This document shows, one piece after another, positions 1-64,000 of a stretch of DNA of 64,000 nucleotides; position 1 is the first letter of the stretch, and every line of letters begins with the position of its first letter. Source of the DNA: Lolliginicoccus lacisalsi (GTDB lineage Bacteria > Actinomycetota > Actinomycetes > Mycobacteriales > Mycobacteriaceae); assembly GCF_014841105.1 (NCBI RefSeq), contig NZ_JACYWE010000002.1, positions 158,434-222,433 of the forward strand, written 5' to 3'. Position numbers and translations under genes: made by a program. The notes below the pieces were generated by a model, which did not search any database, was not told the origin of the DNA, and was given only the letters and a program-made list of their open reading frames with translations.

Positions 1-51
1 CAGCCGGGTGTGCTCGGCGGCGAGCCGGGGGAGAGTGTGTCCCTCAGGCAC
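1..51 (-). CDS. nei: Fpg/Nei family DNA glycosylase, N-terminus only
   Basis: Only the first 17 codons lie inside the window, and the gene runs off the left edge. The GTG at 49-51 opens a frame reading MPEGHTLPRLAAEHTRL. This is the hallmark N-terminus of endonuclease VIII/formamidopyrimidine glycosylases. In these enzymes the proline after the processed Met is the Schiff-base nucleophile and the next Glu is catalytic. They excise oxidised bases and nick the strand. The position directly downstream of rpiB on the same strand matches Rv2464c-Rv2465c of M. tuberculosis (from memory). A weak purine-rich stretch precedes the GTG. The fragment is too short to separate Nei1 from Nei2, though synteny favours Nei1. 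Confidence 0.85.
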   Translation of the reverse strand, partial: MPEGHTLPRLAAEHTRL

Positions 52-78
52 GGGTCGCGTCCGCCGCGACGCGCGGCA

Positions 79-552
79 TCATGCGCCAGGAACGGCCGGG
101 GCCTCGCCGGTCTGCTCGTACTGGGCGAGGATGTCGATGCGCCGCTGGTGGCGGTCCTCGTTGGACCACTCCGTGGCCAGGAACGCCTCGACGATGGCGA
201 TGGCCTCCTCGGTGCTGTGCATGCGGCCACCGAGGCCGATGAGCTGCGCGTTGTTGTGCTGGCGGGCAAGCTGGGCGGTCTCGACGCTCCAGGCGAGCGC
301 GCAGCGCGCACCGGGCACCTTGTTGGCGGCGATCTGCTCGCCATTGCCCGAGCCGCCGAGGACGATGCCGAGGCTGCCGGGGTCAGCGACGACCTTGCGG
401 GCCGCATCGATGCAGAAGGCGGGATAATCGTCGAGGGCGTCGTACTCGAAGGCACCGCAGTCGGTGACATCGTGCCCGAGGGTGGTGAGGTGGTCCTTGA
501 TGAGGTTCTTCAGCTCGAAGCCGGCATGGTCGGCACCTAGGTAAACGCGCAT
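79..552 (-). CDS. rpiB: Ribose-5-phosphate isomerase B
   Basis: The 157-residue protein interconverts ribose 5-phosphate and ribulose 5-phosphate in the non-oxidative pentose phosphate pathway (cytosol). The start is taken at the ATG giving MRVYLGADHAGFELK, the usual RpiB beginning. A longer in-frame extension reaches to 774, but it runs through GC-rich tandem repeats and is not believable as protein. The LacA/RpiB signature is visible: GADHAG near residue 6, the LGGSGNGEQIAANK phosphate/anion-hole loop near residues 64-77, and the Arg/His-rich C-terminus. Actinobacterial RpiB has a glutamate or serine in place of the E. coli catalytic cysteine, and the SGNG segment here fits that type. The neighbour downstream is nei, as in mycobacteria. 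Confidence 0.95.
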   Translation of the reverse strand: MRVYLGADHAGFELKNLIKDHLTTLGHDVTDCGAFEYDALDDYPAFCIDAARKVVADPGSLGIVLGGSGNGEQIAANKVPGARCALAWSVETAQLARQHNNAQLIGLGGRMHSTEEAIAIVEAFLATEWSNEDRHQRRIDILAQYEQTGEAPAVPGA

Positions 553-630
553 GGCTCCGATTCTGCCAGCCCCGGCGCGGAATCGATGCATCGACCCGGC
601 GCGGTGGCTGGAGCCGTCGGTGGAACCCGC

Positions 631-770
631 GCGGTGGCCTCGGTGGAACCCGCGCGGTGGCTGGCGCGGTGGCCTCGGTGGAACCCGCGCGGTGGCCGGC
701 GCGGTGGCCTCGGTGGAACCCGCGCGGTGGCCGGCGCGGTGGCCTCGGTGGAACCCGCGCGGTGGCAAAA
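631..770. repeat. 35-bp tandem repeat, four copies
   Basis: Four head-to-tail copies of a 35-bp unit begin at 631, 666, 701 and 736, each opening GCGGTGGCCTCGGTGGAACC. Copies are nearly identical (one T/C difference is visible). The period is not a multiple of three, so the array would shift frame at every unit and is unlikely to be coding. It lies just upstream of rpiB and ends a few bases before the inverted repeat at 784-835. Confidence 0.9.
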
Positions 771-783
771 GCACCGGAAACTG

Positions 784-835
784 GCAAACGCGATAGAAGC
801 CGACCTGGTCTCGAGGCAGTTTCTATCGCGTTTGC
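784..835. repeat. Perfect 15-bp inverted repeat between two tandem arrays
   Basis: The left arm GCAAACGCGATAGAA (784-798) is exactly complementary to TTCTATCGCGTTTGC (821-835), with a 22-base spacer. The arms are much less GC-rich than the flanks. The right arm runs directly into the 87-bp higher-order repeat that starts at 834. There is no T-tract on either side, so it does not look like a simple intrinsic terminator. It belongs to the group of tandem-flanked hairpins described in the findings. Confidence 0.9.
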
Positions 836-1138
836 GGACGGGGCACCAGCCCGGGCACCCGCGGACGGGGCACCAGCCCGGGCACCGGAGGACGGGGCAC
901 CAGCACCAGCCCGGGCTCCCGCGGACGGGGCACCAGCCCGGGCACCCGCGGACGGGGCACCAGCCCGGGCACCGGAGGACGGGGCACCAGCACCAGCCCG
1001 GGCTCCCGCGGACGGGGCACCAGCCCGGGCACCCGCGGACGGGGCACCAGCCCGGGCACCGGAGGACGGGGCACCAGCACCAGCCCGGGCTCCCGCGGAC
1101 GGGGCACCAGCCCGGGCACCCGCGGACGGGGCACCAGA
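834..1138. repeat. 87-bp higher-order tandem repeat
   Basis: The array is built from related monomers in the order A (27 bp), B (27 bp), C (33 bp), making an 87-bp unit. Units start at 834, 921 and 1008; a fourth unit keeps A and part of B (1095-1138). Monomers share GGACGGGGCACCAGC; C contains an extra CACCAG. All lengths are multiples of three, so the plus strand reads a Pro/Ala-rich peptide repeat. No ribosome binding site or conserved protein start goes with it. This array with the 35-bp array and the hairpin fills the 616-base gap between rpiB and the MpaB-like gene. Confidence 0.92.
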
Positions 1139-1168
1139 CGAGGCCCGGCGGCTACAACGCCACGAGGT

Positions 1169-2248
1169 TCACGACATCGCGCCGATGTGCTGCTCGGACT
1201 CGATGAGCCCCTCGTCGCTCGGTGCCTCGCCCTTGGCGAACACACGGTCATGCTGGCGCGCCCGCAAGTCTTGATGGGCATGGACTGGCAGCTCGTAGCC
1301 ATACTTGGCCTGCGCCTCGCGCGGGGTCATCGTGATCGGATTGTCCGCGGGGATGTCGAGCAGGACGGGCATCGCGATCTCGAGAGCCGCTGGAGCGATC
1401 ATCCTCATCAGCAGCATCGAGAGGTTGATCGACCGATGCATCGCCGCGTGGAAGATCTTGTTCGGCGGCACGATCAGCATGTCGAGCAGCGGGCCCTGCC
1501 GCAGGCCGCACATCTGGCGCATGTACTGCGGGTAGGGGGAAATGATGCCGTGGCGCAGAACGTACAGCATCGGGCTCATCGCTCTCTTCTGCCATGCGGG
1601 CATGTCTGGCGGGAGCGCCACATCGAGGCCGAGGATGAAGTGCACCATGTCCTGCGCGGCCTCGGAGGCGGCGAGGTGCGGGCGCCAGTCCTCGAAGTAC
1701 CGGATGACGTCCTCGCGGGTGCGCGGGACCGTCGCGGGGTCGATGGTTTGCAGCTCGGCGGCCCGGGCGCACTCCTCCCAGAATTGTGCTTCCTCGTGGG
1801 GAGAGAGGCGACCGGGGCCGAACTTCTCGTAGCAATAGAGGATCGAGTGCCAGGCTGTCATGTGGATCCACAGCTGGGAGCTCGGCTTGTTGGCGTCATA
1901 GGTCGAGCCGGTCACTGGGTCGTTGCCGATGGCTTTCGAGTGGATCTTGACGAGCACGTCCGCTGCCTTGGCGGTGGGCTCGGTGGCGCCGAAGGCGACC
2001 AAGGCGAAGTAGCGCATGGTGCGTCCGTAGCGGGTGTGGGGGCGGTACCTGACCCCGCCGGCCTGCACCACCGCGGCAGCGAGGTTGGGGTCGAGGTGCT
2101 CGATCGTCACGGCGCGCGCGAAGCCAAGGATGTATGAGGTGGGGTGGCTCCACACCTTCCAGGCGACCGAGCCTGGTCCGAAGAAGCCATAGTCAGCGTG
2201 CGGCGCGAACTCCTCGCGAAGCGCGGCCCTGGTCTTGATCCCGAGCAT
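1169..2248 (-). CDS. MpaB/rubber-oxygenase family (DUF2236) oxygenase
   Basis: The 359-residue protein resembles the DUF2236/MPAB-Lcp catalytic family. Members bind haem b or a metal through conserved Arg/His residues and include latex-clearing protein and fungal MpaB. The N-terminal GFFGPGSVAWKVWSHP block (about residues 21-36), the following Arg/His-rich helix and the HRSIN segment near residue 268 fit that family. No signal peptide is seen, so a cytosolic or membrane-associated place is likely. The substrate is unknown. The ATG has a strong AGGAGG eight bases upstream. The gene is divergent from a TetR regulator with palindromes in the shared promoter, so it is probably the regulator's target. 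The gene is not part of the M. tuberculosis order here. Confidence 0.8.
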   Translation of the reverse strand: MLGIKTRAALREEFAPHADYGFFGPGSVAWKVWSHPTSYILGFARAVTIEHLDPNLAAAVVQAGGVRYRPHTRYGRTMRYFALVAFGATEPTAKAADVLVKIHSKAIGNDPVTGSTYDANKPSSQLWIHMTAWHSILYCYEKFGPGRLSPHEEAQFWEECARAAELQTIDPATVPRTREDVIRYFEDWRPHLAASEAAQDMVHFILGLDVALPPDMPAWQKRAMSPMLYVLRHGIISPYPQYMRQMCGLRQGPLLDMLIVPPNKIFHAAMHRSINLSMLLMRMIAPAALEIAMPVLLDIPADNPITMTPREAQAKYGYELPVHAHQDLRARQHDRVFAKGEAPSDEGLIESEQHIGAMS

Positions 2249-2269
2249 CAGTTGTTCCTCCTAGAATTA

Positions 2270-2311
2270 CTACAGCGTTGTAGGTTCAGCGAACTTTACA
2301 CTACTGCAGTA
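2270..2311. promoter_or_regulatory. Candidate TetR operators in the divergent promoter
   Basis: Between the MpaB-like gene and the TetR gene lie two small palindromes. One is CTACAGCGTTGTAG at 2270-2283 (5-base arms, 4-base spacer) and the other is TACTGCAGTA at 2302-2311 (perfect, 10 bp). TetR repressors usually bind such sites in the divergent promoter of their own gene and target. The assignment is inferred from position and symmetry only. Confidence 0.5.
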
Positions 2312-2321
2312 ACGTCAAGGA

Positions 2322-2969
2322 GTGACTTCAGGCACGGAACCGCCCCCACGAAAGCGCCGACGCTACGCCCAGCGCATGCCCGTCGAGCAACGCCGCGAGC
2401 AACTGCTCGATGCCGCGCTGCACGTGGTCGTCCGCGATGGGTACGACCACGTCTCGATCGAAGCGATCGCGCACGAGGCCGGGGTCACCCGCCCGGTCGT
2501 CTACAGCGCCTATGACGGCCTCGAGCCACTGCTCCACGCCCTCCTCGACCGCACCCAGCGCCGCGCGCTCGCGTCCGCCCTCCGGCTGATCCCCACCGAC
2601 GCCTGGACGGGCGACGTCGACGAATGGATCCTCGACGGCGTTTCCGGCCTCATCGACCTCGTGCGCGAGCAACCTGAGATCTGGAAGCCCGTGCTCGGGA
2701 TCACCACTAACACGCCAGCGATGGTCCGCGATCGGATCGAGTCGACCCGCGAGCTGATTCGCGGCTACATCGCCGACGCCCTGCAGCACGGCCTCGAGCA
2801 GCGCGGCGGCCCGTGGCTCGACGTCGAAGTGCTCTCGCACCTCGTGCTCGTCACCACGGAGCACTTCGGCAGGCTCATGCTCGAGGATCCGCCCCGCTAC
2901 GCCAGGGACCGCCTCGTCGATGCCCTCCGGGGGCTCCTCGACGCGACCCGGCCGCCTAGCGAGGACTAG
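2322..2969 (+). CDS. TetR/AcrR family transcriptional regulator
   Basis: The 215-residue protein has a TetR-type helix-turn-helix in the N-terminal quarter (EQRREQLLDAALHVVVRDGYDHVSIEAIAHEAGVTR region, about residues 24-58), where the recognition helix reads TRPVVYSAY. A helical ligand-binding domain follows. GTG at 2322 is chosen because AAGGA sits just upstream and keeps a short basic lead-in; a start at the internal Met of MPVEQRR is also possible. It is divergent from the MpaB-like oxygenase and converges on the Rv2466c-type gene with a three-base gap. The ligand is unknown. Confidence 0.88.
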   Translation: MTSGTEPPPRKRRRYAQRMPVEQRREQLLDAALHVVVRDGYDHVSIEAIAHEAGVTRPVVYSAYDGLEPLLHALLDRTQRRALASALRLIPTDAWTGDVDEWILDGVSGLIDLVREQPEIWKPVLGITTNTPAMVRDRIESTRELIRGYIADALQHGLEQRGGPWLDVEVLSHLVLVTTEHFGRLMLEDPPRYARDRLVDALRGLLDATRPPSED

Positions 2970-2972
2970 CTG

Positions 2973-3584
2973 CTAGTCGAACACCGGATCCTCGGTGCGG
3001 GTGCGCTTGAGCTCGAAGAAGTGCGGGTAGGAAGCGAGCGCGACAGCTCCGTCCCATAGCTTGCCCGCGGTCTCCCCGCGCGGGATCCGGGAGAGCACCG
3101 GCCCGAAGAACGCTGTGCCATTGATGTGGATCGTGGGCGTGCCGACATCATCGCCGACAACGTCCATTCCCGCGTGGTGGCTAGCCCGTAGCGCGTCGTC
3201 ATGCGCGTCGCTCGTGGCGGCATCAGCGAGGCTCGCGGGCAAGCCGGTCTCGGCGAGCGCCTCGCGCACCACCTCCATGCGGTCGCTCATGCCCTTGTTG
3301 TGGATGCGCTCCCCCATCGCCGTATAGAGAGGGGCCAGCACCTCGGGGCCGTGCTGCTGCTCGGCGGCGATGAGCACCCGCACCGGCCCGAGCGTGCTGT
3401 CGAGCTTGTCCCGATAGCCCGCAGGGATGTCCTTGTCCTCGTTGAGCACGTACAGGCTCATCACATGGAACCGGACCTCGATATCGCGCACGTCCTCGCC
3501 CTCGAGGATCCAGCGGGAGGTGATCCAGCACCAAGGACAAGCCGGGTCGAACCAGAAATCAACGCGGTCAAGGGAATTATCCAT
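2973..3584 (-). CDS. DsbA-fold mycothiol-dependent reductase (Rv2466c-like)
   Basis: The 203-residue thioredoxin-fold protein has a CPWC redox motif at about residues 16-19 within FDPACPWCW, and a cis-Pro loop ([10 protein letters not shown]) near residue 147. It lacks a signal peptide, so it acts in the cytosol. Size, motif and location beside pepN and rpiB match M. tuberculosis Rv2466c, a mycothiol-dependent nitroreductase/mycoredoxin-like protein induced by oxidative stress and known to activate the prodrug TP053 (from memory). The ATG at 3584 has GAGAGGA upstream. The natural substrate is unknown. Confidence 0.9.
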
Positions 3585-3633
3585 TGGTCGTCCTCTCGAT
3601 TGGTCGCATCGCGGTCAGCACGCGCTGGCTACC

Positions 3634-4530
3634 TCAACGCACGCGCTTGCGGAACTCTTCCTTGATGTATCCCTGAAAGATCCTGGAGAAGCCCGCGTTT
3701 CCCGTGTTGTTGGGATGCATGCTCAGCGAGGTGGAGGTAGTGACGTTGCCCTCGTACCACTTGCGCGCCTTGGGCTGGCAGGCATCGTGGCCCTCGCTGC
3801 GCGAGGCCAGATCGACATAGGTCACGCCTGCGTGGTCCGCGGCGGCCTCGATGATGGCGTTCATCCGATCCTGGTAGCCGGCGATGAACCGTGCATCGGC
3901 GTCACTGGCGGGGACCGACGGCCAGCATCCCCGGTTGCCCACCGTCCCGCCGTGGCTCGCGAGGAAGATCAATGCCTTGGGCGCGCGCTCCTGGAGCGTG
4001 CCGAGGAGCCGATCGAGCCGTGGCCGCAGCGGTCGCAGCGACTCCATCGCGGCAATGCGGGTCTCGGGATCGTTGCGGCACTCGCGGTCGCCGCCCTCGT
4101 CCTTGGTGAAGCATCGGCGGGCGATGTCATACCAGCGAACGTCGTTGCCTCCGATGCTGATCGTGATGAGCGTCGTCTCGGGAGTGACCGCGTCGAGCTG
4201 CAGCGCCCTGGGGCCACTGCGGGTCTCCTGCGGCTCGTCGAGGATGTCCTCGACCGTGGCGCCGCTGCACGCGGCAAAGGTGAAGAACTCGGGGCGCAGC
4301 CACTCCGCGAGCAACCGGGGATACGACTCCGCCGTGCGGCCGCAGCTGTCGTTGAGGAACTGCAGCGTCGAGGGCCCTGCGGCGCGGGAGTCCCCCAGCG
4401 CCACGTAGTGCTCGCTCGTGCGCGGCGAGCTCGCTCCAGGCATGGCGACCAGCGCTAGCCCCAGGACGAGGAGCAGGCCGATCGCGGCGAGCACGCGGCG
4501 GATCACGCGCGGGGGCCGTGCTGGCGGCAT
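3634..4530 (-). CDS. Secreted SGNH/GDSL-type hydrolase
   Basis: The 298-residue protein is a predicted exported esterase/lipase. The start MPPARPPRVIRR gives a basic N-terminus and one hydrophobic helix (IGLLLVLGLALVAMPGA, residues 16-32), acting as signal peptide or anchor. It also has AGGAG nine bases upstream; the longer frame upstream is not supported. SGNH motifs are in order: GDS in ALGDSRAAGP (nucleophile Ser), the SGA block I/II glycine, GGND (Asn oxyanion hole), and MHPN with the catalytic His near the C-terminus. Six or more Cys suggest disulphides, as in the Streptomyces SGNH lipases. It interrupts the Rv2466c-pepN order known from M. tuberculosis. The substrate is unknown. Confidence 0.88.
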   Translation of the reverse strand: MPPARPPRVIRRVLAAIGLLLVLGLALVAMPGASSPRTSEHYVALGDSRAAGPSTLQFLNDSCGRTAESYPRLLAEWLRPEFFTFAACSGATVEDILDEPQETRSGPRALQLDAVTPETTLITISIGGNDVRWYDIARRCFTKDEGGDRECRNDPETRIAAMESLRPLRPRLDRLLGTLQERAPKALIFLASHGGTVGNRGCWPSVPASDADARFIAGYQDRMNAIIEAAADHAGVTYVDLASRSEGHDACQPKARKWYEGNVTTSTSLSMHPNNTGNAGFSRIFQGYIKEEFRKRVR

Positions 4531-5075
4531 CGGGGTGGGTCTCCTCGGTTCTCGCGGCAAGGTCGACGCGGCGGTCTCGACGAACCAACGTACACATCGC
4601 GGCCCGCGGGCGCATGGCCCTCCGCGCCCTGCCAGGGACTGCCTGGCCGGGAAAAGAAAATCCGGCCCGGTCACGCTTGCATGTCGTGACCAGGCCGGGT
4701 CTTCCCGCGCCCCCACAAATACAGCTGCGGGTCCGCCAAGTGGGCTACGCGGTTCGCGCTACACCATCACCCGACGCATCGCCGATGTTGACTGCACGTT
4801 GAGTTGCAGGCACCCCTCGCGGTGGCGATCGCATCGCTGCATGGACTCATCTTCGCACGTCGCGCGCTTGCGCGGGATGGGCCTCGTGAATTTGTGAGTG
4901 GATTCACCGAACGGTGCGCACGCGGATTTTCCTGTGAGCGGAAAACACCGCCACGCCTGGTGTCCACGGTGACGCGCGTCGCTGCGCGGCGCATGATGGG
5001 GGGTGCTGGATCGACATGGCCCGCACCGGGCATGCCTGATGACCATCCGAACACCACGGCAGAAAGGCGCTCCTC
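4531..5075. other. 545-bp gap between divergent genes, probable small minus-strand transcript
   Basis: No convincing long gene is present. On the minus strand a strong intrinsic terminator at 4651-4698 must end some transcript that starts inside this gap. Upstream of it are two overlapping short frames: a 27-residue Cys-rich peptide starting MSPCSDAIATARGAC, and a 27-residue frame in another phase starting MQRCDRHREGCLQLN. Both begin near 4843-4850. Either a small protein or a small RNA is possible. The rest holds the pepN promoter region. The GAAAGG before 5076 serves pepN. Confidence 0.5.
4651..4698 (-). terminator. Intrinsic terminator on the minus strand
   Basis: CCGGCCTGGTCACG (minus strand) pairs with CGTGACCGGGCCGG at 13 of 14 positions around a 9-base loop (arms 4685-4698 and 4662-4675). 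On the minus strand the stem is followed by ATTTTCTTTTCC. A stem plus T-tract is the classical form of a Rho-independent terminator. It does not end any recognised gene, since both flanking genes point away. Confidence 0.75.
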
Positions 5076-7655
5076 GTGGCAGCTCCAAACCTGACCCGGG
5101 ACCAAGCGCGGGAACGCGCGGGAATCGTCTCGGTCGAAAGCTACACCGTGCAGATCGACGTCACTGATGGCCAGGGCCAGCCGGGCGCGGACACTTTCCG
5201 CTCGCGCACCGTCGTTCGCTTCGCCGCCACGCCGGGAGCCTCTACCTTCATCGACCTGATCGCGACGACGATCCACGAGGCCTCTCTCAACGGCGCGAAG
5301 GTCGATACGTCCGGCTATTCCCATGAGGAGGGGCTGCGGCTCGAGGGGCTGGCAGCCTCGAACGAGCTCGTCATCGAGGCGGATCTTGCCTACTCGCATA
5401 CCGGCGCGGGCCTGCACCGCTTCGTCGACCCCGCCGACGGGGAGGTCTATCTCTACTCGCAGTTCCAGACCGCCGATGCCAAGCGCATGCTTGCTTGCTT
5501 CGACCAGCCCGACCTTAAGGCCGTGTTCGATTTCTCCGTGACCGCCCCCGAGCACTGGGAGGTCATCACCAACGGTGCCGAGACCAGCCGGGATGGGCTC
5601 GTGCGCGCCTTCGCGACCACCCCACGGATGAGCACCTACCTCGCGGCGCTCGTGGCGGGCCCCTACGCGAAGTGGACCGACACCTACCACGATGAGCATG
5701 GCGAGATCCCGCTGGGCATCTTCTGCCGCGCTTCGCTGGCCGAGCACATGGATGCGGACCGGTTGTTCACCGAGACCAAGCAGGGCTTCGGCTTCTACCA
5801 CCGCAACTTCGAGATCCCCTATGCCTTCGGCAAGTACGACCAGCTTTTCGTTCCCGAGTTCAACGCGGGCGCGATGGAGAACGCGGGCGCGGTCACCTAC
5901 CTCGAGGACTATGTCTTCCGCAGCCGCGTCACCCACGACCTCTACGAGCGGCGCGCGGAGACAGTGCTGCACGAGATGGCGCACATGTGGTTCGGCGATC
6001 TCGTGACCATGCTCTGGTGGGATGACCTGTGGCTCAACGAATCGTTCGCGACCTTCGCTTCCGTGCTGTGCCAGGCCGAGGCCACCGAGTACACCAACGC
6101 CTGGACCTCCTTCGCGAACGTGGAGAAGGCGTGGGCCTACCGGCAGGACCAGCTGCCCTCCACGCACCCCATCGCCGCGGACATGCCTGACCTCGAGGCG
6201 GTGGAGGTCAACTTCGATGGCATCACCTACGCCAAGGGCGCCAGCGTGCTCAAGCAGCTCGTCGCGTACGTGGGGCTCGAGGACTTCCTCGCGGGCCTGC
6301 GCGCCTACTTCCGCGAGCACGCCTACGGCAACGCGACCTTCGATGACCTGCTGCGCGCCCTGGAGGCATCCTCGGGCCGCGACCTCTCCGACTGGGGCGA
6401 CCAGTGGCTGCGCACCACGGGCCTGAACACCCTGGCGCCCGAGTTCACCGTCGACGAGGACGGCAACTATGCCTCGTTCGCCGTTGTCCAGGGCGGCGCG
6501 GAGCCCGGCGCGGGCGAGCGACGCACCCACCGCATCGCGGTCGGTGTGTACGGCGATGACGAATCCGGACGCCTGGTACGACAGCGTCGCATCGAGCTCG
6601 ACATCGCTGGCGAGCGCACCGAGGTGCCTGATCTCGTCGGCGCGCCGCGCGGCGCGCTCGTGCTCGTCAATGATGACGACCTTACTTACTGCTCGCTGCG
6701 CCTCGACGAGGACTCCCTGCGCACCGCCATCGACCGCATCGGCGACATCGCCGAATCGCTCCCCCGCACCCTCGTTTGGTCGGCGGCGTGGGAGATGACC
6801 CGCAACGCGCAGATGCGGGCCCGTGACTTCGCGGCACTCGTGCAGCGCGGGATCGGCACCGAGAGCGAGGTCGGCGTGGTGCAGCGCCTGCTGCTCCAGG
6901 CCACCACGGCGATCGGCTCGTACGCGGACCCGACCTGGGCCGACGAGACTGGTTGGCCCGGCTTCGCCGACCTGCTGCTCGAGCAGGCCCGAGCCGCCGA
7001 GGCAGGCTCCGATCACCAGCTCGCGTTCGTCAACGCCTTGTGCGCCGCCCGCCTCGAGGACCGCCACGCCGACGTGCTCGGGACCGTGCTCTCCGACAGC
7101 CCCGATGCCGCCGAGCTCCCTGGCCTCGCTGTCGATACGGACCTCCGCTGGCGCCTCATCCAGGCCCTCGCCGCGGCCGGACGCATCGACGCGGACACCG
7201 ACGGGACCCCACGCATCGACGAGGAAGCGGCGCGCGACAACACCGCTACCGGTGCCCGGCAGGCCGCGAAGGCCGCCGTCATGCGTCCGCGCGCCGACGC
7301 GAAGAGCCAGGCGTGGGAGAGCGTCATGAACGACAGCGCCCTCTCGCACACGCTCGCGCGATCGATGATCGCCGGCTTCGCCCGGCCGGGGCAGGCCACG
7401 TTGCTCGAAGGCTACGCGGATCGCTACTTCGCGGAGATCCCCGGCATCTGGCGGGAACGCGAGAGCGAGGTCGCGCAGACCATCGTGACTGGCCTCTACC
7501 CGACCTGGGACATCAGCGAGGCCGGTTTGCAGCGCGCCGATGAATTCCTTGCCGAGGATCGCTCCCCCGCGCTGCGCCGCCTCGTCAGCGAGGGCAGGTC
7601 CGGGATCGAGCGGTCCCTGCGGGCCCGGGAGTTCGACTCGAGCACCAAGCAGTAG
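5076..7655 (+). CDS. pepN: Aminopeptidase N (M1 family)
   Basis: The 859-residue zinc metallopeptidase removes N-terminal amino acids from peptides in the cytosol. M1 hallmarks are complete: GAMEN exopeptidase motif at residues 265-269, HEMAH zinc site at 299-303 followed 18 residues on by the third ligand in NESFA, and the catalytic Tyr region about 80 residues later. An ERAP1-like C-terminal helical domain fills the second half. Length is normal for the actinobacterial enzyme. GTG at 5076 is preceded by AGAAAGG. It corresponds to Rv2467 in the conserved order. It converges on the DUF5130 gene. Confidence 0.97.
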   Translation: MAAPNLTRDQARERAGIVSVESYTVQIDVTDGQGQPGADTFRSRTVVRFAATPGASTFIDLIATTIHEASLNGAKVDTSGYSHEEGLRLEGLAASNELVIEADLAYSHTGAGLHRFVDPADGEVYLYSQFQTADAKRMLACFDQPDLKAVFDFSVTAPEHWEVITNGAETSRDGLVRAFATTPRMSTYLAALVAGPYAKWTDTYHDEHGEIPLGIFCRASLAEHMDADRLFTETKQGFGFYHRNFEIPYAFGKYDQLFVPEFNAGAMENAGAVTYLEDYVFRSRVTHDLYERRAETVLHEMAHMWFGDLVTMLWWDDLWLNESFATFASVLCQAEATEYTNAWTSFANVEKAWAYRQDQLPSTHPIAADMPDLEAVEVNFDGITYAKGASVLKQLVAYVGLEDFLAGLRAYFREHAYGNATFDDLLRALEASSGRDLSDWGDQWLRTTGLNTLAPEFTVDEDGNYASFAVVQGGAEPGAGERRTHRIAVGVYGDDESGRLVRQRRIELDIAGERTEVPDLVGAPRGALVLVNDDDLTYCSLRLDEDSLRTAIDRIGDIAESLPRTLVWSAAWEMTRNAQMRARDFAALVQRGIGTESEVGVVQRLLLQATTAIGSYADPTWADETGWPGFADLLLEQARAAEAGSDHQLAFVNALCAARLEDRHADVLGTVLSDSPDAAELPGLAVDTDLRWRLIQALAAAGRIDADTDGTPRIDEEAARDNTATGARQAAKAAVMRPRADAKSQAWESVMNDSALSHTLARSMIAGFARPGQATLLEGYADRYFAEIPGIWRERESEVAQTIVTGLYPTWDISEAGLQRADEFLAEDRSPALRRLVSEGRSGIERSLRAREFDSSTKQ

Positions 7656-7670
7656 TCCACGCACCAAAAA

Positions 7671-7699
7671 GGGCCGCCCCCGGCAAGCGGGGGCGGCCC
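7671..7699 (-). terminator. Terminator between convergent pepN and DUF5130 gene
   Basis: GGGCCGCCCCCG (7671-7682) is perfectly complementary to CGGGGGCGGCCC (7688-7699) around a 5-base loop. Five A residues precede it on the plus strand, giving a T-run after the stem for minus-strand transcripts. It lies 16 bases past the pepN stop and can stop transcription from both sides. Confidence 0.85.
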
Positions 7700-7743
7700 A
7701 CGTGAATGTCCAGCATCACGCTGGATCGAGCATCACGGATGGA

Positions 7744-8226
7744 TCAGGAGCGCACGGGGGTCGTCGCGGCAGACATCACCTTCACCGCTGCCACGAGTCC
7801 GTCCAGGAGGTCACCCTCCCGCAGCAACGGCAACGCCGCGGTGATGCCGAGCTGGCAGATGCGGTCCGTCACGCGGTGAGCCACCGCGGAGCCGGACACG
7901 ACCTCGATCCGCCGCTCGCCCGGGGCCACCGCGATCAGCGCGCTGTGGGCGGCGTCGTCAAGGCTGTCGAGCAGCTCGAACGCCTTGTCATTCGACTCCG
8001 CGCCGAGATCACCGAGATAGATCGTGAACTTGATGCCGGTGTCGCGGGTAGCGCGGATCAGCGCCTCGTCGAGACGAATGCGGTGGTCCCGATCGAACGG
8101 CAGCTTGTCCACTGGCTCATCGAGGAAGCGGACAGCGGAGATCCGGCCACTTGGGGTCTGCCCCGAACCCATGGGCAGGTCCTCCACGGGTAGCGCGGAA
8201 GGGACGACGATCTCACCATGTTGCAC
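7744..8226 (-). CDS. DUF5130 protein (Rv2468c-like)
   Basis: The 160-residue protein has the TPM-like fold expected of DUF5130: SGRISAVRFLDEPVDKLPFDRDHRIRLDEAL, then an ATRDTGIKFTIYLGDLG strand and AVAPGERRIEVVSG. The frame stays open to 8337, but the start is set at GTG 8226 because GGAGG lies eight bases upstream and the upstream membrane gene ends at 8213. The two genes then overlap by 14 bp and are probably translationally coupled. By synteny it equals Rv2468c/MSMEG_4692. That neighbourhood has been linked to the mycobacterial cytochrome bcc-aa3 supercomplex (from memory, not verified). Exact function is unknown. Confidence 0.8.
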   Translation of the reverse strand: MQHGEIVVPSALPVEDLPMGSGQTPSGRISAVRFLDEPVDKLPFDRDHRIRLDEALIRATRDTGIKFTIYLGDLGAESNDKAFELLDSLDDAAHSALIAVAPGERRIEVVSGSAVAHRVTDRICQLGITAALPLLREGDLLDGLVAAVKVMSAATTPVRS

Positions 8227-8446
8227 TTGCGGATCCTCCAATCGGCTGCGCATCGGACGTGTCGCCATGGCCACCGTGGCTGTGTCCATGCTCATCGACG
8301 GCGCTCCACCACAACGGGCCATACGGCCACGGGTCACCCAGCCGGTACGGCTCGGGACGGAGCTCGGGCTTCTTCAACATCGCGGCAAGCCCGAGGACGG
8401 CAATGACCGCCGCCGGAATGACCACGAACACGAGGACTGTCTCCAT
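8213..8446 (-). CDS. Small one-helix membrane protein, candidate aa3-oxidase subunit CtaJ
   Basis: This 77-residue protein starts METVLVFVVIPAAVIAVLGLA, a single N-terminal membrane helix. A Pro/Tyr/Trp-rich segment follows (EPYRLGDPWPYGPLWWSA) and then a short His/Gly-rich tail. A GTG at 8455 could add three residues. It sits between the HNH gene and the DUF5130 gene, exactly where M. smegmatis has MSMEG_4693, reported as accessory subunit CtaJ of the III2IV2 respiratory supercomplex (from memory). The one-helix layout and the WxYGPLWW segment agree with that. Assignment is by synteny and topology, not by search. Confidence 0.7.
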   Translation of the reverse strand: METVLVFVVIPAAVIAVLGLAAMLKKPELRPEPYRLGDPWPYGPLWWSAVDEHGHSHGGHGDTSDAQPIGGSASATW

Positions 8447-8554
8447 GATGCTCACACATAAAAGGTAATCGAAGCGCTACCGGTCGCGCGCGCCGGGTCG
8501 GCAAAAATACCCGAGCCAGGCCGATCGGGCCACCACGGCTGGGCCCCGCGCCGC

Positions 8555-9193
8555 TCAGGCCGAGGCCAGGGCCGGCACATAGTCCGACCACACCGGGTCA
8601 TGAGCGCGGATCTTCGACACCAGGTGCCAATGGCGTCCCGCGGGGGCGCGCAGCGGCGCGGCCAGCGTCCAGCCGATCTCGCTGAGCAGCTTGTCGGCCT
8701 TTCGGTGGTTGCATCGCGTGCAGCACGCCACGCAGTTCTCCCAGGCATGGGCGCCGCCCCGGCTCCGTGGGATCACATGATCGATCGTGTCCGCGCGGCC
8801 ACCGCAGTACCCGCACCTGTTCCGGTCGCGCTGCATGAGCGTGGTCCGGGTCAACGGCACGCGCGCGATGTAGGGCACGCGCACATAGGTGGTGAGGCGG
8901 ATCACCGATGGGACCGGGATAGGCCCATCCGCGGCATGGATGATCATGCCCGACGCATCGGGATGCAGTACTTCCGCGCGGCCTCGCAGGACCAGGATGA
9001 TCGCGCGACGGGCCGGCACGGTGGTCAACGGCTCGAAGCTGGCATTGAGGAGCAGGACACGTCGGTTGCTCCAGCCCTGGCGCGACGGGGTGCTCGATCG
9101 GGCCCGCAGTGACTCGTCGGCGTGGTCACCGCTAGGCATGCATTGTCGGTGGTGGGCTTCCCTCGCGTGACGTCTGGACATCCGGCCTCCCAT
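8555..9193 (-). CDS. HNH endonuclease domain protein (Rv2469c-like)
   Basis: The 212-residue protein ends with a zinc-coordinated HNH module. CGYCGG supplies the first Cys pair, then DHVIPRSRGG gives the catalytic His and metal-binding Asp, the conserved WENCVACC follows, and TRCNHRKAD gives the second Cys pair and final His. Before it is the VLLLNASFEPLTTVPARRAIILVLRGRAEV block shared by the widespread actinobacterial HNH family to which Rv2469c belongs. It is probably a DNA nicking or structure-specific nuclease of housekeeping type, as it is not next to any mobile element. The first 40 residues are poorly conserved-looking, so the real start may be internal. Confidence 0.88.
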   Translation of the reverse strand: MGGRMSRRHAREAHHRQCMPSGDHADESLRARSSTPSRQGWSNRRVLLLNASFEPLTTVPARRAIILVLRGRAEVLHPDASGMIIHAADGPIPVPSVIRLTTYVRVPYIARVPLTRTTLMQRDRNRCGYCGGRADTIDHVIPRSRGGAHAWENCVACCTRCNHRKADKLLSEIGWTLAAPLRAPAGRHWHLVSKIRAHDPVWSDYVPALASA

Positions 9194-9268
9194 GAGCGCT
9201 GCTTACCAGTGAACCGAAAAAATTCGTTTCGCGCACGGCGAATAACGCAAGCAGCCAGGTAATACCCG

Positions 9269-10222
9269 GTGAACTTCGCCCCGCGCGCTCCCCCTGCGCC
9301 TCGCAGGTGGGATGCGCGCCGCCTGATCCGTACGATGGGCGCCGTGCTCGCCAACGTCACGGAAGCTTTCGAATGGACCGACACCAACCGCGAATGGCTG
9401 ATCCAGAAACCCTTGGAACTCCTCGCGTACATCGTGGTGGCGCTGCTGCTGCGGTGGGCGGCGCACCGCTTCATCGACCGCGTCACCACTCGCAAGCGCA
9501 AGCCCCCACCTGGCAACGGGCGCCGCAACACCGACGCCGCACGGCGCGACGAGCGCCGCGACCAGCGCCGCAAGACCCTCGCCTCGGTGTTCAAGTCCAC
9601 CGTCTCGCTGCTCCTGCTCACGTGGGTGGCGCTGACGGTGCTCAGCATCATCGGCCTCAACGTCGCACCGTTCATCGCCTCCGCGGGCATCGTCGGCATC
9701 GCCGTCGGCTGGGGTGCCCAGAGCCTGGTCCGCGACTTCCTGTCCGGCATCTTCATGCTGCTCGAGGACCAGTACGGGGTGGGTGATGTCGTTGATCTCG
9801 GCGATGCCATCGGCACCGTCGAGACCGTCGGGCTGCGCGTCACCACTGTCCGGGGCATCGACGGCACGCTCTGGTACGTGCGCAACGGCGAGGTGCTGCG
9901 GGTCGGCAACTTCAGCCAGGGCTACGCCGTGGCGGTCATCGATGTCGCGCTCGCCCGCCCGGTCAATGTCACCGAGGCCGCCCGCATCGTCGAGGAGACC
10001 GCTGCCGCCGCCGTCCTCGACGATCCCGTCCGCGATCACATGCTCGAGGCCCCGGCCATGCTGGGCGTGGACCAGACCACCGCCTACACCGTGACGCTGC
10101 GGTTGACCGCGCGCGTGCGGGCTGGCAGCCAATGGGCGGTGCAAAGGTACATCAACAGCAAGGTACTGACGGCGCGCGAGGCAGCGGACATCACCATCCA
10201 CGCGGAGAAGGCCCACCAGTGA
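9269..10222 (+). CDS. Small-conductance mechanosensitive channel (MscS family)
   Basis: The 317-residue membrane protein has a first helix near residues 50-65 (ELLAYIVVALLLRWAAHR). A basic Arg/Lys-rich linker follows, then two helices at about 107-150 including the pore-lining Gly/Ala-rich TM3 (IASAGIVGIAVGWGAQSLVRDFLSGIFML). The beta domain (EDQYGVGDVVDLGD...GTVETVGLRVT) and the alpha/beta vestibule come next. These are the standard MscS parts. It opens under membrane tension and releases solutes on hypo-osmotic shock. The start at GTG 9269 is uncertain, as ATG 9335 is possible. It sits 44 bp before glbO. It is not part of the M. tuberculosis block as I remember it. Confidence 0.92.
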   Translation: MNFAPRAPPAPRRWDARRLIRTMGAVLANVTEAFEWTDTNREWLIQKPLELLAYIVVALLLRWAAHRFIDRVTTRKRKPPPGNGRRNTDAARRDERRDQRRKTLASVFKSTVSLLLLTWVALTVLSIIGLNVAPFIASAGIVGIAVGWGAQSLVRDFLSGIFMLLEDQYGVGDVVDLGDAIGTVETVGLRVTTVRGIDGTLWYVRNGEVLRVGNFSQGYAVAVIDVALARPVNVTEAARIVEETAAAAVLDDPVRDHMLEAPAMLGVDQTTAYTVTLRLTARVRAGSQWAVQRYINSKVLTAREAADITIHAEKAHQ

Positions 10223-10266
10223 TCGCACGATCATGCCCCCGCAAGGCATGATGGAGGGCAATGGCC

Positions 10267-10665
10267 ATGAACGAGACCCCTTACCGGACCTTCTACGAGG
10301 AAGTCGGCGGCGCGGAGACCTTCCGCAAGCTCGTCGGGCGCTTCTACGAGGAGGTCGCACGCGATGAGATCCTGCGCCCCATGTACCCCGAGGAGGACCT
10401 GGGCCCCGCCGAGCGCAGGTTCCGCATGTTCCTCGAGCAGTACTGGGGCGGACCACGCGACTACTCCGACGAGCGGGGACATCCCCGCCTGCGCATGCGG
10501 CACATGCCCTTCGTGATCGGACCCGTTCCGCGCGACGCCTGGCTGCGCTGCATGCACATCGCGATCGCCTCCATCGACTCCGAGACCCTCGATGAGGAGC
10601 ACCGGCGCGAGCTGACGCAATACATGGAGATGGCCGCGCACTCCATGGTCAATAGCGCCTTCTAG
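10267..10665 (+). CDS. glbO: Truncated haemoglobin, group II (trHbO)
   Basis: The 132-residue globin has the group II pattern. [22 protein letters not shown] covers helices A/B with the B10 Tyr region, GGP and RHMPFVI precede and hold the proximal His (F8), and DAWLRCM carries the conserved Trp G8. ATG 10267 is preferred to the ATG two codons upstream because GGAGG is then nine bases away. GlbO binds O2 tightly and in mycobacteria associates with membrane respiration. Here it follows MscS and precedes aglA, as Rv2470-Rv2471. Confidence 0.95.
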
Positions 10666-10797
10666 GTCACTGCGCGCGCGGCTTCCCGCCATCAAGCCCA
10701 TGTTGTCGGCCTGGGCGCCGAGGCGCGGTACTGGCGGTCGGAGGCCGACGACCTCGGCGGAACCACTACCCCCGCGCGGCGGGGCTGGCACCATGGA

Positions 10798-12381
10798 ATG
10801 ATGACGGCCAACGCGCGCTCGTGGTGGCAGGATGCGGTGATCTACCAGATCTACCCACGATCATTCGCCGACAGCGATGACGACGGCATCGGCGATCTCG
10901 GTGGCGTGCGGTCCCGGCTCGGCTACATCAAGGCCCTCGGGATCGACGCGGTGTGGCTCTGCCCAGTAATGCGCTCCCCCATGATCGACCACGGCTACGA
11001 CGTATCCGACCCCCGCGATATCGATCCAGTGTTCGGGGACCTCGCCGAGATGGACGCGCTGCTCGAGGACGCGCACGAGCACGGCCTGCGCGTCCTCATG
11101 GACCTCGTGCCGAACCACACCAGCAGCGAGCACCCCTGGTTCGAGGAAGCCCTGCGGTCCGGACCGGGCAGCCCAGCGCGGGCTCGCTACCTGTTCCGGC
11201 GCGGCAAGGGCCCCGAGGGGTCCGAGCCACCGAACAACTGGGCAAGCGTGTTCGGCGGACCAGCATGGACACGGATCACCGAGCCCGACGGCAGCCCCGG
11301 CGAATGGTACCTTCACCTGTTCGCGCCCGAGCAGCCTGACCTCGACTGGACCAACCCAGAAGTCCTCGATGACCTAGCGACGACCATGCGGTTCTGGCTC
11401 GATCGCGGCGTGGACGGCTTCCGCATCGATGTGGCCCACGGCATGGCCAAGCCCGAGGGGCTCCCCGACGGCGACCCGACAACCATGACACCGCTCTACA
11501 ACGGCGACGGCGATGCCCGCTTCGACCACGACGACGTTCACGACCTCCACCGCCGCCTGCGCGCAGTGATCGACGAGTACGAGGACCGGGTGCTCATCGG
11601 CGAGATCTGGGTGCGCGATCCGCGACGCTTCGCCCGCTACGTCTCCGATGGGGAGCTGCACCTCGGGTTCAACTTCCAGCTTCTCGAGGCCAAGTACAAG
11701 CCCGACGAGCTCCGCAGCGCCATCGACCGCTCGCTCGACGCGGTGCAGGGCACCCCGGCACCGCCGACGTGGACACTGTCGAACCACGATGTCCCGCGCG
11801 AGGTCACCCGCTACGGCAGCGGCGACCACGAGCGCGGCTCCAACCGCGCGGCCGCGGCCCTGATGCTCGAGCTAGCGCTGCCCGGGGTCGTGTTCCTCTA
11901 CAACGGCGCCGAGCTCGGCCTCCCCAACGTCGACGACCTCCCCGACGAGGCCCTCCAGGACCCCGTGTGGGAACGATCCGGCCACACCGACCGAGGACGC
12001 GATGGAGCCAGGATCCCGCTGCCCTGGTGGGGCACCGAGCCGCCCTACGGATTCAGCGGCGCCCGCGATACTTGGCTGCCGATGCCCGCGGACTGGACCG
12101 GCCTCACCGTCAAGGCGCAGAGCTCGGACCCTGGCTCGTTCCTCACCCGCTGCCGGCACGCCATCCGCATGCGCCACGAGTTGCTGCGCGACACGAGGCA
12201 CGCCATCGAATGGCTCGACGGCCCCGGCGCTGTGTTGCAGTTCCGGCGCGGCCGGGTGCTCTGCATGATGAACCTCGGATCGCAGCCCGTCGCGGCGCCG
12301 GAGGGACGGATCGCGGCGGCCAGCAGCCCCCTCGCGGATGGTGCCGTGCCACCGGATACGACCGTGTGGGTGATTGCCTAG
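10798..12381 (+). CDS. aglA: GH13 alpha-glucosidase
   Basis: The 527-residue GH13 protein hydrolyses alpha-glucosidic bonds (isomaltose/maltose type). The (beta/alpha)8 barrel motifs appear in order: YQIYPRSFADSDDDGIGDLGG at the N-terminus, DLVPNHTS (region I), GFRIDVAHGM with nucleophile Asp211 (region II), GEIWV with acid/base Glu269 (region III), and SNHD with Asp331 (region IV). The long B domain between beta3 and alpha3 is present. No signal peptide, so cytosolic. It matches Rv2471 in order. The C-terminal beta domain is short but complete. A trehalose-related specificity cannot be excluded. Confidence 0.93.
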   Translation: MMTANARSWWQDAVIYQIYPRSFADSDDDGIGDLGGVRSRLGYIKALGIDAVWLCPVMRSPMIDHGYDVSDPRDIDPVFGDLAEMDALLEDAHEHGLRVLMDLVPNHTSSEHPWFEEALRSGPGSPARARYLFRRGKGPEGSEPPNNWASVFGGPAWTRITEPDGSPGEWYLHLFAPEQPDLDWTNPEVLDDLATTMRFWLDRGVDGFRIDVAHGMAKPEGLPDGDPTTMTPLYNGDGDARFDHDDVHDLHRRLRAVIDEYEDRVLIGEIWVRDPRRFARYVSDGELHLGFNFQLLEAKYKPDELRSAIDRSLDAVQGTPAPPTWTLSNHDVPREVTRYGSGDHERGSNRAAAALMLELALPGVVFLYNGAELGLPNVDDLPDEALQDPVWERSGHTDRGRDGARIPLPWWGTEPPYGFSGARDTWLPMPADWTGLTVKAQSSDPGSFLTRCRHAIRMRHELLRDTRHAIEWLDGPGAVLQFRRGRVLCMMNLGSQPVAAPEGRIAAASSPLADGAVPPDTTVWVIA

Positions 12382-12391
12382 CGGGTGTGTG

Positions 12392-12457
12392 GGCGCCCAG
12401 CCGCGAGTGCGTCGGCGCCCAGCCGCGGGTGTGTTGGCGCCCAGCCGCGGGTGCGCG
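12392..12457. repeat. 22-bp tandem repeat leading into a 47-bp hairpin element
   Basis: Three copies of a 22-bp unit beginning GGCGCCCAGCCGCG start at 12392, 12414 and 12436. The last copy merges into the left arm of the 47-bp inverted repeat at 12453-12499. It lies just past the aglA stop. Confidence 0.8.
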
Positions 12458-12499
12458 AAAAACGACCGCATTCTTCACGGAAGCTGTCGTTTTTCGCAC
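12453..12499. repeat. 47-bp hairpin element, family A, copy 1
   Basis: Arms at 12453-12468 and 12484-12499 match at 14 of 16 positions, with the core GCGAAAAACGAC (12455-12466) perfectly complementary to 12486-12497. The spacer is 15 bases and itself contains a small CTTC/GAAG stem. It lies between the convergent aglA and the Rv2474c-like gene. The A5/T5 runs are inside the stem rather than after it, unlike a usual terminator. Confidence 0.88.
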
Positions 12500-12558
12500 T
12501 CTTGCGGGGTCGGCGTGGCAACCCAGCCCCGCGCGCGGGCGATCGAGAGCGGGGCGGG

Positions 12559-13206
12559 CTAGCGGGTGAACAGGGGCATCGAGGCGCGGCGGGCGTAGAT
12601 GCTGCCATAGCGCGCGTCGATACGGGTCCAGGCGGGGTGGTGGCGCACGCGGACACGCTCGTCCTCGCTGGGCGCGCGCGGCACGAAGCCCATCCCAGCG
12701 ACAGCGAACACGCTCCGCATGGTGATGGCCGCTGTGACGTCCGCGCCGTCGGTGACGGTGATGACTTCCTGATCGAGCAGGGAAACGGGCGGGCCCTGGC
12801 TGCTGCCATGCTCGCGCGCTACGGCTTGGCCCTGCTCGGCGAGGGCAATGATGCGGCTGGCGGGGATGTCGTCGATGTGGGTGAACCCGTCATGGGGCGG
12901 GAGGGCTCCTTGCCAGGCGGAGTCGAGGCTGTAGCCGGGGTCTACGGTGAGGCCGTGGGCGCCGCGGAGGTTGTGCAGGAGGTGCTCGGCGGCGGCAACG
13001 AGGTCGGCGGGCGTGCTGCGGCCGGGGATGGTGCGGGCGGCGAGCACGTCGAACCCGGTCCGGGACCAGATGGTGAAGTGCTTGGGGCCGCGGTTGGTGA
13101 TCCGCACGACAGCCGCGTCGTCGAGGCGGAGCGCTCGGGTGAGGAACGTGCCGAGGTCAGCGGTCGCGGAGGGGCTGCCAATGAGGATTTGTCTCTCGCC
13201 GGTCAT
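12559..13206 (-). CDS. Conserved protein of unknown function (Rv2474c-like)
   Basis: The 215-residue protein starts MTGERQILIGSPSATADLG. I do not recognise a domain. No membrane helix or signal peptide is visible. The composition is ordinary and the frame shows a strong third-position GC bias on this strand. Starting at ATG 13206 leaves 10 bp after the thioesterase stop, so the three genes gdh, thioesterase and this one are almost certainly one transcript. By order it corresponds to Rv2474c. Confidence 0.85.
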   Translation of the reverse strand: MTGERQILIGSPSATADLGTFLTRALRLDDAAVVRITNRGPKHFTIWSRTGFDVLAARTIPGRSTPADLVAAAEHLLHNLRGAHGLTVDPGYSLDSAWQGALPPHDGFTHIDDIPASRIIALAEQGQAVAREHGSSQGPPVSLLDQEVITVTDGADVTAAITMRSVFAVAGMGFVPRAPSEDERVRVRHHPAWTRIDARYGSIYARRASMPLFTR

Positions 13207-13216
13207 GGTTGGTGGA

Positions 13217-13696
13217 TCAGCTCCGCACGTAGTGCTGCAGGTAGTCGCGCTCGGCCGCGGTGAGGCGCCGGAGCCGCTGGGTGTCGATGTCGAAGGCCGC
13301 GAGCTGGATCGTGGCCGTGACCGCTGGCGGTGTGGCGATGTTGGCGTCACGGGCGCGCACTTCGTAGCCGATGGTCCAGTCGGCGCTGCGGAGCCGGTCG
13401 ACCCACATGTCGACGGTGAGGGGCCCATCACTATGCCGGAGCTGCCCGCGGTAGCGGACGTGCATGTCGACGACGACGGCCCCTGCCCCGAGCGCCGCGG
13501 TGGGCCGGTCCGGGGTGAGCAGCCAAGGAATGCGGGCTTCCTCGAGGAGGGTGACCATGCGGGCATGGTTGATGTGCTGGAAGACATCCATATCGGACCA
13601 GCGGACGGGCACGAAGGCCCGGTAGGTAGTGTCCGTCGCGGGGGTGCCTTCTTCACGTGATGCTGGTGTGGCGTGGGGCTCCCCCGCGGATGTCAC
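13217..13696 (-). CDS. Hotdog-fold acyl-CoA thioesterase (Rv2475c-like)
   Basis: The 159-residue protein carries the 4HBT signature: PVRWSDMDVFQHINHARMVTLLEEAR, with the catalytic Asp in SDMD and the HxNH turn. VVVDMHVRYRGQLRHSDG, the second hotdog strand set, follows. It hydrolyses acyl-CoA or 4-hydroxybenzoyl-CoA-like thioesters in the cytosol; the substrate is unknown. The GTG start overlaps the gdh stop in a GTGA arrangement, pointing to translational coupling. A second thioesterase lies on the other side of gdh. Confidence 0.92.
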   Translation of the reverse strand: MTSAGEPHATPASREEGTPATDTTYRAFVPVRWSDMDVFQHINHARMVTLLEEARIPWLLTPDRPTAALGAGAVVVDMHVRYRGQLRHSDGPLTVDMWVDRLRSADWTIGYEVRARDANIATPPAVTATIQLAAFDIDTQRLRRLTAAERDYLQHYVRS

Positions 13697-16600
13697 CTTC
13701 CGGCCTCCGATCTCAGGCTGCGTGAATAGACCATGCTGCGTATCTGGCGTGCCGCGACCGACAAGGTGGCGAGGTCAAGGGTGCCGGAGTTCGCGATCTG
13801 GGTGAGCGATGACCGTGCCCGCTCGAGGCGGGACGCATTGGACAGTTCCCATTCGTCGATCTTTTCCTCGGCACTCTCATCCGGTTCCCCATAGTCGAGG
13901 ACGTCGAGGCAGAGCGCTCGGGTTGAACCATACAGGTCGTCGCGGAGGGCGAGGCGGGCGAGCGCGTGCCAGCGGTCGCCGCGGGCGAGTCGGGAGACGG
14001 CCCCGTGGAGGGTGTCGATGCCCAGGTGCGCGGTGAGGGTGTAGTACAGCTCGGCGACCTCGCCGAGTTCCCGCTCCGCGAGGTCGGCGACCTCGACGAT
14101 GTCGAGCAGGCAGTACTCGTGGAGCAGGCCGTGGACGCGGGTGGCGAGGTCGCGCGGGGCGCCGATCCCAACAGCTTCGTCTACGCGCATCTTGAGGAAC
14201 TTGGCATCGTTGCCGTGCAGCCAGTCGGGGACCTTGGGCCCGAGCTCCCGCACACTGATGGCGAATCGGTTGATCTCGGCCCCCACGGCGATGGGCTGGG
14301 GCCGATTGGCGAGCAGCCAGCGCGATGCCCGGTCGAGCAGCCTCCGGCTTCCCAGCATGAGCTGATCGGATGCCTGCGTGGGCATGTCGGCGTGGCGGAT
14401 CTCCTCCCACAGCTCGCGGAGCCCGAAGATCTCGGTGACGGCGGCGAATGCCCGGATCGAGTCGGTGGTCGTGGCGCCAGCATCCTCGGCGAGGCGGAAC
14501 GTGAAGGTGATTCCGCCATTGTCGATCGCCTGGTTGGCGAGCATGGTCGTTACGATCTCGCGGCTCAGGGGGTGCTTGCGGATGGCCTGGTAGTGGTTCT
14601 CGCTCAGCGCCGTGGGGAAATAGGCCGGCAGCCGCGTGGCGAATACCTCATTGTCCGGGAGATCGCTGGCCATCAGGTCATCCTTGATGGCGAGCTTGAC
14701 GTGCGCGAGGAGGGTGGAGAGCTCCGGGGAGGAGAGCCCCTCGTTGTTCTGCATGCGCTCGTTGATGGCCTCGTCCTCGGGCAGTGCCTCGATCTCGCGG
14801 TCGAGGCCGCGGTTGGCGGCGAGGTCGGCGATCTGCCGGGAATGCACGCTGAGGAGCTGCGCGGCGTTGGCACGGCTGGTGCCCATGAGCTCGTTCTGCA
14901 TGCGGTTGTCGTACAGCACGAGCTCGGCCACCTCCTCGGTCATGGAGGCGAGCAGGTCGTTGCGGTCCTCGGGCTCGAGGGCGCCGGTGCTGATGAGCGA
15001 CTCGAGAAGGATCTTGATATTGACCTCGTGGTCGGAGCAGTCGACTCCGGCGGAGTTGTCGAGGGCGTCGGAGTTGACCTTGCCGCCGTTGCGGGCGAAC
15101 TCGATGCGTCCCTTCTGGGTGAGGCCGAGGTTGCCGCCTTCGCCGACGGCCTTGACGCGCAGGTCCGCTCCATTGACGCGGATGTTGTCGTTGGCCTTGT
15201 CGCCGACATCGCCGTGGGTTTCCGCGGAGGACTTGATGTAGGTACCGATGCCGCCGTTCCAGAGCAGGTCGGCAGGCGCGAGGAGGATCGCCTTCATCAG
15301 TTCGGGCGGCGACATGCTGGACTGGTGCGCGGGCAGCCCGAGCGCGGAGCGCATCTGCTCGCTGACGGGGATGGACTTGACGCTACGGGGCCAGACCCCG
15401 CCCCCTTCGCTGATGAGGTCCTTGTTGTAGTCCTCCCAGGACGAGCGCGGGAGGTCGAACATGCGGCGCCGCTCCTGGTAGGAGGTGGCGGTGTCCGGGC
15501 TGGGATCGATGAAGATGTGCCGGTGGTCGAAGGCGGCGAGGAGTCGGATGTGCTCGCTGAGCAGCATGCCGTTGCCGAATACATCGCCACTCATGTCGCC
15601 GATGCCGACGACGGTGAAGTCCTGCGTTTGCGTGTCCACACCGATCTCGCGGAAGTGTCGCTTGACGGATTCCCACGCTCCGCGCGCGGTGATGCCCATG
15701 ACCTTGTGGTCGTAGCCGGCGGAGCCGCCGGAGGCAAAGGCATCGCCAAGCCAGAAGTTGTAGATGCCCGCAACCTCGTTCGCGATGTCGGAGAACGTGG
15801 CGGTGCCCTTGTCCGCCGCGACCACGAGATAGGAGTCGTCCTTGTCGCGGCGCACCACGTCGCTGGGAGAGAGGGTGGCTTCGGTGACCTGGTCAAGGTT
15901 GTCAGTGATGTCGAGGAGACCGGAGATGAAGAGCCGGTAGCAACGGATCCCCTCGGCGCGGAATGCCTCGCGGTCGGCGCCCGGGTCGCCGGTGGGCACG
16001 GGCGGCTTCTTGACGACGAACCCGCCCTTGGCGCCCACGGGCACGATGACGGCGTTCTTCACTGCCTGCGCCTTGGCGAGGCCGAGGACCTCGGTGCGGA
16101 AGTCCTCGCGGCGATCCGACCAGCGCAGGCCACCACGGGCGACCTCGCCGAATCGCAGGTGCACGCCCTCGATGTGCGGGGCGTAGACGAAGATCTCGAA
16201 GCGGGGCCGTGGCTTGGGGATCTCCGGGACGTTGCGCGGGTCGAACTTGAACGACAGCACCTCGCGGTAGCGATGCTTGGGCACCATCGTGTCGATTCCG
16301 GGCCGGGCGCCGACGAAGTAGTTGGTGCGCAGGGTGGCTTGCATGAGGCGCAGGTAGGCACGCAGGATGCGGTCGGCATCGAGGCTGACGACCTTGTCGA
16401 GCCGGGCGTTGACGTCCTTGCTGAGCTCCTCTGCCCGCGACTTGGAATGGTTGACCGGGTCGAACGTGGCCTCGAACAGCTCGACGAGCACGGCCGCGGT
16501 GGGGGCGTTCTCGAGCAAGACCTCTTCGATGTGCGCCTGGCTGTACGGGAAGGTGATCTGCCGCAGGTAGCGCGCGTAGGCGCGCAGCATCGCGGCTTGC

Positions 16601-18714
16601 CGCCAGTCGAGCCCCGCGCGCAGGATCAGCTCGTTGAACCGGTCGGCCTCGGCGAGACCGTTCCAGATGGCGATGAACGCGTCGGTGAAGCGCTTCTCGA
16701 GGTCGCCGCCCACGTGCGGCTCGTTGATAGTGCCAACAGGCATGGTGGGCAGGGTCTGGGCGAGCTCCATGACAGATTCGCTCTGCCGGGTCTCGGGATG
16801 GACGAGCAGGCTGAAGTCGTAGATCCAGCTCGGCTCGCCGTCGAGACGATCAAGGTGGTAGGGCCGCTCGTCGAGCACCTCGACGCCCATCGATTGCAGC
16901 ACCGGCAGGATTCGGCTGAGCGAGACCCCGTCACCGGTGAGGTAGAGGGAGAGCTGCCAGCGGCCCGGCTCGGCATCGCGCTTGCGATACAGCGCTAGGT
17001 CGATATCGCCTTCACCGAGCGCCTCGATGCGGCGCAGGTCCGCGATGGCCCGCGAGGGAGCGAAGTCCTCCTTGTAAGCCTGCGGGAAGGCTCCCGCGAA
17101 CCGGTTCGCCTGGGTGGTGGGGGCGGTGGGCTCGCGGTGCGCGACCTCGTCGGCGAGGTGGTCCTCCCAGCTGCGGGTGGCCTCGCTGAGCGTTTGCTGG
17201 AGACGCTCGCGGGCTTCCTCGGACACGTCGGGGGCGGTGCTGGCGCTCCAGCCGTCGGGAATGCGAATAGTGAAATGCACCTGCGCGACCACGGATTCGG
17301 TGACGCGGGCGGTGTAGTCCACGCTGGAGCCGGCGAACTCAGCGCGCAGGATGTCCTGCATGGCGTGTCGCACACCAGTGCGGTAGCGATCGCGCGGCAT
17401 ATAGACGAGCGCGGAGACGAACCGGCCGTTGGGATCCGCGCGCAGGAACAGGCGAAGCTCCCGGCTCAGCCCGATCGCCACGACCTCGGTGACGGTGCGA
17501 TGCAGCGTATCGACGTCGACCGTGAAGAGCTCGGTGCGCGGGTAGGACTGGATGATCTCCAGCATCGATTGGCCGGTGAAGGAATCGAGCGAATGCCCGG
17601 CGTTGCGCAGGACCTCGTGCACGCGCGAGGCAAGGACGGGCACGTCAAGAACATTCTCGTGGAGACCCGTGACGGTGAAGATACCGAGGAAGCGGTGCTC
17701 CCCCGTGATCGTGCCGTCGTCCGCGAAAATGCGCACGCACACGAAGAACGGGTAGACCACGCGCAGGGACATCGCCGGCGCCTGCCCCTGGGCGAACACC
17801 AGGATCCGCTGGGCCTCCGACTCGTCGGAGTAGAGCCGGAACCGAAGATCGGTCATCTCCGGGGAGCGCAGCACGCCGAGCCCGCTACCGGGCACCATGC
17901 TGAGGTGCTGGCCATCCGCGGCGCCCGTCTCGTAGCGGCGGTAACCGAGGACGCGGAAGTTGCCCGCCGCGAGCCACCGGAGCAGCCCGGCTGCCTCGTT
18001 GGCCTCGGAGCTTGGCGCGGGCCCGGTGCCGCGGCCCGATTCGAGCTCGGTCGCGATGTCCGCGAGCGTGCTGCGCATCGTGGGGGTGTCCGAGACGACC
18101 TGGCGGACGTCGCTGAGCAGCTCGCGGATGCGGTGGGCGATCTGGTCGAGCACCTGGCGCTGCGTCCCGGAAAGCTGTAGATGCATCCAGGACTCGGCGA
18201 TGGCGTCGTCAGGCTTGGTGAAGGTGGTGCGATCGGCGAGGACCTCGAGGAGGTTGCCGTCGCCGTCACGCCGCACGATAAGCACGGGATGCACGATCTG
18301 CTCGACGCTGATGCCTACTCCGCCGAGCAGCGCGGTGACTGATTCAACGAGGTAGGGCACGTCATCGGTGACGATCTGCAGCACTGATCGGGTGGAAGCG
18401 CTGCCATTGGGTTGGCCGTTGCCCTCGGCCCAGATGGCGACGGCTGGAGCACCAGGGTCGCGGCGGGCGGCGAGGTCCCGATGCTTGGCGAGCAGGTCGT
18501 AGGCGCGCTGCTGGTGAGCTCCCGAGGCTTCGCTGGGCTTCTGCCGGGCGGTGTCCGCTGTGGTCGCGGGGATCGCATCCTGCCGGTAGTAGGTGCGGTA
18601 GAGCCGGGTCAGGTCGCCGTCCGCGCTGGTGTCCGGTTCCACTGGCTGTGATCCTGTCTCCGGCTCGGTGTCGAGGGCAGTGTTTGCCGTGGCGTGTACG
18701 CGGGAATCACTCAT
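13693..18714 (-). CDS. gdh: NAD-specific glutamate dehydrogenase, large (180-kDa) type
   Basis: At 1673 residues this is the L-GDH180 family (Rv2476c type), which deaminates glutamate to 2-oxoglutarate with NAD+. It has a long N-terminal regulatory region with ACT-like segments. The catalytic core follows, containing the PVGAKGGFVVKK lysine motif around residue 896. The Rossmann domain VVGIGDMSGDVFGNGM comes after it, with an extended C-terminal helical domain. In mycobacteria the enzyme is controlled by GarA through this extended architecture. Length is slightly above the roughly 1,600 residues usual in relatives, mostly at the low-complexity N-terminus. It is flanked by two thioesterases on the same strand. 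Confidence 0.97.
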   Translation of the reverse strand: MSDSRVHATANTALDTEPETGSQPVEPDTSADGDLTRLYRTYYRQDAIPATTADTARQKPSEASGAHQQRAYDLLAKHRDLAARRDPGAPAVAIWAEGNGQPNGSASTRSVLQIVTDDVPYLVESVTALLGGVGISVEQIVHPVLIVRRDGDGNLLEVLADRTTFTKPDDAIAESWMHLQLSGTQRQVLDQIAHRIRELLSDVRQVVSDTPTMRSTLADIATELESGRGTGPAPSSEANEAAGLLRWLAAGNFRVLGYRRYETGAADGQHLSMVPGSGLGVLRSPEMTDLRFRLYSDESEAQRILVFAQGQAPAMSLRVVYPFFVCVRIFADDGTITGEHRFLGIFTVTGLHENVLDVPVLASRVHEVLRNAGHSLDSFTGQSMLEIIQSYPRTELFTVDVDTLHRTVTEVVAIGLSRELRLFLRADPNGRFVSALVYMPRDRYRTGVRHAMQDILRAEFAGSSVDYTARVTESVVAQVHFTIRIPDGWSASTAPDVSEEARERLQQTLSEATRSWEDHLADEVAHREPTAPTTQANRFAGAFPQAYKEDFAPSRAIADLRRIEALGEGDIDLALYRKRDAEPGRWQLSLYLTGDGVSLSRILPVLQSMGVEVLDERPYHLDRLDGEPSWIYDFSLLVHPETRQSESVMELAQTLPTMPVGTINEPHVGGDLEKRFTDAFIAIWNGLAEADRFNELILRAGLDWRQAAMLRAYARYLRQITFPYSQAHIEEVLLENAPTAAVLVELFEATFDPVNHSKSRAEELSKDVNARLDKVVSLDADRILRAYLRLMQATLRTNYFVGARPGIDTMVPKHRYREVLSFKFDPRNVPEIPKPRPRFEIFVYAPHIEGVHLRFGEVARGGLRWSDRREDFRTEVLGLAKAQAVKNAVIVPVGAKGGFVVKKPPVPTGDPGADREAFRAEGIRCYRLFISGLLDITDNLDQVTEATLSPSDVVRRDKDDSYLVVAADKGTATFSDIANEVAGIYNFWLGDAFASGGSAGYDHKVMGITARGAWESVKRHFREIGVDTQTQDFTVVGIGDMSGDVFGNGMLLSEHIRLLAAFDHRHIFIDPSPDTATSYQERRRMFDLPRSSWEDYNKDLISEGGGVWPRSVKSIPVSEQMRSALGLPAHQSSMSPPELMKAILLAPADLLWNGGIGTYIKSSAETHGDVGDKANDNIRVNGADLRVKAVGEGGNLGLTQKGRIEFARNGGKVNSDALDNSAGVDCSDHEVNIKILLESLISTGALEPEDRNDLLASMTEEVAELVLYDNRMQNELMGTSRANAAQLLSVHSRQIADLAANRGLDREIEALPEDEAINERMQNNEGLSSPELSTLLAHVKLAIKDDLMASDLPDNEVFATRLPAYFPTALSENHYQAIRKHPLSREIVTTMLANQAIDNGGITFTFRLAEDAGATTTDSIRAFAAVTEIFGLRELWEEIRHADMPTQASDQLMLGSRRLLDRASRWLLANRPQPIAVGAEINRFAISVRELGPKVPDWLHGNDAKFLKMRVDEAVGIGAPRDLATRVHGLLHEYCLLDIVEVADLAERELGEVAELYYTLTAHLGIDTLHGAVSRLARGDRWHALARLALRDDLYGSTRALCLDVLDYGEPDESAEEKIDEWELSNASRLERARSSLTQIANSGTLDLATLSVAARQIRSMVYSRSLRSEAGR

Positions 18715-18819
18715 TGCCTTTTGCCTCCTGACGCAGCACCATCTGCCACGAGGCTATTAGGCGTGACCAAGTTATGGGCACACTTGAGCAAAGTTCACCG
18801 GGGGGCGAACATTTCGCGG

Positions 18820-19236
18820 CTAGGTGGCGTGATACTTCGTAAGTGCTGCACGTTCGGTGTCGGCGAGCGGCCGCGATGAGTTCGTCGTGGCGTCGAACGC
18901 GACGAGGATCGCATCGACCGATCCGGCGCGCTTGCCCTGGCTATCGAACATAGTGTGACGAATGGTGAACGAGCTGCGTCCGATCGCAACGACAGCAAGC
19001 TCGACGGTGAGCGGCCCCGACTCGGTGAACAGGGGCCGCTCGAAATCGGCTTCCATGCGACGGACGACGATGGCCCGCTCAGGACCGAAGCCCTCCGAGA
19101 ACTCCTCGCCGATGAAGCGAACGCGCGCTTCCTGGGCGTACTCGATGAACTTGGTGTTATTGACGTGCCCAAGCATGTCGGAGTCGCCCCACCGGATCTC
19201 GACGGTGGTGGCGTAGGGCGCGATCGCTTCAGCCAT
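18820..19236 (-). CDS. Hotdog-fold acyl-CoA thioesterase, second copy
   Basis: The 138-residue protein starts MAEAIAPYATTVEIRWGDSDMLGHVNNTKFIEYAQEAR, a textbook 4HBT N-terminus with catalytic Asp in GDSDMLGHVNN. It then has the VVRRMEADFERPLFTESGPLTVEL strands. It probably hydrolyses a medium or long acyl-CoA. Only four bases separate it from the ettA stop, so it is co-transcribed with ettA, and gdh starts about 105 bp further on. It is paralogous in fold to the 13217-13696 gene, but the two are not close copies. Confidence 0.92.
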   Translation of the reverse strand: MAEAIAPYATTVEIRWGDSDMLGHVNNTKFIEYAQEARVRFIGEEFSEGFGPERAIVVRRMEADFERPLFTESGPLTVELAVVAIGRSSFTIRHTMFDSQGKRAGSVDAILVAFDATTNSSRPLADTERAALTKYHAT

Positions 19237-19240
19237 GCCC

Positions 19241-20917
19241 CTAGTCCCTTGTCAGCTTGCGGTGGGTTACTCGGTGGGGGCGCGCCGCTTCGGGCCCCAT
19301 GCGCTCGATCTTGTTCGCCTCGTAGGCCTCGAAGTTGCCCTCGAACCAGAACCACTTGGCCTCATTGGTCTCATCCCCTTCCCACGCGAGGATGTGGGTG
19401 CAGGTGCGATCGAGGAACCAGCGATCGTGGGAAATGACCACCGCGCAGCCGGGGAACTGCTCGAGAGCGTTCTCCAGCGAGCCGAGGGTCTCGACGTCGA
19501 GGTCATTGGTGGGCTCATCGAGCAGGATGAGGTTGCCGCCCTGCTTGAGGGTCAGGGCAAGGTTGAGGCGGTTGCGCTCGCCACCGGACAGCACGCCTGC
19601 GGGCTTCTGCTGGTCGGGCCCCTTGAACCCGAACGCGCTGACGTAGGCGCGGGAGGGCATCTCGGTGTTGCCGACGTGGATGAAGTCGAGCCCCTCGGAG
19701 ACGATCTGCCAGACGGTCTTCTTGGGGTCGATGCCGCCGCGGTGCTGGTCGACGTAGCTGAGCTTGACCGTGTCACCGATCTTGACGACGCCGGAGTCCG
19801 CTTCCTCGAGGCCAATGATCGTCTTGAACAGCGTGGTCTTGCCGACACCGTTGGGGCCGATGACACCAACAATGCCGTTGCGAGGCAGGGTGAAGGAGAG
19901 ATCCTTGATGAGCATGCGGTCGCCGTAGCCCTTGTCGAGGTTCTTGACCTCGACGACCACGCTGCCGAGCCGGGGCCCGGCCGGGATCTGGATCTCCTCC
20001 ATGTCGAGCTTGCGCGACTTCTCGGCCTCGGCGGCCATCTCCTCGTAGCGCGCGAGGCGGGACTTGCTCTTGGCCTGGCGGGCCTTCGCGCCCGAACGGA
20101 CCCATGCGAGCTCATCCTTGAGCCGCTTCTGCAGCTTCTGGTCCTTCTTGCCCTGGACCTCAAGCCGCTCGGCCTTCTTCTCCAGGTAGGTGGAGTAGTT
20201 GCCCTCGTAGCCGTGCGCCTTGCCACGCTCGAGCTCAAGGATCCACTCAGCGACGTGGTCGAGGAAGTACCGGTCGTGTGTCACGGCCAGGACCGCGCCG
20301 GCATAGCTCGCGAGGTGCTGCTCGAGCCAGAGCACGCTCTCCGCATCAAGGTGGTTGGTGGGCTCGTCAAGGAGCAGCAGGTCAGGCTTGCTCAGCAGCA
20401 GCTTGCACAGCGCGACGCGGCGGCGCTCGCCACCGGAGAGCTGGGTGACGGGCTCGTCCGGCGGCGGGCAACGAAGCGCGTCCATCGCCTGCTCGAGCTG
20501 CGACTCGATGTCCCAGGCGTCGGCATGGTCGAGCTCCTCCTGGAGCTTGCCCATTTCCTCCATCAGCTCATCGGAGTAATCGGTGGCCATGAGCTCAGCG
20601 ATCTCGTTGAACCGGTCAAGCTTGACCTTGAGCTCGCCGAGGCCCTCCTCGACGTTCTGCCGAACGGTCTTCTCCTCGTTGAGCGGTGGCTCCTGCTGCA
20701 GGATCCCCACGGTCTTGCCCGGAGCGATGAACGCGTCGCCGTTGCTGGGCTGATCAAGTCCCGCCATGATCTTGAGCACGCTGGACTTGCCGGCACCGTT
20801 GGGGCCGACGACACCAATCTTCGCTCCGGGCAGGAACGCCAGGGTGACGTCATCCAGGATGACCTTGTCACCGTGCGCCTTCCGCACGCGCTTCATGGTG
20901 TAGATGAACTCAGCCAC
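19241..20917 (-). CDS. ettA: Energy-dependent translational throttle EttA (ABC-F)
   Basis: The 558-residue ABC-F protein has two nucleotide-binding domains. Each has a Walker A (GPNGAGKS and GPNGVGKT) and a signature (LSGGERRR and LSGGERNR). They are joined by the charged P-site-tRNA-interacting linker, and an arm insertion lies in the first domain. No membrane domain is present. EttA binds the ribosomal E site and gates the first peptide bond according to ATP/ADP. The start is GTG 20917 (VAEFIYTMKRVRK), with GAGAGG upstream; the open frame further upstream is not conserved-looking. It matches Rv2477c. Confidence 0.97.
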   Translation of the reverse strand: MAEFIYTMKRVRKAHGDKVILDDVTLAFLPGAKIGVVGPNGAGKSSVLKIMAGLDQPSNGDAFIAPGKTVGILQQEPPLNEEKTVRQNVEEGLGELKVKLDRFNEIAELMATDYSDELMEEMGKLQEELDHADAWDIESQLEQAMDALRCPPPDEPVTQLSGGERRRVALCKLLLSKPDLLLLDEPTNHLDAESVLWLEQHLASYAGAVLAVTHDRYFLDHVAEWILELERGKAHGYEGNYSTYLEKKAERLEVQGKKDQKLQKRLKDELAWVRSGAKARQAKSKSRLARYEEMAAEAEKSRKLDMEEIQIPAGPRLGSVVVEVKNLDKGYGDRMLIKDLSFTLPRNGIVGVIGPNGVGKTTLFKTIIGLEEADSGVVKIGDTVKLSYVDQHRGGIDPKKTVWQIVSEGLDFIHVGNTEMPSRAYVSAFGFKGPDQQKPAGVLSGGERNRLNLALTLKQGGNLILLDEPTNDLDVETLGSLENALEQFPGCAVVISHDRWFLDRTCTHILAWEGDETNEAKWFWFEGNFEAYEANKIERMGPEAARPHRVTHRKLTRD

Positions 20918-21111
20918 AGTTACCTCTCGACTTCGACATGTTTGCGTTCTTGAGGATGCACGCGCCGACGCCGGCGTGAGGCAGGCGCAAAGCTGCCAGT
21001 TTCCGGCGGGCGAGCCGCATCGCGCGGTGGCCACCAGGGGTGGAAACCCTCGCGTTGAAGGTTAGCGCAGATGGCCTCCAGGCTCACACCGCGCGACTCC
21101 GGTGCCCGACC

Positions 21112-21621
21112 CTACGCCGCCACAGGCTCGCTGGCACCGTCCAGTTCGGGAGAATCGTCCCCAGCGGTGTTGGCTTGCTCGTGCCCGGTAGGCACATCTG
21201 TCGCGAGGAAGCTCGTCTCGTCGCTGTCCTCGACCGCGACGCCCGCGTCCGGCGCATCGACGTCAGCGGTGGCAGCAGGAGCATGGCGGGCGAGATCGAC
21301 CCCGATGGCGCGGGCCCGCATCTCCAGTGCGGAGCGCTCGACACCATCCTTGTCGGTATAGGTACTGCTGTAGAGATCGCCATGCACGATCACCGGATCG
21401 CCCTTGGCCACGGCACCTGCGACGTTGGTGGCGGACCGGTTCCAGCAGTTGACGCGCACGAACAGCTTGGTGCCGTCACGCCATTCGCTGCTGGCCCGGT
21501 CGTAGACGCGCGAGGTGGAGACGACGGTGAATCCGGCGACCCGGTCACCACGTGAGTTCACGGTGCGCGGCGCAACGGGAGTGATGACCGTGCCGATGAC
21601 TGTGGTGCTGCATTCGTACAT
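21112..21621 (-). CDS. Single-stranded DNA-binding-like OB-fold protein (Rv2478c-like)
   Basis: The 169-residue protein has an SSB-type OB fold in its first 110 residues: TVIGTVITPVAPRTVNSRGDRVAGFTVVSTSR, then LFVRVNCWNRSATNVAGAVAKGDPVIVHGDLY. An acidic, disordered tail follows. The tail does not end in the DDDIPF-like tip of housekeeping SSB, so it is probably the accessory paralogue (SsbB/Rv2478c type). It ends the block shared with M. tuberculosis. It lies downstream of the hairpin-rich spacer at 21.7-22.0 kb. Confidence 0.9.
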   Translation of the reverse strand: MYECSTTVIGTVITPVAPRTVNSRGDRVAGFTVVSTSRVYDRASSEWRDGTKLFVRVNCWNRSATNVAGAVAKGDPVIVHGDLYSSTYTDKDGVERSALEMRARAIGVDLARHAPAATADVDAPDAGVAVEDSDETSFLATDVPTGHEQANTAGDDSPELDGASEPVAA

Positions 21622-21793
21622 GAGTGCTCCCTGGATGAGTTCCTGCCCGCTGGCGGTCAGCAGGCAGTACTAGCGTCGCGGGGACGGTCCGGCCGATCCA
21701 CTGCTCAAGCGGATCTGTGGATAAGCCGGGCCCTGTGGATAACTGGGGCGGGGGTACGTGCGACCGCCGCACCGTGGTGAAGCGCGCGCGAGT

Positions 21794-21922
21794 GGGCCGG
21801 GACAGGGCGGGCAGTCGCCATCGGTCGCGCGCGGGCGGGCCGGGGCAGGGCGGGCGGTCGCCACCGGTCGAGCGCGGGCGGGCCGGGACAGGGCGGGCGG
21901 TCGCCATCGGTCGCGCGCGAGT
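21794..21922. repeat. 43-bp tandem repeat, three copies
   Basis: Units starting GGGCCGGGRCAGGGCGGGC begin at 21794, 21837 and 21880 and run to the left arm of the 39-bp hairpin at 21921. Copies differ at a few positions. The 412-base gap 21622-22033 holds this array and the hairpin and nothing I can call a gene. Confidence 0.85.
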
Positions 21923-21959
21923 GGAAACTTTTCCTCCCTCACGCGGGCAAAGTTTCCAC
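21921..21959. repeat. 39-bp hairpin element, family B, copy 1
   Basis: GTGGAAACTTTTCC (21921-21934) pairs with GGCAAAGTTTCCAC (21946-21959) at 13 of 14 positions with an 11-base spacer. The outermost 11 bp are perfect. It is flanked by GAG on the left and CTC on the right, extending the stem imperfectly. Copies 2 and 3 have the same total length. Confidence 0.88.
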
Positions 21960-22033
21960 TCCCGCGAGGGCGCCACCCGCGCCACCGGCGGTCCAAACCA
22001 CCCGCGGGCCAAACCACCCGGGCGCAACCGTTC

Positions 22034-24076
22034 CTAGCGCTCCCGCCTGGCGAGCTCGGCGAGCATGGCGTTGTAGGCAGCGAGATCAGCGTCGTCATCC
22101 TTGTCCGCGGCGCGATCGACGCGGCGCGCTACCCGGCGATCACTAGCGGACCATTGCACGAGCAGCGCGAGCATGACGATCACGATGGGGATCTCGCCAG
22201 TGCCCCAGGCGATGCTCCCGCCGATGGCTTGGTCGTCGAGCAGGTCGGGCACCCATGGCAGCGCGAGCTGCTGGTAGAAGTCGCGGCCCATTACCGTGTC
22301 CATGTTCATCAGCGCGATGCCGAAGAACGCGTGGAACGGCAGCGTCGCCCACAGCAATGCCAGCTTGCCGAAGGGCTGCAAGGGGTGCGGTGAGGGGTCG
22401 ACGCCGATGATGACCCAATAGAAGAGGTATCCGGTGAGGAGGAAGTGCACGTTCATCAGCACGTGCGCGGTGTGGCTGTCCGCGGCGGCGCTGAAGATGC
22501 CGCCGAAGTAGAGGATGTAGAAGCTGGAGACGAACAGCACCGCCGCGACGATCGGCTGCGTGAGGGCTCGCGAGACGGGGCTGTGCACGCCGGCGACGAT
22601 CCATTCACGCGGCCCGGGCACTCCCCCGCGGCCGGCTGGCGGGAGGGCGCGCAGCGCGAGCGTCACGGGGCCTCCGAGCGCAAGGAGGGTGGGCACCAGC
22701 ATGGACAGGATCATGTGGGAGCTCATGTGGACGCTGAACATCGCGTGGGAGTACTTGCCCATGCCGGAGGAGGTGGCGAGCAGCAGTGCCGCGCAGCCGG
22801 AGAGCCAGGCTATGGTGCGGCCGATCGGCCAGGCGTCGCCGCGCCCGGAGAGCCGTCGCACGCCGAGGATGTAGAGGGTGGCGAGAACGATGGCGGCGGT
22901 GCCGAATATCAGGTCGAAGCGCCACTGGGTGAGGAAGACCCACAGTGATGGCCCTTGCTCGAGCTGGTAGCCGAGGGCGACCTCCTGGAAGCTCGGGATG
23001 CTGCTCGGCGCGGGTGGCGGGGTGCGAGCAAGCCCGACACCCAGGCCGACGGTGGCGGCAAGAAGCAGCACTTCGATCGCGGCGAGGCTCACGAACGGCC
23101 CGCGTGCGCGCGGATCGGTGGCAAGGCGATCGACGACGCGGCGGCGCTGCATGTACCCGAAGGCTCCGAGGATGCCGAGCATGATCGCCTTGGCGACGAG
23201 GAGCCATCCGTAGGTTGTGGTGAACACGTCGCCTGGGGCCACGCGAACCAGCGCATTGATGACACCGGATACCCCGACGGCGAGGAAGGCGATGCCGGCG
23301 ATCCAGGAGTAGCGCCGCACCGCCACGTCGAGATGAGCGCCCTTGAACCAGGCGTGGACGAGCAGCGCGAACAGTCCGCCGAGCCAGACGGCAGATCCGA
23401 CGACGTGCCAGAAGAAGCTGTTGGTGGCGATGTCATGGCTGCCGCCGGATGAGGAGTGCCCGGTGACGACGAGCGGCATGAGTGCCAGCAGCGCGCCCGC
23501 GAGCACGAGCGGGGTCCAGCCCCAGCGCAGCACGATCCGCGCGCCGAGCGCGACTGCTGCGGCGAGGATACCGGTCCACGCCCACGCGAGCGCGGATTCC
23601 ACCAGCGGGATGCTGGGCCACAGGTTGCCTGGCTGGAGCGCGACCCGGAACGGCTGGCCCGTGGTGTCGGACAGGACGAGCGGGACCAGGACGAATGCAC
23701 TGGCGGCTTGCAGCGCGGCGGCACCGGAGGCGATCCGCAGGGAGCGGTAGCCGGCCACATCGACGAGGCCGTTGGCCTGCGGCGCGGCGAGGAATGCCGC
23801 ATGCAGCGCGGCTCCGACGGCGGCGACCCCGGAGACGATCGCGATCGCCTGCATCGCGGGCAGCCCGTAGCGGGTGACGATGCCGGGATCGGGCAGTCCG
23901 AGCTGGGCTAGCGCCTCGGTCGCGGAGAGTCCACCGAGCGCCATCGCGACGAGCGCGGCGAGCCCGAGGGCACCGAGCGCCACAGTGGCGAGCCCGGCGC
24001 GCGGGGACGCGATCGCCGGGGGTTTCTGATCGTCATCGGCGCCCAGTGGCGACGCGGTGGACGGTGCGGAGGCCAT
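22034..24076 (-). CDS. Fused copper-resistance D / cytochrome oxidase assembly CtaG membrane protein
   Basis: The 680-residue protein is almost all membrane helices. The first ~340 residues form a CopD-like domain with the GHSSSGGSHDIATNSFFWHVVGSAVWLGGLFALLVHAW segment, whose His residues are candidate copper ligands. The C-terminal ~280 residues form a caa3_CtaG domain with HAMFSVHMSSHMILSMLVP and MNVHFLLTGYLFYWVIIGVDP. This fusion is the Rv0102-type bifunctional protein of actinomycetes, thought to handle copper for the aa3 oxidase. ATG 24076 is the start. The gene is not next to ssb in M. tuberculosis, so the conserved block ends before it. Confidence 0.9.
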   Translation of the reverse strand: MASAPSTASPLGADDDQKPPAIASPRAGLATVALGALGLAALVAMALGGLSATEALAQLGLPDPGIVTRYGLPAMQAIAIVSGVAAVGAALHAAFLAAPQANGLVDVAGYRSLRIASGAAALQAASAFVLVPLVLSDTTGQPFRVALQPGNLWPSIPLVESALAWAWTGILAAAVALGARIVLRWGWTPLVLAGALLALMPLVVTGHSSSGGSHDIATNSFFWHVVGSAVWLGGLFALLVHAWFKGAHLDVAVRRYSWIAGIAFLAVGVSGVINALVRVAPGDVFTTTYGWLLVAKAIMLGILGAFGYMQRRRVVDRLATDPRARGPFVSLAAIEVLLLAATVGLGVGLARTPPPAPSSIPSFQEVALGYQLEQGPSLWVFLTQWRFDLIFGTAAIVLATLYILGVRRLSGRGDAWPIGRTIAWLSGCAALLLATSSGMGKYSHAMFSVHMSSHMILSMLVPTLLALGGPVTLALRALPPAGRGGVPGPREWIVAGVHSPVSRALTQPIVAAVLFVSSFYILYFGGIFSAAADSHTAHVLMNVHFLLTGYLFYWVIIGVDPSPHPLQPFGKLALLWATLPFHAFFGIALMNMDTVMGRDFYQQLALPWVPDLLDDQAIGGSIAWGTGEIPIVIVMLALLVQWSASDRRVARRVDRAADKDDDADLAAYNAMLAELARRER

Positions 24077-24187
24077 GCCTCACAGGGTACGGGCGAGTGG
24101 CCCTCGTGCTGAAACGCCAGGAGCGAGATCTTCGTGACAACGAATTGCGAATATTTGTCCACAATATGTAATGAATGGGACGAACCG

Positions 24188-24201
24188 TGTGATAGTTCAC
24201 A
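24188..24201. promoter_or_regulatory. Palindrome upstream of the SipW operon
   Basis: TGTGATAGTTCACA is a perfect 5-4-5 inverted repeat in an unusually AT-rich stretch 57 bases before the first gene of the operon. The spacer is 4 and not 6, so it does not match the CRP consensus. CACACGTGTG at 24226-24235 is a second, 10-bp palindrome. Both are candidate regulator sites, inferred from symmetry only. Confidence 0.4.
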
Positions 24202-24258
24202 ATAGGACCCGCGCCCGACACACATCACACGTGTGCCTCACGAACCAGGAAGCAGCCC

Positions 24259-24918
24259 ATGACATCCACCCAGACCTCCCCCGCGCGCGCCGCGGACCGC
24301 AAGCGCAAGATCCGCGCAGTCCTCGCGGGCGGCGTCGTCCTCGGCGTCGGCGCGACCGTCACCCTCGCGGCCTGGAATGACTCCGTCTTCGTCCAGGGCG
24401 ACTTCGCGGTCGGCGACTTCAACATCCAGGGCGACGTGCACGACGGTTCGGGCTTCCAGGAATACGACGACGAACTGGCTCCGGGCATCCTCCAGCTCCC
24501 ATTGATCGCCGAGAACCTCGCGCCCGGCGATACCGTCCACGCTCCCGTCTCGCTCCGGGTCGACCCCGCCCGCAACAGCTACGACGCGGATGTCGAGCTG
24601 CGCGGCGGCACCTGGGCCGCGAGCCTCCTCGCCGACGAGCTCCGCTATACCGTCTACACCGACGTCCCCGTAGCAAGCTGCGAGAACGGCGACCTCTCCG
24701 CGGGCAGCCCACTCGTGGGCTCGGACGCGACCCCTGTCACCCTCGATACTGGTGCCGGCACCGTCCCCGGGAGCCCCGCGTTCACGCTGCCCAATGACTC
24801 CACCATTCTCGACCTCTGCTTCGCCGTCACCCTTCCCGCGACGGTCGACATGACCAGCGTGCCGCCCAACTCGACTGCCACCGTGCTGTGGGAGTTCTAC
24901 TCCGAGCCCGTCAGCTGA
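24259..24918 (+). CDS. SipW-dependent-type exported protein (TasA/CalY-like), copy 1
   Basis: The 219-residue protein has a basic start (DRKRKIR) and one hydrophobic stretch ending GATVTLAAWNDSVF, residues 20-46. This is the alternative signal recognised by SipW-type signal peptidases and seen in TasA, CalY and the actinobacterial RER_14450-like family. The mature part is beta-rich and acidic, with one Cys pair (residues near 135 and 193). AGGAAG lies seven bases before the ATG. Only three bases separate its stop from the next gene. It probably forms a surface or extracellular structure, but no function is proven. Confidence 0.85.
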   Translation: MTSTQTSPARAADRKRKIRAVLAGGVVLGVGATVTLAAWNDSVFVQGDFAVGDFNIQGDVHDGSGFQEYDDELAPGILQLPLIAENLAPGDTVHAPVSLRVDPARNSYDADVELRGGTWAASLLADELRYTVYTDVPVASCENGDLSAGSPLVGSDATPVTLDTGAGTVPGSPAFTLPNDSTILDLCFAVTLPATVDMTSVPPNSTATVLWEFYSEPVS

Positions 24919-24921
24919 TCC

Positions 24922-25542
24922 ATGGCACCACGCGATACCCTGCTGCGGCGCGGCCGCGTCGTCGCCGCAGCAGGCATCGTCCTCGGCACCGGTGCCACTC
25001 TCACGCTGGCGTCGTGGAGCGATGCGACCTTCACCACGGGAACCTTCGGTGTGGGCTCGTTCGGCATCGAGGCCAGCACCGACAACGGCGCCACCTGGTA
25101 CCAGGACGAGGACATCCTCGCGTTCACCGTTGCCGCCGCAGGAGTCCGGCCAGGCGATACGCGCTACGCGCCACTGAGCGTGCGCACCGAATCCGGCTCG
25201 CTGGGCGCGCTCGCCACCCTGGGCGGAGCCACCAGCGAAGGCGCGACCGCAATATTCGACGCCCTGCGCTACCGCGTCGTCGAGACCAACACATGCGACG
25301 CGAGCGCGTTCACCGCGGGCGCGAGCTACTTGGTCGGGGCCAGCAGCGTTCGCGCCACCCTCGGCACCGGATCCGCCCCCGAGGCGATCGCCCTCGACGC
25401 GGCCACAGCCTCACCGGGAACAGCGAGGCACTACTGCTTCGAGCTGCACCTGCCGGACACGACGCCCAACTGGACCAACCCTGCCCTGCCCGGCACCACC
25501 GCCCTGGCCCGCTGGCCGCTCACCGCCAGCTCCATAAGCTAG
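24922..25542 (+). CDS. SipW-dependent-type exported protein, copy 2
   Basis: The 206-residue protein is a paralogue of the preceding gene. It has the same layout, signal end GATLTLASWSDATF, and the parallel mature start TGTFGVGSFGIEASTDNG (compare GDFAVGDFNIQGDV in copy 1). The Cys pair is in matching places (ETNTCDAS and RHYCFEL), and so is the LPDT-T end. The two evidently arose by tandem duplication and then diverged strongly. It sits in the middle of the operon, with 28 bp to the signal peptidase gene. Confidence 0.85.
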   Translation: MAPRDTLLRRGRVVAAAGIVLGTGATLTLASWSDATFTTGTFGVGSFGIEASTDNGATWYQDEDILAFTVAAAGVRPGDTRYAPLSVRTESGSLGALATLGGATSEGATAIFDALRYRVVETNTCDASAFTAGASYLVGASSVRATLGTGSAPEAIALDAATASPGTARHYCFELHLPDTTPNWTNPALPGTTALARWPLTASSIS

Positions 25543-25570
25543 CCACCCACCGACACCCGGGAAACACATC

Positions 25571-26161
25571 ATGTCCTCACGCAGCGCCACCCGGCGCAGC
25601 ATCCCCGCGCGCATCGGCCACCTCGTGCGCGAGTCACTGCTCAACCTGCTCGCCGTCTCGGGACTGGTCTGCATCGTCCTCGTCATCATTGCGGTCGTCT
25701 TCAACATCTCCCTCATCATGTTCAAGACCGGCTCGATGAACCCCACCATTCCCCAGGGCTCCCTCGCCGTGGTCCGCGAGGTTCCCGCCACCAGTGTGGA
25801 GGTCGGCGACATCGTCACCGTGGACCGTGGCCGCGGCAGGCTCCCCGTTACCCACCGCGTCATCGGAATGGAACCTGGGCCGGATGGCACCACCCACCTG
25901 ACCATGCAGGGCGACGCCAACCCCCAGCCTGATCCCGCGATCTACCGCGTCAGCACCGTGCGGGAGATGGTGACCAGCTTCCCGGGGCTCGCGCACGTCG
26001 TTGTGCGGCTCTCCGATCCCCGCGTGATGGGGCTCATCACGATCCTCGCGGCGCTGCTCGTCGGCTGGGCGTTCTGGCCCCTCCGCGAATACACCGACGA
26101 TGATGCTGACGGCGAGGGCACCACCCCCGCAGTACCGACCACCACTGGAACCTCGGCATGA
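25571..26161 (+). CDS. Signal peptidase I, SipW (ER) type
   Basis: The 196-residue membrane peptidase has one N-terminal helix (residues 27-50), then KTGSMNPTIPQGSLAVV with the nucleophile Ser55. VGDIVTVDRGRGRLPVTHRVIG follows, with His95 where the usual bacterial enzyme has the general-base Lys. The Ser-His pair marks the archaeal/ER/SipW class. A second helix (about 148-166) and a short acidic tail end the protein. Its place between three exported proteins with the matching type of signal says it is their dedicated processing enzyme. The stop overlaps the next start (ATGA). Confidence 0.92.
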   Translation: MSSRSATRRSIPARIGHLVRESLLNLLAVSGLVCIVLVIIAVVFNISLIMFKTGSMNPTIPQGSLAVVREVPATSVEVGDIVTVDRGRGRLPVTHRVIGMEPGPDGTTHLTMQGDANPQPDPAIYRVSTVREMVTSFPGLAHVVVRLSDPRVMGLITILAALLVGWAFWPLREYTDDDADGEGTTPAVPTTTGTSA

Positions 26162-27420
26162 TGCCTCGCGCTCGCCTCGCGCTCGCCACCGTGGGCGTGC
26201 TCGCGCTTGCCTTCCCTGCCGCCGCCGGGATCGTCACCCCGACCGATGCGGCATTCACTGATCAGGTCGATGCGCTCGGCGAGGTCACTGCCGGCGCCTG
26301 GCCCACCTCGGGATACGCCCGCGGCACCGCCGGGAACACGGTTGTCAGCGGCACCAGCGTCAATGGGTCCACCTCGTTCCGGGACGAGGACCCTCCAGGG
26401 CAGAGCACCGCGGGTGGCGGCTTCAGCAACACGGGGCTGCTGTTCTCCCTCAACGGCGATGCCAACACTTGCGCCGCCTACGCCGTCGGCACCGGCGGCC
26501 CGCACAGCAACTGCGCGACGCCGCCACCATCCGATACTGACTCGACGAGCACGCTCAACAGCTATAACTTCAACCTCGCCGTCGCTGGACTGCTCACGAT
26601 CGATACCCTGATCCGCCTCTCCAGTCCCATCACCACCAGGACCACTTGCGCCCTCGACCCCGCAGGGACGACCACGAGCGCGCCGACCGGAACGGTACAA
26701 CTGCGCCGCACCGCTCTCGGTGCATACAACTCATACCCCATGCCCACCCCCGGCACTCCCACCACATTCAACTTCAACTACGTCGCTCTCACAGCCGCCA
26801 ACATCAGCGGCCAGGTGGAGACCACCACCCACCTCGATACGACCAATGGCGTCGCAGTGTCCGAGGCCCGCCTCTACGTCGAGGTCCGATCCTTGGCGCT
26901 GGTCACCCTCGCCACCATCGATACCGTGCTCGGTCGCTCCGAATGCTCCCTCTCCGGGCCAGCCCCGGCCGCCATCGGCATGCGCAGCCAGCCCGCCGAC
27001 ATCGATGCCGCGCGGGCAGAGGCAGAGGCAGAGGCACTGGAAGCCGAGGCGCTGGAAGCCGAAGCTCTGGAAGCCGAAGCGTTGGAGGCCGATCCGTTGG
27101 CGACCGAGCAGCCGCAGGAGGAACCGCTCGCACGAGACGACGAACCAGCCACCACCGAGGCGACCAGCGAGCCATCACCCGAGGCGGCAACCGGGAACGA
27201 CACCACGATCACCGAGACGAGGATCCCCACCACAACAATCGCACCGGCACCACCCACAACCACCGCGCCAGCGCGGGAACCCACCACGTCGACCGCTCCC
27301 CCGCCACCCGAGCCACCGGGGACGACAAGCGCTCCGGCACCCGCGGAATCCACCACAACGGCCCCGGTGACGAGCCCCGAGACAACCTCCACGCCCACCA
27401 CCAGCGAGGCCCTCGAATGA
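26158..27420 (+). CDS. Large secreted protein with Glu/Leu/Ala repeats and Pro/Thr stalk
   Basis: The 420-residue protein has an N-terminal export signal ending TPTDAAFTDQVDA, residues 5-37, in the same style as the two exported proteins upstream. Residues 40-275 are a Ser/Thr/Gly-rich, probably beta, domain. From about 285 comes a run of five EALEA units coded by a 15-bp repeat (27030-27090). A low-complexity Pro/Thr/Ser tail of about 120 residues with no membrane anchor or LPXTG motif ends the protein. The tail could be glycosylated or span the envelope. It is the last gene of the operon, and its start overlaps the signal peptidase stop. Confidence 0.82.
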   Translation: MMPRARLALATVGVLALAFPAAAGIVTPTDAAFTDQVDALGEVTAGAWPTSGYARGTAGNTVVSGTSVNGSTSFRDEDPPGQSTAGGGFSNTGLLFSLNGDANTCAAYAVGTGGPHSNCATPPPSDTDSTSTLNSYNFNLAVAGLLTIDTLIRLSSPITTRTTCALDPAGTTTSAPTGTVQLRRTALGAYNSYPMPTPGTPTTFNFNYVALTAANISGQVETTTHLDTTNGVAVSEARLYVEVRSLALVTLATIDTVLGRSECSLSGPAPAAIGMRSQPADIDAARAEAEAEALEAEALEAEALEAEALEADPLATEQPQEEPLARDDEPATTEATSEPSPEAATGNDTTITETRIPTTTIAPAPPTTTAPAREPTTSTAPPPPEPPGTTSAPAPAESTTTAPVTSPETTSTPTTSEALE

Positions 27421-27487
27421 GCCGTGGCCTGGCCCCGAGGGGCCCCGGCAGCGATCCGCTACACTGCCAACGCGCCTAACAACGCAC

Positions 27488-27561
27488 GCCTCCGTAGCTC
27501 AGGTGGATAGAGCAAGGGCCTTCTAATCCCTAGGTCGCAGGTTCGAGTCCTGCCGGGGGCG
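27488..27561 (+). tRNA. tRNA-Arg (anticodon TCT)
   Basis: The cloverleaf folds by eye. The acceptor GCCTCCG pairs with CGGGGGC, the D arm is GCTC...GAGC, the anticodon loop CTTCTAA gives TCT, and the T arm is GCAGGTTCGAGTCCTGC. The last base pair of the anticodon stem is imperfect. CCA is not encoded. It reads AGA codons and stands alone between the SipW operon and a convergent monooxygenase. Confidence 0.95.
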
Positions 27562-27646
27562 CTCACCGGGCAGGTCCGGGCACCCTCGGGCCACTCCCGC
27601 CGACTCTGGAGGCCCTGGAGGCTCGCTTCCCAGCCGCTCGATCCGC

Positions 27647-27815
27647 AAGTGTGCGGTTTCGCACCCTTCTGGGCGCTTCCGAGGGTGCATTCGGTAACAC
27701 TTCCGGCCTGCCCCAGACCGGCCGACCGACGAACCGGCCCGGGAGCCGACCGACGAACCGACCGACGAACCGGCCCGGGAGCCGACCGACGAACCAGCCG
27801 ACGAGCCAACCTGGG
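27647..27815. repeat. Imperfect inverted repeat plus 12/24-bp tandem repeat
   Basis: The inverted repeat at 27647-27702 is imperfect: outer AAGTGT/ACACTT and inner GCACCCT/AGGGTGC pair, with a mismatched middle. It is followed by copies of CCGACCGACGAA, alone or with a CCGGCCCGGGAG spacer, starting at 27722, 27746, 27758 and 27782. This hairpin-plus-tandem arrangement resembles the other sites but belongs to neither fixed-length family. No gene is seen in 27562-27816. Confidence 0.65.
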
Positions 27816-27816
27816 A

Positions 27817-28860
27817 CTAGCCCACGATGCTCGCGACGCTAGCGCGGGCAGTCCTGCCCACACCGAGGATGGTGGCGGAGCCCGGGCCCGTCCAGTCCCC
27901 GTATCCGAGCAGGTGAAGCCGGGGCTCGCGGGCGGCGCGCGTCCCGGTCATGGTGATGGTGCCATCGTGCTCGCGCAGCCGAAGGGGCCGGAGATGATCG
28001 AGGGCTGGGCGGAACCCGGTGGACCAGATGATGGCGTCGACGGGAGTCTCGGTGGTGCCCCAGCGCGCTCCGTCGCGGGTGAGGGCGTCGAACATCGGTT
28101 GCGGGCGCAGGTCGCCGCGGTCGCGAGCGGCGCGGACCTCGGGGACCATGACGATATCGCCGAGCCCGGAGATCCCGCCGGGGTCTGGTTGCCCGGATTC
28201 GAGCGCGATGGCTCGGCGGGTAGCGAGCTGGAAGAGGACCCGTCCGTCTACGTCGTCGGGCAGGTATCGCGGCGGCCGGTGGGTGGCCCAGGTTGTCCTG
28301 GTGATCGCGGATAGCTCGGCGACGATCTGCGCTCCGGAGTTGCCTCCGCCGACGACGAGCACGTGCTGACCGGTGAACTCGTCAGGTGCCCGGTAGTGGA
28401 CGGTGTGGAGCTGCCGGCCCCGGTAGGCGCGCGCGCCGGGGTAGGCGGGCCAGAAGGGGTGGGTCCAGGTGCCGGTGGCGCTGATGACGTGCTGGGCGTG
28501 CCATTCTCCGCGAGTGGTGCCGACGATCAGTCCGTCTGCTCCAGCGGTGACGGAGCGGACGTAGGTGGGGCGCTCGATGGGAAGCTGGTAGCGCTCCTCG
28601 TACCGGGCGAGGTAGTCGACGACGTGGCTGGCCGGGGGAAATCCGTCGTGCCATGGCGGCATGGGCCAGCCCGGCAGCCTGGCGTAATCCGCTGGGGAGA
28701 ACAGGCGCAGCGACGGCCAGGTGCGTGGCCAGGCTCCGCCCGGTCCGGTGCTGGCATCGAGAATGACGAAGGGAACCTGTGCGCGGCGCAGGTAGTAGCC
28801 CGCCGCGAGCCCGGCCTGTCCCCCGCCGATGACGAGGACGCCGGTGGTGCTGGGTTCCAT
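27817..28860 (-). CDS. Flavin-containing monooxygenase-like NAD(P)/FAD oxidoreductase
   Basis: The 347-residue protein starts MEPSTTGVLVIGGGQAGLAAGYYLRR, with an FAD-binding GxGxxG. Near residue 160 it has an NADPH-binding site (VLVVGGGNSGAQIVAE) and an ATGTWTHPFWP-type motif. This is the flavoprotein monooxygenase / CzcO-like family. It oxidises heteroatom or ketone substrates, and the exact one is unknown. ATG 28860 has AGGAGG seven bases upstream. It is 47 bp downstream of an MFS gene on the same strand. Confidence 0.88.
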   Translation of the reverse strand: MEPSTTGVLVIGGGQAGLAAGYYLRRAQVPFVILDASTGPGGAWPRTWPSLRLFSPADYARLPGWPMPPWHDGFPPASHVVDYLARYEERYQLPIERPTYVRSVTAGADGLIVGTTRGEWHAQHVISATGTWTHPFWPAYPGARAYRGRQLHTVHYRAPDEFTGQHVLVVGGGNSGAQIVAELSAITRTTWATHRPPRYLPDDVDGRVLFQLATRRAIALESGQPDPGGISGLGDIVMVPEVRAARDRGDLRPQPMFDALTRDGARWGTTETPVDAIIWSTGFRPALDHLRPLRLREHDGTITMTGTRAAREPRLHLLGYGDWTGPGSATILGVGRTARASVASIVG

Positions 28861-28907
28861 CCAGGGGCCTCCTGCCGGGATTGCGCGCACTCCAGGCTAT
28901 TCCGTCG

Positions 28908-30068
28908 TCAGCGACGCAGCGCGAGCGGCACGGTGGCGAGCGCGATGGCGGCGAGCGCGAGCAGCGCGAGGGGAAACCCGTGCTGCGCAGCGAGGTATCC
29001 AGTGGTGATCGCGCCGAGCCCGGTGCCTGCGTCGAACCCGATGTTCCAGGTCGTGCTGGCAGTGCTGTAGTGGCGGGGGCCGACGGCGGCGAAGGAGTCG
29101 ATGAGAGTCAGGTTCTGCAGCCCCCCGTAGGCGATGCCGATGAGGGCGAGGCCGATGATGAGCGCGAGCGCTCGCGTGCTGGTGGGCGTGGTGACGGCCC
29201 ACGCGGCGAGGAGCAGCCCGGCGAGGGTGAGGGCGATCAGGGGCGCGCGGTAGGGGCGGGTGCCATGACGATCGGCGAGGATGCCGAACCACCAGCGGCT
29301 GATGGCGGCGATGCCGGTCAGCGCGAGCAGGCCGAGCAGCGCGGCGGTGACGGAGGTTGTCATCTGCGGGGTGAAGGTGAGCAGCGCCCCGCCTGCCGCG
29401 GTGACGCCGAGCAGGATCAGCATCGGCGCGAGCAGCCGCCGGAGGGTTTCGCGCAGCGCGGGGCGCGCGGCGGGCGTGGTGCTGGTCGCGACGCGTTTGT
29501 CGATGGCGGCGTGGACGGCCCGGCCGAGGCGGAGGGCGGGGACGACCGCGAGGATGGGGCAGGCGCCGGCGAGGAAGACCAAGCCGTATCCGAGGTTCTG
29601 CGCGGCCCAGGGCGCGGCGGGCGTGAGCACGAACTGGGGCGCGGCGATCGCGAACCCGTAGGCGCCGATGGCGGCTCCGCGGCGGGCGGGATCGGCGAGC
29701 TCGGCGACGGCGGTGGCGCCGCAGACGGTGATGATGCCAAAGCCGATTCCGCGCAGCGCTGCGAGCGCGAGCGCGGTGCCGAGGTCCTGGGCGAGGAGTT
29801 GCAGCATGGACGGCACGCCGAGGAGCAGGACACCGAGCACGAGGGTGGGTGGCCAGCCGAGCCGCCGGAGCGCGGTGGGCATGGCGAGCTGGGTGAGCAC
29901 GGTGAACAGCATGAGCACGGCGTTGACGGCGCCGGCGCCGACGGTGCTGGCGCCGTTCTCGACGACCCACAGGGGCACGGTGGGAAACAGGATGGCGTGC
30001 CCGCCGAAGGCGAGCGCCGTCATCAGCAGCAGCGCGGCGAGGCCGGTGCCGTGCTTCCTGGTCTCCAC
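28908..30068 (-). CDS. MFS transporter
   Basis: The 386-residue protein has about 12 membrane helices in two halves. A conserved loop between helices 2 and 3 (MPTALRRLGWPPTLVLG) and a central linker (RAVHAAIDKRVATSTTPAARPALRETLRR) separate them. It is a drug/sugar efflux-type MFS and the substrate is unknown. The start is taken at GTG 30068 (VETRKHGTGLAALLL), because upstream residues are Ser-rich and overlap the TM2 gene. No clear ribosome binding site is seen, so the start may move a few codons. It is probably expressed with the monooxygenase. Confidence 0.85.
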   Translation of the reverse strand: METRKHGTGLAALLLMTALAFGGHAILFPTVPLWVVENGASTVGAGAVNAVLMLFTVLTQLAMPTALRRLGWPPTLVLGVLLLGVPSMLQLLAQDLGTALALAALRGIGFGIITVCGATAVAELADPARRGAAIGAYGFAIAAPQFVLTPAAPWAAQNLGYGLVFLAGACPILAVVPALRLGRAVHAAIDKRVATSTTPAARPALRETLRRLLAPMLILLGVTAAGGALLTFTPQMTTSVTAALLGLLALTGIAAISRWWFGILADRHGTRPYRAPLIALTLAGLLLAAWAVTTPTSTRALALIIGLALIGIAYGGLQNLTLIDSFAAVGPRHYSTASTTWNIGFDAGTGLGAITTGYLAAQHGFPLALLALAAIALATVPLALRR

Positions 30069-30078
30069 GCGGGCAACG

Positions 30079-30501
30079 CTAGCGCAGGAGGTAGCCGTTC
30101 CCGTCGCGGGTGCGGCTGACCATGAGGACGATGCCGTCGATGAACGCCCAGATGCCGAGGAAGAACCAGATGACGAGGCCAAGGCCGAAAACGGGAACGC
30201 TGATCAGGCCGAGGCACCAGGTGGCGATCTGCAGCAGGCCAATGGTGTTGGAGCCGATGTAGAAGCGCCCGATGCCGAATACGCCAAGGAAGATCTGCAG
30301 GATGCCGGCAACGATCTTGGACTTGCTCGACAGCGGCTCGCCAGTCATGGGGTCGCGGCCGAACGGCGCGTAGGGGTCGCCCATCATCGGGCCCCTCATC
30401 GGGTTGCCCGGCGCGCCGTACTGGCCCTGGCCGGAGTACGGGTACTGGCTGGGGTACGGGTACTGGCCTGGGTGCGGGTGCTGCGGAGGTGGCGTGGTCA
30501 T
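30079..30501 (-). CDS. TM2 domain protein with Pro/Tyr/Gln-rich N-terminus
   Basis: The 140-residue protein begins MTTPPPQHPHPGQYPYP, with repeats of QYPYP type and about 50 disordered residues. A TM2 domain follows: SSKSKIVAGILQIFLGVFGIGRFYIGS, a Gly/Phe/Tyr-rich pair of helices, then FLGIWAFIDGIVLMVSRTRDGNGY. TM2 proteins are small envelope proteins of unclear role. The stop is 10 bp upstream of the MFS start, on the same strand. Confidence 0.9.
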   Translation of the reverse strand: MTTPPPQHPHPGQYPYPSQYPYSGQGQYGAPGNPMRGPMMGDPYAPFGRDPMTGEPLSSKSKIVAGILQIFLGVFGIGRFYIGSNTIGLLQIATWCLGLISVPVFGLGLVIWFFLGIWAFIDGIVLMVSRTRDGNGYLLR

Positions 30502-30672
30502 GGGCGCGCTGGCCTTTCGTCGGTCGCAAGGGGCTGCGGAGCGGATGCCGGCCTCGTGGGATCGAGCGTGGGCACGACGTTGCACGCTATATCGGCCGGA
30601 GCGCGGCGTGTCGTTACTGTTCCGTGCTCCTGCGGCATGGACAAGGCGGGCCGCGCGGATCACCGTTAGGGA

Positions 30673-32070
30673 ATGAGCGGATCGGTGGACCGCGGCGAGG
30701 TCGCGGCGCCGGCTTTGCGGCGAGTGCTCGGCACGAAGCTGCTGCTGCTGTTCATCGTCGGCGACATCCTAGGAACCGGGGTGTACGCGCTCACCGGCGA
30801 GGTCGCCGCCGAGGTGGGCGGGGCGGCGTGGCTGCCGTTCCTGCTCGCGTTCGGGGTAGCCACCATCACGGCTTTCTCGTACCTGGAGCTGGTGACGAAG
30901 TACCCGCATGCCGGCGGGGCGGGCGTCTACGTGCACAAGGCGTTCGGTGTGCATTTCGTGACGTTCGTGGTCGTGTTCGCGGTCATGGCCTCGGGCGTCA
31001 CGTCGGCGGCGACAGCGGCTACCGCGTTCGCCGCGAACTTCTCGATCGCGCTGGGGCTCGAGGCGGGGCGCTCGGGCGTGATGCTGGTTGCCCTGCTGTT
31101 CCTGTGCCTGCTAGCGGCGATCAATCTGTGGGGCGTCGCGGAGTCGGTCCGCGCGAATGTCGTGCTGACGATGGTGGAGCTCTCCGGCTTGCTGCTGGTG
31201 ATACTAGTGGGCGTATGGGCCATTGCTGGGGGCAATGCTGAGTTCTCGCGCGTGGTGGTGTTCGAGTCGCCGTCGGGCAAGAACGTGTTCCTCGCGGTGA
31301 CGGCGGCGACGTCGCTGGCGTTCTTCGCGATGGTGGGCTTCGAGGACTCGGTGAACATGGCGGAGGAGACGCGCGATCCGGTGCGGATCTTCCCGCGCGT
31401 GATGTTCACTGGGCTGGCGCTGACGGGAACGATCTACGTCCTTGTCTCGCTCTGCGTGGTGGCGCTGGTGCCGGTGGGTGATCTGGCGAGCAATCCCGCC
31501 CCGCTGGTGACGGTGGTGGAACGGGGCGCGCCTGGGGTGCCGATTGGCGAGTTGATGCCGATCATCTCGATGTTCGCGGTGGCGAACTCTGCCCTGATCA
31601 ACATGATGATGGCGAGCCGCCTGCTGTACGGGATGGCGCGGCAGCAAGTGCTGCCACGCCAGCTTGGCGTCGTGTGGGATTCGCGCCGCACCCCGTGGCT
31701 GTCGATCCTGGTGACGACGGGGATCGCGATGGCCTTGCTGGTGCTCGTCACCTATGGGCCGGGCGAGGTGACGAAGAACCTGGGTGGCACGACGTCCCTG
31801 CTCCTGCTCGGGGTCTTCACCGTGGTGAACCTCGCAGTGATCGTGCTGCGTCGCGATGAGCCCGCCGCAGAGCATTTCCGCAGCCCCCGCTGGCTGCCGT
31901 ATCTCGGCATGGCCACCTGCTTCTTCCTGGTGACCCCGCTCTCCGGGAGGCCGTCATCGCACTACGAGATAGCGGGATGGCTGCTGCTGCTTGGCGTGCT
32001 CGCATGGGCCGGGGCGCGAGCGACCACGCCCCGGCAGCAGCGTCAGCCTTCCGGAAGGATGAGGCGGTAG
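30673..32070 (+). CDS. APC-family amino acid permease
   Basis: The 465-residue protein has about 12 helices. The APC consensus start is visible (LLFIVGDILGTGVYALTGEVA, with the substrate-binding GxG in helix 1), as is TAFSYLELVTKYPHAGGAGVYVHKAFG, the conserved helix 2-3 loop. It imports or exchanges an amino acid by proton coupling and the substrate is unknown. Its last 28 bp overlap the 3' end of the convergent methyltransferase gene. Confidence 0.92.
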   Translation: MSGSVDRGEVAAPALRRVLGTKLLLLFIVGDILGTGVYALTGEVAAEVGGAAWLPFLLAFGVATITAFSYLELVTKYPHAGGAGVYVHKAFGVHFVTFVVVFAVMASGVTSAATAATAFAANFSIALGLEAGRSGVMLVALLFLCLLAAINLWGVAESVRANVVLTMVELSGLLLVILVGVWAIAGGNAEFSRVVVFESPSGKNVFLAVTAATSLAFFAMVGFEDSVNMAEETRDPVRIFPRVMFTGLALTGTIYVLVSLCVVALVPVGDLASNPAPLVTVVERGAPGVPIGELMPIISMFAVANSALINMMMASRLLYGMARQQVLPRQLGVVWDSRRTPWLSILVTTGIAMALLVLVTYGPGEVTKNLGGTTSLLLLGVFTVVNLAVIVLRRDEPAAEHFRSPRWLPYLGMATCFFLVTPLSGRPSSHYEIAGWLLLLGVLAWAGARATTPRQQRQPSGRMRR

Positions 32071-33173
32071 AAGCGGAAGAAGTCGTTGTCGAGGGGAAGG
32101 ACCTCGAGCCCGTCGAATCCGGCGGACCGCCCGTAGGCCTCGAGCGTGGAGGGGCGCATGACGGTTCCGGTGCCCACGGAGGGCTGGTGGGACATGCCGT
32201 CGGGCAGGCAGCAGAGGATGCTGAAGCCGTACATGAGGCGCTCGGTGTCGTCGCCTGGCGCGGTGAATGCCTCGGCGACCTTCTCGTCCATGATCATGAC
32301 CGTGCCGCCGGGCTTCGCCATGCGCCGCATGGTGGCGAGCACCGAGACAGGATCAGGCATGTCGTGGATGCATTCGAACGCGCACACGAGGTCGTAGTGG
32401 CCGTCCTGGCCCGCCTCAGCCGCATCGCCCAAGTGGAAGCCAAGATTCGTTGGATTGCCCGATGCCCGTGCGTTGCGTCGCGCTTGCTCGATGGAGGCCT
32501 CGTCGATGTCGTAGCCGTCGATGGTGCTCGCGGGGTAGCGGGTCGCCATAGCGATGCTCGACCATCCTGTTCCGCAGCCGATATCCGCGACGGCAGCGCC
32601 CGCGGAGAGCCTCTCGTGGATCGCGCCCAGCGAGGGGATGTACTCGTTGACGAGCGGTCCGAGATATAGCGGCTTGTTCGCGGCGCCCTGGCCTTCCCTG
32701 GCGTCGTCTCCGAGCTGCTTCCAGCTCACTCCCCCACCCGTTCGGTAGGCGTGGACGAGCGCGTCGAGGTGGCTCGCGGTGGCAGCGGCGAGGGAGGCGA
32801 ACGGGGCCATGTAGGTGAGGTCGGAGTCGCGGGCGAGCACCGCTGCCGCGCCCTCGGTCAGCGTGTACTGGCGGGCGTCCGGCGCCGCGCGCGGTTCATC
32901 GACGAGCACGTAGCCATTGACTGCCTGGTGCTCGAGCCATTCGCGGGCGTAGCGCGGGTGGGTGCCGGTGATGCTCGCGAGGGCGGGGGCGGTCAGCGCG
33001 CCGTGGTCGTCGAGCGCGCGGTAGTAGCCGAGCTTGTCGCCGAGATAGATGGCCTGGGTCTCGAGGGCCCCGAGCAGCGCGGCAAAGACCTTGCCAGCGA
33101 AGGCCTCCGCGCTTGCGCCCGGCCCTGGAGGGCTCTCCCCGGCCGCAGGAGCATCAACAGTTGGTGACGCCAC
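32043..33173 (-). CDS. Class I SAM-dependent methyltransferase with winged-helix N-domain
   Basis: The 376-residue protein resembles the Rv2258c-type methyltransferases. Residues 25-110 form a winged-helix dimerisation domain (AIYLGDKLGYYRALDDHG... YAREWLEHQAVNGYV). Residues 195-330 form the Rossmann SAM domain with ADIGCGTGWSSIAMA, IDGYDIDE and CAFECIHDMPDP. The GTG start at 33173 is the first that gives a sensible N-terminus (VASPTVDAPAAG); the frame continues upstream without support. The substrate is unknown. It is divergent from the DUF4383 gene. Confidence 0.88.
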   Translation of the reverse strand: MASPTVDAPAAGESPPGPGASAEAFAGKVFAALLGALETQAIYLGDKLGYYRALDDHGALTAPALASITGTHPRYAREWLEHQAVNGYVLVDEPRAAPDARQYTLTEGAAAVLARDSDLTYMAPFASLAAATASHLDALVHAYRTGGGVSWKQLGDDAREGQGAANKPLYLGPLVNEYIPSLGAIHERLSAGAAVADIGCGTGWSSIAMATRYPASTIDGYDIDEASIEQARRNARASGNPTNLGFHLGDAAEAGQDGHYDLVCAFECIHDMPDPVSVLATMRRMAKPGGTVMIMDEKVAEAFTAPGDDTERLMYGFSILCCLPDGMSHQPSVGTGTVMRPSTLEAYGRSAGFDGLEVLPLDNDFFRFYRLILPEG

Positions 33174-33315
33174 ACCTTGATCGTACTCCCGGCCCCGGCC
33201 AGGGGGAATGGCCCCTGCCGTAGCGGCCGGGACCAATCTGCCGCCCCTTGCGCTGCGAATACCCGCTGAATCACGTTGGAGCGTGTACTCACGATGAGCG
33301 GGGAGGGAACAGGTA

Positions 33316-33756
33316 GTGCGAAGCGTGAACCAGCCCGTGGGCATGGTCCTGGGCGTTGCATTCGTCGCTGTTGGCATCGTGGGCGTCACGGTGTCGGGGG
33401 GGCATCCGGTCGTTGGTCCAGAGGGCGGCGAGCTGTTCGGAGTGCGGGGCGTGAATGCCCTGCACAACGTCGCCCATCTGCTGATCGGCACGGTGTTGAT
33501 CGTCGGTGCGGCGGCGGGAGTGCAGGTGGCCCGCCGCACGAACACGGTGGTCGGCGTGGGGTATGCATTGCTGGGCCTCGTGGGTCCGATCGTGTCGACG
33601 ACCTCATGGAACGTGCTGGCCCTGAACGGGGCCGCGCATGTGGTTCATGTGCTGGCCGCACTGGTCCTGGTCGGGGTAGGCGTGCTGGCCGACAGCCCGG
33701 TGATCCGGGCCCGGTCGCCGCAGCGCCCGCTACGACGGAATCACGGGGTGGCATGA
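33316..33756 (+). CDS. DUF4383 membrane protein
   Basis: The 146-residue protein has four predicted helices and the DUF4383 pattern: FGVRGVNALHNVAHLLIG in the middle (the NxxHNxxH motif) and LNGAAHVVHV later. GTG at 33316 has GGGAGGGAACAGG upstream. The function is unknown. Small DUF4383 proteins are common in actinomycete membranes. It is 72 bp upstream of sigK on the same strand. Confidence 0.88.
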   Translation: MRSVNQPVGMVLGVAFVAVGIVGVTVSGGHPVVGPEGGELFGVRGVNALHNVAHLLIGTVLIVGAAAGVQVARRTNTVVGVGYALLGLVGPIVSTTSWNVLALNGAAHVVHVLAALVLVGVGVLADSPVIRARSPQRPLRRNHGVA

Positions 33757-33828
33757 GTTTGATGGTGCTTCGCACGAGGTCCGTGGTGGATGGCGCATGC
33801 TGGTGCCACCATAGGAAGGATGGCATCC

Positions 33829-34425
33829 ATGCCAGAACATGACAGGTTCCGCGCCATCTCGCCGCAGCCGGACCCGCAGGTGGATACGCCCGAGGTGTTG
33901 CTGTCGCGTGCCGCGCTGGGCGATGAGGCAGCGTTCGCGCAGTTCTACGACATCATCTCGCCGTCGGTGTTCGGCATGGTGTGCCGGGTGGTGCGGGATC
34001 GTGCGCAGTCCGAGGAAGTGACGCAGGACGTCATGGTCGAGCTGTGGCGCACCGCATCGCGATTCGATGCGAGCAAGGGATCGGCGACGGGATGGTCGTT
34101 GACGCTGGCTCACCGGCGGGCCATCGATCGGGTGCGATCGGCGCAGGCCTCGACGGACCGCGAGCATCGCTCGGCGATGTTGTCGGAGCGGCGCGAGTAT
34201 GACGAGGTGAGCGAGGCCGTCGATGCAAGCATGGAGCGCCATCAGGTGCAGCGTTGTCTTGGTTCCTTGACCGAGCTGCAGCGTGAATCGGTGATGCTGG
34301 CGTTCTACCAGGGGTACACCTACCCCGAGGTCGCGTCGTTGCTAAAGGTGCCGCTAGGCACCGTGAAGACCCGGATGCGGGATGGTCTCATCCGGCTAAG
34401 GGATTGTCTGGGGGTATCGCGATGA
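33829..34425 (+). CDS. sigK: ECF RNA polymerase sigma factor SigK
   Basis: The 198-residue ECF sigma factor has a region 2 from LLSRAALGDEAAFAQFYDIISPSVFG to EEVTQDVMVELWRTASRFD. Region 4 includes LTELQRESVMLAFYQGYTYPEVASLLKVPLGTVKTRMRDGL. The sequence style and the partner gene rskA identify SigK. ATG 33829 is nine bases after AGGAAGG; the ATG three codons upstream is too close to it. SigK directs transcription of surface fasciclin proteins (mpt70/mpt83) in mycobacteria. The fasciclin gene lies three genes downstream here. The stop overlaps rskA (ATGA). Confidence 0.95.
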   Translation: MPEHDRFRAISPQPDPQVDTPEVLLSRAALGDEAAFAQFYDIISPSVFGMVCRVVRDRAQSEEVTQDVMVELWRTASRFDASKGSATGWSLTLAHRRAIDRVRSAQASTDREHRSAMLSERREYDEVSEAVDASMERHQVQRCLGSLTELQRESVMLAFYQGYTYPEVASLLKVPLGTVKTRMRDGLIRLRDCLGVSR

Positions 34426-35162
34426 GGATCGATTTTCATTCTTTGACGGGGGCTTACGTTCTTGATGCATTGCCCGCCTTCGAGCGGGAGCGCTTCGAGG
34501 TGCACCTGAAGAGGTGCCCGATGTGCGCCCATGAGGTTGCAGAGCTGCGCGAGGCCACGGCCCGCATCGGCGCTGCCTCGGCGCTGGCTCCGCCACCGGA
34601 GCTGAAGGAACGCGTCATGGCAGAGGTCGCGCAAACGCGGCAGCGGCCACCGGAGGTCAAGCCTGACCGCTCGCACCGCTCGTGGATCCCTGCGGCATCG
34701 GTGGTTCTTGCCGCGGCGAGCATGGTCGTCGCGATCGGGCTGGGCATCCAGCTCGGCCAGGTCAACCAGCAGTTGTCGGAGGAGACCCAGGCCCGGGAGC
34801 TACTGGCGCAGCAGTACGAGCAGTTCGCTGGCCTGGTGACCGCCGATGATGCGCGCATTGTGGTCACCGAGATCGAGGGCGGCGGCACGGCGTCGGCGGT
34901 GTTCGCGATGAGCCACGACTCGGCGCTGTTCGTCACGCATGATCTCGCTCCGCTGCCGCCGGACCTTGCCTACCAGTTGTGGGTGATCCAGCCCGATGGC
35001 ACGCATTCCCCGGGCGTGATGAACCCGGATCCGGGCAGCGAGTCCGCATCGATGCTCGCGCAGGGCATCGGCGATGAGGCGCAGCTCGCCCTGACGGTGG
35101 AGCCGGCCGGTGGGTCGCCGCAGGGCACCACGCCGCCGATCATGGTTCTTCCCCTCGAATGA
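34422..35162 (+). CDS. rskA: Anti-sigma-K factor RskA
   Basis: The 246-residue membrane protein has an N-terminal zinc-binding anti-sigma domain with His28-x3-Cys32-x2-Cys35 (HLKRCPMC). One membrane helix follows (SWIPAASVVLAAASMVVAIGLGIQLG, residues ~85-110). An extracytoplasmic RskA domain (LPPDLAYQLWVIQPDGT) ends the protein. It sequesters SigK at the membrane until regulated proteolysis. The start ATG overlaps the sigK stop by four bases, ensuring paired translation. Confidence 0.95.
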   Translation: MRIDFHSLTGAYVLDALPAFERERFEVHLKRCPMCAHEVAELREATARIGAASALAPPPELKERVMAEVAQTRQRPPEVKPDRSHRSWIPAASVVLAAASMVVAIGLGIQLGQVNQQLSEETQARELLAQQYEQFAGLVTADDARIVVTEIEGGGTASAVFAMSHDSALFVTHDLAPLPPDLAYQLWVIQPDGTHSPGVMNPDPGSESASMLAQGIGDEAQLALTVEPAGGSPQGTTPPIMVLPLE

Positions 35163-35166
35163 CCGC

Positions 35167-36825
35167 ATGACCAAGCGAAAGCAGGTATCTCTCATGGCAC
35201 GAACTGGCAAAGCCGCCTGGTGGAGGGGGGCCGTGGCGGGTGTGCTTGCTGTCGCGGCCGCCCTCGCGGTGGGCCACTTGGTCGCGGGGCTCGTCCGCCT
35301 GGAGTCGTCGCCGATCTTCGCGGTCGGTGATGCGGTCATCGATGTGACTCCGGCTCCGATGAAGGAGTTCGCGATCCAGCAGTTCGGGGAGGACAACAAG
35401 AAGGTCCTTCTCGCGTCGATGGCGATCATGCTGGTCGTTCTCGCCGCGGCCGTGGGGGCGTTGTCCCGGCGGACCGCGACGCTCGGCGTGGTGCTGCTGG
35501 GCGGGCTGGGCGTAGTCGCTGTGCTCGCTACCACCACGCGGCCGACGTTCGAGGTGACTGACCTGCTCGCCCCCGTGGCGAGCGCGGTGGTCGGAGTGGC
35601 GGTCTTCCTGCTGCTGCACAAGGCCGCCCAGCAGGGGCCGGTCCAGCAGGGTCCGGCCCAGTCACCAGAAGGGGCCAGCGATCCCGGGCCAGCTACGGGC
35701 ATTGCTCCCGGCGGCGAGGGCGAGGCACGCACGAAGGAGTTCACCTGGGAGATCCCAGGCCTGGGCAGGCGCACCTTCCTGGTCACCTCCACCGCCGTTG
35801 CCCTGGGCGCCGGGGCAGCGGCGCTCGGAGGAAGGCTTGCTGGCCAGAGCATCGACGTGGAGGCCTCCCGGCGCGCGCTGGACCTCGTTCCGGACGAGCC
35901 CGCTCCGCCGATCCCCCAGGGCGCGGACTTCGCGGCCGACGGTACCCCGACGTTCCTGACCGACAATGCTGACTTCTACCGGGTGGACACGGCCCTGACC
36001 GTGCCGCGGCTGCGTGCCGAGGACTGGGAGATGCGCATCCATGGCCTCGTGGACGAGGAGATCACCCTGACCTACCAGGATCTCCTGGACATGCCGTTGG
36101 TCGAGCGCACCATCACCCTGGTGTGCGTCTCGAACGAGGTGGGGGGTCCTTACATCTCTACTTCCAACTTCATCGGCGTGGATCTCGCCGAGGTGCTGCG
36201 GCGCGCCGGGGTCGATCCCCGCGCGGACCAGATCGCCACCCGCAGCGACGACGGCTGGACCTGCGGCACGCCCACGGAGGTCGTCATGGCGGAGGGCAGC
36301 AATGCGATGCTGGCCATCGGCATGAACGGCGAGCCGCTGCCCGCCGAGCATGGCTTCCCGGTGCGCATGGTCGTTCCGGGCCTCTATGGCTACGTCTCGG
36401 CGACCAAGTGGCTGGTGGACATGGAGCTGACCACCTTCGCGGACTTCGATGCGTACTGGGTGCGCCGCAATTGGGCGGAGCGCGGCCCGGTGAAGACGAT
36501 GTCGCGCATCGACCGGCCACGATCGTTCGCCCGAGTGCCGTCGGGGGGCTTCATCGCCGCGGGCATCGCTTGGGCGCAGCATATCGGCATCGACAAGGTC
36601 GAGGTGCAGGTCGATGACGGCCCGTGGCAGGAGGCCGAGCTGACCACCGAGGTGAACGTCGACTGCTGGCGCATGTGGCGCGCGGAGCTCGCTCTTGAAC
36701 CTGGTTCGCACCGCATCACCTGCCGTGCCACCGACCGCAACGGCAACACCCAGACCAGCGAGCGCGTGCCTCCTATTCCGGATGGCGCGTCGGGCTGGCA
36801 CTCGATCGCCTTCACGGCTGAGTAG
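35167..36825 (+). CDS. Membrane-anchored molybdopterin-dependent (sulfite oxidase-fold) oxidoreductase
   Basis: The 552-residue protein has an N-terminal part with about four or five membrane helices (residues 12-170) and a Pro/Gln/Gly linker. A further hydrophobic helix (TFLVTSTAVALGAGAAALGG) comes next, then a sulfite-oxidase-type molybdopterin domain. The domain has ITLTYQDLLDMP, the VCVSNEVGG segment carrying the probable Mo-ligand Cys, and HGFPVRMVVPGLYGY. An Ig-like dimerisation domain ends it. It is presumably extracytoplasmic and of unknown substrate. It begins four bases after rskA, so it belongs to the sigK operon. A start at ATG 35194 is an alternative. Confidence 0.9.
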   Translation: MTKRKQVSLMARTGKAAWWRGAVAGVLAVAAALAVGHLVAGLVRLESSPIFAVGDAVIDVTPAPMKEFAIQQFGEDNKKVLLASMAIMLVVLAAAVGALSRRTATLGVVLLGGLGVVAVLATTTRPTFEVTDLLAPVASAVVGVAVFLLLHKAAQQGPVQQGPAQSPEGASDPGPATGIAPGGEGEARTKEFTWEIPGLGRRTFLVTSTAVALGAGAAALGGRLAGQSIDVEASRRALDLVPDEPAPPIPQGADFAADGTPTFLTDNADFYRVDTALTVPRLRAEDWEMRIHGLVDEEITLTYQDLLDMPLVERTITLVCVSNEVGGPYISTSNFIGVDLAEVLRRAGVDPRADQIATRSDDGWTCGTPTEVVMAEGSNAMLAIGMNGEPLPAEHGFPVRMVVPGLYGYVSATKWLVDMELTTFADFDAYWVRRNWAERGPVKTMSRIDRPRSFARVPSGGFIAAGIAWAQHIGIDKVEVQVDDGPWQEAELTTEVNVDCWRMWRAELALEPGSHRITCRATDRNGNTQTSERVPPIPDGASGWHSIAFTAE

Positions 36826-36851
36826 AAAAAAGGAAAAACTTTCTCGGCGAA

Positions 36852-36879
36852 CCAATCCACGCCGAAGGCAGCCGCGAAT
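36852..36879 (+). promoter_or_regulatory. Candidate SigK-type promoter of the fasciclin gene
   Basis: CCAATCC (36852-36858) and CGCGAAT (36873-36879) resemble the CCATCC and CCGAAT elements reported for SigK promoters in M. tuberculosis, but the spacing is slightly short. The site is about 60 bp upstream of the fasciclin ATG. Assignment is tentative. Confidence 0.4.
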
Positions 36880-36940
36880 TACGCTTGAAGGCACCGGATA
36901 GAGTCCCCGGGGTCCCCGTCCGAACAAGGAGATTGACTCA

Positions 36941-37612
36941 ATGCGCGCAACCACGAAGATCGCTGCCCTTTCCGCGGCATCTGCCCTTGCCCTGACCCTT
37001 TCCGCATGCGGCAACGACGATACCGAGTCGACCATCGATGATGCCCAGACCACCGCGGGCGACACGATGTCCGAGGCCACCGACACCATGGGCGACATGA
37101 TGGGTGGCGGCGACGGAGTCACCACTGTTGACGACGTGTTCGGCTCGGCGTGCGACGCCATCCCGCAAGACTCTGCCGACCAGGGCTCCCTCGACGGCAT
37201 GGTCGACGACCCGGTAGCCACCGCGGCCAGCAACAACCCGCTGCTCAGCACCCTGGCCACCGCGGTCACCGAGGCTGACCTCGTCGACACCCTGAACGAC
37301 ACGGATGCCGAGTACACGGTGTTCGCGCCGTACAACCCGGCCTTTGAGGCACTCGGCCAGGAGACCCTCGACGCCGTGCTCGCCGATCAGGAGCAGCTCA
37401 CCGACATCCTCACCTACCACGTGGTGGGCGAGCGCCTTGATCGTGACGGCATCCTCGACGGCGGCACCCTCGACACTGTCCAGGGCGGCACCCTCGAGGT
37501 CACCGGATCCGGCGATGACATCCAGGTCAACGGCGCGACCGTGCTGTGCGGCAACATCCCCACCGCCAACGCGACCGTGTTCGTCATTGACACCGTCATG
37601 ATGCCGGAGTGA
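36941..37612 (+). CDS. Fasciclin-domain lipoprotein (MPT83/MPT70-like)
   Basis: The 223-residue protein has a signal peptide with lipobox LSAC (Cys22), an acidic Met/Thr/Asp-rich linker, and one FAS1 domain. The FAS1 domain spans about residue 80 to the end: NPLLSTLATAVTEADLVDTLNDTDAEYTVFAPYNPAFEAL, then TDILTYHVVGERLD, the H2 motif. In M. tuberculosis MPT83 and MPT70 are the main SigK-controlled products. Co-location with sigK-rskA suggests the same control here. The role may be adhesion or envelope interaction. A strong terminator follows. Confidence 0.93.
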   Translation: MRATTKIAALSAASALALTLSACGNDDTESTIDDAQTTAGDTMSEATDTMGDMMGGGDGVTTVDDVFGSACDAIPQDSADQGSLDGMVDDPVATAASNNPLLSTLATAVTEADLVDTLNDTDAEYTVFAPYNPAFEALGQETLDAVLADQEQLTDILTYHVVGERLDRDGILDGGTLDTVQGGTLEVTGSGDDIQVNGATVLCGNIPTANATVFVIDTVMMPE

Positions 37613-37634
37613 CCTTCTAGGCACTGGTAATGCT

Positions 37635-37667
37635 GCGAATGCCCCGGGCTACTCCCGGGGCATTCGC
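37635..37667 (+). terminator. Terminator after the fasciclin gene
   Basis: GCGAATGCCCCGGG (37635-37648) pairs perfectly with CCCGGGGCATTCGC (37654-37667) around a 5-base loop, 23 bp past the stop codon. There is no long T-tract, as is common in actinomycetes. It closes the sigK operon. Confidence 0.8.
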
Positions 37668-37765
37668 GCGTTCTGCGCTGTAGTAATTTGCGCGAAACGC
37701 CTCCCGGGGTAGCGCCGCCTCGGCTATCATTGCCCGAATTATCCCGTTCGCGCGATAATGCAAGC

Positions 37766-38284
37766 ATGAGTTCCCTGCCGAGCATCCAGATAATCCATGG
37801 CGACATCACCAGAATTCCCGCCGATGCGATCGTCAATGCCGCGAACTCCACCCTCCTCGGCGGCGGCGGGGTGGATGGCGCGATCCATCGCGCGGGAGGC
37901 CCCCGCATCCTCGCGGAGTGCCGCCGCCTCCGGGCCACCTCGCTGCCCAGCGGCCTGCCCGCCGGGCACGCGGTCGCCACGACAGCCGGTGGGCTGCCCG
38001 CGACCTGGGTCATCCACACGGTGGGCCCCGTGCATTCGCGTTCCGAGGATCGCTCCCCCATACTTCGCGCTGCCTATACCGCCAGCCTGGGAATCGCCGA
38101 CGAGCTTGGCGCCGAGACGGTCTCGTTCCCGCTCATCTCGAGCGGCGCCTACGGCTGGCCCCGCGAAGATGCCGCCCACCAGGCCGTGAGCGCGATCCGA
38201 TCTGCCCGCACCACCGTCTCCATGGTGCAGCTCGTCGCCTACAGCGAGGACATGGTGGCGCTGCTGCGCCGCGCCCTGGGCTAG
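37766..38284 (+). CDS. Macrodomain ADP-ribose / O-acetyl-ADP-ribose hydrolase
   Basis: The 172-residue protein is a complete single macrodomain of the YmdB/MacroD type. The motifs are IIHGDITRIPADAIVNAANSTLLGGGGVDGAIHRAGG (ADP-ribose loop and catalytic Asn/Asp region) and FPLISSGAYGWP (second loop). It removes ADP-ribose from proteins or deacetylates O-acetyl-ADP-ribose. ATG 37766 is the first start that fits the fold. A small TTATC/GATAA inverted repeat lies just upstream (37739-37760). Confidence 0.95.
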   Translation: MSSLPSIQIIHGDITRIPADAIVNAANSTLLGGGGVDGAIHRAGGPRILAECRRLRATSLPSGLPAGHAVATTAGGLPATWVIHTVGPVHSRSEDRSPILRAAYTASLGIADELGAETVSFPLISSGAYGWPREDAAHQAVSAIRSARTTVSMVQLVAYSEDMVALLRRALG

Positions 38285-38307
38285 CCCGGTCGTCCGTGTC
38301 CCGGGTT

Positions 38308-38336
38308 TTGGCAGACTCCCCTGGCCTCGTTAGACT
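38308..38336 (+). promoter_or_regulatory. Sigma-70-type promoter for the adenylation-acyltransferase gene
   Basis: TTGGCA (38308-38313) and TAGACT (38331-38336) are separated by exactly 17 bases. Transcription would start near 38343, leaving a leader of about 80 bases. The -10 box overlaps the predicted iron box. Confidence 0.7.
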
Positions 38337-38348
38337 AGCCAAACCTTA
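38330..38348. promoter_or_regulatory. Predicted IdeR/DtxR iron box
   Basis: TTAGACTAGCCAAACCTTA on the plus strand matches the IdeR consensus TTAGGTTAGGCTAACCTAA at 14 of 19 positions, and at 15 of 19 when read from the other strand. It lies across the -10 region, the usual repressing position. This predicts that the gene is turned on when iron is scarce. Confidence 0.65.
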
Positions 38349-38425
38349 TGTCCGCTATGCGGTGAGGATCGGCTTCGCGCCGCCCCACCGACGGACGGCA
38401 CCTGGAGCCATGCGGAGGACGGTCC

Positions 38426-41056
38426 ATGCCCTCGACGACCACGATCAGCGCGATGCCCGCCACCGAGCATCGCGGAGTCCCGTTCGCCCGCGAACTGCGG
38501 GCATTCGGCGATGCCCCCGCGATCCTCGGCGCCGATGGGCCGGTGCTGTCCTATAGCGAGCTCGCCGACCGTGTCGATTCCGCCGCAGCCCGGCTCGGCT
38601 CGGCGCCACGCCTCGTGCTCATCGCCATGACCCCCACCGTTGATGCGCTCGCTACCTACCTCGCGGCGCTCGGGAACGGGCATCCCGCCATCCTCGCCCC
38701 CGCCGACGATCCGGCCATGGTCGAGCGACTGCGATCCGCGTACTCCCCCGATGTCATCTGCTCCGCGCGCCACGAGCACTGGTCGATCGACCATCTCACG
38801 CGATCACCGGCCCACGAGCTGCATCCCGGCCTCGCGCTCCTGCTCTCGACATCCGGCTCCACCGGCTCGCCCAAGCTCGTGCGGCTCTCGGCGGCCAGCG
38901 TCACCGCCAACGCCGAGGCCATCGCCGACTACCTGGGCATCCGGTCCACGGACCGTGCTGTGGCCTCGCTGCCCCTGCACTATTGCTACGGGCTGTCCAT
39001 CGTCAATTCCAACCTCGCGCGCGGCGCCGCGCTGGTGCTCAGCGACCAATCCGTGGCCGAGCCTGGCTTCTGGCAGATGGTCCGGGCCGTCCGCGCCACC
39101 AGCTTGCATGGCGTGCCCCATACCTTCGATCTGCTCGATCGCGGCGGGTTCGACAGCACCGATGCCCCCGATCTGCGCTACATCACCCAGGCCGGCGGGC
39201 GCCTGGCCCCCGAGCGGGTGCGCCGCTATGCGCGCATGGGCGCCGCGAACGGCTGGCGCTTCTACGTCATGTACGGCCAGACCGAGGCAACCGCGCGGAT
39301 GGCGTACCTGCCGCCCGAGCTCGCCGAGGAGCACCCCGAGTGCGTGGGCATTCCCGTTCCCGGCGGCAGCTTCCGCATCGACGCCGGGCCCGGGGAGCAA
39401 TCCGGGGAGCTCGTCTACTCCGGTCCCAATGTGATGATGGGCTACGCCGAATCCCCCCGCGATCTCGCACGCGGCCGCGACATCCACGAGCTGCGAACCG
39501 GCGACCTGGCGATGCGCACCGAGGAAGGCCTGATCCGCATCACCGGCCGCGCCAGCCGCTTCCTCAAGCTGTACGGCCTGCGCGTCGACCTCGATCGCAT
39601 CGAGCAGCAGCTCACGGCTCCAGGAGCAGACGTCGCCTGCACCGGGGACGACACGACCCTCGTCATCGCGTGCAGTGGCAGCACCAGCCCCCAGGTCGTG
39701 CGCGAGGAACTGCGGTCGATCATCTCCCTGCCCGCCGCGGCCATCGACATCCAGGAGTGGGACCAGCTCCCCCGGCTCGCGAGCGGCAAGGTCGATTACC
39801 CCGCCATCCGCGCCGCCAGCTCCGGCACGGCGGGGGCGCTGCCAGAAGCAGCATCCGTGGCCGATCTCTATCGCCGCGTCCTGCGCGTCGAGCAGGTGCG
39901 CGATGACCAGTCCTTCGTGGACCTCGGCGGCGATTCGCTGAGCTACGTCAGCACCTCGATCGGCCTGGAGCGCATCATCGGCACGCCGCCGCGCGGCTGG
40001 CCCACGATGAGCATCTCCGAGCTCGAGGCCCAGGCCACGCGACCACGCCGCTTCCTCCAGATGGTCGAGACCAATGTGGTGCTGCGCGCGCTCGCCATCA
40101 TCGCCATCGTGGGCTCCCACATCGGCGCGTTCAAGCTCGTCGGTGGCGCCCACATCCTGCTCGTGATCGCGGGGTGGAGCTTCGCGCGCTTCGCGCTCGC
40201 CCCCGCCGCCGACTCCCCAGCGGGCCGCATCCTGCGCAGCGCCACCCGCATCGCCATTCCTACGATGCTGTGGCTGCTGCTCGCGCGCGTGCCGTTCGCC
40301 GGGGATGTCGGCTGGTCGAACGTGCTGCTGATCAACAACATCACGCTGGTATCGGAATCGTGGGGCTACTGGTTCGTCGAGGCCCTGGTGCAGCTGCTGC
40401 TCGTCGTGGCCATCCTTCTCGCGCTGCCACCCGTGCGGGCGCTCGAGGCCCGCTTCCCGCTCGGCTTCCCCACCGTCCTGCTGGCCCTGTCGCTCGTGGC
40501 CCACTTCCTTGCGCAGGATCGAGCCTCGAAGTTCCCCGAGCATGAGATGCACACCCTGGGCGTTGCCTGGTTCTTCCTGCTCGGATGGGTGGCGTTCCGG
40601 GCCTCGCGGTGGTGGCACACCGCGCTGGTACTCGCCGTCGCCGCGGCGATGCTGCCTGGCTACTTCGGCAACCCCTCCCGCGAGCTCGCCGTGGCGGTGG
40701 GGATCCTCGCGGTGGTGCTCGTGCACCGGCTGCCCGTTCCGCGACTGCTCGTGCCCGTGCTCGGGCTGCTGGCGAGCGCGTCTCTCTACATCTATGTCAC
40801 GCACTACGCGTTCTACCCGGAGATGCTCCGCCACGGCCTGCCCGCGCCCGCCGTGGTGCTGGCTTGCCTCGCGATCGGCGCGACACTGTGGTTGCTCTCC
40901 GAGGAGCTACACCACCGCGTCGGTCGCGCGATCGCCCTTCGGCGCCGGGATCGCGAGGAGGGCGAGCAGTCCCACCACGAGCACCAGCACCAGGCCGATG
41001 ATGCCGCCGCGCGCCCCATCGAGCAGCCAGGAGAACAGGCCGAACAACGCGGGTGA
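38426..41056 (+). CDS. Adenylation - carrier - membrane acyltransferase fusion protein
   Basis: The 876-residue single protein has three parts. First comes an AMP-forming ligase (residues ~20-470: LLLSTSGSTGSPKLV phosphate loop, YGQTEATARM, GELVYSG, LRTGDLAM, ITGRASRFLKLYGLRVDL). A carrier domain follows with FVDLGGDSLS, phosphopantetheine on Ser504. Then come about ten membrane helices (residues ~545-845) like an acyltransferase-3 or related membrane transferase. It likely activates an acid, loads it on its own carrier and transfers it at the membrane. The substrate is unknown. The start has GGAGGA upstream. The iron box suggests a siderophore-related job. The last 150 bp overlap the convergent UMF1 gene. 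Confidence 0.88.
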   Translation: MPSTTTISAMPATEHRGVPFARELRAFGDAPAILGADGPVLSYSELADRVDSAAARLGSAPRLVLIAMTPTVDALATYLAALGNGHPAILAPADDPAMVERLRSAYSPDVICSARHEHWSIDHLTRSPAHELHPGLALLLSTSGSTGSPKLVRLSAASVTANAEAIADYLGIRSTDRAVASLPLHYCYGLSIVNSNLARGAALVLSDQSVAEPGFWQMVRAVRATSLHGVPHTFDLLDRGGFDSTDAPDLRYITQAGGRLAPERVRRYARMGAANGWRFYVMYGQTEATARMAYLPPELAEEHPECVGIPVPGGSFRIDAGPGEQSGELVYSGPNVMMGYAESPRDLARGRDIHELRTGDLAMRTEEGLIRITGRASRFLKLYGLRVDLDRIEQQLTAPGADVACTGDDTTLVIACSGSTSPQVVREELRSIISLPAAAIDIQEWDQLPRLASGKVDYPAIRAASSGTAGALPEAASVADLYRRVLRVEQVRDDQSFVDLGGDSLSYVSTSIGLERIIGTPPRGWPTMSISELEAQATRPRRFLQMVETNVVLRALAIIAIVGSHIGAFKLVGGAHILLVIAGWSFARFALAPAADSPAGRILRSATRIAIPTMLWLLLARVPFAGDVGWSNVLLINNITLVSESWGYWFVEALVQLLLVVAILLALPPVRALEARFPLGFPTVLLALSLVAHFLAQDRASKFPEHEMHTLGVAWFFLLGWVAFRASRWWHTALVLAVAAAMLPGYFGNPSRELAVAVGILAVVLVHRLPVPRLLVPVLGLLASASLYIYVTHYAFYPEMLRHGLPAPAVVLACLAIGATLWLLSEELHHRVGRAIALRRRDREEGEQSHHEHQHQADDAAARPIEQPGEQAEQRG

Positions 41057-42259
41057 CAGGAACGAGGCGGCCCGTCCGGTAGTGGCGTAGAGCCCATACA
41101 TCTCGCCCTCCTTGCCCGGCGGGGTCAATCGCCCGAGGAAGGTGCGCGACGCCGACTGGGCCGGGCCGACGAAGATCGTCAGGATCAGCCCGAGGAACCA
41201 GAACGCCGCGGGCCCGTCGGCGAGGAACAGGCCGATCCCGGCGGCGATCATCGCGGCCAGCGATACCACGATCACGATCTTCGGGCCGATGGTGTCATCG
41301 AGCCGCCCGCCGATCAGCGCGCCGATGCCGGCGAGCACGTTGGCGGCCACGCCGAACAGGATCACGTCAGCCTCGTTGATGCCGTAGACGAGCACCGCGA
41401 GCACCGCGCCGAACGCGAACACCCCGGCGAGCCCGTCGCGGAAGATCGCGCTGACGATGAGGAACTTGACGGTGCGCGGGTCCTCCCGCCACAGCACCCG
41501 CACGTCGTGGAAGAGCTTGGCGTAGGCGGCCTTGACGCCCTTCCCGTGCCCGGCGCGCTCCGGCTCCGGGGGCAGCTCGGGGATCGAGAGGAACAGCGGT
41601 AGCGCGAACACCGCGAACCAGATCGCCGAGACGAGCACCGCCATGCGTACGTTGAAGCCGCCCTCGGTGGTGAGCCCGAGCAGGCCGCGCGTGTCGCCAT
41701 CGCCGGCGATGAAGCCGAAGTAGACCACCAGCAGCAGGATGATGCCGCCGAAGTACCCCATCGCCCAGCCGAATCCCGACACCCGCCCGATGGTGCGCGG
41801 CGTGGATACCTGCCGCAGCATCGCGAAGTACGGCACGTTGGACAGCTCGAAGGCGATCGATCCGAGGGCCAGCAGCGCCAGGCCGAGCCACAGGTAGTGG
41901 TAGTCGGCCTGGACGAAGGTCATCCCGAGCATCATCACGATCACGAACGTGGTGAGCAGCGCCAGTGAGCGCTTGCGGCGCCCGGCGGCGTCGGAGCGTT
42001 GTCCCATCACCGGCGCGAGCAGCGCGACGAACAAGCCAGAGATTGCCAGCGTCCACGCCAGCCAGGTCTCGGCGCCGACCGTGCCGGGCAGATCGCGCCC
42101 CACTGCATCGGTGAGGTACACGGTGAAGACGAACGTGACGATCACGGCGTTGAAGGCCGCTGATCCCCAGTCCCAGAACGACCAGGCCGTGATCTGGCGC
42201 CGGCTCGTTGCTGTCGCGATGCGGCCCTCGGCCGGCGCGCCGAAGCTGTCAGGGTGCAT
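40907..42259 (-). CDS. UMF1-family MFS transporter (Atg22-like)
   Basis: The 450-residue protein has about 12 helices. The UMF1 pattern is seen: WSFWDWGSAAFNAVIVTFVFTVYLTDAVG at the N-terminus, APVMGQRSDAAGRRKRSLAL in the helix 2-3 loop, and FELSNVPYFAMLRQVSTPRTIGRVSGFGWAMGYFGGI. Members export or import small solutes, in yeast vacuolar amino acids. The substrate is not known here. Its 3' end lies inside the 3' end of the convergent acyltransferase fusion gene, so the last 50 codons of each are antisense to the other. Confidence 0.9.
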   Translation of the reverse strand: MHPDSFGAPAEGRIATATSRRQITAWSFWDWGSAAFNAVIVTFVFTVYLTDAVGRDLPGTVGAETWLAWTLAISGLFVALLAPVMGQRSDAAGRRKRSLALLTTFVIVMMLGMTFVQADYHYLWLGLALLALGSIAFELSNVPYFAMLRQVSTPRTIGRVSGFGWAMGYFGGIILLLVVYFGFIAGDGDTRGLLGLTTEGGFNVRMAVLVSAIWFAVFALPLFLSIPELPPEPERAGHGKGVKAAYAKLFHDVRVLWREDPRTVKFLIVSAIFRDGLAGVFAFGAVLAVLVYGINEADVILFGVAANVLAGIGALIGGRLDDTIGPKIVIVVSLAAMIAAGIGLFLADGPAAFWFLGLILTIFVGPAQSASRTFLGRLTPPGKEGEMYGLYATTGRAASFLSPALFGLFSWLLDGARGGIIGLVLVLVVGLLALLAIPAPKGDRATDAVV

Positions 42260-42333
42260 GATCGAAGCCTAGGGCAATACGGGCACGGTGGGAGGCGCAG
42301 CGCTGCACGACGCACCGATGCTTCCGGCACCCT

Positions 42334-42362
42334 TGCTATGAAACAAGTTGCATAGCTACTAT
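42334..42362 (+). promoter_or_regulatory. Promoter with embedded PadR operator
   Basis: TTGCTA (42334-42339) and TACTAT (42357-42362) are 17 bases apart. Between them lies TATGAAACAAGTTGCATA (42337-42354), an 8-2-8 inverted repeat matching at 7 of 8 positions. The start codon at 42369 is only seven bases after the -10 box, so the mRNA is predicted to be leaderless. A PadR protein bound here would repress its own gene. Confidence 0.6.
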
Positions 42363-42368
42363 TGGTCC

Positions 42369-45079
<2,711 letters not shown>

Positions 45080-45160
45080 CACGAGGCTCCTGGGGCTAGG
45101 TCCGCTGGCAGCCGGGCCCTGGCAGCGGCCGGCAGTGGCTGGCAGTGGCTGGCGGCACGG

Positions 45161-45216
45161 CCCTGGCAGTGGAAACTTTTCCGTCCTCAGCGAGGAAAAG
45201 GTTCCACTCGCCAGGG
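45161..45216. repeat. 39-bp hairpin element, family B, copy 2, in an extended stem
   Basis: GTGGAAACTTTTCC (45169-45182) pairs with GGAAAAGGTTCCAC (45194-45207) with one mismatch and an 11-base spacer, total 39 bp. Outer CCCTGGC (45161-45167) and GCCAGGG (45210-45216) extend the stem after a small bulge. The left side carries repeats of GGCAGTGGCT (45121-45160). No gene is seen in 45080-45401 apart from this and the ribosome binding site of the next gene. Confidence 0.88.
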
Positions 45217-45401
45217 CCTCTCGCTGCCACTTCATGCGCGCGAGGTTTAGGCGCGCGAGGTCTTGCGCTCCCGCCGATACGGGCGAAACATGGGACATGC
45301 AGTGGTCGCGGCGGCAAGGCCGGCACCCGCGGTCGCTACCGCGCGACGACCACCACGACGACTCAACGCGGATCACCAAACCGCACGAGGAGTTCTGCAC
45401 C

Positions 45402-46001
45402 ATGTACATGCAAGTATTCCAGGGCCACGTCGCCGACGAACAACGCCTCCGCGACTGCCTCGACCAATGGACCCGCGACGTCCGCCCCGATGCCACTGGC
45501 TACCTCGGCGCCACCTGGGGATTCAGCGACGACGGCACGTTCGTAGCGATGGTGAGGTTCGACTCCGAGGAATCCGCCCGCCGCAACAGCGAGCGCCCCG
45601 AGCAGGGTCGCTGGTGGGCCGAGGCCGAGCAATGCTTCGACGGCGAGGTCACCTTCATGGACTGCCCCGACGTCAGCGAATGGCTCGGCGGGCCTTCCAA
45701 CAAGGCCGGCTACGTCCAGGTCATGGAAGGCCACTCCCCTGACATCGACCGCCTGCGCGCCATCATGAACGAGGAAGGCCAGCGGATGCACGAGCTGCGC
45801 CCCGAGATCATCGGCGGAACGCTCGCCCGCTACGGCGACGACGGCTACATCGAAGCCGTCTACTTCACCAGCGAGGCCGAGGCACGCGAGCACGAGCGGC
45901 TCCAGATCCCCGCGTCATGGAAGCCCGCGATGGACGAGGAACGGCGCCTCATGGGCGACGTGCGCTACCTCGACCTGCACCGGCCGCTCGCCATGAGCTA
46001 G
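45402..46001 (+). CDS. Protein of unknown function with two ferredoxin-like (ABM-type) repeats
   Basis: The 199-residue protein starts MYMQVFQGHVADEQRLRDCLDQW; GAGGAG lies nine bases upstream. The two halves look alike. MYMQVFQGHVADEQRL...GYLGATWGFSDDGTFVAMVRFDSEESARRNSERPEQGRWW can be aligned with GYVQVMEGHSPDIDRL...IGGTLARYGDDGYIEAVYFTSEAEAREHERLQIPASW. Each has the beta-alpha-beta form of dimeric alpha/beta barrel proteins (monooxygenase or stress-barrel type). No catalytic motif is recognised. It is cytosolic. Confidence 0.85.
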   Translation: MYMQVFQGHVADEQRLRDCLDQWTRDVRPDATGYLGATWGFSDDGTFVAMVRFDSEESARRNSERPEQGRWWAEAEQCFDGEVTFMDCPDVSEWLGGPSNKAGYVQVMEGHSPDIDRLRAIMNEEGQRMHELRPEIIGGTLARYGDDGYIEAVYFTSEAEAREHERLQIPASWKPAMDEERRLMGDVRYLDLHRPLAMS

Positions 46002-46068
46002 GAGTTCCCGGGGCGAGGCGTGCCTCGGCGCGCCCCGCCGCTCCCGCCGCTCCCACCGCTCCACGAGT

Positions 46069-46115
46069 GTGCGAAAAGCGACCAGTTTCCAGTCGCGAGC
46101 TGTCGTATTTCGCAC
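46069..46115. repeat. 47-bp hairpin element, family A, copy 2
   Basis: GTGCGAAAAGCGAC (46069-46082) pairs with GTCGTATTTCGCAC (46102-46115) at 12 of 14 positions. Total length is 47 bp as in the other copies, and the right arm has the shared GAGCTGTCG beginning. It is preceded by CCGCCGCTC-type 9-bp repeats (46035-46062). It lies between convergent genes. Confidence 0.82.
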
Positions 46116-46148
46116 TCCCCGCGGCGGCGGGGCTGTTCCGGCGTGCCG

Positions 46149-46568
46149 CTAGCATCCGCAGTCGTGCGAGCCGGTGACCGCAACGAGCGGGTCGGCCTGA
46201 GCCCGAGCACGCGCGCCCGCGGCGATATAAGGCAGCCCCTCGCGGACCCAGTACTCGAATCCGCCAATCATCTCGCGTGCCACGACTCCCGCCTGGCTCA
46301 GTCGCAGAGCGGCCTTGGTGGCCCCGTTGCAGCCGGGACCCCAGCAATGCACCACCACCGGCACGCGAGTGTCGTGGGTGGTGATCCACTCGTCGAGATG
46401 GGCGCGTGGCACATGCTGCGCGTGCGGGATGTGCCCCTGTTTCCACGCGTCGTCGTTCCGGACGTCGATGAGCACGAATGGGGAATCCAGGGTGGCGAGA
46501 TCAGCAGGGTCGATCTCGTGCCGGAGCTTTGCGGCGAAGTAGTCGATGGCTTCCATGCGCTCCAGCAT
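46149..46568 (-). CDS. Rhodanese-domain sulfurtransferase
   Basis: The 139-residue protein is a single rhodanese domain. FVLIDVRNDDAWKQGHIPHAQHVPRAHLDEWI is the CH2A-like motif. VVVHCWGPGCNGATKAALRLSQAG is the active site, with the persulphide Cys in the loop HCWGPGC. A closing EMIGGFEYWVREG follows. It moves sulphane sulphur. The C-terminal tail ends GSHDCGC, with two extra Cys. It is divergent from an Lrp-type regulator with a palindrome between them. The start may be ATG 46556 instead. Confidence 0.9.
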   Translation of the reverse strand: MLERMEAIDYFAAKLRHEIDPADLATLDSPFVLIDVRNDDAWKQGHIPHAQHVPRAHLDEWITTHDTRVPVVVHCWGPGCNGATKAALRLSQAGVVAREMIGGFEYWVREGLPYIAAGARARAQADPLVAVTGSHDCGC

Positions 46569-46630
46569 TCCGCGGGAACCCCGCTGGCAACAGGCTTGAT
46601 CCGTGGCAGATCCCGCTATGGACCGCCGAT

Positions 46631-46660
46631 TCCCTGGCATCATGGTGGCATTGCCAGGGA
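46631..46660. promoter_or_regulatory. Perfect 9-bp inverted repeat, likely Lrp operator
   Basis: TCCCTGGCA (46631-46639) and TGCCAGGGA (46652-46660) are exact complements with 12 bases between them. The site lies in the promoter shared by the Lrp gene (16 bp downstream) and the divergent rhodanese gene. Lrp/AsnC proteins commonly bind such sites and control a divergent target. Confidence 0.6.
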
Positions 46661-46675
46661 ATCGATGGAGGCGCG

Positions 46676-47125
46676 ATGGAGCTCGATCGGACCGATGCCG
46701 GGATCCTCGCGGCCATGCAGGAGAACGCCCGGCTCACCCTCGCCGAGCTGGGCAGGAGGGTGAACCTGTCAGCGAGCGCCGCGACGGATCGGTTGCGCAA
46801 GCTCGAGGAAGCTGGCGTTATCACTGCCTACACGGCCACCGTCGATCCACAGCAGATCGGCTATCCAATCATGGCTTTCCTGCGCCTTCGGTACCCGTCG
46901 AGCAACTACCGGCCCCTGCACGAGGTACTTGCCGCGACTCCCGAGATCATCGAGGCGCACCATGTCACGGGCGACGACTGCTTCATCATGAAGGCGGTGG
47001 CGAGCTCGATGGCCCACCTCGAGCAGGTCTCCGGGCGCATCGGGGCTCTCGGCAGCGTCACCACCAGCGTCGTGTACTCCAGCCCGTTGCCGCCGCGAGC
47101 GCTGCGCCCCCTCGACCGCCACTAA
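46676..47125 (+). CDS. Lrp/AsnC-family transcriptional regulator
   Basis: The 149-residue protein has an N-terminal helix-turn-helix (LDRTDAGILAAMQENARLTLAELGRRVNLSASAATDRLRKLEEAGVITAYTATV, residues 3-57). An RAM/AsnC ligand domain follows (IMAFLRLRYPSSNY... HHVTGDDCFIMKAVASSM). ATG 46676 has GGAGG upstream. It is likely to regulate the divergent rhodanese gene in response to an amino acid. The last 34 bases of coding sequence are repeated almost exactly at 47919-47952. Confidence 0.93.
   Translation: MELDRTDAGILAAMQENARLTLAELGRRVNLSASAATDRLRKLEEAGVITAYTATVDPQQIGYPIMAFLRLRYPSSNYRPLHEVLAATPEIIEAHHVTGDDCFIMKAVASSMAHLEQVSGRIGALGSVTTSVVYSSPLPPRALRPLDRH
47076..47109. repeat. 34-bp segment duplicated at 47919-47952
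   Basis: The sequence from ACTCCAGCCCG through GCTGCGCCC at the 3' end of the Lrp gene recurs at 47919-47952 with one difference (33 of 34). In both places it is followed, after a diverged GC-rich spacer, by a 47-bp family A hairpin. The whole block 47076-47215 was therefore copied upstream of the PPOX gene, with some loss. Confidence 0.88.
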
Positions 47126-47168
47126 GCCCGCGTGCCCCGCGCCCGTCCGCGAACCGCGGCCCGCGAGC

Positions 47169-47215
47169 GTGCGAAAAACGACAGTCCACCCGCCGAGAGC
47201 TGTCGTTTTGCGCAC
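47169..47215. repeat. 47-bp hairpin element, family A, copy 3
   Basis: GTGCGAAAAACGACAG (47169-47184) pairs with CTGTCGTTTTGCGCAC (47200-47215) at 15 of 16 positions around a 15-base spacer. It lies between the convergent Lrp and PPOX genes. Confidence 0.9.
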
Positions 47216-47248
47216 ACAGGCGACTCCAGCGCAAAGCCAAACGGCGCC

Positions 47249-47872
47249 CTAGTAGAGAGTGCCGCGCATCGTTTCGGCGCTGTAGACCCGCTCGACTTCC
47301 GAGGCCTCTCCAGCGCTGGGCTGCACCTCGCTGACGAGGCGCGCTGTCGATGGCAGCGCATCGGGTTCCCACGTGTCGTGCTGCCACAGCCGCGAGCGGA
47401 GGAAGGCGCGAGCGCAATGAAAGAAGATCGTGTCGATGTCGACGATGATCGCGAGGATGGGTCGATTGCCCTGCACGATCAGGTCGTCGAAGAAGGGAGC
47501 GTCGCGCACGAGGCGGGCGCGTCCATTGATGCGGAGCGTCTCGGTGCGGCCGGGGATGATCGACAGGATCCCGATCCGCGGGTTCTGCAGGATATTGAAG
47601 TAGCCGTCGCCGCGCCTGTTGCCGGGCCGCTCCGGGATCGCGATGGTGCTGTCGTCGAGGACATGCACGAATCCGGGCGGGTCGCCCTTGGGGGAGGCGT
47701 CGCAGTTGCCGTGCGCGTCGCTGGTGGCGATGACGCAGAATGGCGACCGCGCGAGCCATTGCCGGTCGCGCTCATGGAGACGCGCGCGTTCCTTGGTGGC
47801 CGCGCGCGGATGCACGTCACCGAGAATGCCACGCAGCGCGTTGGCGTCAGTGATGGGCTTCTCGTCTGTCGT
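47249..47872 (-). CDS. PPOX-class flavin-binding protein with apparent ACG start
   Basis: The 207-residue protein belongs to the pyridoxamine-5'-phosphate-oxidase superfamily (MSMEG_1061-like FMN type). It has SPFCVIATSDAHGNCDASPKGDPPGFVHVLDDSTIAIPERPGNRRGDGYFNILQNPRIGILSIIPG, then the RINGRARLVRD strand. The N-terminus expected for the family (about MTDEKPITD) reads TTDEKPITD here. The codon in the Met position is ACG at 47870-47872, five bases after a perfect AGGAGG. No ATG, GTG or TTG occurs in a suitable place; the first in-frame GTG is 19 codons later (47815). The gene is either started at ACG, shortened, or damaged by a point change. Confidence 0.78.
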   Translation of the reverse strand, partial: TTDEKPITDANALRGILGDVHPRAATKERARLHERDRQWLARSPFCVIATSDAHGNCDASPKGDPPGFVHVLDDSTIAIPERPGNRRGDGYFNILQNPRIGILSIIPGRTETLRINGRARLVRDAPFFDDLIVQGNRPILAIIVDIDTIFFHCARAFLRSRLWQHDTWEPDALPSTARLVSEVQPSAGEASEVERVYSAETMRGTLY

Positions 47873-47918
47873 GGTCGCCTCCTCGGCAGTCCGCCCCGCC
47901 CCGCGAATCCTATCCCGC

Positions 47919-48030
47919 ACTCCAGCCCGCTGCCGCCGCGAGCGCTGCGCCCGGGCCCGTCCACGAGGCGCGCGCCCCCGAGAGTGCGAAAAACGACAGG
48001 CCACCCGCCACGAGCTGTCGCAAATCGCAC
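47919..48030. repeat. Duplicated block with 47-bp hairpin element, family A, copy 4
   Basis: The first 34 bases copy the 3' end of the Lrp gene (47076-47109). The hairpin is at 47984-48030 with arms GTGCGAAAAACGACAG and CTGTCGCAAATCGCAC, whose outer six and inner six positions pair while the middle A-tracts do not. A 22-bp repeat (GAGCAGCGAAGGCTCCCGAG) follows at 48035 and 48070. This block forms the whole upstream region between the divergent PPOX and zinc dehydrogenase genes. Confidence 0.88.
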
Positions 48031-48136
48031 TCGCGAGCAGCGAAGGCTCCCGAGCATCGAAGCAACCAGGAGCAGCGAAGGCTCCCGAGCAGCACGAGCC
48101 CTGGCACGCCGCCCACGCGAGGGCTAGCGTGTGGTC

Positions 48137-49183
48137 ATGCGCTCCACGTTGATTCATGCCCCTGGTGATGTGCGGATCGAGAATGTGCCGGACCCCCGGA
48201 TCGCCGCGCCGACGGACGCCATCGTGCGGATCGTGCGCACCTGCGTGTGCGGCTCGGACCTGTGGGCCTATCGCGGCACGGAACCGGTCGATCAGCCACA
48301 CCCGATCGGGCACGAGTTCATCGGTGTTGTCGAGGAATCCGGGCCGGAGTCGTCGATCAAGCCGGGAACATTCGTGATCTCGCCGTTCACCGATAGCGAC
48401 GGCACCTGCCAGCACTGCACCAACGGCATCTTCACTTCCTGCGTGCAGGGCGGGTTCTGGGGCGGGCTGAACCGGGCGGGCGAGCAGCTCGGCGGGGCGC
48501 AGTCGGAGTACATCCGCGTCCCGTTCGCCGATGGCACGTTGGTGGCGCTGGACGATCATCCGGACGATGCGATGCTGCCGTCGCTGCTGACGTTGTCGGA
48601 TGTGATGGGCACGGGTCATCACGCGGCGCTGATGGCGAACGTGCGGCCTGGCGCGTCGGTGGTGGTCGTCGGCGACGGCGCCGTCGGGCTATGCGGTGTG
48701 CTGGCGGCGAAGCGGCTGGGCGCGGAGCGGATCATCGCGATGTCACGGCACGAGTCCCGGCAGCAGCTCGCGCGGGAGTTCGGAGCGACCGATATCGTGG
48801 CGGAGCGCGGCAGGGAAGGCGTGGCGCGGGTGAAGGAGCTGCTAGGCGGCTCGGGGGCCGATTGCGCTCTCGAGTGCGTGGGCACGGAGGCGTCGATGGC
48901 GCAGGCGTTGTCATCGTTGCGCCCGGGCGGCCATCTCGGATTCGTCGGCGTGCCCGCCGGAGGGCCGGAACTGCCGGTGGGGCAGATCTTCTCGAAGAAC
49001 CTCCGCGTGGCCGGCGGCGTCGCCCCGGTGCGGGACTATATCCGGGACTTGCTGCCTGATGTGACGGCCGGCATCATTGATCCGGGGCGCGTTTTCGACG
49101 CCGTGCGGCCGCTCGATGAGGTCGCGGGCGCGTACACGGACATGGATGGCCGGACGGCGATCAAGGTGTTGCTCGAGCCGTGA
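48137..49183 (+). CDS. Zinc-dependent medium-chain alcohol dehydrogenase
   Basis: The 348-residue protein is an MDR dehydrogenase. The catalytic zinc ligands are visible: Cys38 in CGSD and His-Glu in HPIGHEF. A structural-zinc type loop CQHCTNGIFTSC has only three Cys, so that site may be incomplete. The NAD(P) domain reads VVVVGDGAVGLCGVLAAKRLGAERIIA. It oxidises an alcohol or reduces an aldehyde, and the substrate is unknown. ATG 48137 lacks a clear ribosome binding site, and GTG 48131 is the alternative. It lies next to the duplicated hairpin block. Confidence 0.92.
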   Translation: MRSTLIHAPGDVRIENVPDPRIAAPTDAIVRIVRTCVCGSDLWAYRGTEPVDQPHPIGHEFIGVVEESGPESSIKPGTFVISPFTDSDGTCQHCTNGIFTSCVQGGFWGGLNRAGEQLGGAQSEYIRVPFADGTLVALDDHPDDAMLPSLLTLSDVMGTGHHAALMANVRPGASVVVVGDGAVGLCGVLAAKRLGAERIIAMSRHESRQQLAREFGATDIVAERGREGVARVKELLGGSGADCALECVGTEASMAQALSSLRPGGHLGFVGVPAGGPELPVGQIFSKNLRVAGGVAPVRDYIRDLLPDVTAGIIDPGRVFDAVRPLDEVAGAYTDMDGRTAIKVLLEP

Positions 49184-49289
49184 CGCGATCCGCGCGTAGC
49201 GGTCTCGTCACGAAAGCCTGAGGCGCGGCCTCGCGCGCAGTCTAGCCCGTAGGTTCGGGGACAAGCGTGTTGCCGATCGAGGAGCTGCC

Positions 49290-50483
49290 ATGCCTGTCCT
49301 GCCCCGTATTGCTCGAGCCGCTTTTGTTGGCTCGACGGTGATGGCTACCTCGTTGGCGACCATGGGCGTGGCGTGCTCGTCACCATTCGATGCGCTCGGC
49401 TCGGGCAGCATGTCGCCGTCGATGGGCGACGAGGATCTCGCGGAGACCCCACCGTTGACGGTGTCGACGGAGATCGATGGCCTGTCGGTGCCGTGGGATG
49501 TGGTGACGGCCCCGGACGGAACGTTGCTGACGGGCGAGCGCGCGGGCAGGTTCGTGGCCCGGCTGCCGGGCGGCGCGGTGCGCGAGGTGGCGGCGGACCT
49601 CTCGGACCTTTGGGCGCAGGGCGAGACCGGGCTGATGGGCCTGGCGCTGGACGAGGACTTCGCCGCCAATCGCATCCTGTATGCCTGCCATGGCTTCGAG
49701 GAAGGCGCCACCCGCGATATCCGGGTCACGTCCTGGACCGTGGCGCAGGACTGGTCGCGGCTCACCCCGGTGGGGACGGTCATCGCGGGCTTCCCCACCG
49801 TGACGGGCCGGCATGGCGGGTGCCGCATCCTCGTGGCCGAGGACGGCAGCCTCTACATCGCGACGGGCGATGCAGCGGTGGGCACGAACCCGCAGGATCC
49901 CGCCGGCCTCGGCGGCAAGGTGCTGCATGTGACGACGAGCGGTGATCCCGCAGCGGGCAACCCCGATCCGGCGAGCGCGGTATTCACTCTGGGGCACCGC
50001 AACCCCCAGGGACTTGCTCGGGATCCCGCATCCGGCGACATCTATAGCGTCGAGCACGGCCCGGACCGGGACGACGAGGTGAATCGCCTGGTAGCGGGCG
50101 GCAACTACGGCTGGCGGCCAGATCGGGCCGGCTTCTATGACGAGTCGGTTCCAATGACTGATCCGGTGCGGGTCCCCGGCGCCATCGAGGCGGTGTGGAG
50201 CTCGGGCACGCCCCCGATCGCCCCTGGCGGCATGGCGTTCCTGCAGGGGTCGCAGTGGGGCGAGTGGGAAGGCGCCGTGGTGATCAGCGCGCTGCGCGGC
50301 CAGCAACTGCGCTTCCTCAGGCTCTCCGACGACGGCGCATCGGTGGTGGCTGAGGGCAAGCCGCAGGAGCTCGATGGGGCTGTGGGGCGCATCCGCAGCG
50401 TGCATTCCCAGCCGGATGGCTCCCTGCTGCTGACGACCTCGAACAGGTCGGGCGATCGCGTCCTGCGGGTGCGCCCCTCCTGA
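49290..50483 (+). CDS. PQQ-type glucose/sorbosone dehydrogenase-like lipoprotein (LppZ-like)
   Basis: The 397-residue protein has a signal peptide with lipobox MGVAC (Cys29) and a short linker, then a six-bladed GSDH beta-propeller. The propeller runs from LSVPWDVVTAPDGTLLTGERAGRF through GETGLMGLALDEDF, TGRHGGCRI and FTLGHRNPQGLARDP to EHGPDRDDEVNRL. The motifs equal those of soluble PQQ aldose dehydrogenases. In mycobacteria LppZ is the similar lipoprotein. The start follows GAGGAG. Whether it binds PQQ is not proven. Confidence 0.9.
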   Translation: MPVLPRIARAAFVGSTVMATSLATMGVACSSPFDALGSGSMSPSMGDEDLAETPPLTVSTEIDGLSVPWDVVTAPDGTLLTGERAGRFVARLPGGAVREVAADLSDLWAQGETGLMGLALDEDFAANRILYACHGFEEGATRDIRVTSWTVAQDWSRLTPVGTVIAGFPTVTGRHGGCRILVAEDGSLYIATGDAAVGTNPQDPAGLGGKVLHVTTSGDPAAGNPDPASAVFTLGHRNPQGLARDPASGDIYSVEHGPDRDDEVNRLVAGGNYGWRPDRAGFYDESVPMTDPVRVPGAIEAVWSSGTPPIAPGGMAFLQGSQWGEWEGAVVISALRGQQLRFLRLSDDGASVVAEGKPQELDGAVGRIRSVHSQPDGSLLLTTSNRSGDRVLRVRPS

Positions 50484-50561
50484 TCCGGGATCGCGTGCCC
50501 GTCGCGCGGGTTCCGGCCATCGCCGGGCCGCTGCGCGCGAACGCACAGTACGATCTCCGGT

Positions 50562-51368
50562 ATGGCTGTTCCACATCCCACTGCGGAGAACTGTGCTGTC
50601 GTGACGGGAGCGTCGTCCGGTATCGGGATGGCTCTTGCGGAGGACCTGGCGTCGCGCGGCTACAACCTCGTGACCGTTGCGCGCCGGGCCGAGGTGCTCG
50701 AGGAGCTCGCCGGGGGCATGCGCGAGAAATATGGCGTCAACGTCGATGTGCGCGGCGTGGACCTCGCGGACCGGGGCCAGCGAAGCAAGCTGGCGGAGGA
50801 GATCGCGGCGCGCGATGTGGCGATCCTGTGCCTGAACGCGGGCATCGCGACGTTCGGCCCCCTGGAGCGCCTGGACCCGGACTATGAGCGGTTCATCGTG
50901 GACCTGAACGCGGTATCGGTGCATGACCTCGCGCTCGCGGCGCTGCCGGGGATGATCGAGCGCGGTGGCGGTGGCATCCTGATGACCGGCTCGGCGGCAG
51001 GAAACATGCCCATCCCCAACAACGCGACGTATGCGGCGTCGAAGGCGTTCGTGAACTCGTTCTCGGAGTCGCTGCGGGGCGAGCTGAAGCCGCGCGGCAT
51101 CCATGTGACGCTCCTGGCCCCGGGACCGGTGCGGCTGGACGCGCCCGAGCCGGAGGACGCCTCGCTGGTGGACCGCCTGGTGCCGGACTTCCTGTGGATC
51201 GATGCGCGGTACACGGCGCGCTTGTCGATCGATGGCTTGTTCCGCAACAAGATGCGCGTCGTTCCGGGCGTGCTGAGCAAGGCCATGTCCGCGGCGGGCA
51301 ATTACACGCCGCGCGGCGTGATGGCACCTATCGTGGGTGGAATCTACAAGAAGCTCGGCGGAGAATGA
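50562..51368 (+). CDS. cmrA: Mycolate reductase CmrA (SDR)
   Basis: The 268-residue short-chain dehydrogenase has NADPH site TGASSGIG at 15-22, Ser143, Tyr157 and Lys161 (YAASK). The C-terminal region is VPDFLWIDARYTARLSIDGLFRNKMRVVPGVLSKAMS. It resembles Rv2509 closely over its whole length (from memory). Rv2509 reduces the beta-keto group made when two acyl chains condense into mycolic acid. The neighbour orn (Rv2511 type) supports this. It shows that the host makes mycolates. A fadD starts 11 bp downstream. Confidence 0.93.
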   Translation: MAVPHPTAENCAVVTGASSGIGMALAEDLASRGYNLVTVARRAEVLEELAGGMREKYGVNVDVRGVDLADRGQRSKLAEEIAARDVAILCLNAGIATFGPLERLDPDYERFIVDLNAVSVHDLALAALPGMIERGGGGILMTGSAAGNMPIPNNATYAASKAFVNSFSESLRGELKPRGIHVTLLAPGPVRLDAPEPEDASLVDRLVPDFLWIDARYTARLSIDGLFRNKMRVVPGVLSKAMSAAGNYTPRGVMAPIVGGIYKKLGGE

Positions 51369-51379
51369 GAGGTTCATCC

Positions 51380-53044
51380 ATGGTTTCGATGTCTGAAGCA
51401 GTCGACCTGGTGAAGGGCCTGGTGCCCATCACCAAGGCCGGGATCGTCGCGCCAATGCGGCCCGACAGGCTCGGCAAGGTCGCGGCCGCGTGGTTCAGGT
51501 TCGACTTCACCCCCGGTGGCCTGATCGCGTTCGCCGCGCACCGGAGTCCCGATCAGCCCGCCGTCATCGACGACGCGGGCACCGTCACCTACAAGCAGCT
51601 CAATGATGCCGCGGACGCGCTGGCACGCAGCCTTCGCGCTGCGGGGGTGAAGGAGCGCGACCGGATCGGCATCCTGGCGCGCAATCACCGTGGCTTCCTG
51701 CAAGCCATCGGCGCGTCGGCACGGCTGGGCACCGACCTGGTGATGCTGAACACCGGCGCGTCCGCGGGGCAGCTCGCGGCCGTCATCAGCGAGCAGAAGC
51801 TCGCTTGGCTTTTCCTCGATGAGGAGTTCGTCGAGCTGCTCGCCGACGACTTCGACGAAGCCCGGGTCGCGCTGTCCTGGGTCGATTCGGACGAGTCGGT
51901 GCTGCGCGAGGGCTGGACAACGCTCGAGCGCCTCATCAACGACGCCCCCGAACGGCGCAGTGCCGGGGCGAAGCTGCCAGCGCGGCCGCGGCGCGGCAAG
52001 ACGATCGTGCTGACCTCCGGCACCACGGGCACGCCGAAGGGCGCGCGCCGCCCCGAACCGCGAAGCTGGATGCCCGCCTCCGCGCTGTTGTCGAAGTTCC
52101 CCCTGACGAGCGGCGAGACGTCGTTCATCGCCGCGCCGATCTTCCACACCTGGGGATTCGCCACGGTGCAGATCAACCTGGCGCTGCGCTCCACGCTGCT
52201 GATGCAGCGCAAGTTCGATCCGGCCGAAACGCTCCGGCTCGTCGCCGAGCAGCAGGCGGTGTCGCTGTTCCTGGTGCCCACGATGCTGCAGCGCATCATC
52301 GACCTGCCAGACGAGCAGCGCGAGGTGGATCTCTCCGCGCTGCGGGTGGTCGCCGCGAGCGGCTCGGCCATCCCGACAGCGCTGGTCAAGCGCACCCTCG
52401 AGGAGCTCGGTCCCGTGCTGTACAACCTGTACGGCTCCACCGAGGTGAGCTGGGCGGCGATCGCGACGCCCGAGGAGATGATGGAGCATCCCACCACCGC
52501 AGGGCGGGCACCGCTGGGCACCGTGGTGAAGATCCTCGACGATGACGGCAACGATGTCCCCACCGATACCGTCGGCAACGTGTTCGTCGGAAACGGCATG
52601 ATCTTCGAGGGCTACACGCGCGAGGGCGCCGATCAGCAGGTCAGCGAGAAGCTGATGTCCACCGGCGATCTCGGCCACTTCAATGCCGATGGCCTGCTGT
52701 TCATCGACGGCCGTTCCGACGACATGATCGTCTCCGGCGGGGAGAACGTCTACCCGCGCGAGGTGGAGAACGTGCTCAGCGAGATGGACGGCGTGCTCGA
52801 GTGCGCGGTGGTCGGCGTGGACGATGAGAAGTTCGGCAAGCGTCTCGCCGCCTACGTGGTGCGCAAGGACACCGAGGCAGGCAAGGCCCTGACCGTCGAC
52901 AGCATCGAGGCCGAGGTCAAGGACCGGCTCGCACGGTTCAGCGTGCCACGTGATGTGGTGTTCCTGGAGGAGCTGCCGCGCAACGCCACCGGCAAGGTCG
53001 TGCCCCGGGAGCTGCCCGATCCGACCGAGGCCGCCTCCGAGTAA
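51380..53044 (+). CDS. Fatty-acid-CoA ligase (FadD12-like)
   Basis: The 554-residue AMP-forming acyl-CoA ligase has the phosphate loop [10 protein letters not shown] around residue 211. It also has [11 protein letters not shown], the [38 protein letters not shown] hinge, and the C-terminal lysine in [12 protein letters not shown]. It activates a fatty acid as acyl-AMP then CoA. ATG 51380 has GAGAGG seven bases upstream. Only 11 bp separate it from cmrA, so the two are likely in one mRNA. A GC-rich stem (53063-53095) follows. Confidence 0.93.
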
Positions 53045-53062
53045 TCACAGCCGCAGCAACCC

Positions 53063-53095
53063 GGGCCGGGCTCCCTCACCACGGGGGCCCGGCCC
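53063..53095 (+). terminator. GC-rich stem after fadD
   Basis: GGGCCGGGC (53063-53071) pairs with GCCCGGCCC (53087-53095) around a 15-base loop, 18 bp past the fadD stop. There is no T-tract. It is a possible actinomycete-type terminator. Confidence 0.45.
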
Positions 53096-53177
53096 TGTGC
53101 GCTGCCCCGAACCGCCACGGCGGACTGGTTCGCCCACCCTGCCAGCGCGACCTGGCATGCTGAAGGGCGTGAATGAC

Positions 53178-53825
53178 GTGCAGGAACGACTCGTGTGGAT
53201 CGATTGCGAGATGACTGGCCTCGACCTCGGCGGCGACAAGCTGATCGAGATCGCCGCCCTGGTCACCGACAAGGACCTCAACATCCTCGGAGAGGGGGTG
53301 GACATAGTCATCCATGCCGACGACGAGGCCCTCGACACCATGGTTCCCGTCGTGACGGAGATGCATCGCAACTCCGGGCTCACCGACGAGGTGCGCGCCT
53401 CCACGGTCACCGTAGCCGAGGCGGAGAAGATGGTCCTCGACTACATCCGCGAGCACGTTCCCGCCCCTCGCACCGCGCCGCTCGCGGGGAACTCCATCGC
53501 CACCGATCGCGGGTTCATCGCCCGCGACATGCCCGAGCTCGACGCGCACCTGCACTACCGGATGATCGACGTCAGCTCCATCAAGGAACTGTGCCGCCGC
53601 TGGTACCCGCGCATCTACCAGGGGCAGCCACGGAAGGGCCTCGCGCATCGCGCTCTCGCCGACATCAAGGAATCCATCCTTGAGCTCGAGTACTACCGGC
53701 GCACCGCCTTCATCCCCCAGCCCGGCCCCTCCAGCAGCGAGGTCAATCGCATCGCCAAGGACCTGTCGGAGGGCAAAAAGGTCGATCGAGCAGCCGATTC
53801 GGCAAACCAGCCCCCTACGCGATAG
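53178..53825 (+). CDS. orn: Oligoribonuclease
   Basis: The 215-residue 3'-5' exoribonuclease finishes degradation of 2-5-nt RNAs and pGpG. DEDDh residues are in place: Asp9 and Glu11 in [12 protein letters not shown], Asp in HYRMIDVSS, and His/Asp in [15 protein letters not shown] 53178 is chosen because GAAGGG is 10 bases upstream and it gives the VQERLVWID start found in mycobacterial Orn (215 residues). ATG 53157 would add seven residues. tRNA-His follows, as in M. tuberculosis. Confidence 0.97.
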
Positions 53826-53871
53826 TATCGGGGAGCCGACAGCGCGGTGATTGCCGTGCACGTTTGGTAAT

Positions 53872-53945
53872 GGTGGGCGTAGCTCAGCTGGTAGAGCACT
53901 GGGTTGTGATCCCAGATGTCGCGGGTTCGAGCCCCGTCGCTCACC
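53872..53945 (+). tRNA. tRNA-His (anticodon GTG)
   Basis: The acceptor GTGGGCG pairs with CGCTCAC, with the extra 5' G of tRNA-His at 53872 opposite discriminator C. The anticodon stem-loop CTGGGTTGTGATCCCAG gives GTG, and the T arm GCGGGTTCGAGCCCCGT is normal. It lies 46 bp after orn. Confidence 0.96.
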
Positions 53946-53950
53946 CTTCA

Positions 53951-53984
53951 CGAAGGCCCGGCACCTCCTGGTGCCGGGCCTTCG
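53951..53984 (+). terminator. Terminator after tRNA-His
   Basis: CGAAGGCCCGGCAC (53951-53964) pairs perfectly with GTGCCGGGCCTTCG (53971-53984), six-base loop, starting six bases after the tRNA. Confidence 0.85.
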
Positions 53985-54072
53985 TCGTGCCTGCTGCTGT
54001 CCCCGGTATTGTCATGCTGGTGGCCCGCGCCGCTGCCGCGTGCCCCATCGAGACGACCCGGAAAGCCACACC

Positions 54073-54936
54073 ATGCCACGTATCGCCTCCCCCGCCCGCG
54101 GCCTTGTCCTGCTGTCTGCCACCGCGGTGCTGCTTGTCCCCGCATGCACCGGCGACGCCACCCCTGGCATGCTCCCTGCCGATCGGGCGACCACCGCCTC
54201 GGCACCTGCCACGACAACCGCAGCCGACACCACGACAGCTCCGGCGACCACCAACGGCACCACGCGCGACGCCACCTCCGGAGGCACGACCGTCTCGGCC
54301 GGGCAGAACGGCGAGGGAAGCATCGTCATCGTGTCCGAGACCCTCGCCGGCACCGCGATCCCGGACGTCACCTACGCGGTGGATCGCGTCGAGCCCTGTC
54401 CCGAGGATGACGCACGGCCCGACGGCCGGGAGCTGCTGACGGTGCGCACTAACAACGCCGGCACGGCCACCGCCACCGACCTCGACCCGGGCTGCTTCTC
54501 GGTCCGCTTCGACCGCGTGCCGGCGAGCTACTACCCGCTCGAGGAAGGCCCCTTCCCCGGCATCATCGAGGAGGACGGCGAGACCGGACTGCTGCGCGTC
54601 CAGTTCGCGCAAGGCCCCGCCCGGTCCGGCGAGGCCGCCGTCTCCGGCGCGCTCCGGATCGTCGACTCCGGCAGCGGCGAGCCCATCGGTGGCCTCGGCC
54701 TGATCCTCGCGCGCTGCGGCTCGCAGATCCCGCTCGCCACGAGCACCGCCGCCGAAGACGGCACCATCCAGCTCTCCCTCGCCACCACCTGCTACGAGGT
54801 CGTGGGCCTGCCCGGCAGCACGGCCCCCTGCTCGGTGGAGGGGCCGATCGAGTTCACCCCGGATGTGGGCCGCGCGTTCTCGGTGGAGGTGCCGATCGAG
54901 CGTTCCGACGACCCGCCCGGGACCTGCGGCACGTAA
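54073..54936 (+). CDS. Lipoprotein of unknown function with Thr-rich linker
   Basis: The 287-residue protein has a signal peptide with lipobox VPAC (Cys25). A Thr/Ala-rich linker follows (residues 38-75). Two beta-sandwich-like parts come next: GSIVIVSETLAGTAIPDVTYAVDRVEPC... and GALRIVDSGSGEPIGGLGLILARCGSQIPL. They look like SpaA/prealbumin-type folds that decorate surface proteins. Four Cys in the second half may pair. No catalytic motif is seen. GGAAAG is upstream of the ATG. It lies between tRNA-His and the convergent L,D-transpeptidase. Confidence 0.85.
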   Translation: MPRIASPARGLVLLSATAVLLVPACTGDATPGMLPADRATTASAPATTTAADTTTAPATTNGTTRDATSGGTTVSAGQNGEGSIVIVSETLAGTAIPDVTYAVDRVEPCPEDDARPDGRELLTVRTNNAGTATATDLDPGCFSVRFDRVPASYYPLEEGPFPGIIEEDGETGLLRVQFAQGPARSGEAAVSGALRIVDSGSGEPIGGLGLILARCGSQIPLATSTAAEDGTIQLSLATTCYEVVGLPGSTAPCSVEGPIEFTPDVGRAFSVEVPIERSDDPPGTCGT

Positions 54937-55020
54937 TCGCAGCAGGGCCGGACGGATCGCGCGGAGCCGTGGGCATGGCTCGCAGCCACTCCGGGCTCCT
55001 GGGGCTCCTGGGGCCTGAGT

Positions 55021-55149
55021 CCCGGGGCGCCTGGCACCCGGGGCGCCTGGGTCCCGGGGCGCCTGGCGCTCGCACGGCAGCTGCCACCCATGAGGCACTG
55101 TTGCCATGTCTAGGCCGTAGCTGCCACCGAAATTTCGGTGGCAGCTACG
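55021..55149. repeat. 16-bp tandem repeat and 34-nt perfect palindrome
   Basis: CCCGGGGCGCCTGG occurs at 55021, 55037 and 55053. At 55116-55149 there is a perfect 34-nt palindrome, reading CGTAGCTGCCACCGAAA and then its exact complement, with no loop. Parts of the arm (CAGCTGCCACC) also occur at 55077-55088. The block fills the 298-base gap between the convergent lipoprotein and L,D-transpeptidase genes. Confidence 0.88.
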
Positions 55150-55234
55150 CGCTAAGGGTGGGAGGAGCGCACCAAGCGTGGCAGTTACCGGCGCCCAGCG
55201 GACGAATGACCCGCGCTAGGACGCCAATCCCCGG

Positions 55235-56419
55235 TCACGCCTCGGCGTTGCCGGCCTTCCACTGCGACCACGGGATGTTCCAGTCGCCGAGCCCGTCGAG
55301 CCCGTTGAGCGTGCCGCCAACGGTCTTGCGCACCACCGCGATATCGCCGGGCTTGGTGTTGTAGTAGAACCAGCGCGCGTTGGCCGGGCTCACGTTCAAG
55401 CAACCGTGGCTGACGTTGCGCCGGCCCTGGTCGGCGATGGACCACGGCGCCGAATGCACAAAGATGCCGCTATAGGACATGCGGGTGGCCCATTCGACAT
55501 CCGTGCGGTAGCCGTCGGCCGAGCTGACGGGCACGCCGTAGGTGGAGGAATCCATGACGATCTCGCGGTGGCGCTCCGCGATCACATAGGTGCCGTTGGG
55601 CGTCGGCGCGGAAGCCTTGCCGAAGGAGGTGGGCATCGTCATGACCACGGTGCCGTTCACCGAGACCGTGATGGTCTTCGCATAGTCGTCCGCCACCGCG
55701 ATCACAGCGTCACCAATGGTGAACTCGGATCGCTGGTCAGACTGCCCGTACAGGCCGTTGCCGAGGTCCTGGCCGTACACATTGGCATCGACGGTGATGC
55801 GCGTGCCGGGCTCCCAGTAGTTCTCCGGGCGCCACCGCACCTCGCGATTGTTCACCCAGTAGAAGGCGCCCTCCACGGGTGGGTCCGTGGTCACGGTGAT
55901 CAGTTCCTGCGCGCGTGCGCGATCAGGGATCGGCTCGTCGAACTGCACCGCGACGGGCTGCCCGATGCCAACCACCGCGCCGTCCCATGGCATGAGGTAG
56001 GGCATGGTCAGGTTGTCGGGAACAACCGTGGTGAACGTGCTGCGCAGCTCGGATGTGCCACCCGGGCCGGTCGCGGTGGCCGCGAGCGTATAGGTGCGCC
56101 CGTAGCCGAGGACTTCGGTGGTGGTCCAGGAGGTACCGTCTGGCGCCATCTCGGCGTCCACGGGCTTGCCCTCGGGATTGAGGAGCTCCACGGAGTCCAG
56201 CGTTCCCTCGGCCGCGGCGAGGGTGATGGGCTCGAGCGGGGAGACGCCTTGCGCCCCGTCGGGCTCGGACAAGCTTATGGCAGGGAGCGGCGGCGGCTCG
56301 GGCGCGGTGCTCGAACTCGTCGGGATCGTGCAGGCGGATATCAGGGACAGTGCTGCTGCCAGCGCGACCGCAGCGGTGCTCGATCGCCAGGCGCGTCGTG
56401 AATCGGGGATCAATGTCAT
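55235..56419 (-). CDS. L,D-transpeptidase lipoprotein (LdtB/LppS-like)
   Basis: The 394-residue envelope enzyme makes 3-3 peptidoglycan cross-links. It has a signal peptide with lipobox ISAC (Cys30), two Ig-like domains (residues ~45-240) and a YkuD domain. The YkuD domain contains [56 protein letters not shown], catalytic Cys340 in SHGC and the His in VHSAP. A short C-terminal segment completes it. Its order after orn and tRNA-His matches Rv2518c (LdtMt2). GGGAGGTGAGG lies upstream of the ATG. Confidence 0.95.
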
Positions 56420-56698
56420 GCGGACCTCACCTCCCGGTGCTCCGGGCCCACGCCGCCAAGCACGCGTACATCGGCCCATCATCTGGCAAGTATGCGGGAC
56501 TGCTCATCTGTTTTCACCCCGGGGTGGCGTACGCAACAACATGTCACCAAACCCTCGGCGTGCTCGCGTGAAGCACAGACCGGCAACCCATCCGCCGCAG
56601 GCGCCCCGGCACGAGGCAAGTCCGCCGCGCACATCCCCTACCAGCGGATTTCCGATCGGGCGGCAAACCTGTTAATGTCTTTCCCGCAACGAGCACAC

Positions 56699-56771
<73 letters not shown>

Positions 56772-56776
56772 CTTCG

Positions 56777-56819
56777 AGTTCCCCTTCCGGACGATGTCCG
56801 GGAGGGGAACTTTCTTTTT
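56777..56819 (+). terminator. Intrinsic terminator after tRNA-Lys
   Basis: AGTTCCCCTTCCGGA (56777-56791) pairs with TCCGGGAGGGGAACT (56797-56811), all 15 positions if one G-U is allowed, five-base loop, then TTTCTTTTTC. It is the clearest Rho-independent terminator in the window. Confidence 0.93.
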
Positions 56820-56901
56820 CCCGCCTGTCGATCCGCTCGGTCCCCGTTCGACGTCATAGTAGAAGCACCGCACGGGCGCTCCTGGACGAGAGGGAAGACC
56901 A

Positions 56902-57324
56902 ATGAAGTACATGCTGATCATGCGCGTGACCGACGCCGCCATCGAGGCCTCGAAGGATGTGCCGTTCGAGGAGATCATCAACGCGATGGGCGCCTACAAC
57001 GAGTCGATGATGAAGGCTGGCGTGCTGCGCGCGGGCGAGGGCCTCGTCGGCCCCGAGGAAGGGTTCGTCGTTGACTTCTCGGCGGAGGAACCGGTCATCA
57101 CCGATGGCCCCTACGGGGAGACGCACGAGTTGTTCAACGGCTTCTGGATCATCCAGGTCTCCTCGAAGGACGAGGCCGCGGAGCGGGCGCGCCGCTGTCC
57201 GCTCGGACCGGGCACGAAGCTCGAGGTGCGGCGCGTCAGCGATGAGAGCGACTTCGAGGATTACGCCGACAACGAGTACATCCAGAAGGAGGTCGGCTGG
57301 CGCGAGGAGCTCGGCACCAAGTGA
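56902..57324 (+). CDS. YciI/DGPF-domain protein
   Basis: The 140-residue protein starts MKYMLIMRVTDAAIEASK and has ITDGPYGETHELFNGFWIIQVSSKDEAAERARRCPL. This is the DGPF (PhnB-like/YCII-related) family, often paired with ECF sigma factors. Small dimeric alpha/beta barrel proteins of this type have no settled function. Here no sigma factor is next to it. AGAGGGAAG is upstream of the ATG. Confidence 0.92.
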   Translation: MKYMLIMRVTDAAIEASKDVPFEEIINAMGAYNESMMKAGVLRAGEGLVGPEEGFVVDFSAEEPVITDGPYGETHELFNGFWIIQVSSKDEAAERARRCPLGPGTKLEVRRVSDESDFEDYADNEYIQKEVGWREELGTK

Positions 57325-57344
57325 TTGCCACCCGGGCGATCGCG

Positions 57345-57600
57345 GGGCAGCCGGGGGGACACCGCGCCGGGACACCGCGCCGGGACGCTGGCGGGACACC
57401 GCGCTGGGACACCGCGCCGGGCAGCTGGGGGGACACCGCGCCAGGCAGCTGGGGGGGGGACACCGCGCCGGGAGTGGAAAGAAAACCCCCTCCAAGCGGG
57501 AAAACTTTCCACTCCCGGTCCGCCGAAGCCCGAGCCGCGGCCGCCGAACCCCGAGCCGCGGCCGCCGAAGCCCGCAGCAGCCCGAGCCGCCCCCGCCAGC
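57345..57600. repeat. Tandem repeats flanking a 39-bp hairpin element, family B, copy 3
   Basis: The left side (57345-57470) holds copies of GGGACACCGCGCCGG and GCAGCTGGGG. The hairpin is at 57474-57512: GTGGAAAGAAAACC and GGAAAACTTTCCAC, 11-base spacer, 39 bp. The outer 14 bp CCGGGAGTGGAAAG/CTTTCCACTCCCGG (57468-57481, 57505-57518) are perfect, while the inner A-tracts do not pair. The right side holds a 21-bp unit starting CCGCCGAA at 57520, 57541 and 57562. No gene is seen between the YciI-like and CoA-binding genes. Confidence 0.88.
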
Positions 57601-57603
57601 CCC

Positions 57604-58044
57604 CTACAGCCGCGGGTACTCGATCTTCGGGCAGGTGTCCATGACGACGCCGAGCCCGGCATCCTTGGCACGCTGGGCGGCGCCCTCGTCGATCACCCCG
57701 AGCTGCAGCCAGACGGCCGTGATGCCGAGCCGCTGGGCATTGGCGATGGCCTCGTCGACGATGCCGCCCACGCGATGCGAGGTGACGAAGCAATCCACGA
57801 CGTCGATGCGCTCCCCGTCGGGGATGTCCGAGAGGCTGGCGTGTCCATCCTCGCCGAACACGTTCTCGGCGAGGGGGTGCACGGGCACGATGCGATGCCC
57901 GAGCTGCTCCTTCATCCAGCGGGACACCCCGTGGGCGGTGCGCCCAGTGTGGGTGGAGAGCCCCACTACCGCCCAGGTGCCGGGCGTCGTCAGGAGCTGG
58001 CGGATGAGCGCGGGATCATTCGAGTGTGTCGCGGTGCCGGTCAT
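57604..58044 (-). CDS. CoA-binding domain protein (YccU-like)
   Basis: The 146-residue protein has a Rossmann CoA_binding fold: TWAVVGLSTHTGRTAHGVSRWMKEQLGHRIVPVHPLAENVFGEDGHASLSDIP, then VVDCFVTSHRVGGIVDEA, AVWLQLGVIDEGAAQRAKDAGLGVVMDTCPKIEYPRL. Stand-alone members have no proven reaction. The gene begins 52 bp after the ugpC stop on the same strand and may be co-transcribed. A start at ATG 58044 agrees with family length. Confidence 0.93.
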   Translation of the reverse strand: MTGTATHSNDPALIRQLLTTPGTWAVVGLSTHTGRTAHGVSRWMKEQLGHRIVPVHPLAENVFGEDGHASLSDIPDGERIDVVDCFVTSHRVGGIVDEAIANAQRLGITAVWLQLGVIDEGAAQRAKDAGLGVVMDTCPKIEYPRL

Positions 58045-58096
58045 GCCTCCATTGTGGCGCAGCGGCGCGCTGCCGGGCGGGAGGAACGGGCAAACC

Positions 58097-59194
<1,098 letters not shown>

Positions 59195-59268
59195 GGGCCT
59201 GGGCCTCCATGCGTGGGATGCCCGGGGTGCGGCGAGGGGCGTGCCGCGCCCCGGGGCGAGGGCGATGG

Positions 59269-60582
59269 TCAGTTGGGGAGCTTGGGCGTGATCTGCCGGT
59301 CGATGATGCCCTGGAGCTGGTCGCGCACGCCGGGCAGCACGTCGGCGGGGTTCTCGTTGCGCAGGCCGATGCGCTCGAGCCCACCGTTGATGAACTGGTC
59401 GGAGCCGGGAACGAACACGCGCGCGTTGTCCTGCGGGGACGTCAGCGGCAGTTGCTCGACGGCGGTGCGGGCGTTGGGGTTGGCGTCGAGGTGCTCGCGG
59501 AACTCGCCGATCTCGGAGGCGTTGGAGCGCACGGGCATGTAGCCGACGTTCTGCGAGAAGTATCCGGTGTTCTCGGGGTTGGTGATGAACTCGATGAAGC
59601 GCATGGCGTTGCGCTTGCGCTCGTCGGGGATTCCGGCGGGGATGGCAAGCCCGGCGCCGCCGGTGGGGCACGAGTCGCGGCCCTCGGTGCGGGGCAGGAA
59701 GGCGGTGCCGACCTCGAAGCTCGCGGCCGCCTGGATCTGGGCGAGGCTGCCGGTGGAGGCGAGCGTCGAGGCGCACAGCCCGGCACCGAAGTCGTTGGCA
59801 TTGTCGGGGGTGATGTTGGCCCAGCGTCCATCGTGGATGGTGCCGCGGAACCATTCGGCGGCCTCGATGGCCTGCTCGTCAGCGATGGTGACGGTCCAGT
59901 CGTCGGAGTAGCGCCCGTCGAACGTCCAGTTGACCCCCTGGTAGTACCAGGCGAGGTACTCGGCGCCATTGGCCCAGGAGTGAGCAGGCCGGTCGCCGTT
60001 GGCACCCACTAGCTCGGGGGCCCATTCGGCCATCTCGTCCCAGGTGCGGGGGCCACGGTCGGGCAGTCCTGCCTCCTGCCAAGCGTCGCGGTTGTAGTAG
60101 AACAGCGGGGTGGAGCGGGCGTAGGGCACGGCCCACCTGTTGCCGTTGAAGGCATAGTCGGCGAGCAGTGCCTCCACGTAGCTGCCGGTATCGACGCCGA
60201 GGTCGTCGAAGAGCCCGTCGAGCGGCTCGATGGTGTTGTTGAGCGCGTAGTTGAACCACCACACGTCGGAGAGCACCACCACATCGGGCAGGTCTCCCCC
60301 GGCGAGGGAGGCGTTGAACTTCTGCGCCACCTCCTCGTAGTTGCGGCCCGAGGAGACGAGCTGCACGGTCAGCCCTGGGTTGGCGGCCTCGAAGCGGCGG
60401 ATCAGCTCGAGCTCGGTGTCGCGCGACGTGCCGGGGTGGTTCGACCAGAACTGGATGGTGCTGGGGTCGCCACTGCTCGTACCGCTGCCACCGCCAGCGC
60501 AGGCCGTGAGGGCGAGGCCCGCGGCGGCGATGCCGGTGTAGCCAAGGAAGGCCCGCCTGTTGAGAGGGCGGAATCCGGTCAT
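59269..60582 (-). CDS. ugpB: Extracellular solute-binding lipoprotein, UgpB-like
   Basis: The 437-residue protein has a Tat-like start (LNRRAFLGYTG) and a lipobox LTAC (Cys28). The solute-binding family 1 fold follows: IQFWSNHPGTSRDTELELIRRFEAANPGLTVQLV, VPYARSTPLFYYNRDAWQEAGL and TPDNANDFGAGLCAST. Gene order suggests glycerophosphocholine or glycerol-3-phosphate as ligand, as for mycobacterial UgpB. A sugar ligand is equally possible. Confidence 0.9.
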   Translation of the reverse strand: MTGFRPLNRRAFLGYTGIAAAGLALTACAGGGSGTSSGDPSTIQFWSNHPGTSRDTELELIRRFEAANPGLTVQLVSSGRNYEEVAQKFNASLAGGDLPDVVVLSDVWWFNYALNNTIEPLDGLFDDLGVDTGSYVEALLADYAFNGNRWAVPYARSTPLFYYNRDAWQEAGLPDRGPRTWDEMAEWAPELVGANGDRPAHSWANGAEYLAWYYQGVNWTFDGRYSDDWTVTIADEQAIEAAEWFRGTIHDGRWANITPDNANDFGAGLCASTLASTGSLAQIQAAASFEVGTAFLPRTEGRDSCPTGGAGLAIPAGIPDERKRNAMRFIEFITNPENTGYFSQNVGYMPVRSNASEIGEFREHLDANPNARTAVEQLPLTSPQDNARVFVPGSDQFINGGLERIGLRNENPADVLPGVRDQLQGIIDRQITPKLPN

Positions 60583-60607
60583 GTGGTGTGCTCCTTCGAC
60601 GGTGGGG

Positions 60608-61477
60608 TCAGCCCTTGACTGCGCCCGAGGTGAGGCCCTTGATCATCTGCTTCTGCAGGATGATGAAGACGATGAGAATGGGTATGGCCGCGAGGATGGT
60701 GCCCGCCATGACGGGCCCCCAGTTGGTGAGCCCTTCGTTGTTCTGCAGGAACGTCAGGCCGACCGGGATCGGTGCCACACGATAGTCGTCAGCGATGAGG
60801 AATGGCCACAGGTACTCGTTCCATTCGTTGACGAGCGTGATGAGCGCGAACGCGACCATGGTCGGCCGGGAAGCGGGCAGGATGACCCGCCACAGCAGCA
60901 TGGCGTGGCCCGAGCCGTCCATGCGGGCGGCCTCGATGATCTCCGCGGGGATCGACAGGAAGTGGTTGCGCATCAGGAACGTTCCGAACGCCACTCCGGC
61001 CAGCGGGATGATGATGCCCTGGAACGTGTTGCGCCAGCCCAGCTCGGCCACGAGCGCATAGTTGGAGATGACGGTGATCTGGTTGGGCACCATCAATGCC
61101 GCGATGACCGTGACGAACACCAGCGTCTTGCCGGGGAAGCGCAGGAACACCAGCGCGTACGCGGTGAGGATGCCGAGGGCGAACTTGAGCGTGCCGAGGA
61201 TCGTGGTGATGAGCAGGGAGTTGCGCAGGAACGTCCAGAACGGGATCAGGCTCGTGGCGTCCGCGTAGTTGTCGAGGTAGAGACTTCCGGGCCACCAGGT
61301 GACGGGCTGGGTGTAGACCTCGCCGCGCGTCTTGAACGAGGTGAGCGCGATCCACAGCAGCGGCAGCACGATGATGGCGAGCGCGGCGAGCATCGCGGTG
61401 TAGCCGGCGATGCGGATCAGGCGCTGGCGCCGGGCGTGGGCGGCGGAATCGTGCCGGTCGAGCGCGAGCATCGTCAT
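60608..61477 (-). CDS. ugpE: ABC transporter permease, UgpE/MalG type
   Basis: The 289-residue protein has six helices and the EAA motif IPAEIIEAARMDGSGHAMLLWRVILPASRP in the fourth loop. The last residues TSGAVKG are typical of this permease class. The start ATG overlaps the upstream permease stop (ATGA), so the two membrane subunits are translated together. Confidence 0.92.
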   Translation of the reverse strand: MTMLALDRHDSAAHARRQRLIRIAGYTAMLAALAIIVLPLLWIALTSFKTRGEVYTQPVTWWPGSLYLDNYADATSLIPFWTFLRNSLLITTILGTLKFALGILTAYALVFLRFPGKTLVFVTVIAALMVPNQITVISNYALVAELGWRNTFQGIIIPLAGVAFGTFLMRNHFLSIPAEIIEAARMDGSGHAMLLWRVILPASRPTMVAFALITLVNEWNEYLWPFLIADDYRVAPIPVGLTFLQNNEGLTNWGPVMAGTILAAIPILIVFIILQKQMIKGLTSGAVKG

Positions 61478-62454
61478 CGGGCGTCTCCCCGGTCCATCAT
61501 GCGCACCTGGATGACAGTGACGATCAGCAGCGCGAGGAATAGCAGGGTCGCGACAGTGGCTCCGTACCCGGCCCGGAAGTTCACGAACGACTCCTGGTAC
61601 ACCTGGAAGACCATCGTGGTGGTGCCGTTGCCCAGCGGCCCGCCTCGGGTCATCACGTAGATGATGTCGAACACTTGCAACGTGGAGAGCAGCACGGTGA
61701 TCGACAGGAAGTACGTGGTGGGCCGCAGCTGCGGCATGAGCACCCGCCAGAAAGTGGTCCACCGGCTCGCCCCGTCGATCTCGGCGGCCTCGAGCAGATC
61801 CTGGCGCACCCCCTGCAACGCAGCGAGATAGATGACGAAGCTGTAGCCGAGGTACTTCCAGATGAACGTCAGCGTGATCATCAGCAGCGCCCAGCGCGGC
61901 TCCTGGTAGAAATCGGGCGCCGGGATGGCGGGGATCCCGACCTGCCCGAGCAGCACGTTGGCACGCCGGATGAGGTCCTGGACGAGACCGAAGCTCGGGT
62001 CGAACACGAACTGGAACGCGATGCCGATGGCAGCTCCAGAGATGACGAACGGGGCGAAGATCGCGCCACGCACGAGGTTGCGGCCCTTGAGCTGCTGATC
62101 GAGCAGCAGCGCGAGCGCGAGGCCGAGGACCATGCACCCGCCGACCGCGAGAACGGTGAACAGCACGGTGTTCTGCACGATCGTCCACGAGTCACCTCGG
62201 GTGAACCACTCGCGGTAGTTGTCGAGCCCGACGAACACCAGGTCCGGCGAGGCGAGGTTCCAGTCGAACAGTGACAACCGCAGGTTGTCGGCCAGCGGGC
62301 GATAGGTGAACAGGGCCAGCAGCAGCAGGTTGGGCCCGGCCAGGGCGAGGAAGAGCAGGTAGTCGCGCCACGGCCGCCCCCGGAATCCGCGCTGGCCGGT
62401 CGCGGGCAGCACGCGTTCGGTCGTGGAGGTCACCCGGGTGATCGTGATCGACAC
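61474..62454 (-). CDS. ugpA: ABC transporter permease, UgpA/MalF type
   Basis: The 326-residue protein has six helices: WRDYLLFLALAGPNLLLLALFTYRPLADNLRLSLFDW at the start, and the EAA motif VRQDLLEAAEIDGASRWTTFWRVLMPQLRP. The start is uncertain, with GTG 62454 and GTG 62433 both possible and neither having a clear ribosome binding site. It is the first gene of the importer operon and divergent from the VOC gene. Confidence 0.9.
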   Translation of the reverse strand: MSITITRVTSTTERVLPATGQRGFRGRPWRDYLLFLALAGPNLLLLALFTYRPLADNLRLSLFDWNLASPDLVFVGLDNYREWFTRGDSWTIVQNTVLFTVLAVGGCMVLGLALALLLDQQLKGRNLVRGAIFAPFVISGAAIGIAFQFVFDPSFGLVQDLIRRANVLLGQVGIPAIPAPDFYQEPRWALLMITLTFIWKYLGYSFVIYLAALQGVRQDLLEAAEIDGASRWTTFWRVLMPQLRPTTYFLSITVLLSTLQVFDIIYVMTRGGPLGNGTTTMVFQVYQESFVNFRAGYGATVATLLFLALLIVTVIQVRMMDRGDAR

Positions 62455-62590
62455 GCGCCAACAGCGGATGAATGCCGGTGAACGCGTCCGTGACGGCGTC
62501 GTGAAACCGATCGCGCAGTGCAATCGAGCGATGAGTTTCCGGGACCGGCGGGGTCAATAATCGTGAGTGGAAAAACCTTCGGTGTGCCCC

Positions 62591-62619
62591 TTGCCACAGC
62601 GCACCCGATGGCCTAGAGT
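62591..62619 (+). promoter_or_regulatory. Promoter of the VOC gene
   Basis: TTGCCA (62591-62596) and TAGAGT (62614-62619) are 17 bases apart. Transcription would begin about 62626, just before the LexA box. Confidence 0.65.
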
Positions 62620-62628
62620 TCCACTTGT

Positions 62629-62644
62629 TCGAACGTGTGTTCGA
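62629..62644. promoter_or_regulatory. Perfect LexA (SOS) box
   Basis: TCGAACGTGTGTTCGA matches the mycobacterial SOS consensus TCGAAC-N4-GTTCGA at all 12 fixed positions. It starts 10 bases after the -10 box and 48 bases before the VOC start codon, a good repressing place. Confidence 0.8.
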
Positions 62645-62691
62645 GTTTTGCTTCACCCAGCATCAGGCAAGCAGCACCGAGAGGACCCATC

Positions 62692-63144
62692 ATGAGCAGC
62701 ACCTCCCCCAGCGTTACCCCGTACCTGACCATCAAGGGCGCCGATGCCGCGATCGCGTTCTACAAGGAGGTCTTCGGCGCTACCGAGGGGCTCCGCCTTT
62801 CCATGCCTGACGGTGGCGTGGGGCACGCGGAGCTGACGATCGGGAACGGAATGATCATGCTGGCCGACGAGAACCTGGACTGGGGCAATCGCAGCCCGGT
62901 GACGCTCGGCGGCTCCCCCGTGACGATCGCCCTGAGCGTCGAGGACGTCGATGCCGTGGTGGAGAAAGCGGTCGCGAAGGGCTCCACGCTCCAGATGCCC
63001 GTCAGCAACGAGTTCTACGGCGAGCGCGTCGGCGTGATCACCGACCCATTCGGCCACGCATGGCACATCTCCACCCACATCGAGGACGTCAGCGAAGAGG
63101 AGCTGCACAAGCGCATGGCCGCCATGTTCGAGAACGCCGAATAA
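62692..63144 (+). CDS. VOC-superfamily (glyoxalase/bleomycin-resistance, PhnB-like) protein
   Basis: The 150-residue protein starts MSSTSPSVTPYLTIKGADAAIAFYKEVFGA and contains HAELTIGNGMIMLADE and GERVGVITDPFGHAWHISTH. It thus has two beta-alpha-beta3 modules with His/Glu residues able to hold a metal. The family includes glyoxalase, bleomycin-binding and fosfomycin-resistance proteins. GAGAGGA lies seven bases upstream of the ATG. The LexA box predicts induction by DNA damage. Confidence 0.93.
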   Translation: MSSTSPSVTPYLTIKGADAAIAFYKEVFGATEGLRLSMPDGGVGHAELTIGNGMIMLADENLDWGNRSPVTLGGSPVTIALSVEDVDAVVEKAVAKGSTLQMPVSNEFYGERVGVITDPFGHAWHISTHIEDVSEEELHKRMAAMFENAE

Positions 63145-63272
63145 TCCGCTGAGCAGCCTGCCCCCGAACAGCCTGGGATGCCGCGCCAACCCTTGCTCCG
63201 AGCCCCAACCCGGAGCGGCGCGGCACCCCGGGCCCCTTTCCACCAGGGCGGATACCCGCGGATGCCCCCGCT

Positions 63273-63383
63273 GGCGGCGGGCTGCTGGTAGGCGGCGGGC
63301 TGCTGGCTCGAACCCAATCTGCTGGTTAATGTCTCGTTCTCAAGCCCGTGTCGTTGCGTGTCGCGTGACATTAGCTAGCAGAT
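63273..63383. repeat. 18-bp repeat and 17-bp inverted repeat
   Basis: GGCGGCGGGCTGCTGG occurs at 63273 and 63291. At 63317-63333 and 63367-63383 lie inverted arms (ATCTGCTGGTTAATGTC and GACATTAGCTAGCAGAT) matching at 15 of 17 positions with 33 bases between. This again combines a local tandem repeat with a hairpin. It fills the gap between the convergent VOC and NAD(P)-binding genes. Confidence 0.8.
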
Positions 63384-63430
63384 CCGAACTGCCCGATTCG
63401 GCAATGCGGGCCCGAGTCGGCCAGGTCCAG

Positions 63431-64000
63431 CTACCGGGCCGCGGCGTGGGCGAGCGCGGATTCCGTGCGGCAGCCGACGATCGCCGGGGCCTCGCGGATC
63501 AGTTCGTCGTTCACGAGCGCCTCGACCATGAACAGGGCGAAGTCGATTCGCCGGGTGATGTTGCTCGCGAGGACGGGGTCTCCGACGTGACGGCTCCACA
63601 CGGGCAGTCCCTGGCTCTCGCCCTCCTCGAGGTCGCTTCCGCGCACCACTGTCCATAGCGTGTCGCTGGCGAAGATCCGGTCGCAGGCCCGCACTTGGTC
63701 GCGCACATCGACGAGCCGGGCGAGCCGCGCAAGGGCCGATATCGCCGCCACCGTGGCCCGGAACGTGCGGGAGTACTGATCCTTGCCGTCGCGGGTGATG
63801 TGCCAGCCGCACGAGAACACCAGCCGGGCGCCCGGCTCCGCATGGTCGAGCACGGCCTGGGCGGTGCCGCTCGCGTAGTCGTGCACGCCCCAGGGGACCA
63901 GGACGACGAGAACGCCATCGCATCCGGCGACGGCTTGCTTGATCACGTCCGGGTCATTGGTGCGGCCTGGGACGACGGTGATGCGGCCGGCGAACTCGTC
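63431..64000 (-). CDS. NAD(P)-binding (atypical SDR/NmrA-like) protein, N-terminus missing
   Basis: 190 codons are inside the window and the frame continues past the right edge. The visible part reads DEFAGRITVVPGRTNDPDVIKQAVAGCDGVLVVLVPWGVHDYASG, the second and third Rossmann strands of NmrA/atypical SDR proteins. Later WTVVRGSDLEEGESQG and SNITRRIDFALFMVEALVNDELIREAPAIVG give the substrate-binding end. No catalytic YxxxK is seen in this part. Function is unknown beyond NAD(P) binding. Confidence 0.85.
   Translation of the reverse strand, partial: DEFAGRITVVPGRTNDPDVIKQAVAGCDGVLVVLVPWGVHDYASGTAQAVLDHAEPGARLVFSCGWHITRDGKDQYSRTFRATVAAISALARLARLVDVRDQVRACDRIFASDTLWTVVRGSDLEEGESQGLPVWSRHVGDPVLASNITRRIDFALFMVEALVNDELIREAPAIVGCRTESALAHAAAR

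Follow-up and report, generated by a model that had tools for sequence, protein, structure and literature searches.

A dispersed ~63-bp inverted repeat near gene ends of Lolliginicoccus, a candidate duplex site for a sequence-specific DNA-binding protein

Integron attC sites are imperfect dyads of ~60 bp with an asymmetric middle and the end motifs GTTRRRY/RYYYAAC. The crossover sites of Hin/Gin and resolvases are dyads of 26-28 bp with an asymmetric centre and A-rich stretches. MITEs are short, non-coding, present in many copies and bounded by inverted terminal arms. REPs, as described in PMC3733652, are dispersed intergenic palindromes, some of them lineage-specific, which lie mainly after genes in tandem or convergent gaps and end on one side in an unpaired tag (GTAG or CGTC). 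The inverted repeats described here are compared with each of these systems below.

Within the window, the whole stretch of 64,000 nt of the Lolliginicoccus genome (G000) that was analysed, four inverted repeats occur far above chance. The dyad pattern with at most two mismatches matched four times, compared to 0.03 times on average and never more than once in 100 dinucleotide shuffles of the window, and a single arm with at most three mismatches matched seven times against 0.22 expected. A direct recheck confirmed the original prediction of 47-bp repeats (arms of 16 bases, spacer of 15) at all four coordinates; the arms agree with each other at 14, 12, 15 and 12 of 16 positions, respectively. 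While 47 bp is indeed the length of the inverted repeat, conservation extends ~8 bp further on each side (Table 1). The right arm, said to start alike in every copy, does so with GAGCTGTCG in three of the four, whereas copy 12453-12499 has AAGCTGTCG. According to our own gene calls one copy lies in a divergent gap, as had been described, but convergent gaps hold three copies and not two. Rfam models run on the window at gathering score returned three tRNAs only and no match to the dyad. A second repeat family of similar style is present in the same window.

Table 1. Dyad copies and intervening genes in the window (G001 and G003, congeners with copies).
Feature	Position	Strand	Remarks
Dyad copy	12445..12507	.	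Core 12453-12499 plus outer 8 bp per side; convergent gap; orthologous gap in G001 also has a copy
Dyad copy	46061..46123	.	Core 46069-46115; convergent gap; counterparts in G001 and G003
Dyad copy	47161..47223	.	Core 47169-47215; convergent gap; present in G001
Dyad copy	47976..48038	.	Core 47984-48030; divergent gap; present in G003, absent from G001
Rhodanese-like gene	46149..46568	-	Pfam PF00581; between copies 46069 and 47169; missing here in G003
Lrp/AsnC-type regulator gene	46676..47125	+	Pfam PF01037; between copies 46069 and 47169; missing here in G003
Gene between copies 47169 and 47984	47249..47920	-	Gene call

The presumed family of four turned out to be much larger, with 49 copies counted in G000 among the matches listed. 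For this count, 56 forward matches of a pattern scan were taken, from which three were left out as unrelated (C3:54776, C1:253405, C1:379242) and six as lying beyond the matches listed, while two copies whose spacers measure 16 bp (C7:59980, C13:15215) entered the total but not the column counts; C1:156295 was excluded from the alignment of G000 copies, and a lone arm within a gene (C3:135071) was not counted as a copy. The congeners G001 and G003 hold at least 54 and at least 48 copies, only loci around listed matches being taken, so that 151 copies were counted in the three species. All 151 score at least 40 and no other dyad in the fetched loci scores above 10; this lack of decayed or intermediate dyads fits selection on each copy. 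The arms are conserved well beyond the four window copies, and the excess over chance is clear in the genome as well as in the window. Scans found no copy in the fourth congener, G002, and the dyad in no other genus, and the literature search gave no report of these repeats among the matches listed, one of which contains the name of the genus. Between the copy-bearing species the copies for the most part hold stable orthologous positions: for 39 of the 49 G000 copies both flanks are found in G001 with one or more elements at the corresponding position, and the same holds in G003 for 35 copies and, as judged from one flank, for 7 more, a few neighbouring copies sharing a single counterpart in these counts.

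The conserved unit of ~63 bp is composed of inverted half-sites, CCGCGAGTGTGCGA-(A-rich 4)-CGACAG, which flank the spacer; its consensus ends are CCGCGAGTG...CACTCGCGG and the outer flank is ACTCGCGG. The spacer measures 15 bp in 148 of the 151 copies in a scan that allowed 12 to 19 bp, the G001 and G003 loci having been located with fixed spacing. In the 296 arms, no variation occurs at columns 4, 12 and 14, and nearly all arms have G at column 1 (295) and C at column 11 (292), these being bases that the copy-finding patterns name while tolerating mismatches. Spacer sequences differ between most copies; the earlier description of the spacers as variable has nevertheless to be corrected, as the spacer is not freely variable and carries an off-centre, oriented GCGC core. 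A model with an oriented centre reached a log-likelihood of -2236 (50 restarts), compared to a mean of -2413 and a best value of -2396 for 60 symmetrised sets (8 restarts each), and 141 of 148 copies could be oriented. Polarity runs along transcription in 29 tandem gaps and is opposed to it in 33, i.e. no direction is preferred, and orientation by gene direction was rejected. Of 18 non-redundant intervals between near neighbours, which were sorted by hand, 16 have copies of the same polarity at their ends (p=0.001). At distances above 20 kb, 35 neighbouring pairs are direct and 29 inverted; long same-polarity runs are thus lacking, and orientation as a mark of the replichores was rejected.

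The copies lie close to gene ends. Pooled over the three species, the median distance is 53 bp to adjacent stops (n=184) and 117 bp to adjacent starts (n=118). Of the G000 gaps of at least 70 bp, 48 contain a copy and 163 do not; convergent gaps number 17 and 25 in these two sets, respectively (p=0.004), and divergent gaps 6 and 51 (p=0.01).

As a joint explanation of these observations, the one we consider best and give about an even chance, the dyad would be a ~63-bp duplex site at which a candidate sequence-specific DNA-binding protein forms a boundary between neighbouring genes, and copies of the dyad would recombine. Each copy would offer the putative protein a two-fold-symmetric site on double-stranded DNA, with bipartite half-sites in which the GTGCGA and CGACAG patches, one helical turn apart, are separated by the A-rich stretch and preceded by an outer CGCGAGT. 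The centres of the inverted half-sites would be 31 bp apart, close to three helical turns, a spacing that could allow a protein dimer or tetramer to bind along one face of the helix, while the off-centre GCGC core would lend the complex a direction. Bound in most cases a short way downstream of stop codons, and frequently in convergent gaps, the complex would most likely act as a gene boundary, either as a block to read-through or as a DNA anchor, irrespective of the direction of transcription. As repeated sites, the copies may recombine and leave a single copy behind, so that genes between two copies would be gained or lost. That the element is protein-bound, as originally proposed, is well supported for a putative protein by the asymmetric centre and by arms that are independent save for one column. 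Counting against this explanation are the divergent share of the copy-bearing gaps (26 of 147), two convergent gaps of 4 and 62 bp in G002 that are orthologous to copy-bearing gaps and hold no copy, and the RNA folding of six copies and the covariation of column 0, both described below; moreover, a boundary role does not account for the polarity common to neighbouring copies.

At eight sites, one species has two copies with genes between them where another has a single copy and lacks these genes. In the window, G003 has a single copy where G000 has two (46069 and 47169). A former ninth site (S9, C15:39034/39589) was dropped, since the intervening gene is present in G003 up to the contig end and the second copy may lie beyond. 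Gene gain and loss is weakly controlled for, because the loci were chosen around elements and 38 of the 59 indel rows of at least 200 bp involve no element; in addition, one event may show up in two species pairs. The gene at 47249..47920, whose product we take to resemble a flavin-linked pyridoxamine-oxidase-like protein, is matched by a 74% identical stretch of 404 bases elsewhere in G002 (C2:443744-444147). Without any dedicated exchange function, similar repeats could also lose the genes between them through ordinary homologous recombination or through replication slippage, which is a possible though doubtful explanation. It agrees with the 38 indel rows lacking an element and with the greater similarity of nearby copies compared to random pairs (39.0 vs 34.5 of 47 positions in G001); it accounts for gene loss but not for the selection acting on the sites, their spacing or their positions. 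This process is compatible with the protein-bound duplex site, and competes only with a dedicated recombinase.

An RNA hairpin, acting as a bidirectional terminator or as a stabiliser of mRNA 3' ends with the stem selected in the transcript, would suit the bias to 3' ends and convergent gaps. When six copies were folded as RNA, five beat all 200 shuffles and the sixth beat 195, which leaves room for a role in RNA, and one of the three terminator-like sites in 42000-51000 is located within copy 47169-47215 on the minus strand. However, three such sites are what is expected there (2.5), the flank ACTCGCGG provides no T-run right after the hairpin, and a stem needs neither a near-fixed oriented spacer nor invariant bases. 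Arm pairing, determined for 46 of the 47 copies in G000 whose spacer measures 15 bp, reached 79.6% of cells compared to 79.6 +/- 0.6 after shuffling, with 238 of 500 shuffles equally high, and the variable columns 7-10 likewise lack covariation between the arms in each of the three genomes. The exception is column 0 (T or A), which covaries in the three genomes with p=0.016, 0.095 and 0.001 and is mainly responsible for the outer eight columns of G003 pairing above all 2000 shuffles. As covariation between the arms is lacking overall, the element appears to be a dyad recognised in duplex DNA, and the hairpin was rejected as the selected feature with the exception of this column. The divergent gaps with copies and the empty convergent gaps of G002 likewise speak against an RNA stem, which we regard as unlikely. 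The claim that the repeats are not ordinary terminators is supported, while the 3'-end bias and the strong folding would still permit a part in termination.

It is improbable that the dyad is a short mobile palindrome of the REP or MITE type that a transposase has distributed. Many dispersed intergenic copies within one genus, the second repeat family in the window and the 3'/convergent bias, similar to the one reported for REPs in PMC3733652, argue for it, and the copies show the intergenic, downstream, tandem/convergent preference of the REP type. Like the RAYT-linked REPs of the GTAG and CGTC super-families, the copies are dispersed and located after genes in tandem or convergent gaps; yet REPs have 20-40 bp and a loop of 2-20 or 4-5 bp, compared to ~63 bp and a 15-bp spacer with an oriented core. 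Neither tag is found at the consensus ends of the dyad, neighbouring REPs have opposite polarity where neighbouring dyads are direct, and, in contrast to the paired REP stem, the arms show no covariation beyond column make-up, column 0 excepted. A profile search for the RAYT-type Y1 transposase domain (PF01797), for which control genomes were positive in 5 of 14, gave no match in G000, G001 or G002 and one in G003; as two of the three copy-bearing species lack the domain, a REP/RAYT identity was rejected. No parent element was found among the PF01797, PF00589 and PF00239 domain matches. MITEs resemble the dyad in being short, non-coding and multi-copy with inverted arms, but the dyad differs in its stable orthologous positions and in the lack of decayed copies in the fetched loci. 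Seven rows lack the element in an orthologous gap; three were too long to align, and the four that were aligned (three elements) revealed no clean insertion footprint or target duplication. Spacers unlike between most copies do not suggest recent spread. A plasmid or phage origin was dismissed after a query with a single copy gave no match in plasmid and phage records, and a viral origin after the exact pattern gave none in viral contigs. Of the mobility proposed originally, a weak sense survives, the gain and loss of genes between copies, but the majority of copies occupy unchanged positions from one species to the next.

Similarly improbable is that the dyads are recombination sites of a Gin-like serine recombinase at which gene units are loaded and unloaded like cassettes, and the link between dyad and enzyme is weak. 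A 184-aa recombinase of this type follows the same hydrolase gene in all three copy-bearing species, its gene being very conserved (pN/pS rank 1 of 278, 1 of 292 and 3 of 236 genes), whereas the sole DNA match in G002 is to a frameshifted homologue that lies apart from the flanking genes, besides a weaker resolvase-domain match. The shared polarity of nearby copies and the gene units present or absent at eight sites point in the same direction, as does a rare arm variant in 2 of 98 G000 arms, a variant picked after it had been seen; one of its sites holds a gene unit, and the G001 orthologue of the other adjoins a unit with a 70%-identical protein. Hin/Gin and resolvase sites share with the dyad an asymmetric centre and A-rich stretches beside conserved patches, and the inner CGACAG-N15-CTGTCG of 27 bp comes near their length, but the conserved unit is twice as long. 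Against the recombinase, 3.4 kb around its gene are devoid of a dyad copy, and plasmid relatives (75-78% identity) carry differently built upstream motifs, TGTTTCA..TGAAACA and AGTGTTSCA (by eye), to which AGTTGTGCAACACT at the Lolliginicoccus gene is similar. The likeness of a Rhodococcus plasmid upstream stretch, GAGTGTTGCAAAAACC, to the outer arm is near chance by a rough estimate and was not used. A test for crossover at the centre failed, with 5 comparisons for, 10 against and 3 ties (n=18), or 5, 8 and 3 without S9 (n=16); site S8 in G003 looked reciprocal by eye, but the 18-comparison count went the opposite way. Furthermore, one species lacking both dyad and enzyme is little evidence. 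With attC sites the dyad shares the length of ~60 bp, the asymmetric middle, the location after genes, the direct polarity in clusters and the gain and loss of intervening genes; unlike attC, it has arms of the form GTGCGA...CGACAG in place of the attC end motifs, and its copies are spread mostly singly over many contigs. Tyrosine recombinase matches (PF00589) number 3, 5, 3 and 8 in G000 to G003, and two strong ones common to all four congeners are probably Xer-like. A scattered cassette system, in which a serine invertase turned housekeeping enzyme of the genus would take up, release and shuffle single gene units at about fifty fixed attachment-like dyads at gene ends of one chromosome without an integron, is very improbable. 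The units considered for it comprise a toxin-antitoxin pair, nuclease genes and transporters.

Intergenic palindromes of bacteria are usually classed as hairpins or mobile elements. The three sister species provide a clean case in which each arm of such a palindrome evolves on its own as a duplex half-site, with spacing and polarity almost fixed and positions stable. The claim that follows, a protein docking at about fifty gene ends, is testable. If the gain and loss of genes between copies were driven and not incidental, the dyads would represent a new route for the exchange of single genes among genomes.

The four 47 bp inverted repeats of the original prediction are exact and exceed chance expectation. 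Four is the number of copies in the window and not the size of the family (family A), as 49 copies were counted in the genome of L. lacisalsi (3.45 Mb, 24 contigs). In this genome 56 dyad matches were obtained at up to three mismatches, compared with 13 for a reversed control pattern; the 49 copies comprise 47 kept among the 50 matches listed of these 56 and two copies with a 16 bp spacer that came from a single-arm search with the spacing left free. When the fetched loci were scanned with a weight matrix that allowed spacers of 12 to 19 bp, 49 copies were obtained in L. lacisalsi and at least 54 and at least 48 in the congeners G001 (taken as L. suaedae) and G003 (taken as L. levis). A 15 bp spacer separated the arms in 148 of these 151 copies; the other three had 16 bp. 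As the loci of G001 and G003 had originally been located with a fixed spacing, different spacings there may have been overlooked. Since all 151 copies scored 40 or more and no other dyad of the fetched loci scored above 10, they form, within these loci, one sharp class in which decayed members are absent. No dyad scoring above 14 was found in 212,836 bases of random first-order sequence.

Matches to family A were restricted to three of 41 genomes (the own genome and 40 relatives), all of one genus, with 41 copies in L. lacisalsi, 56 in G001 and 47 in G003 at up to three mismatches and none for the control pattern. The fourth congener, G002, and the 37 genomes of other genera in this search had no match. 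Across 84,980 species representatives, a set that possibly excludes the window's own genome, the exact pattern was obtained in 51 stretches, only from Lolliginicoccus suaedae and L. levis. Plasmid and phage records gave no match to a single copy as query, nor viral contigs to the exact pattern.

To each arm belongs a half-site consisting of CCGCGAGTGTGCGA, four A-rich positions and CGACAG (296 arms). Columns 4, 12 and 14 of the half-site are invariant, while 295 arms have G in column 1 and 292 have C in column 11. Because conservation spans this entire half-site, the element is about 63 bp long, the predicted 47 bp being the length of its core. Statistics of left and right arms were near-equal. 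Folding of the predicted RNA of six copies gave a strong hairpin in all six. Standard pairs were present in 79.6% of cells in 46 L. lacisalsi copies, and right-arm shuffles gave 79.6 ± 0.6, with 238 of 500 as high. Likewise, observed and shuffled pairs in columns 7-10 numbered 130 and 129.5 in L. lacisalsi, 163 and 162.5 in G001, and 125 and 127.3 in G003. The sole exception was column 0 (T or A), which covaries between the arms (per-genome p = 0.016, 0.095 and 0.001) and mainly accounts for the 297 pairs, compared with 281.6, in the outer eight columns of G003 (above 2000 of 2000 shuffles). Between orthologous copies, 249 single-arm changes made or broke a pair, 67 retained one and 23 fell at an unpaired position, while changes in both arms retained a pair in 14 cases, made or broke one in 31 and remained unpaired in 18. 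The plain reading is that each arm is a half-site on duplex DNA, conserved in its own right.

The spacer is not free to vary: an oriented consensus, CTTTGCGCGCGGGAG, appeared once copies were allowed to be flipped (log-likelihood -2236, compared with a mean of -2413 and a best of -2396 for 60 symmetrised sets). Its GCGC sits half a base from the dyad axis, and 141 of 148 copies could be oriented. Spacer orientation showed no relation to transcription in tandem gaps (29 along, 33 opposed). In 7 of 80 orientable orthologous pairs, from six L. lacisalsi sites, the centre was inverted with unmoved flanks. Neighbouring copies exceeded random pairs in sequence similarity, and their polarity was direct in 34 and inverted in 7 cases below 20 kb, compared with 35 and 29 above 20 kb. 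When orthologous intervals below 8 kb were counted once, sorted by hand and excluding non-orientable intervals, 16 were direct, 2 inverted and 1 species-dependent (16 of 18, p = 0.001).

Just 12.3% of the L. lacisalsi loci is intergenic, and our own gene caller placed no copy inside a convincing gene, a single one being flagged within a 40-codon frame of marginal score. Copies lay at a median of 53 bp from the adjacent stop codons, compared with 117 bp for the adjacent starts. In L. lacisalsi, convergent gaps made up 17 of the 48 gaps holding a copy and 25 of the 163 lacking one (p = 0.004); for divergent gaps the corresponding counts were 6 and 51 (p = 0.01). Pooling of the three species, which includes orthologues up to three times, gave 56 of 147 compared with 75 of 536 convergent and 26 of 147 compared with 169 of 536 divergent gaps. 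For 39 of the 49 L. lacisalsi copies, the orthologous place in G001 was recognized from both flanks and held one or more elements; two further copies had both flanks and no element, two had one flank with an element near, two were split and four had no flank within the fetched G001 loci. In G003, both flanks were present for 35 copies, a single flank with a nearby element for 7, and no flank for the remaining 7, a few neighbouring copies mapping to one common counterpart in these counts. The convergent gap at C4:95337, about 180 bp with its copy in L. lacisalsi, measures 4 bp in the G002 orthologue, and G002 has a 62 bp gap in place of the copy-gene-copy unit C4:89156-90131.

Eight sites (S1-S8) were identified at which two copies enclose at least one gene in one species and a single copy is present in another; a ninth candidate was left out after checking. 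The membrane-protein gene of S3 is presumably KefC-like. A gene pair lying between copies C3:263157 and C3:265915 in L. lacisalsi is found next to another site in G001, the proteins being 70% and 61% identical. The arm variant GTGCGAATT[CA]CGTCAG, rare and chosen post hoc, occurs in 2 of 98 L. lacisalsi arms, exactly at the two sites of this pair, in 1 of 108 G001 arms, at the gene-pair site, and at three sites of G003 (4 of 96 arms). A strong cassette reading is counted against by three results. Among 59 indel rows of at least 200 bp in aligned loci, elements were present in both species in 18, in one in 3 and in neither in 38; the single copy resembled a hybrid of the pair's outer halves in 5 of 18 comparisons, with 10 against and 3 ties; and none of the aligned empty sites showed a target duplication. 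Homologous recombination between the repeats would suffice to account for the gene losses.

Coordinates of family A copies, two-copies-versus-one-copy sites and other features (C, L. lacisalsi contig; L, fetched locus)
Feature	Location	Description	Other species
Family A	window 12453-12499, 46069-46115, 47169-47215, 47984-48030	47 bp core	
S1	window copies 46069 and 47169	encloses rhodanese and AsnC-type gene	G003: one copy, neither gene
S3	G001 and G003, between copies	large membrane-protein gene	L. lacisalsi: one copy
S5	G001, two identical copies	encloses TacA-type antitoxin, acetyltransferase and third gene	L. lacisalsi, G003: one copy
DUF1016/YhcG-type nuclease gene	L057 (C3:167502-168470)	two separate open frames, profile partly missing; flanked by two family A copies	
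Gin-like serine recombinase	L248:1489-2040 (C15:112465-113016)	184 residues	also L249, L250
Second dyad family	window 21919-21961, 45167-45209, 57472-57514	43 bp, GAGTGGAAACTTTTCC-N11-GGAAAAGTTTCCACTC	further short matches in G001, G003
Tandem array	window 807-1171	27/27/33-base steps, 9-10 copies	
Periodic repeat	window 609-783	35-base period, contains GGTGGAACCCGCGCGGTGGC	
12-mers AAACGCGATAGA / CAAACGCGATAG	L248 ~2100-2200 (after recombinase gene) and other intergenic pieces	direct and inverted repeats after recombinase gene	

The second dyad family has the outer GAGTG in common with family A; across the loci fetched from three species it has 10 copies, each 43 bp long although the search admitted lengths of 38 to 51 bp.

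Profile searches for candidate proteins found no Y1 domain in L. lacisalsi and G001. Two strong tyrosine recombinases are common to all four congeneric genomes. The sole resolvase-domain match in L. lacisalsi is a small serine recombinase, and the top G001 and G003 matches score nearly alike. It contains a Resolvase domain and HTH_7, and its nearest PDB match is a DNA invertase (4m6f, 3uj3), which we take to be Gin. In all three species the gene follows the same hydrolase gene and diverges by 7 to 10% in DNA, like its neighbour, with 0 or 1 residue changed in the protein. Among the genes sampled, its pN/pS of 0.008-0.024 (median about 0.15) ranks 3 of 236, 1 of 278 and 1 of 292; similarly low values presumably belong to genes such as those for a Fur-type regulator and GatC. 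G002 has the flanking genes in two places, its sole DNA match to the enzyme is elsewhere and frameshifted, and a second, weaker resolvase match was obtained. Homologues at E <= 1e-40 occur in 48 of 298 Mycobacteriales genomes (own included), the closest outside the genus being 73% identical, and relatives of 60-80% identity are on 90 plasmid records, mostly of Rhodococcus and Prescottella (75-78% for the ten listed). Upstream of four plasmid relatives, TGTTTCA/TGAAACA and AGTGTTSCA-like motifs were recognized by eye, and the Lolliginicoccus gene has AGTTGTGCAACACT at the matching position. Since the family A dyad is absent from the recombinase gene region and these four upstream stretches, the link between recombinase and element is one of co-occurrence only. 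Each of the 12-mers found after this gene occurs 13 times within the 54,660 intergenic bases contained in 462 kb of L. lacisalsi.

Within the portions of the literature consulted, the closest published system is that of the REPs. These are described in excerpts of PMC3733652 as mostly located after genes, with a CGTC group lacking a known enzyme and untagged REP-like families elsewhere, including M. tuberculosis. Length, loop, tag, the orientation of neighbours and the behaviour of the arms set family A apart from REPs. Excerpts of stem-loop and MITE papers (PMC1590033, PMC10969869) contained nothing resembling it. Taken together, family A is a genus-limited set of duplex-type dyads that have a polarity and a near-fixed spacing and for the most part keep their places at gene ends. 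A dimeric or tetrameric protein would bind the dyad and thereby create a gene boundary, and recombination between copies would be a side effect.
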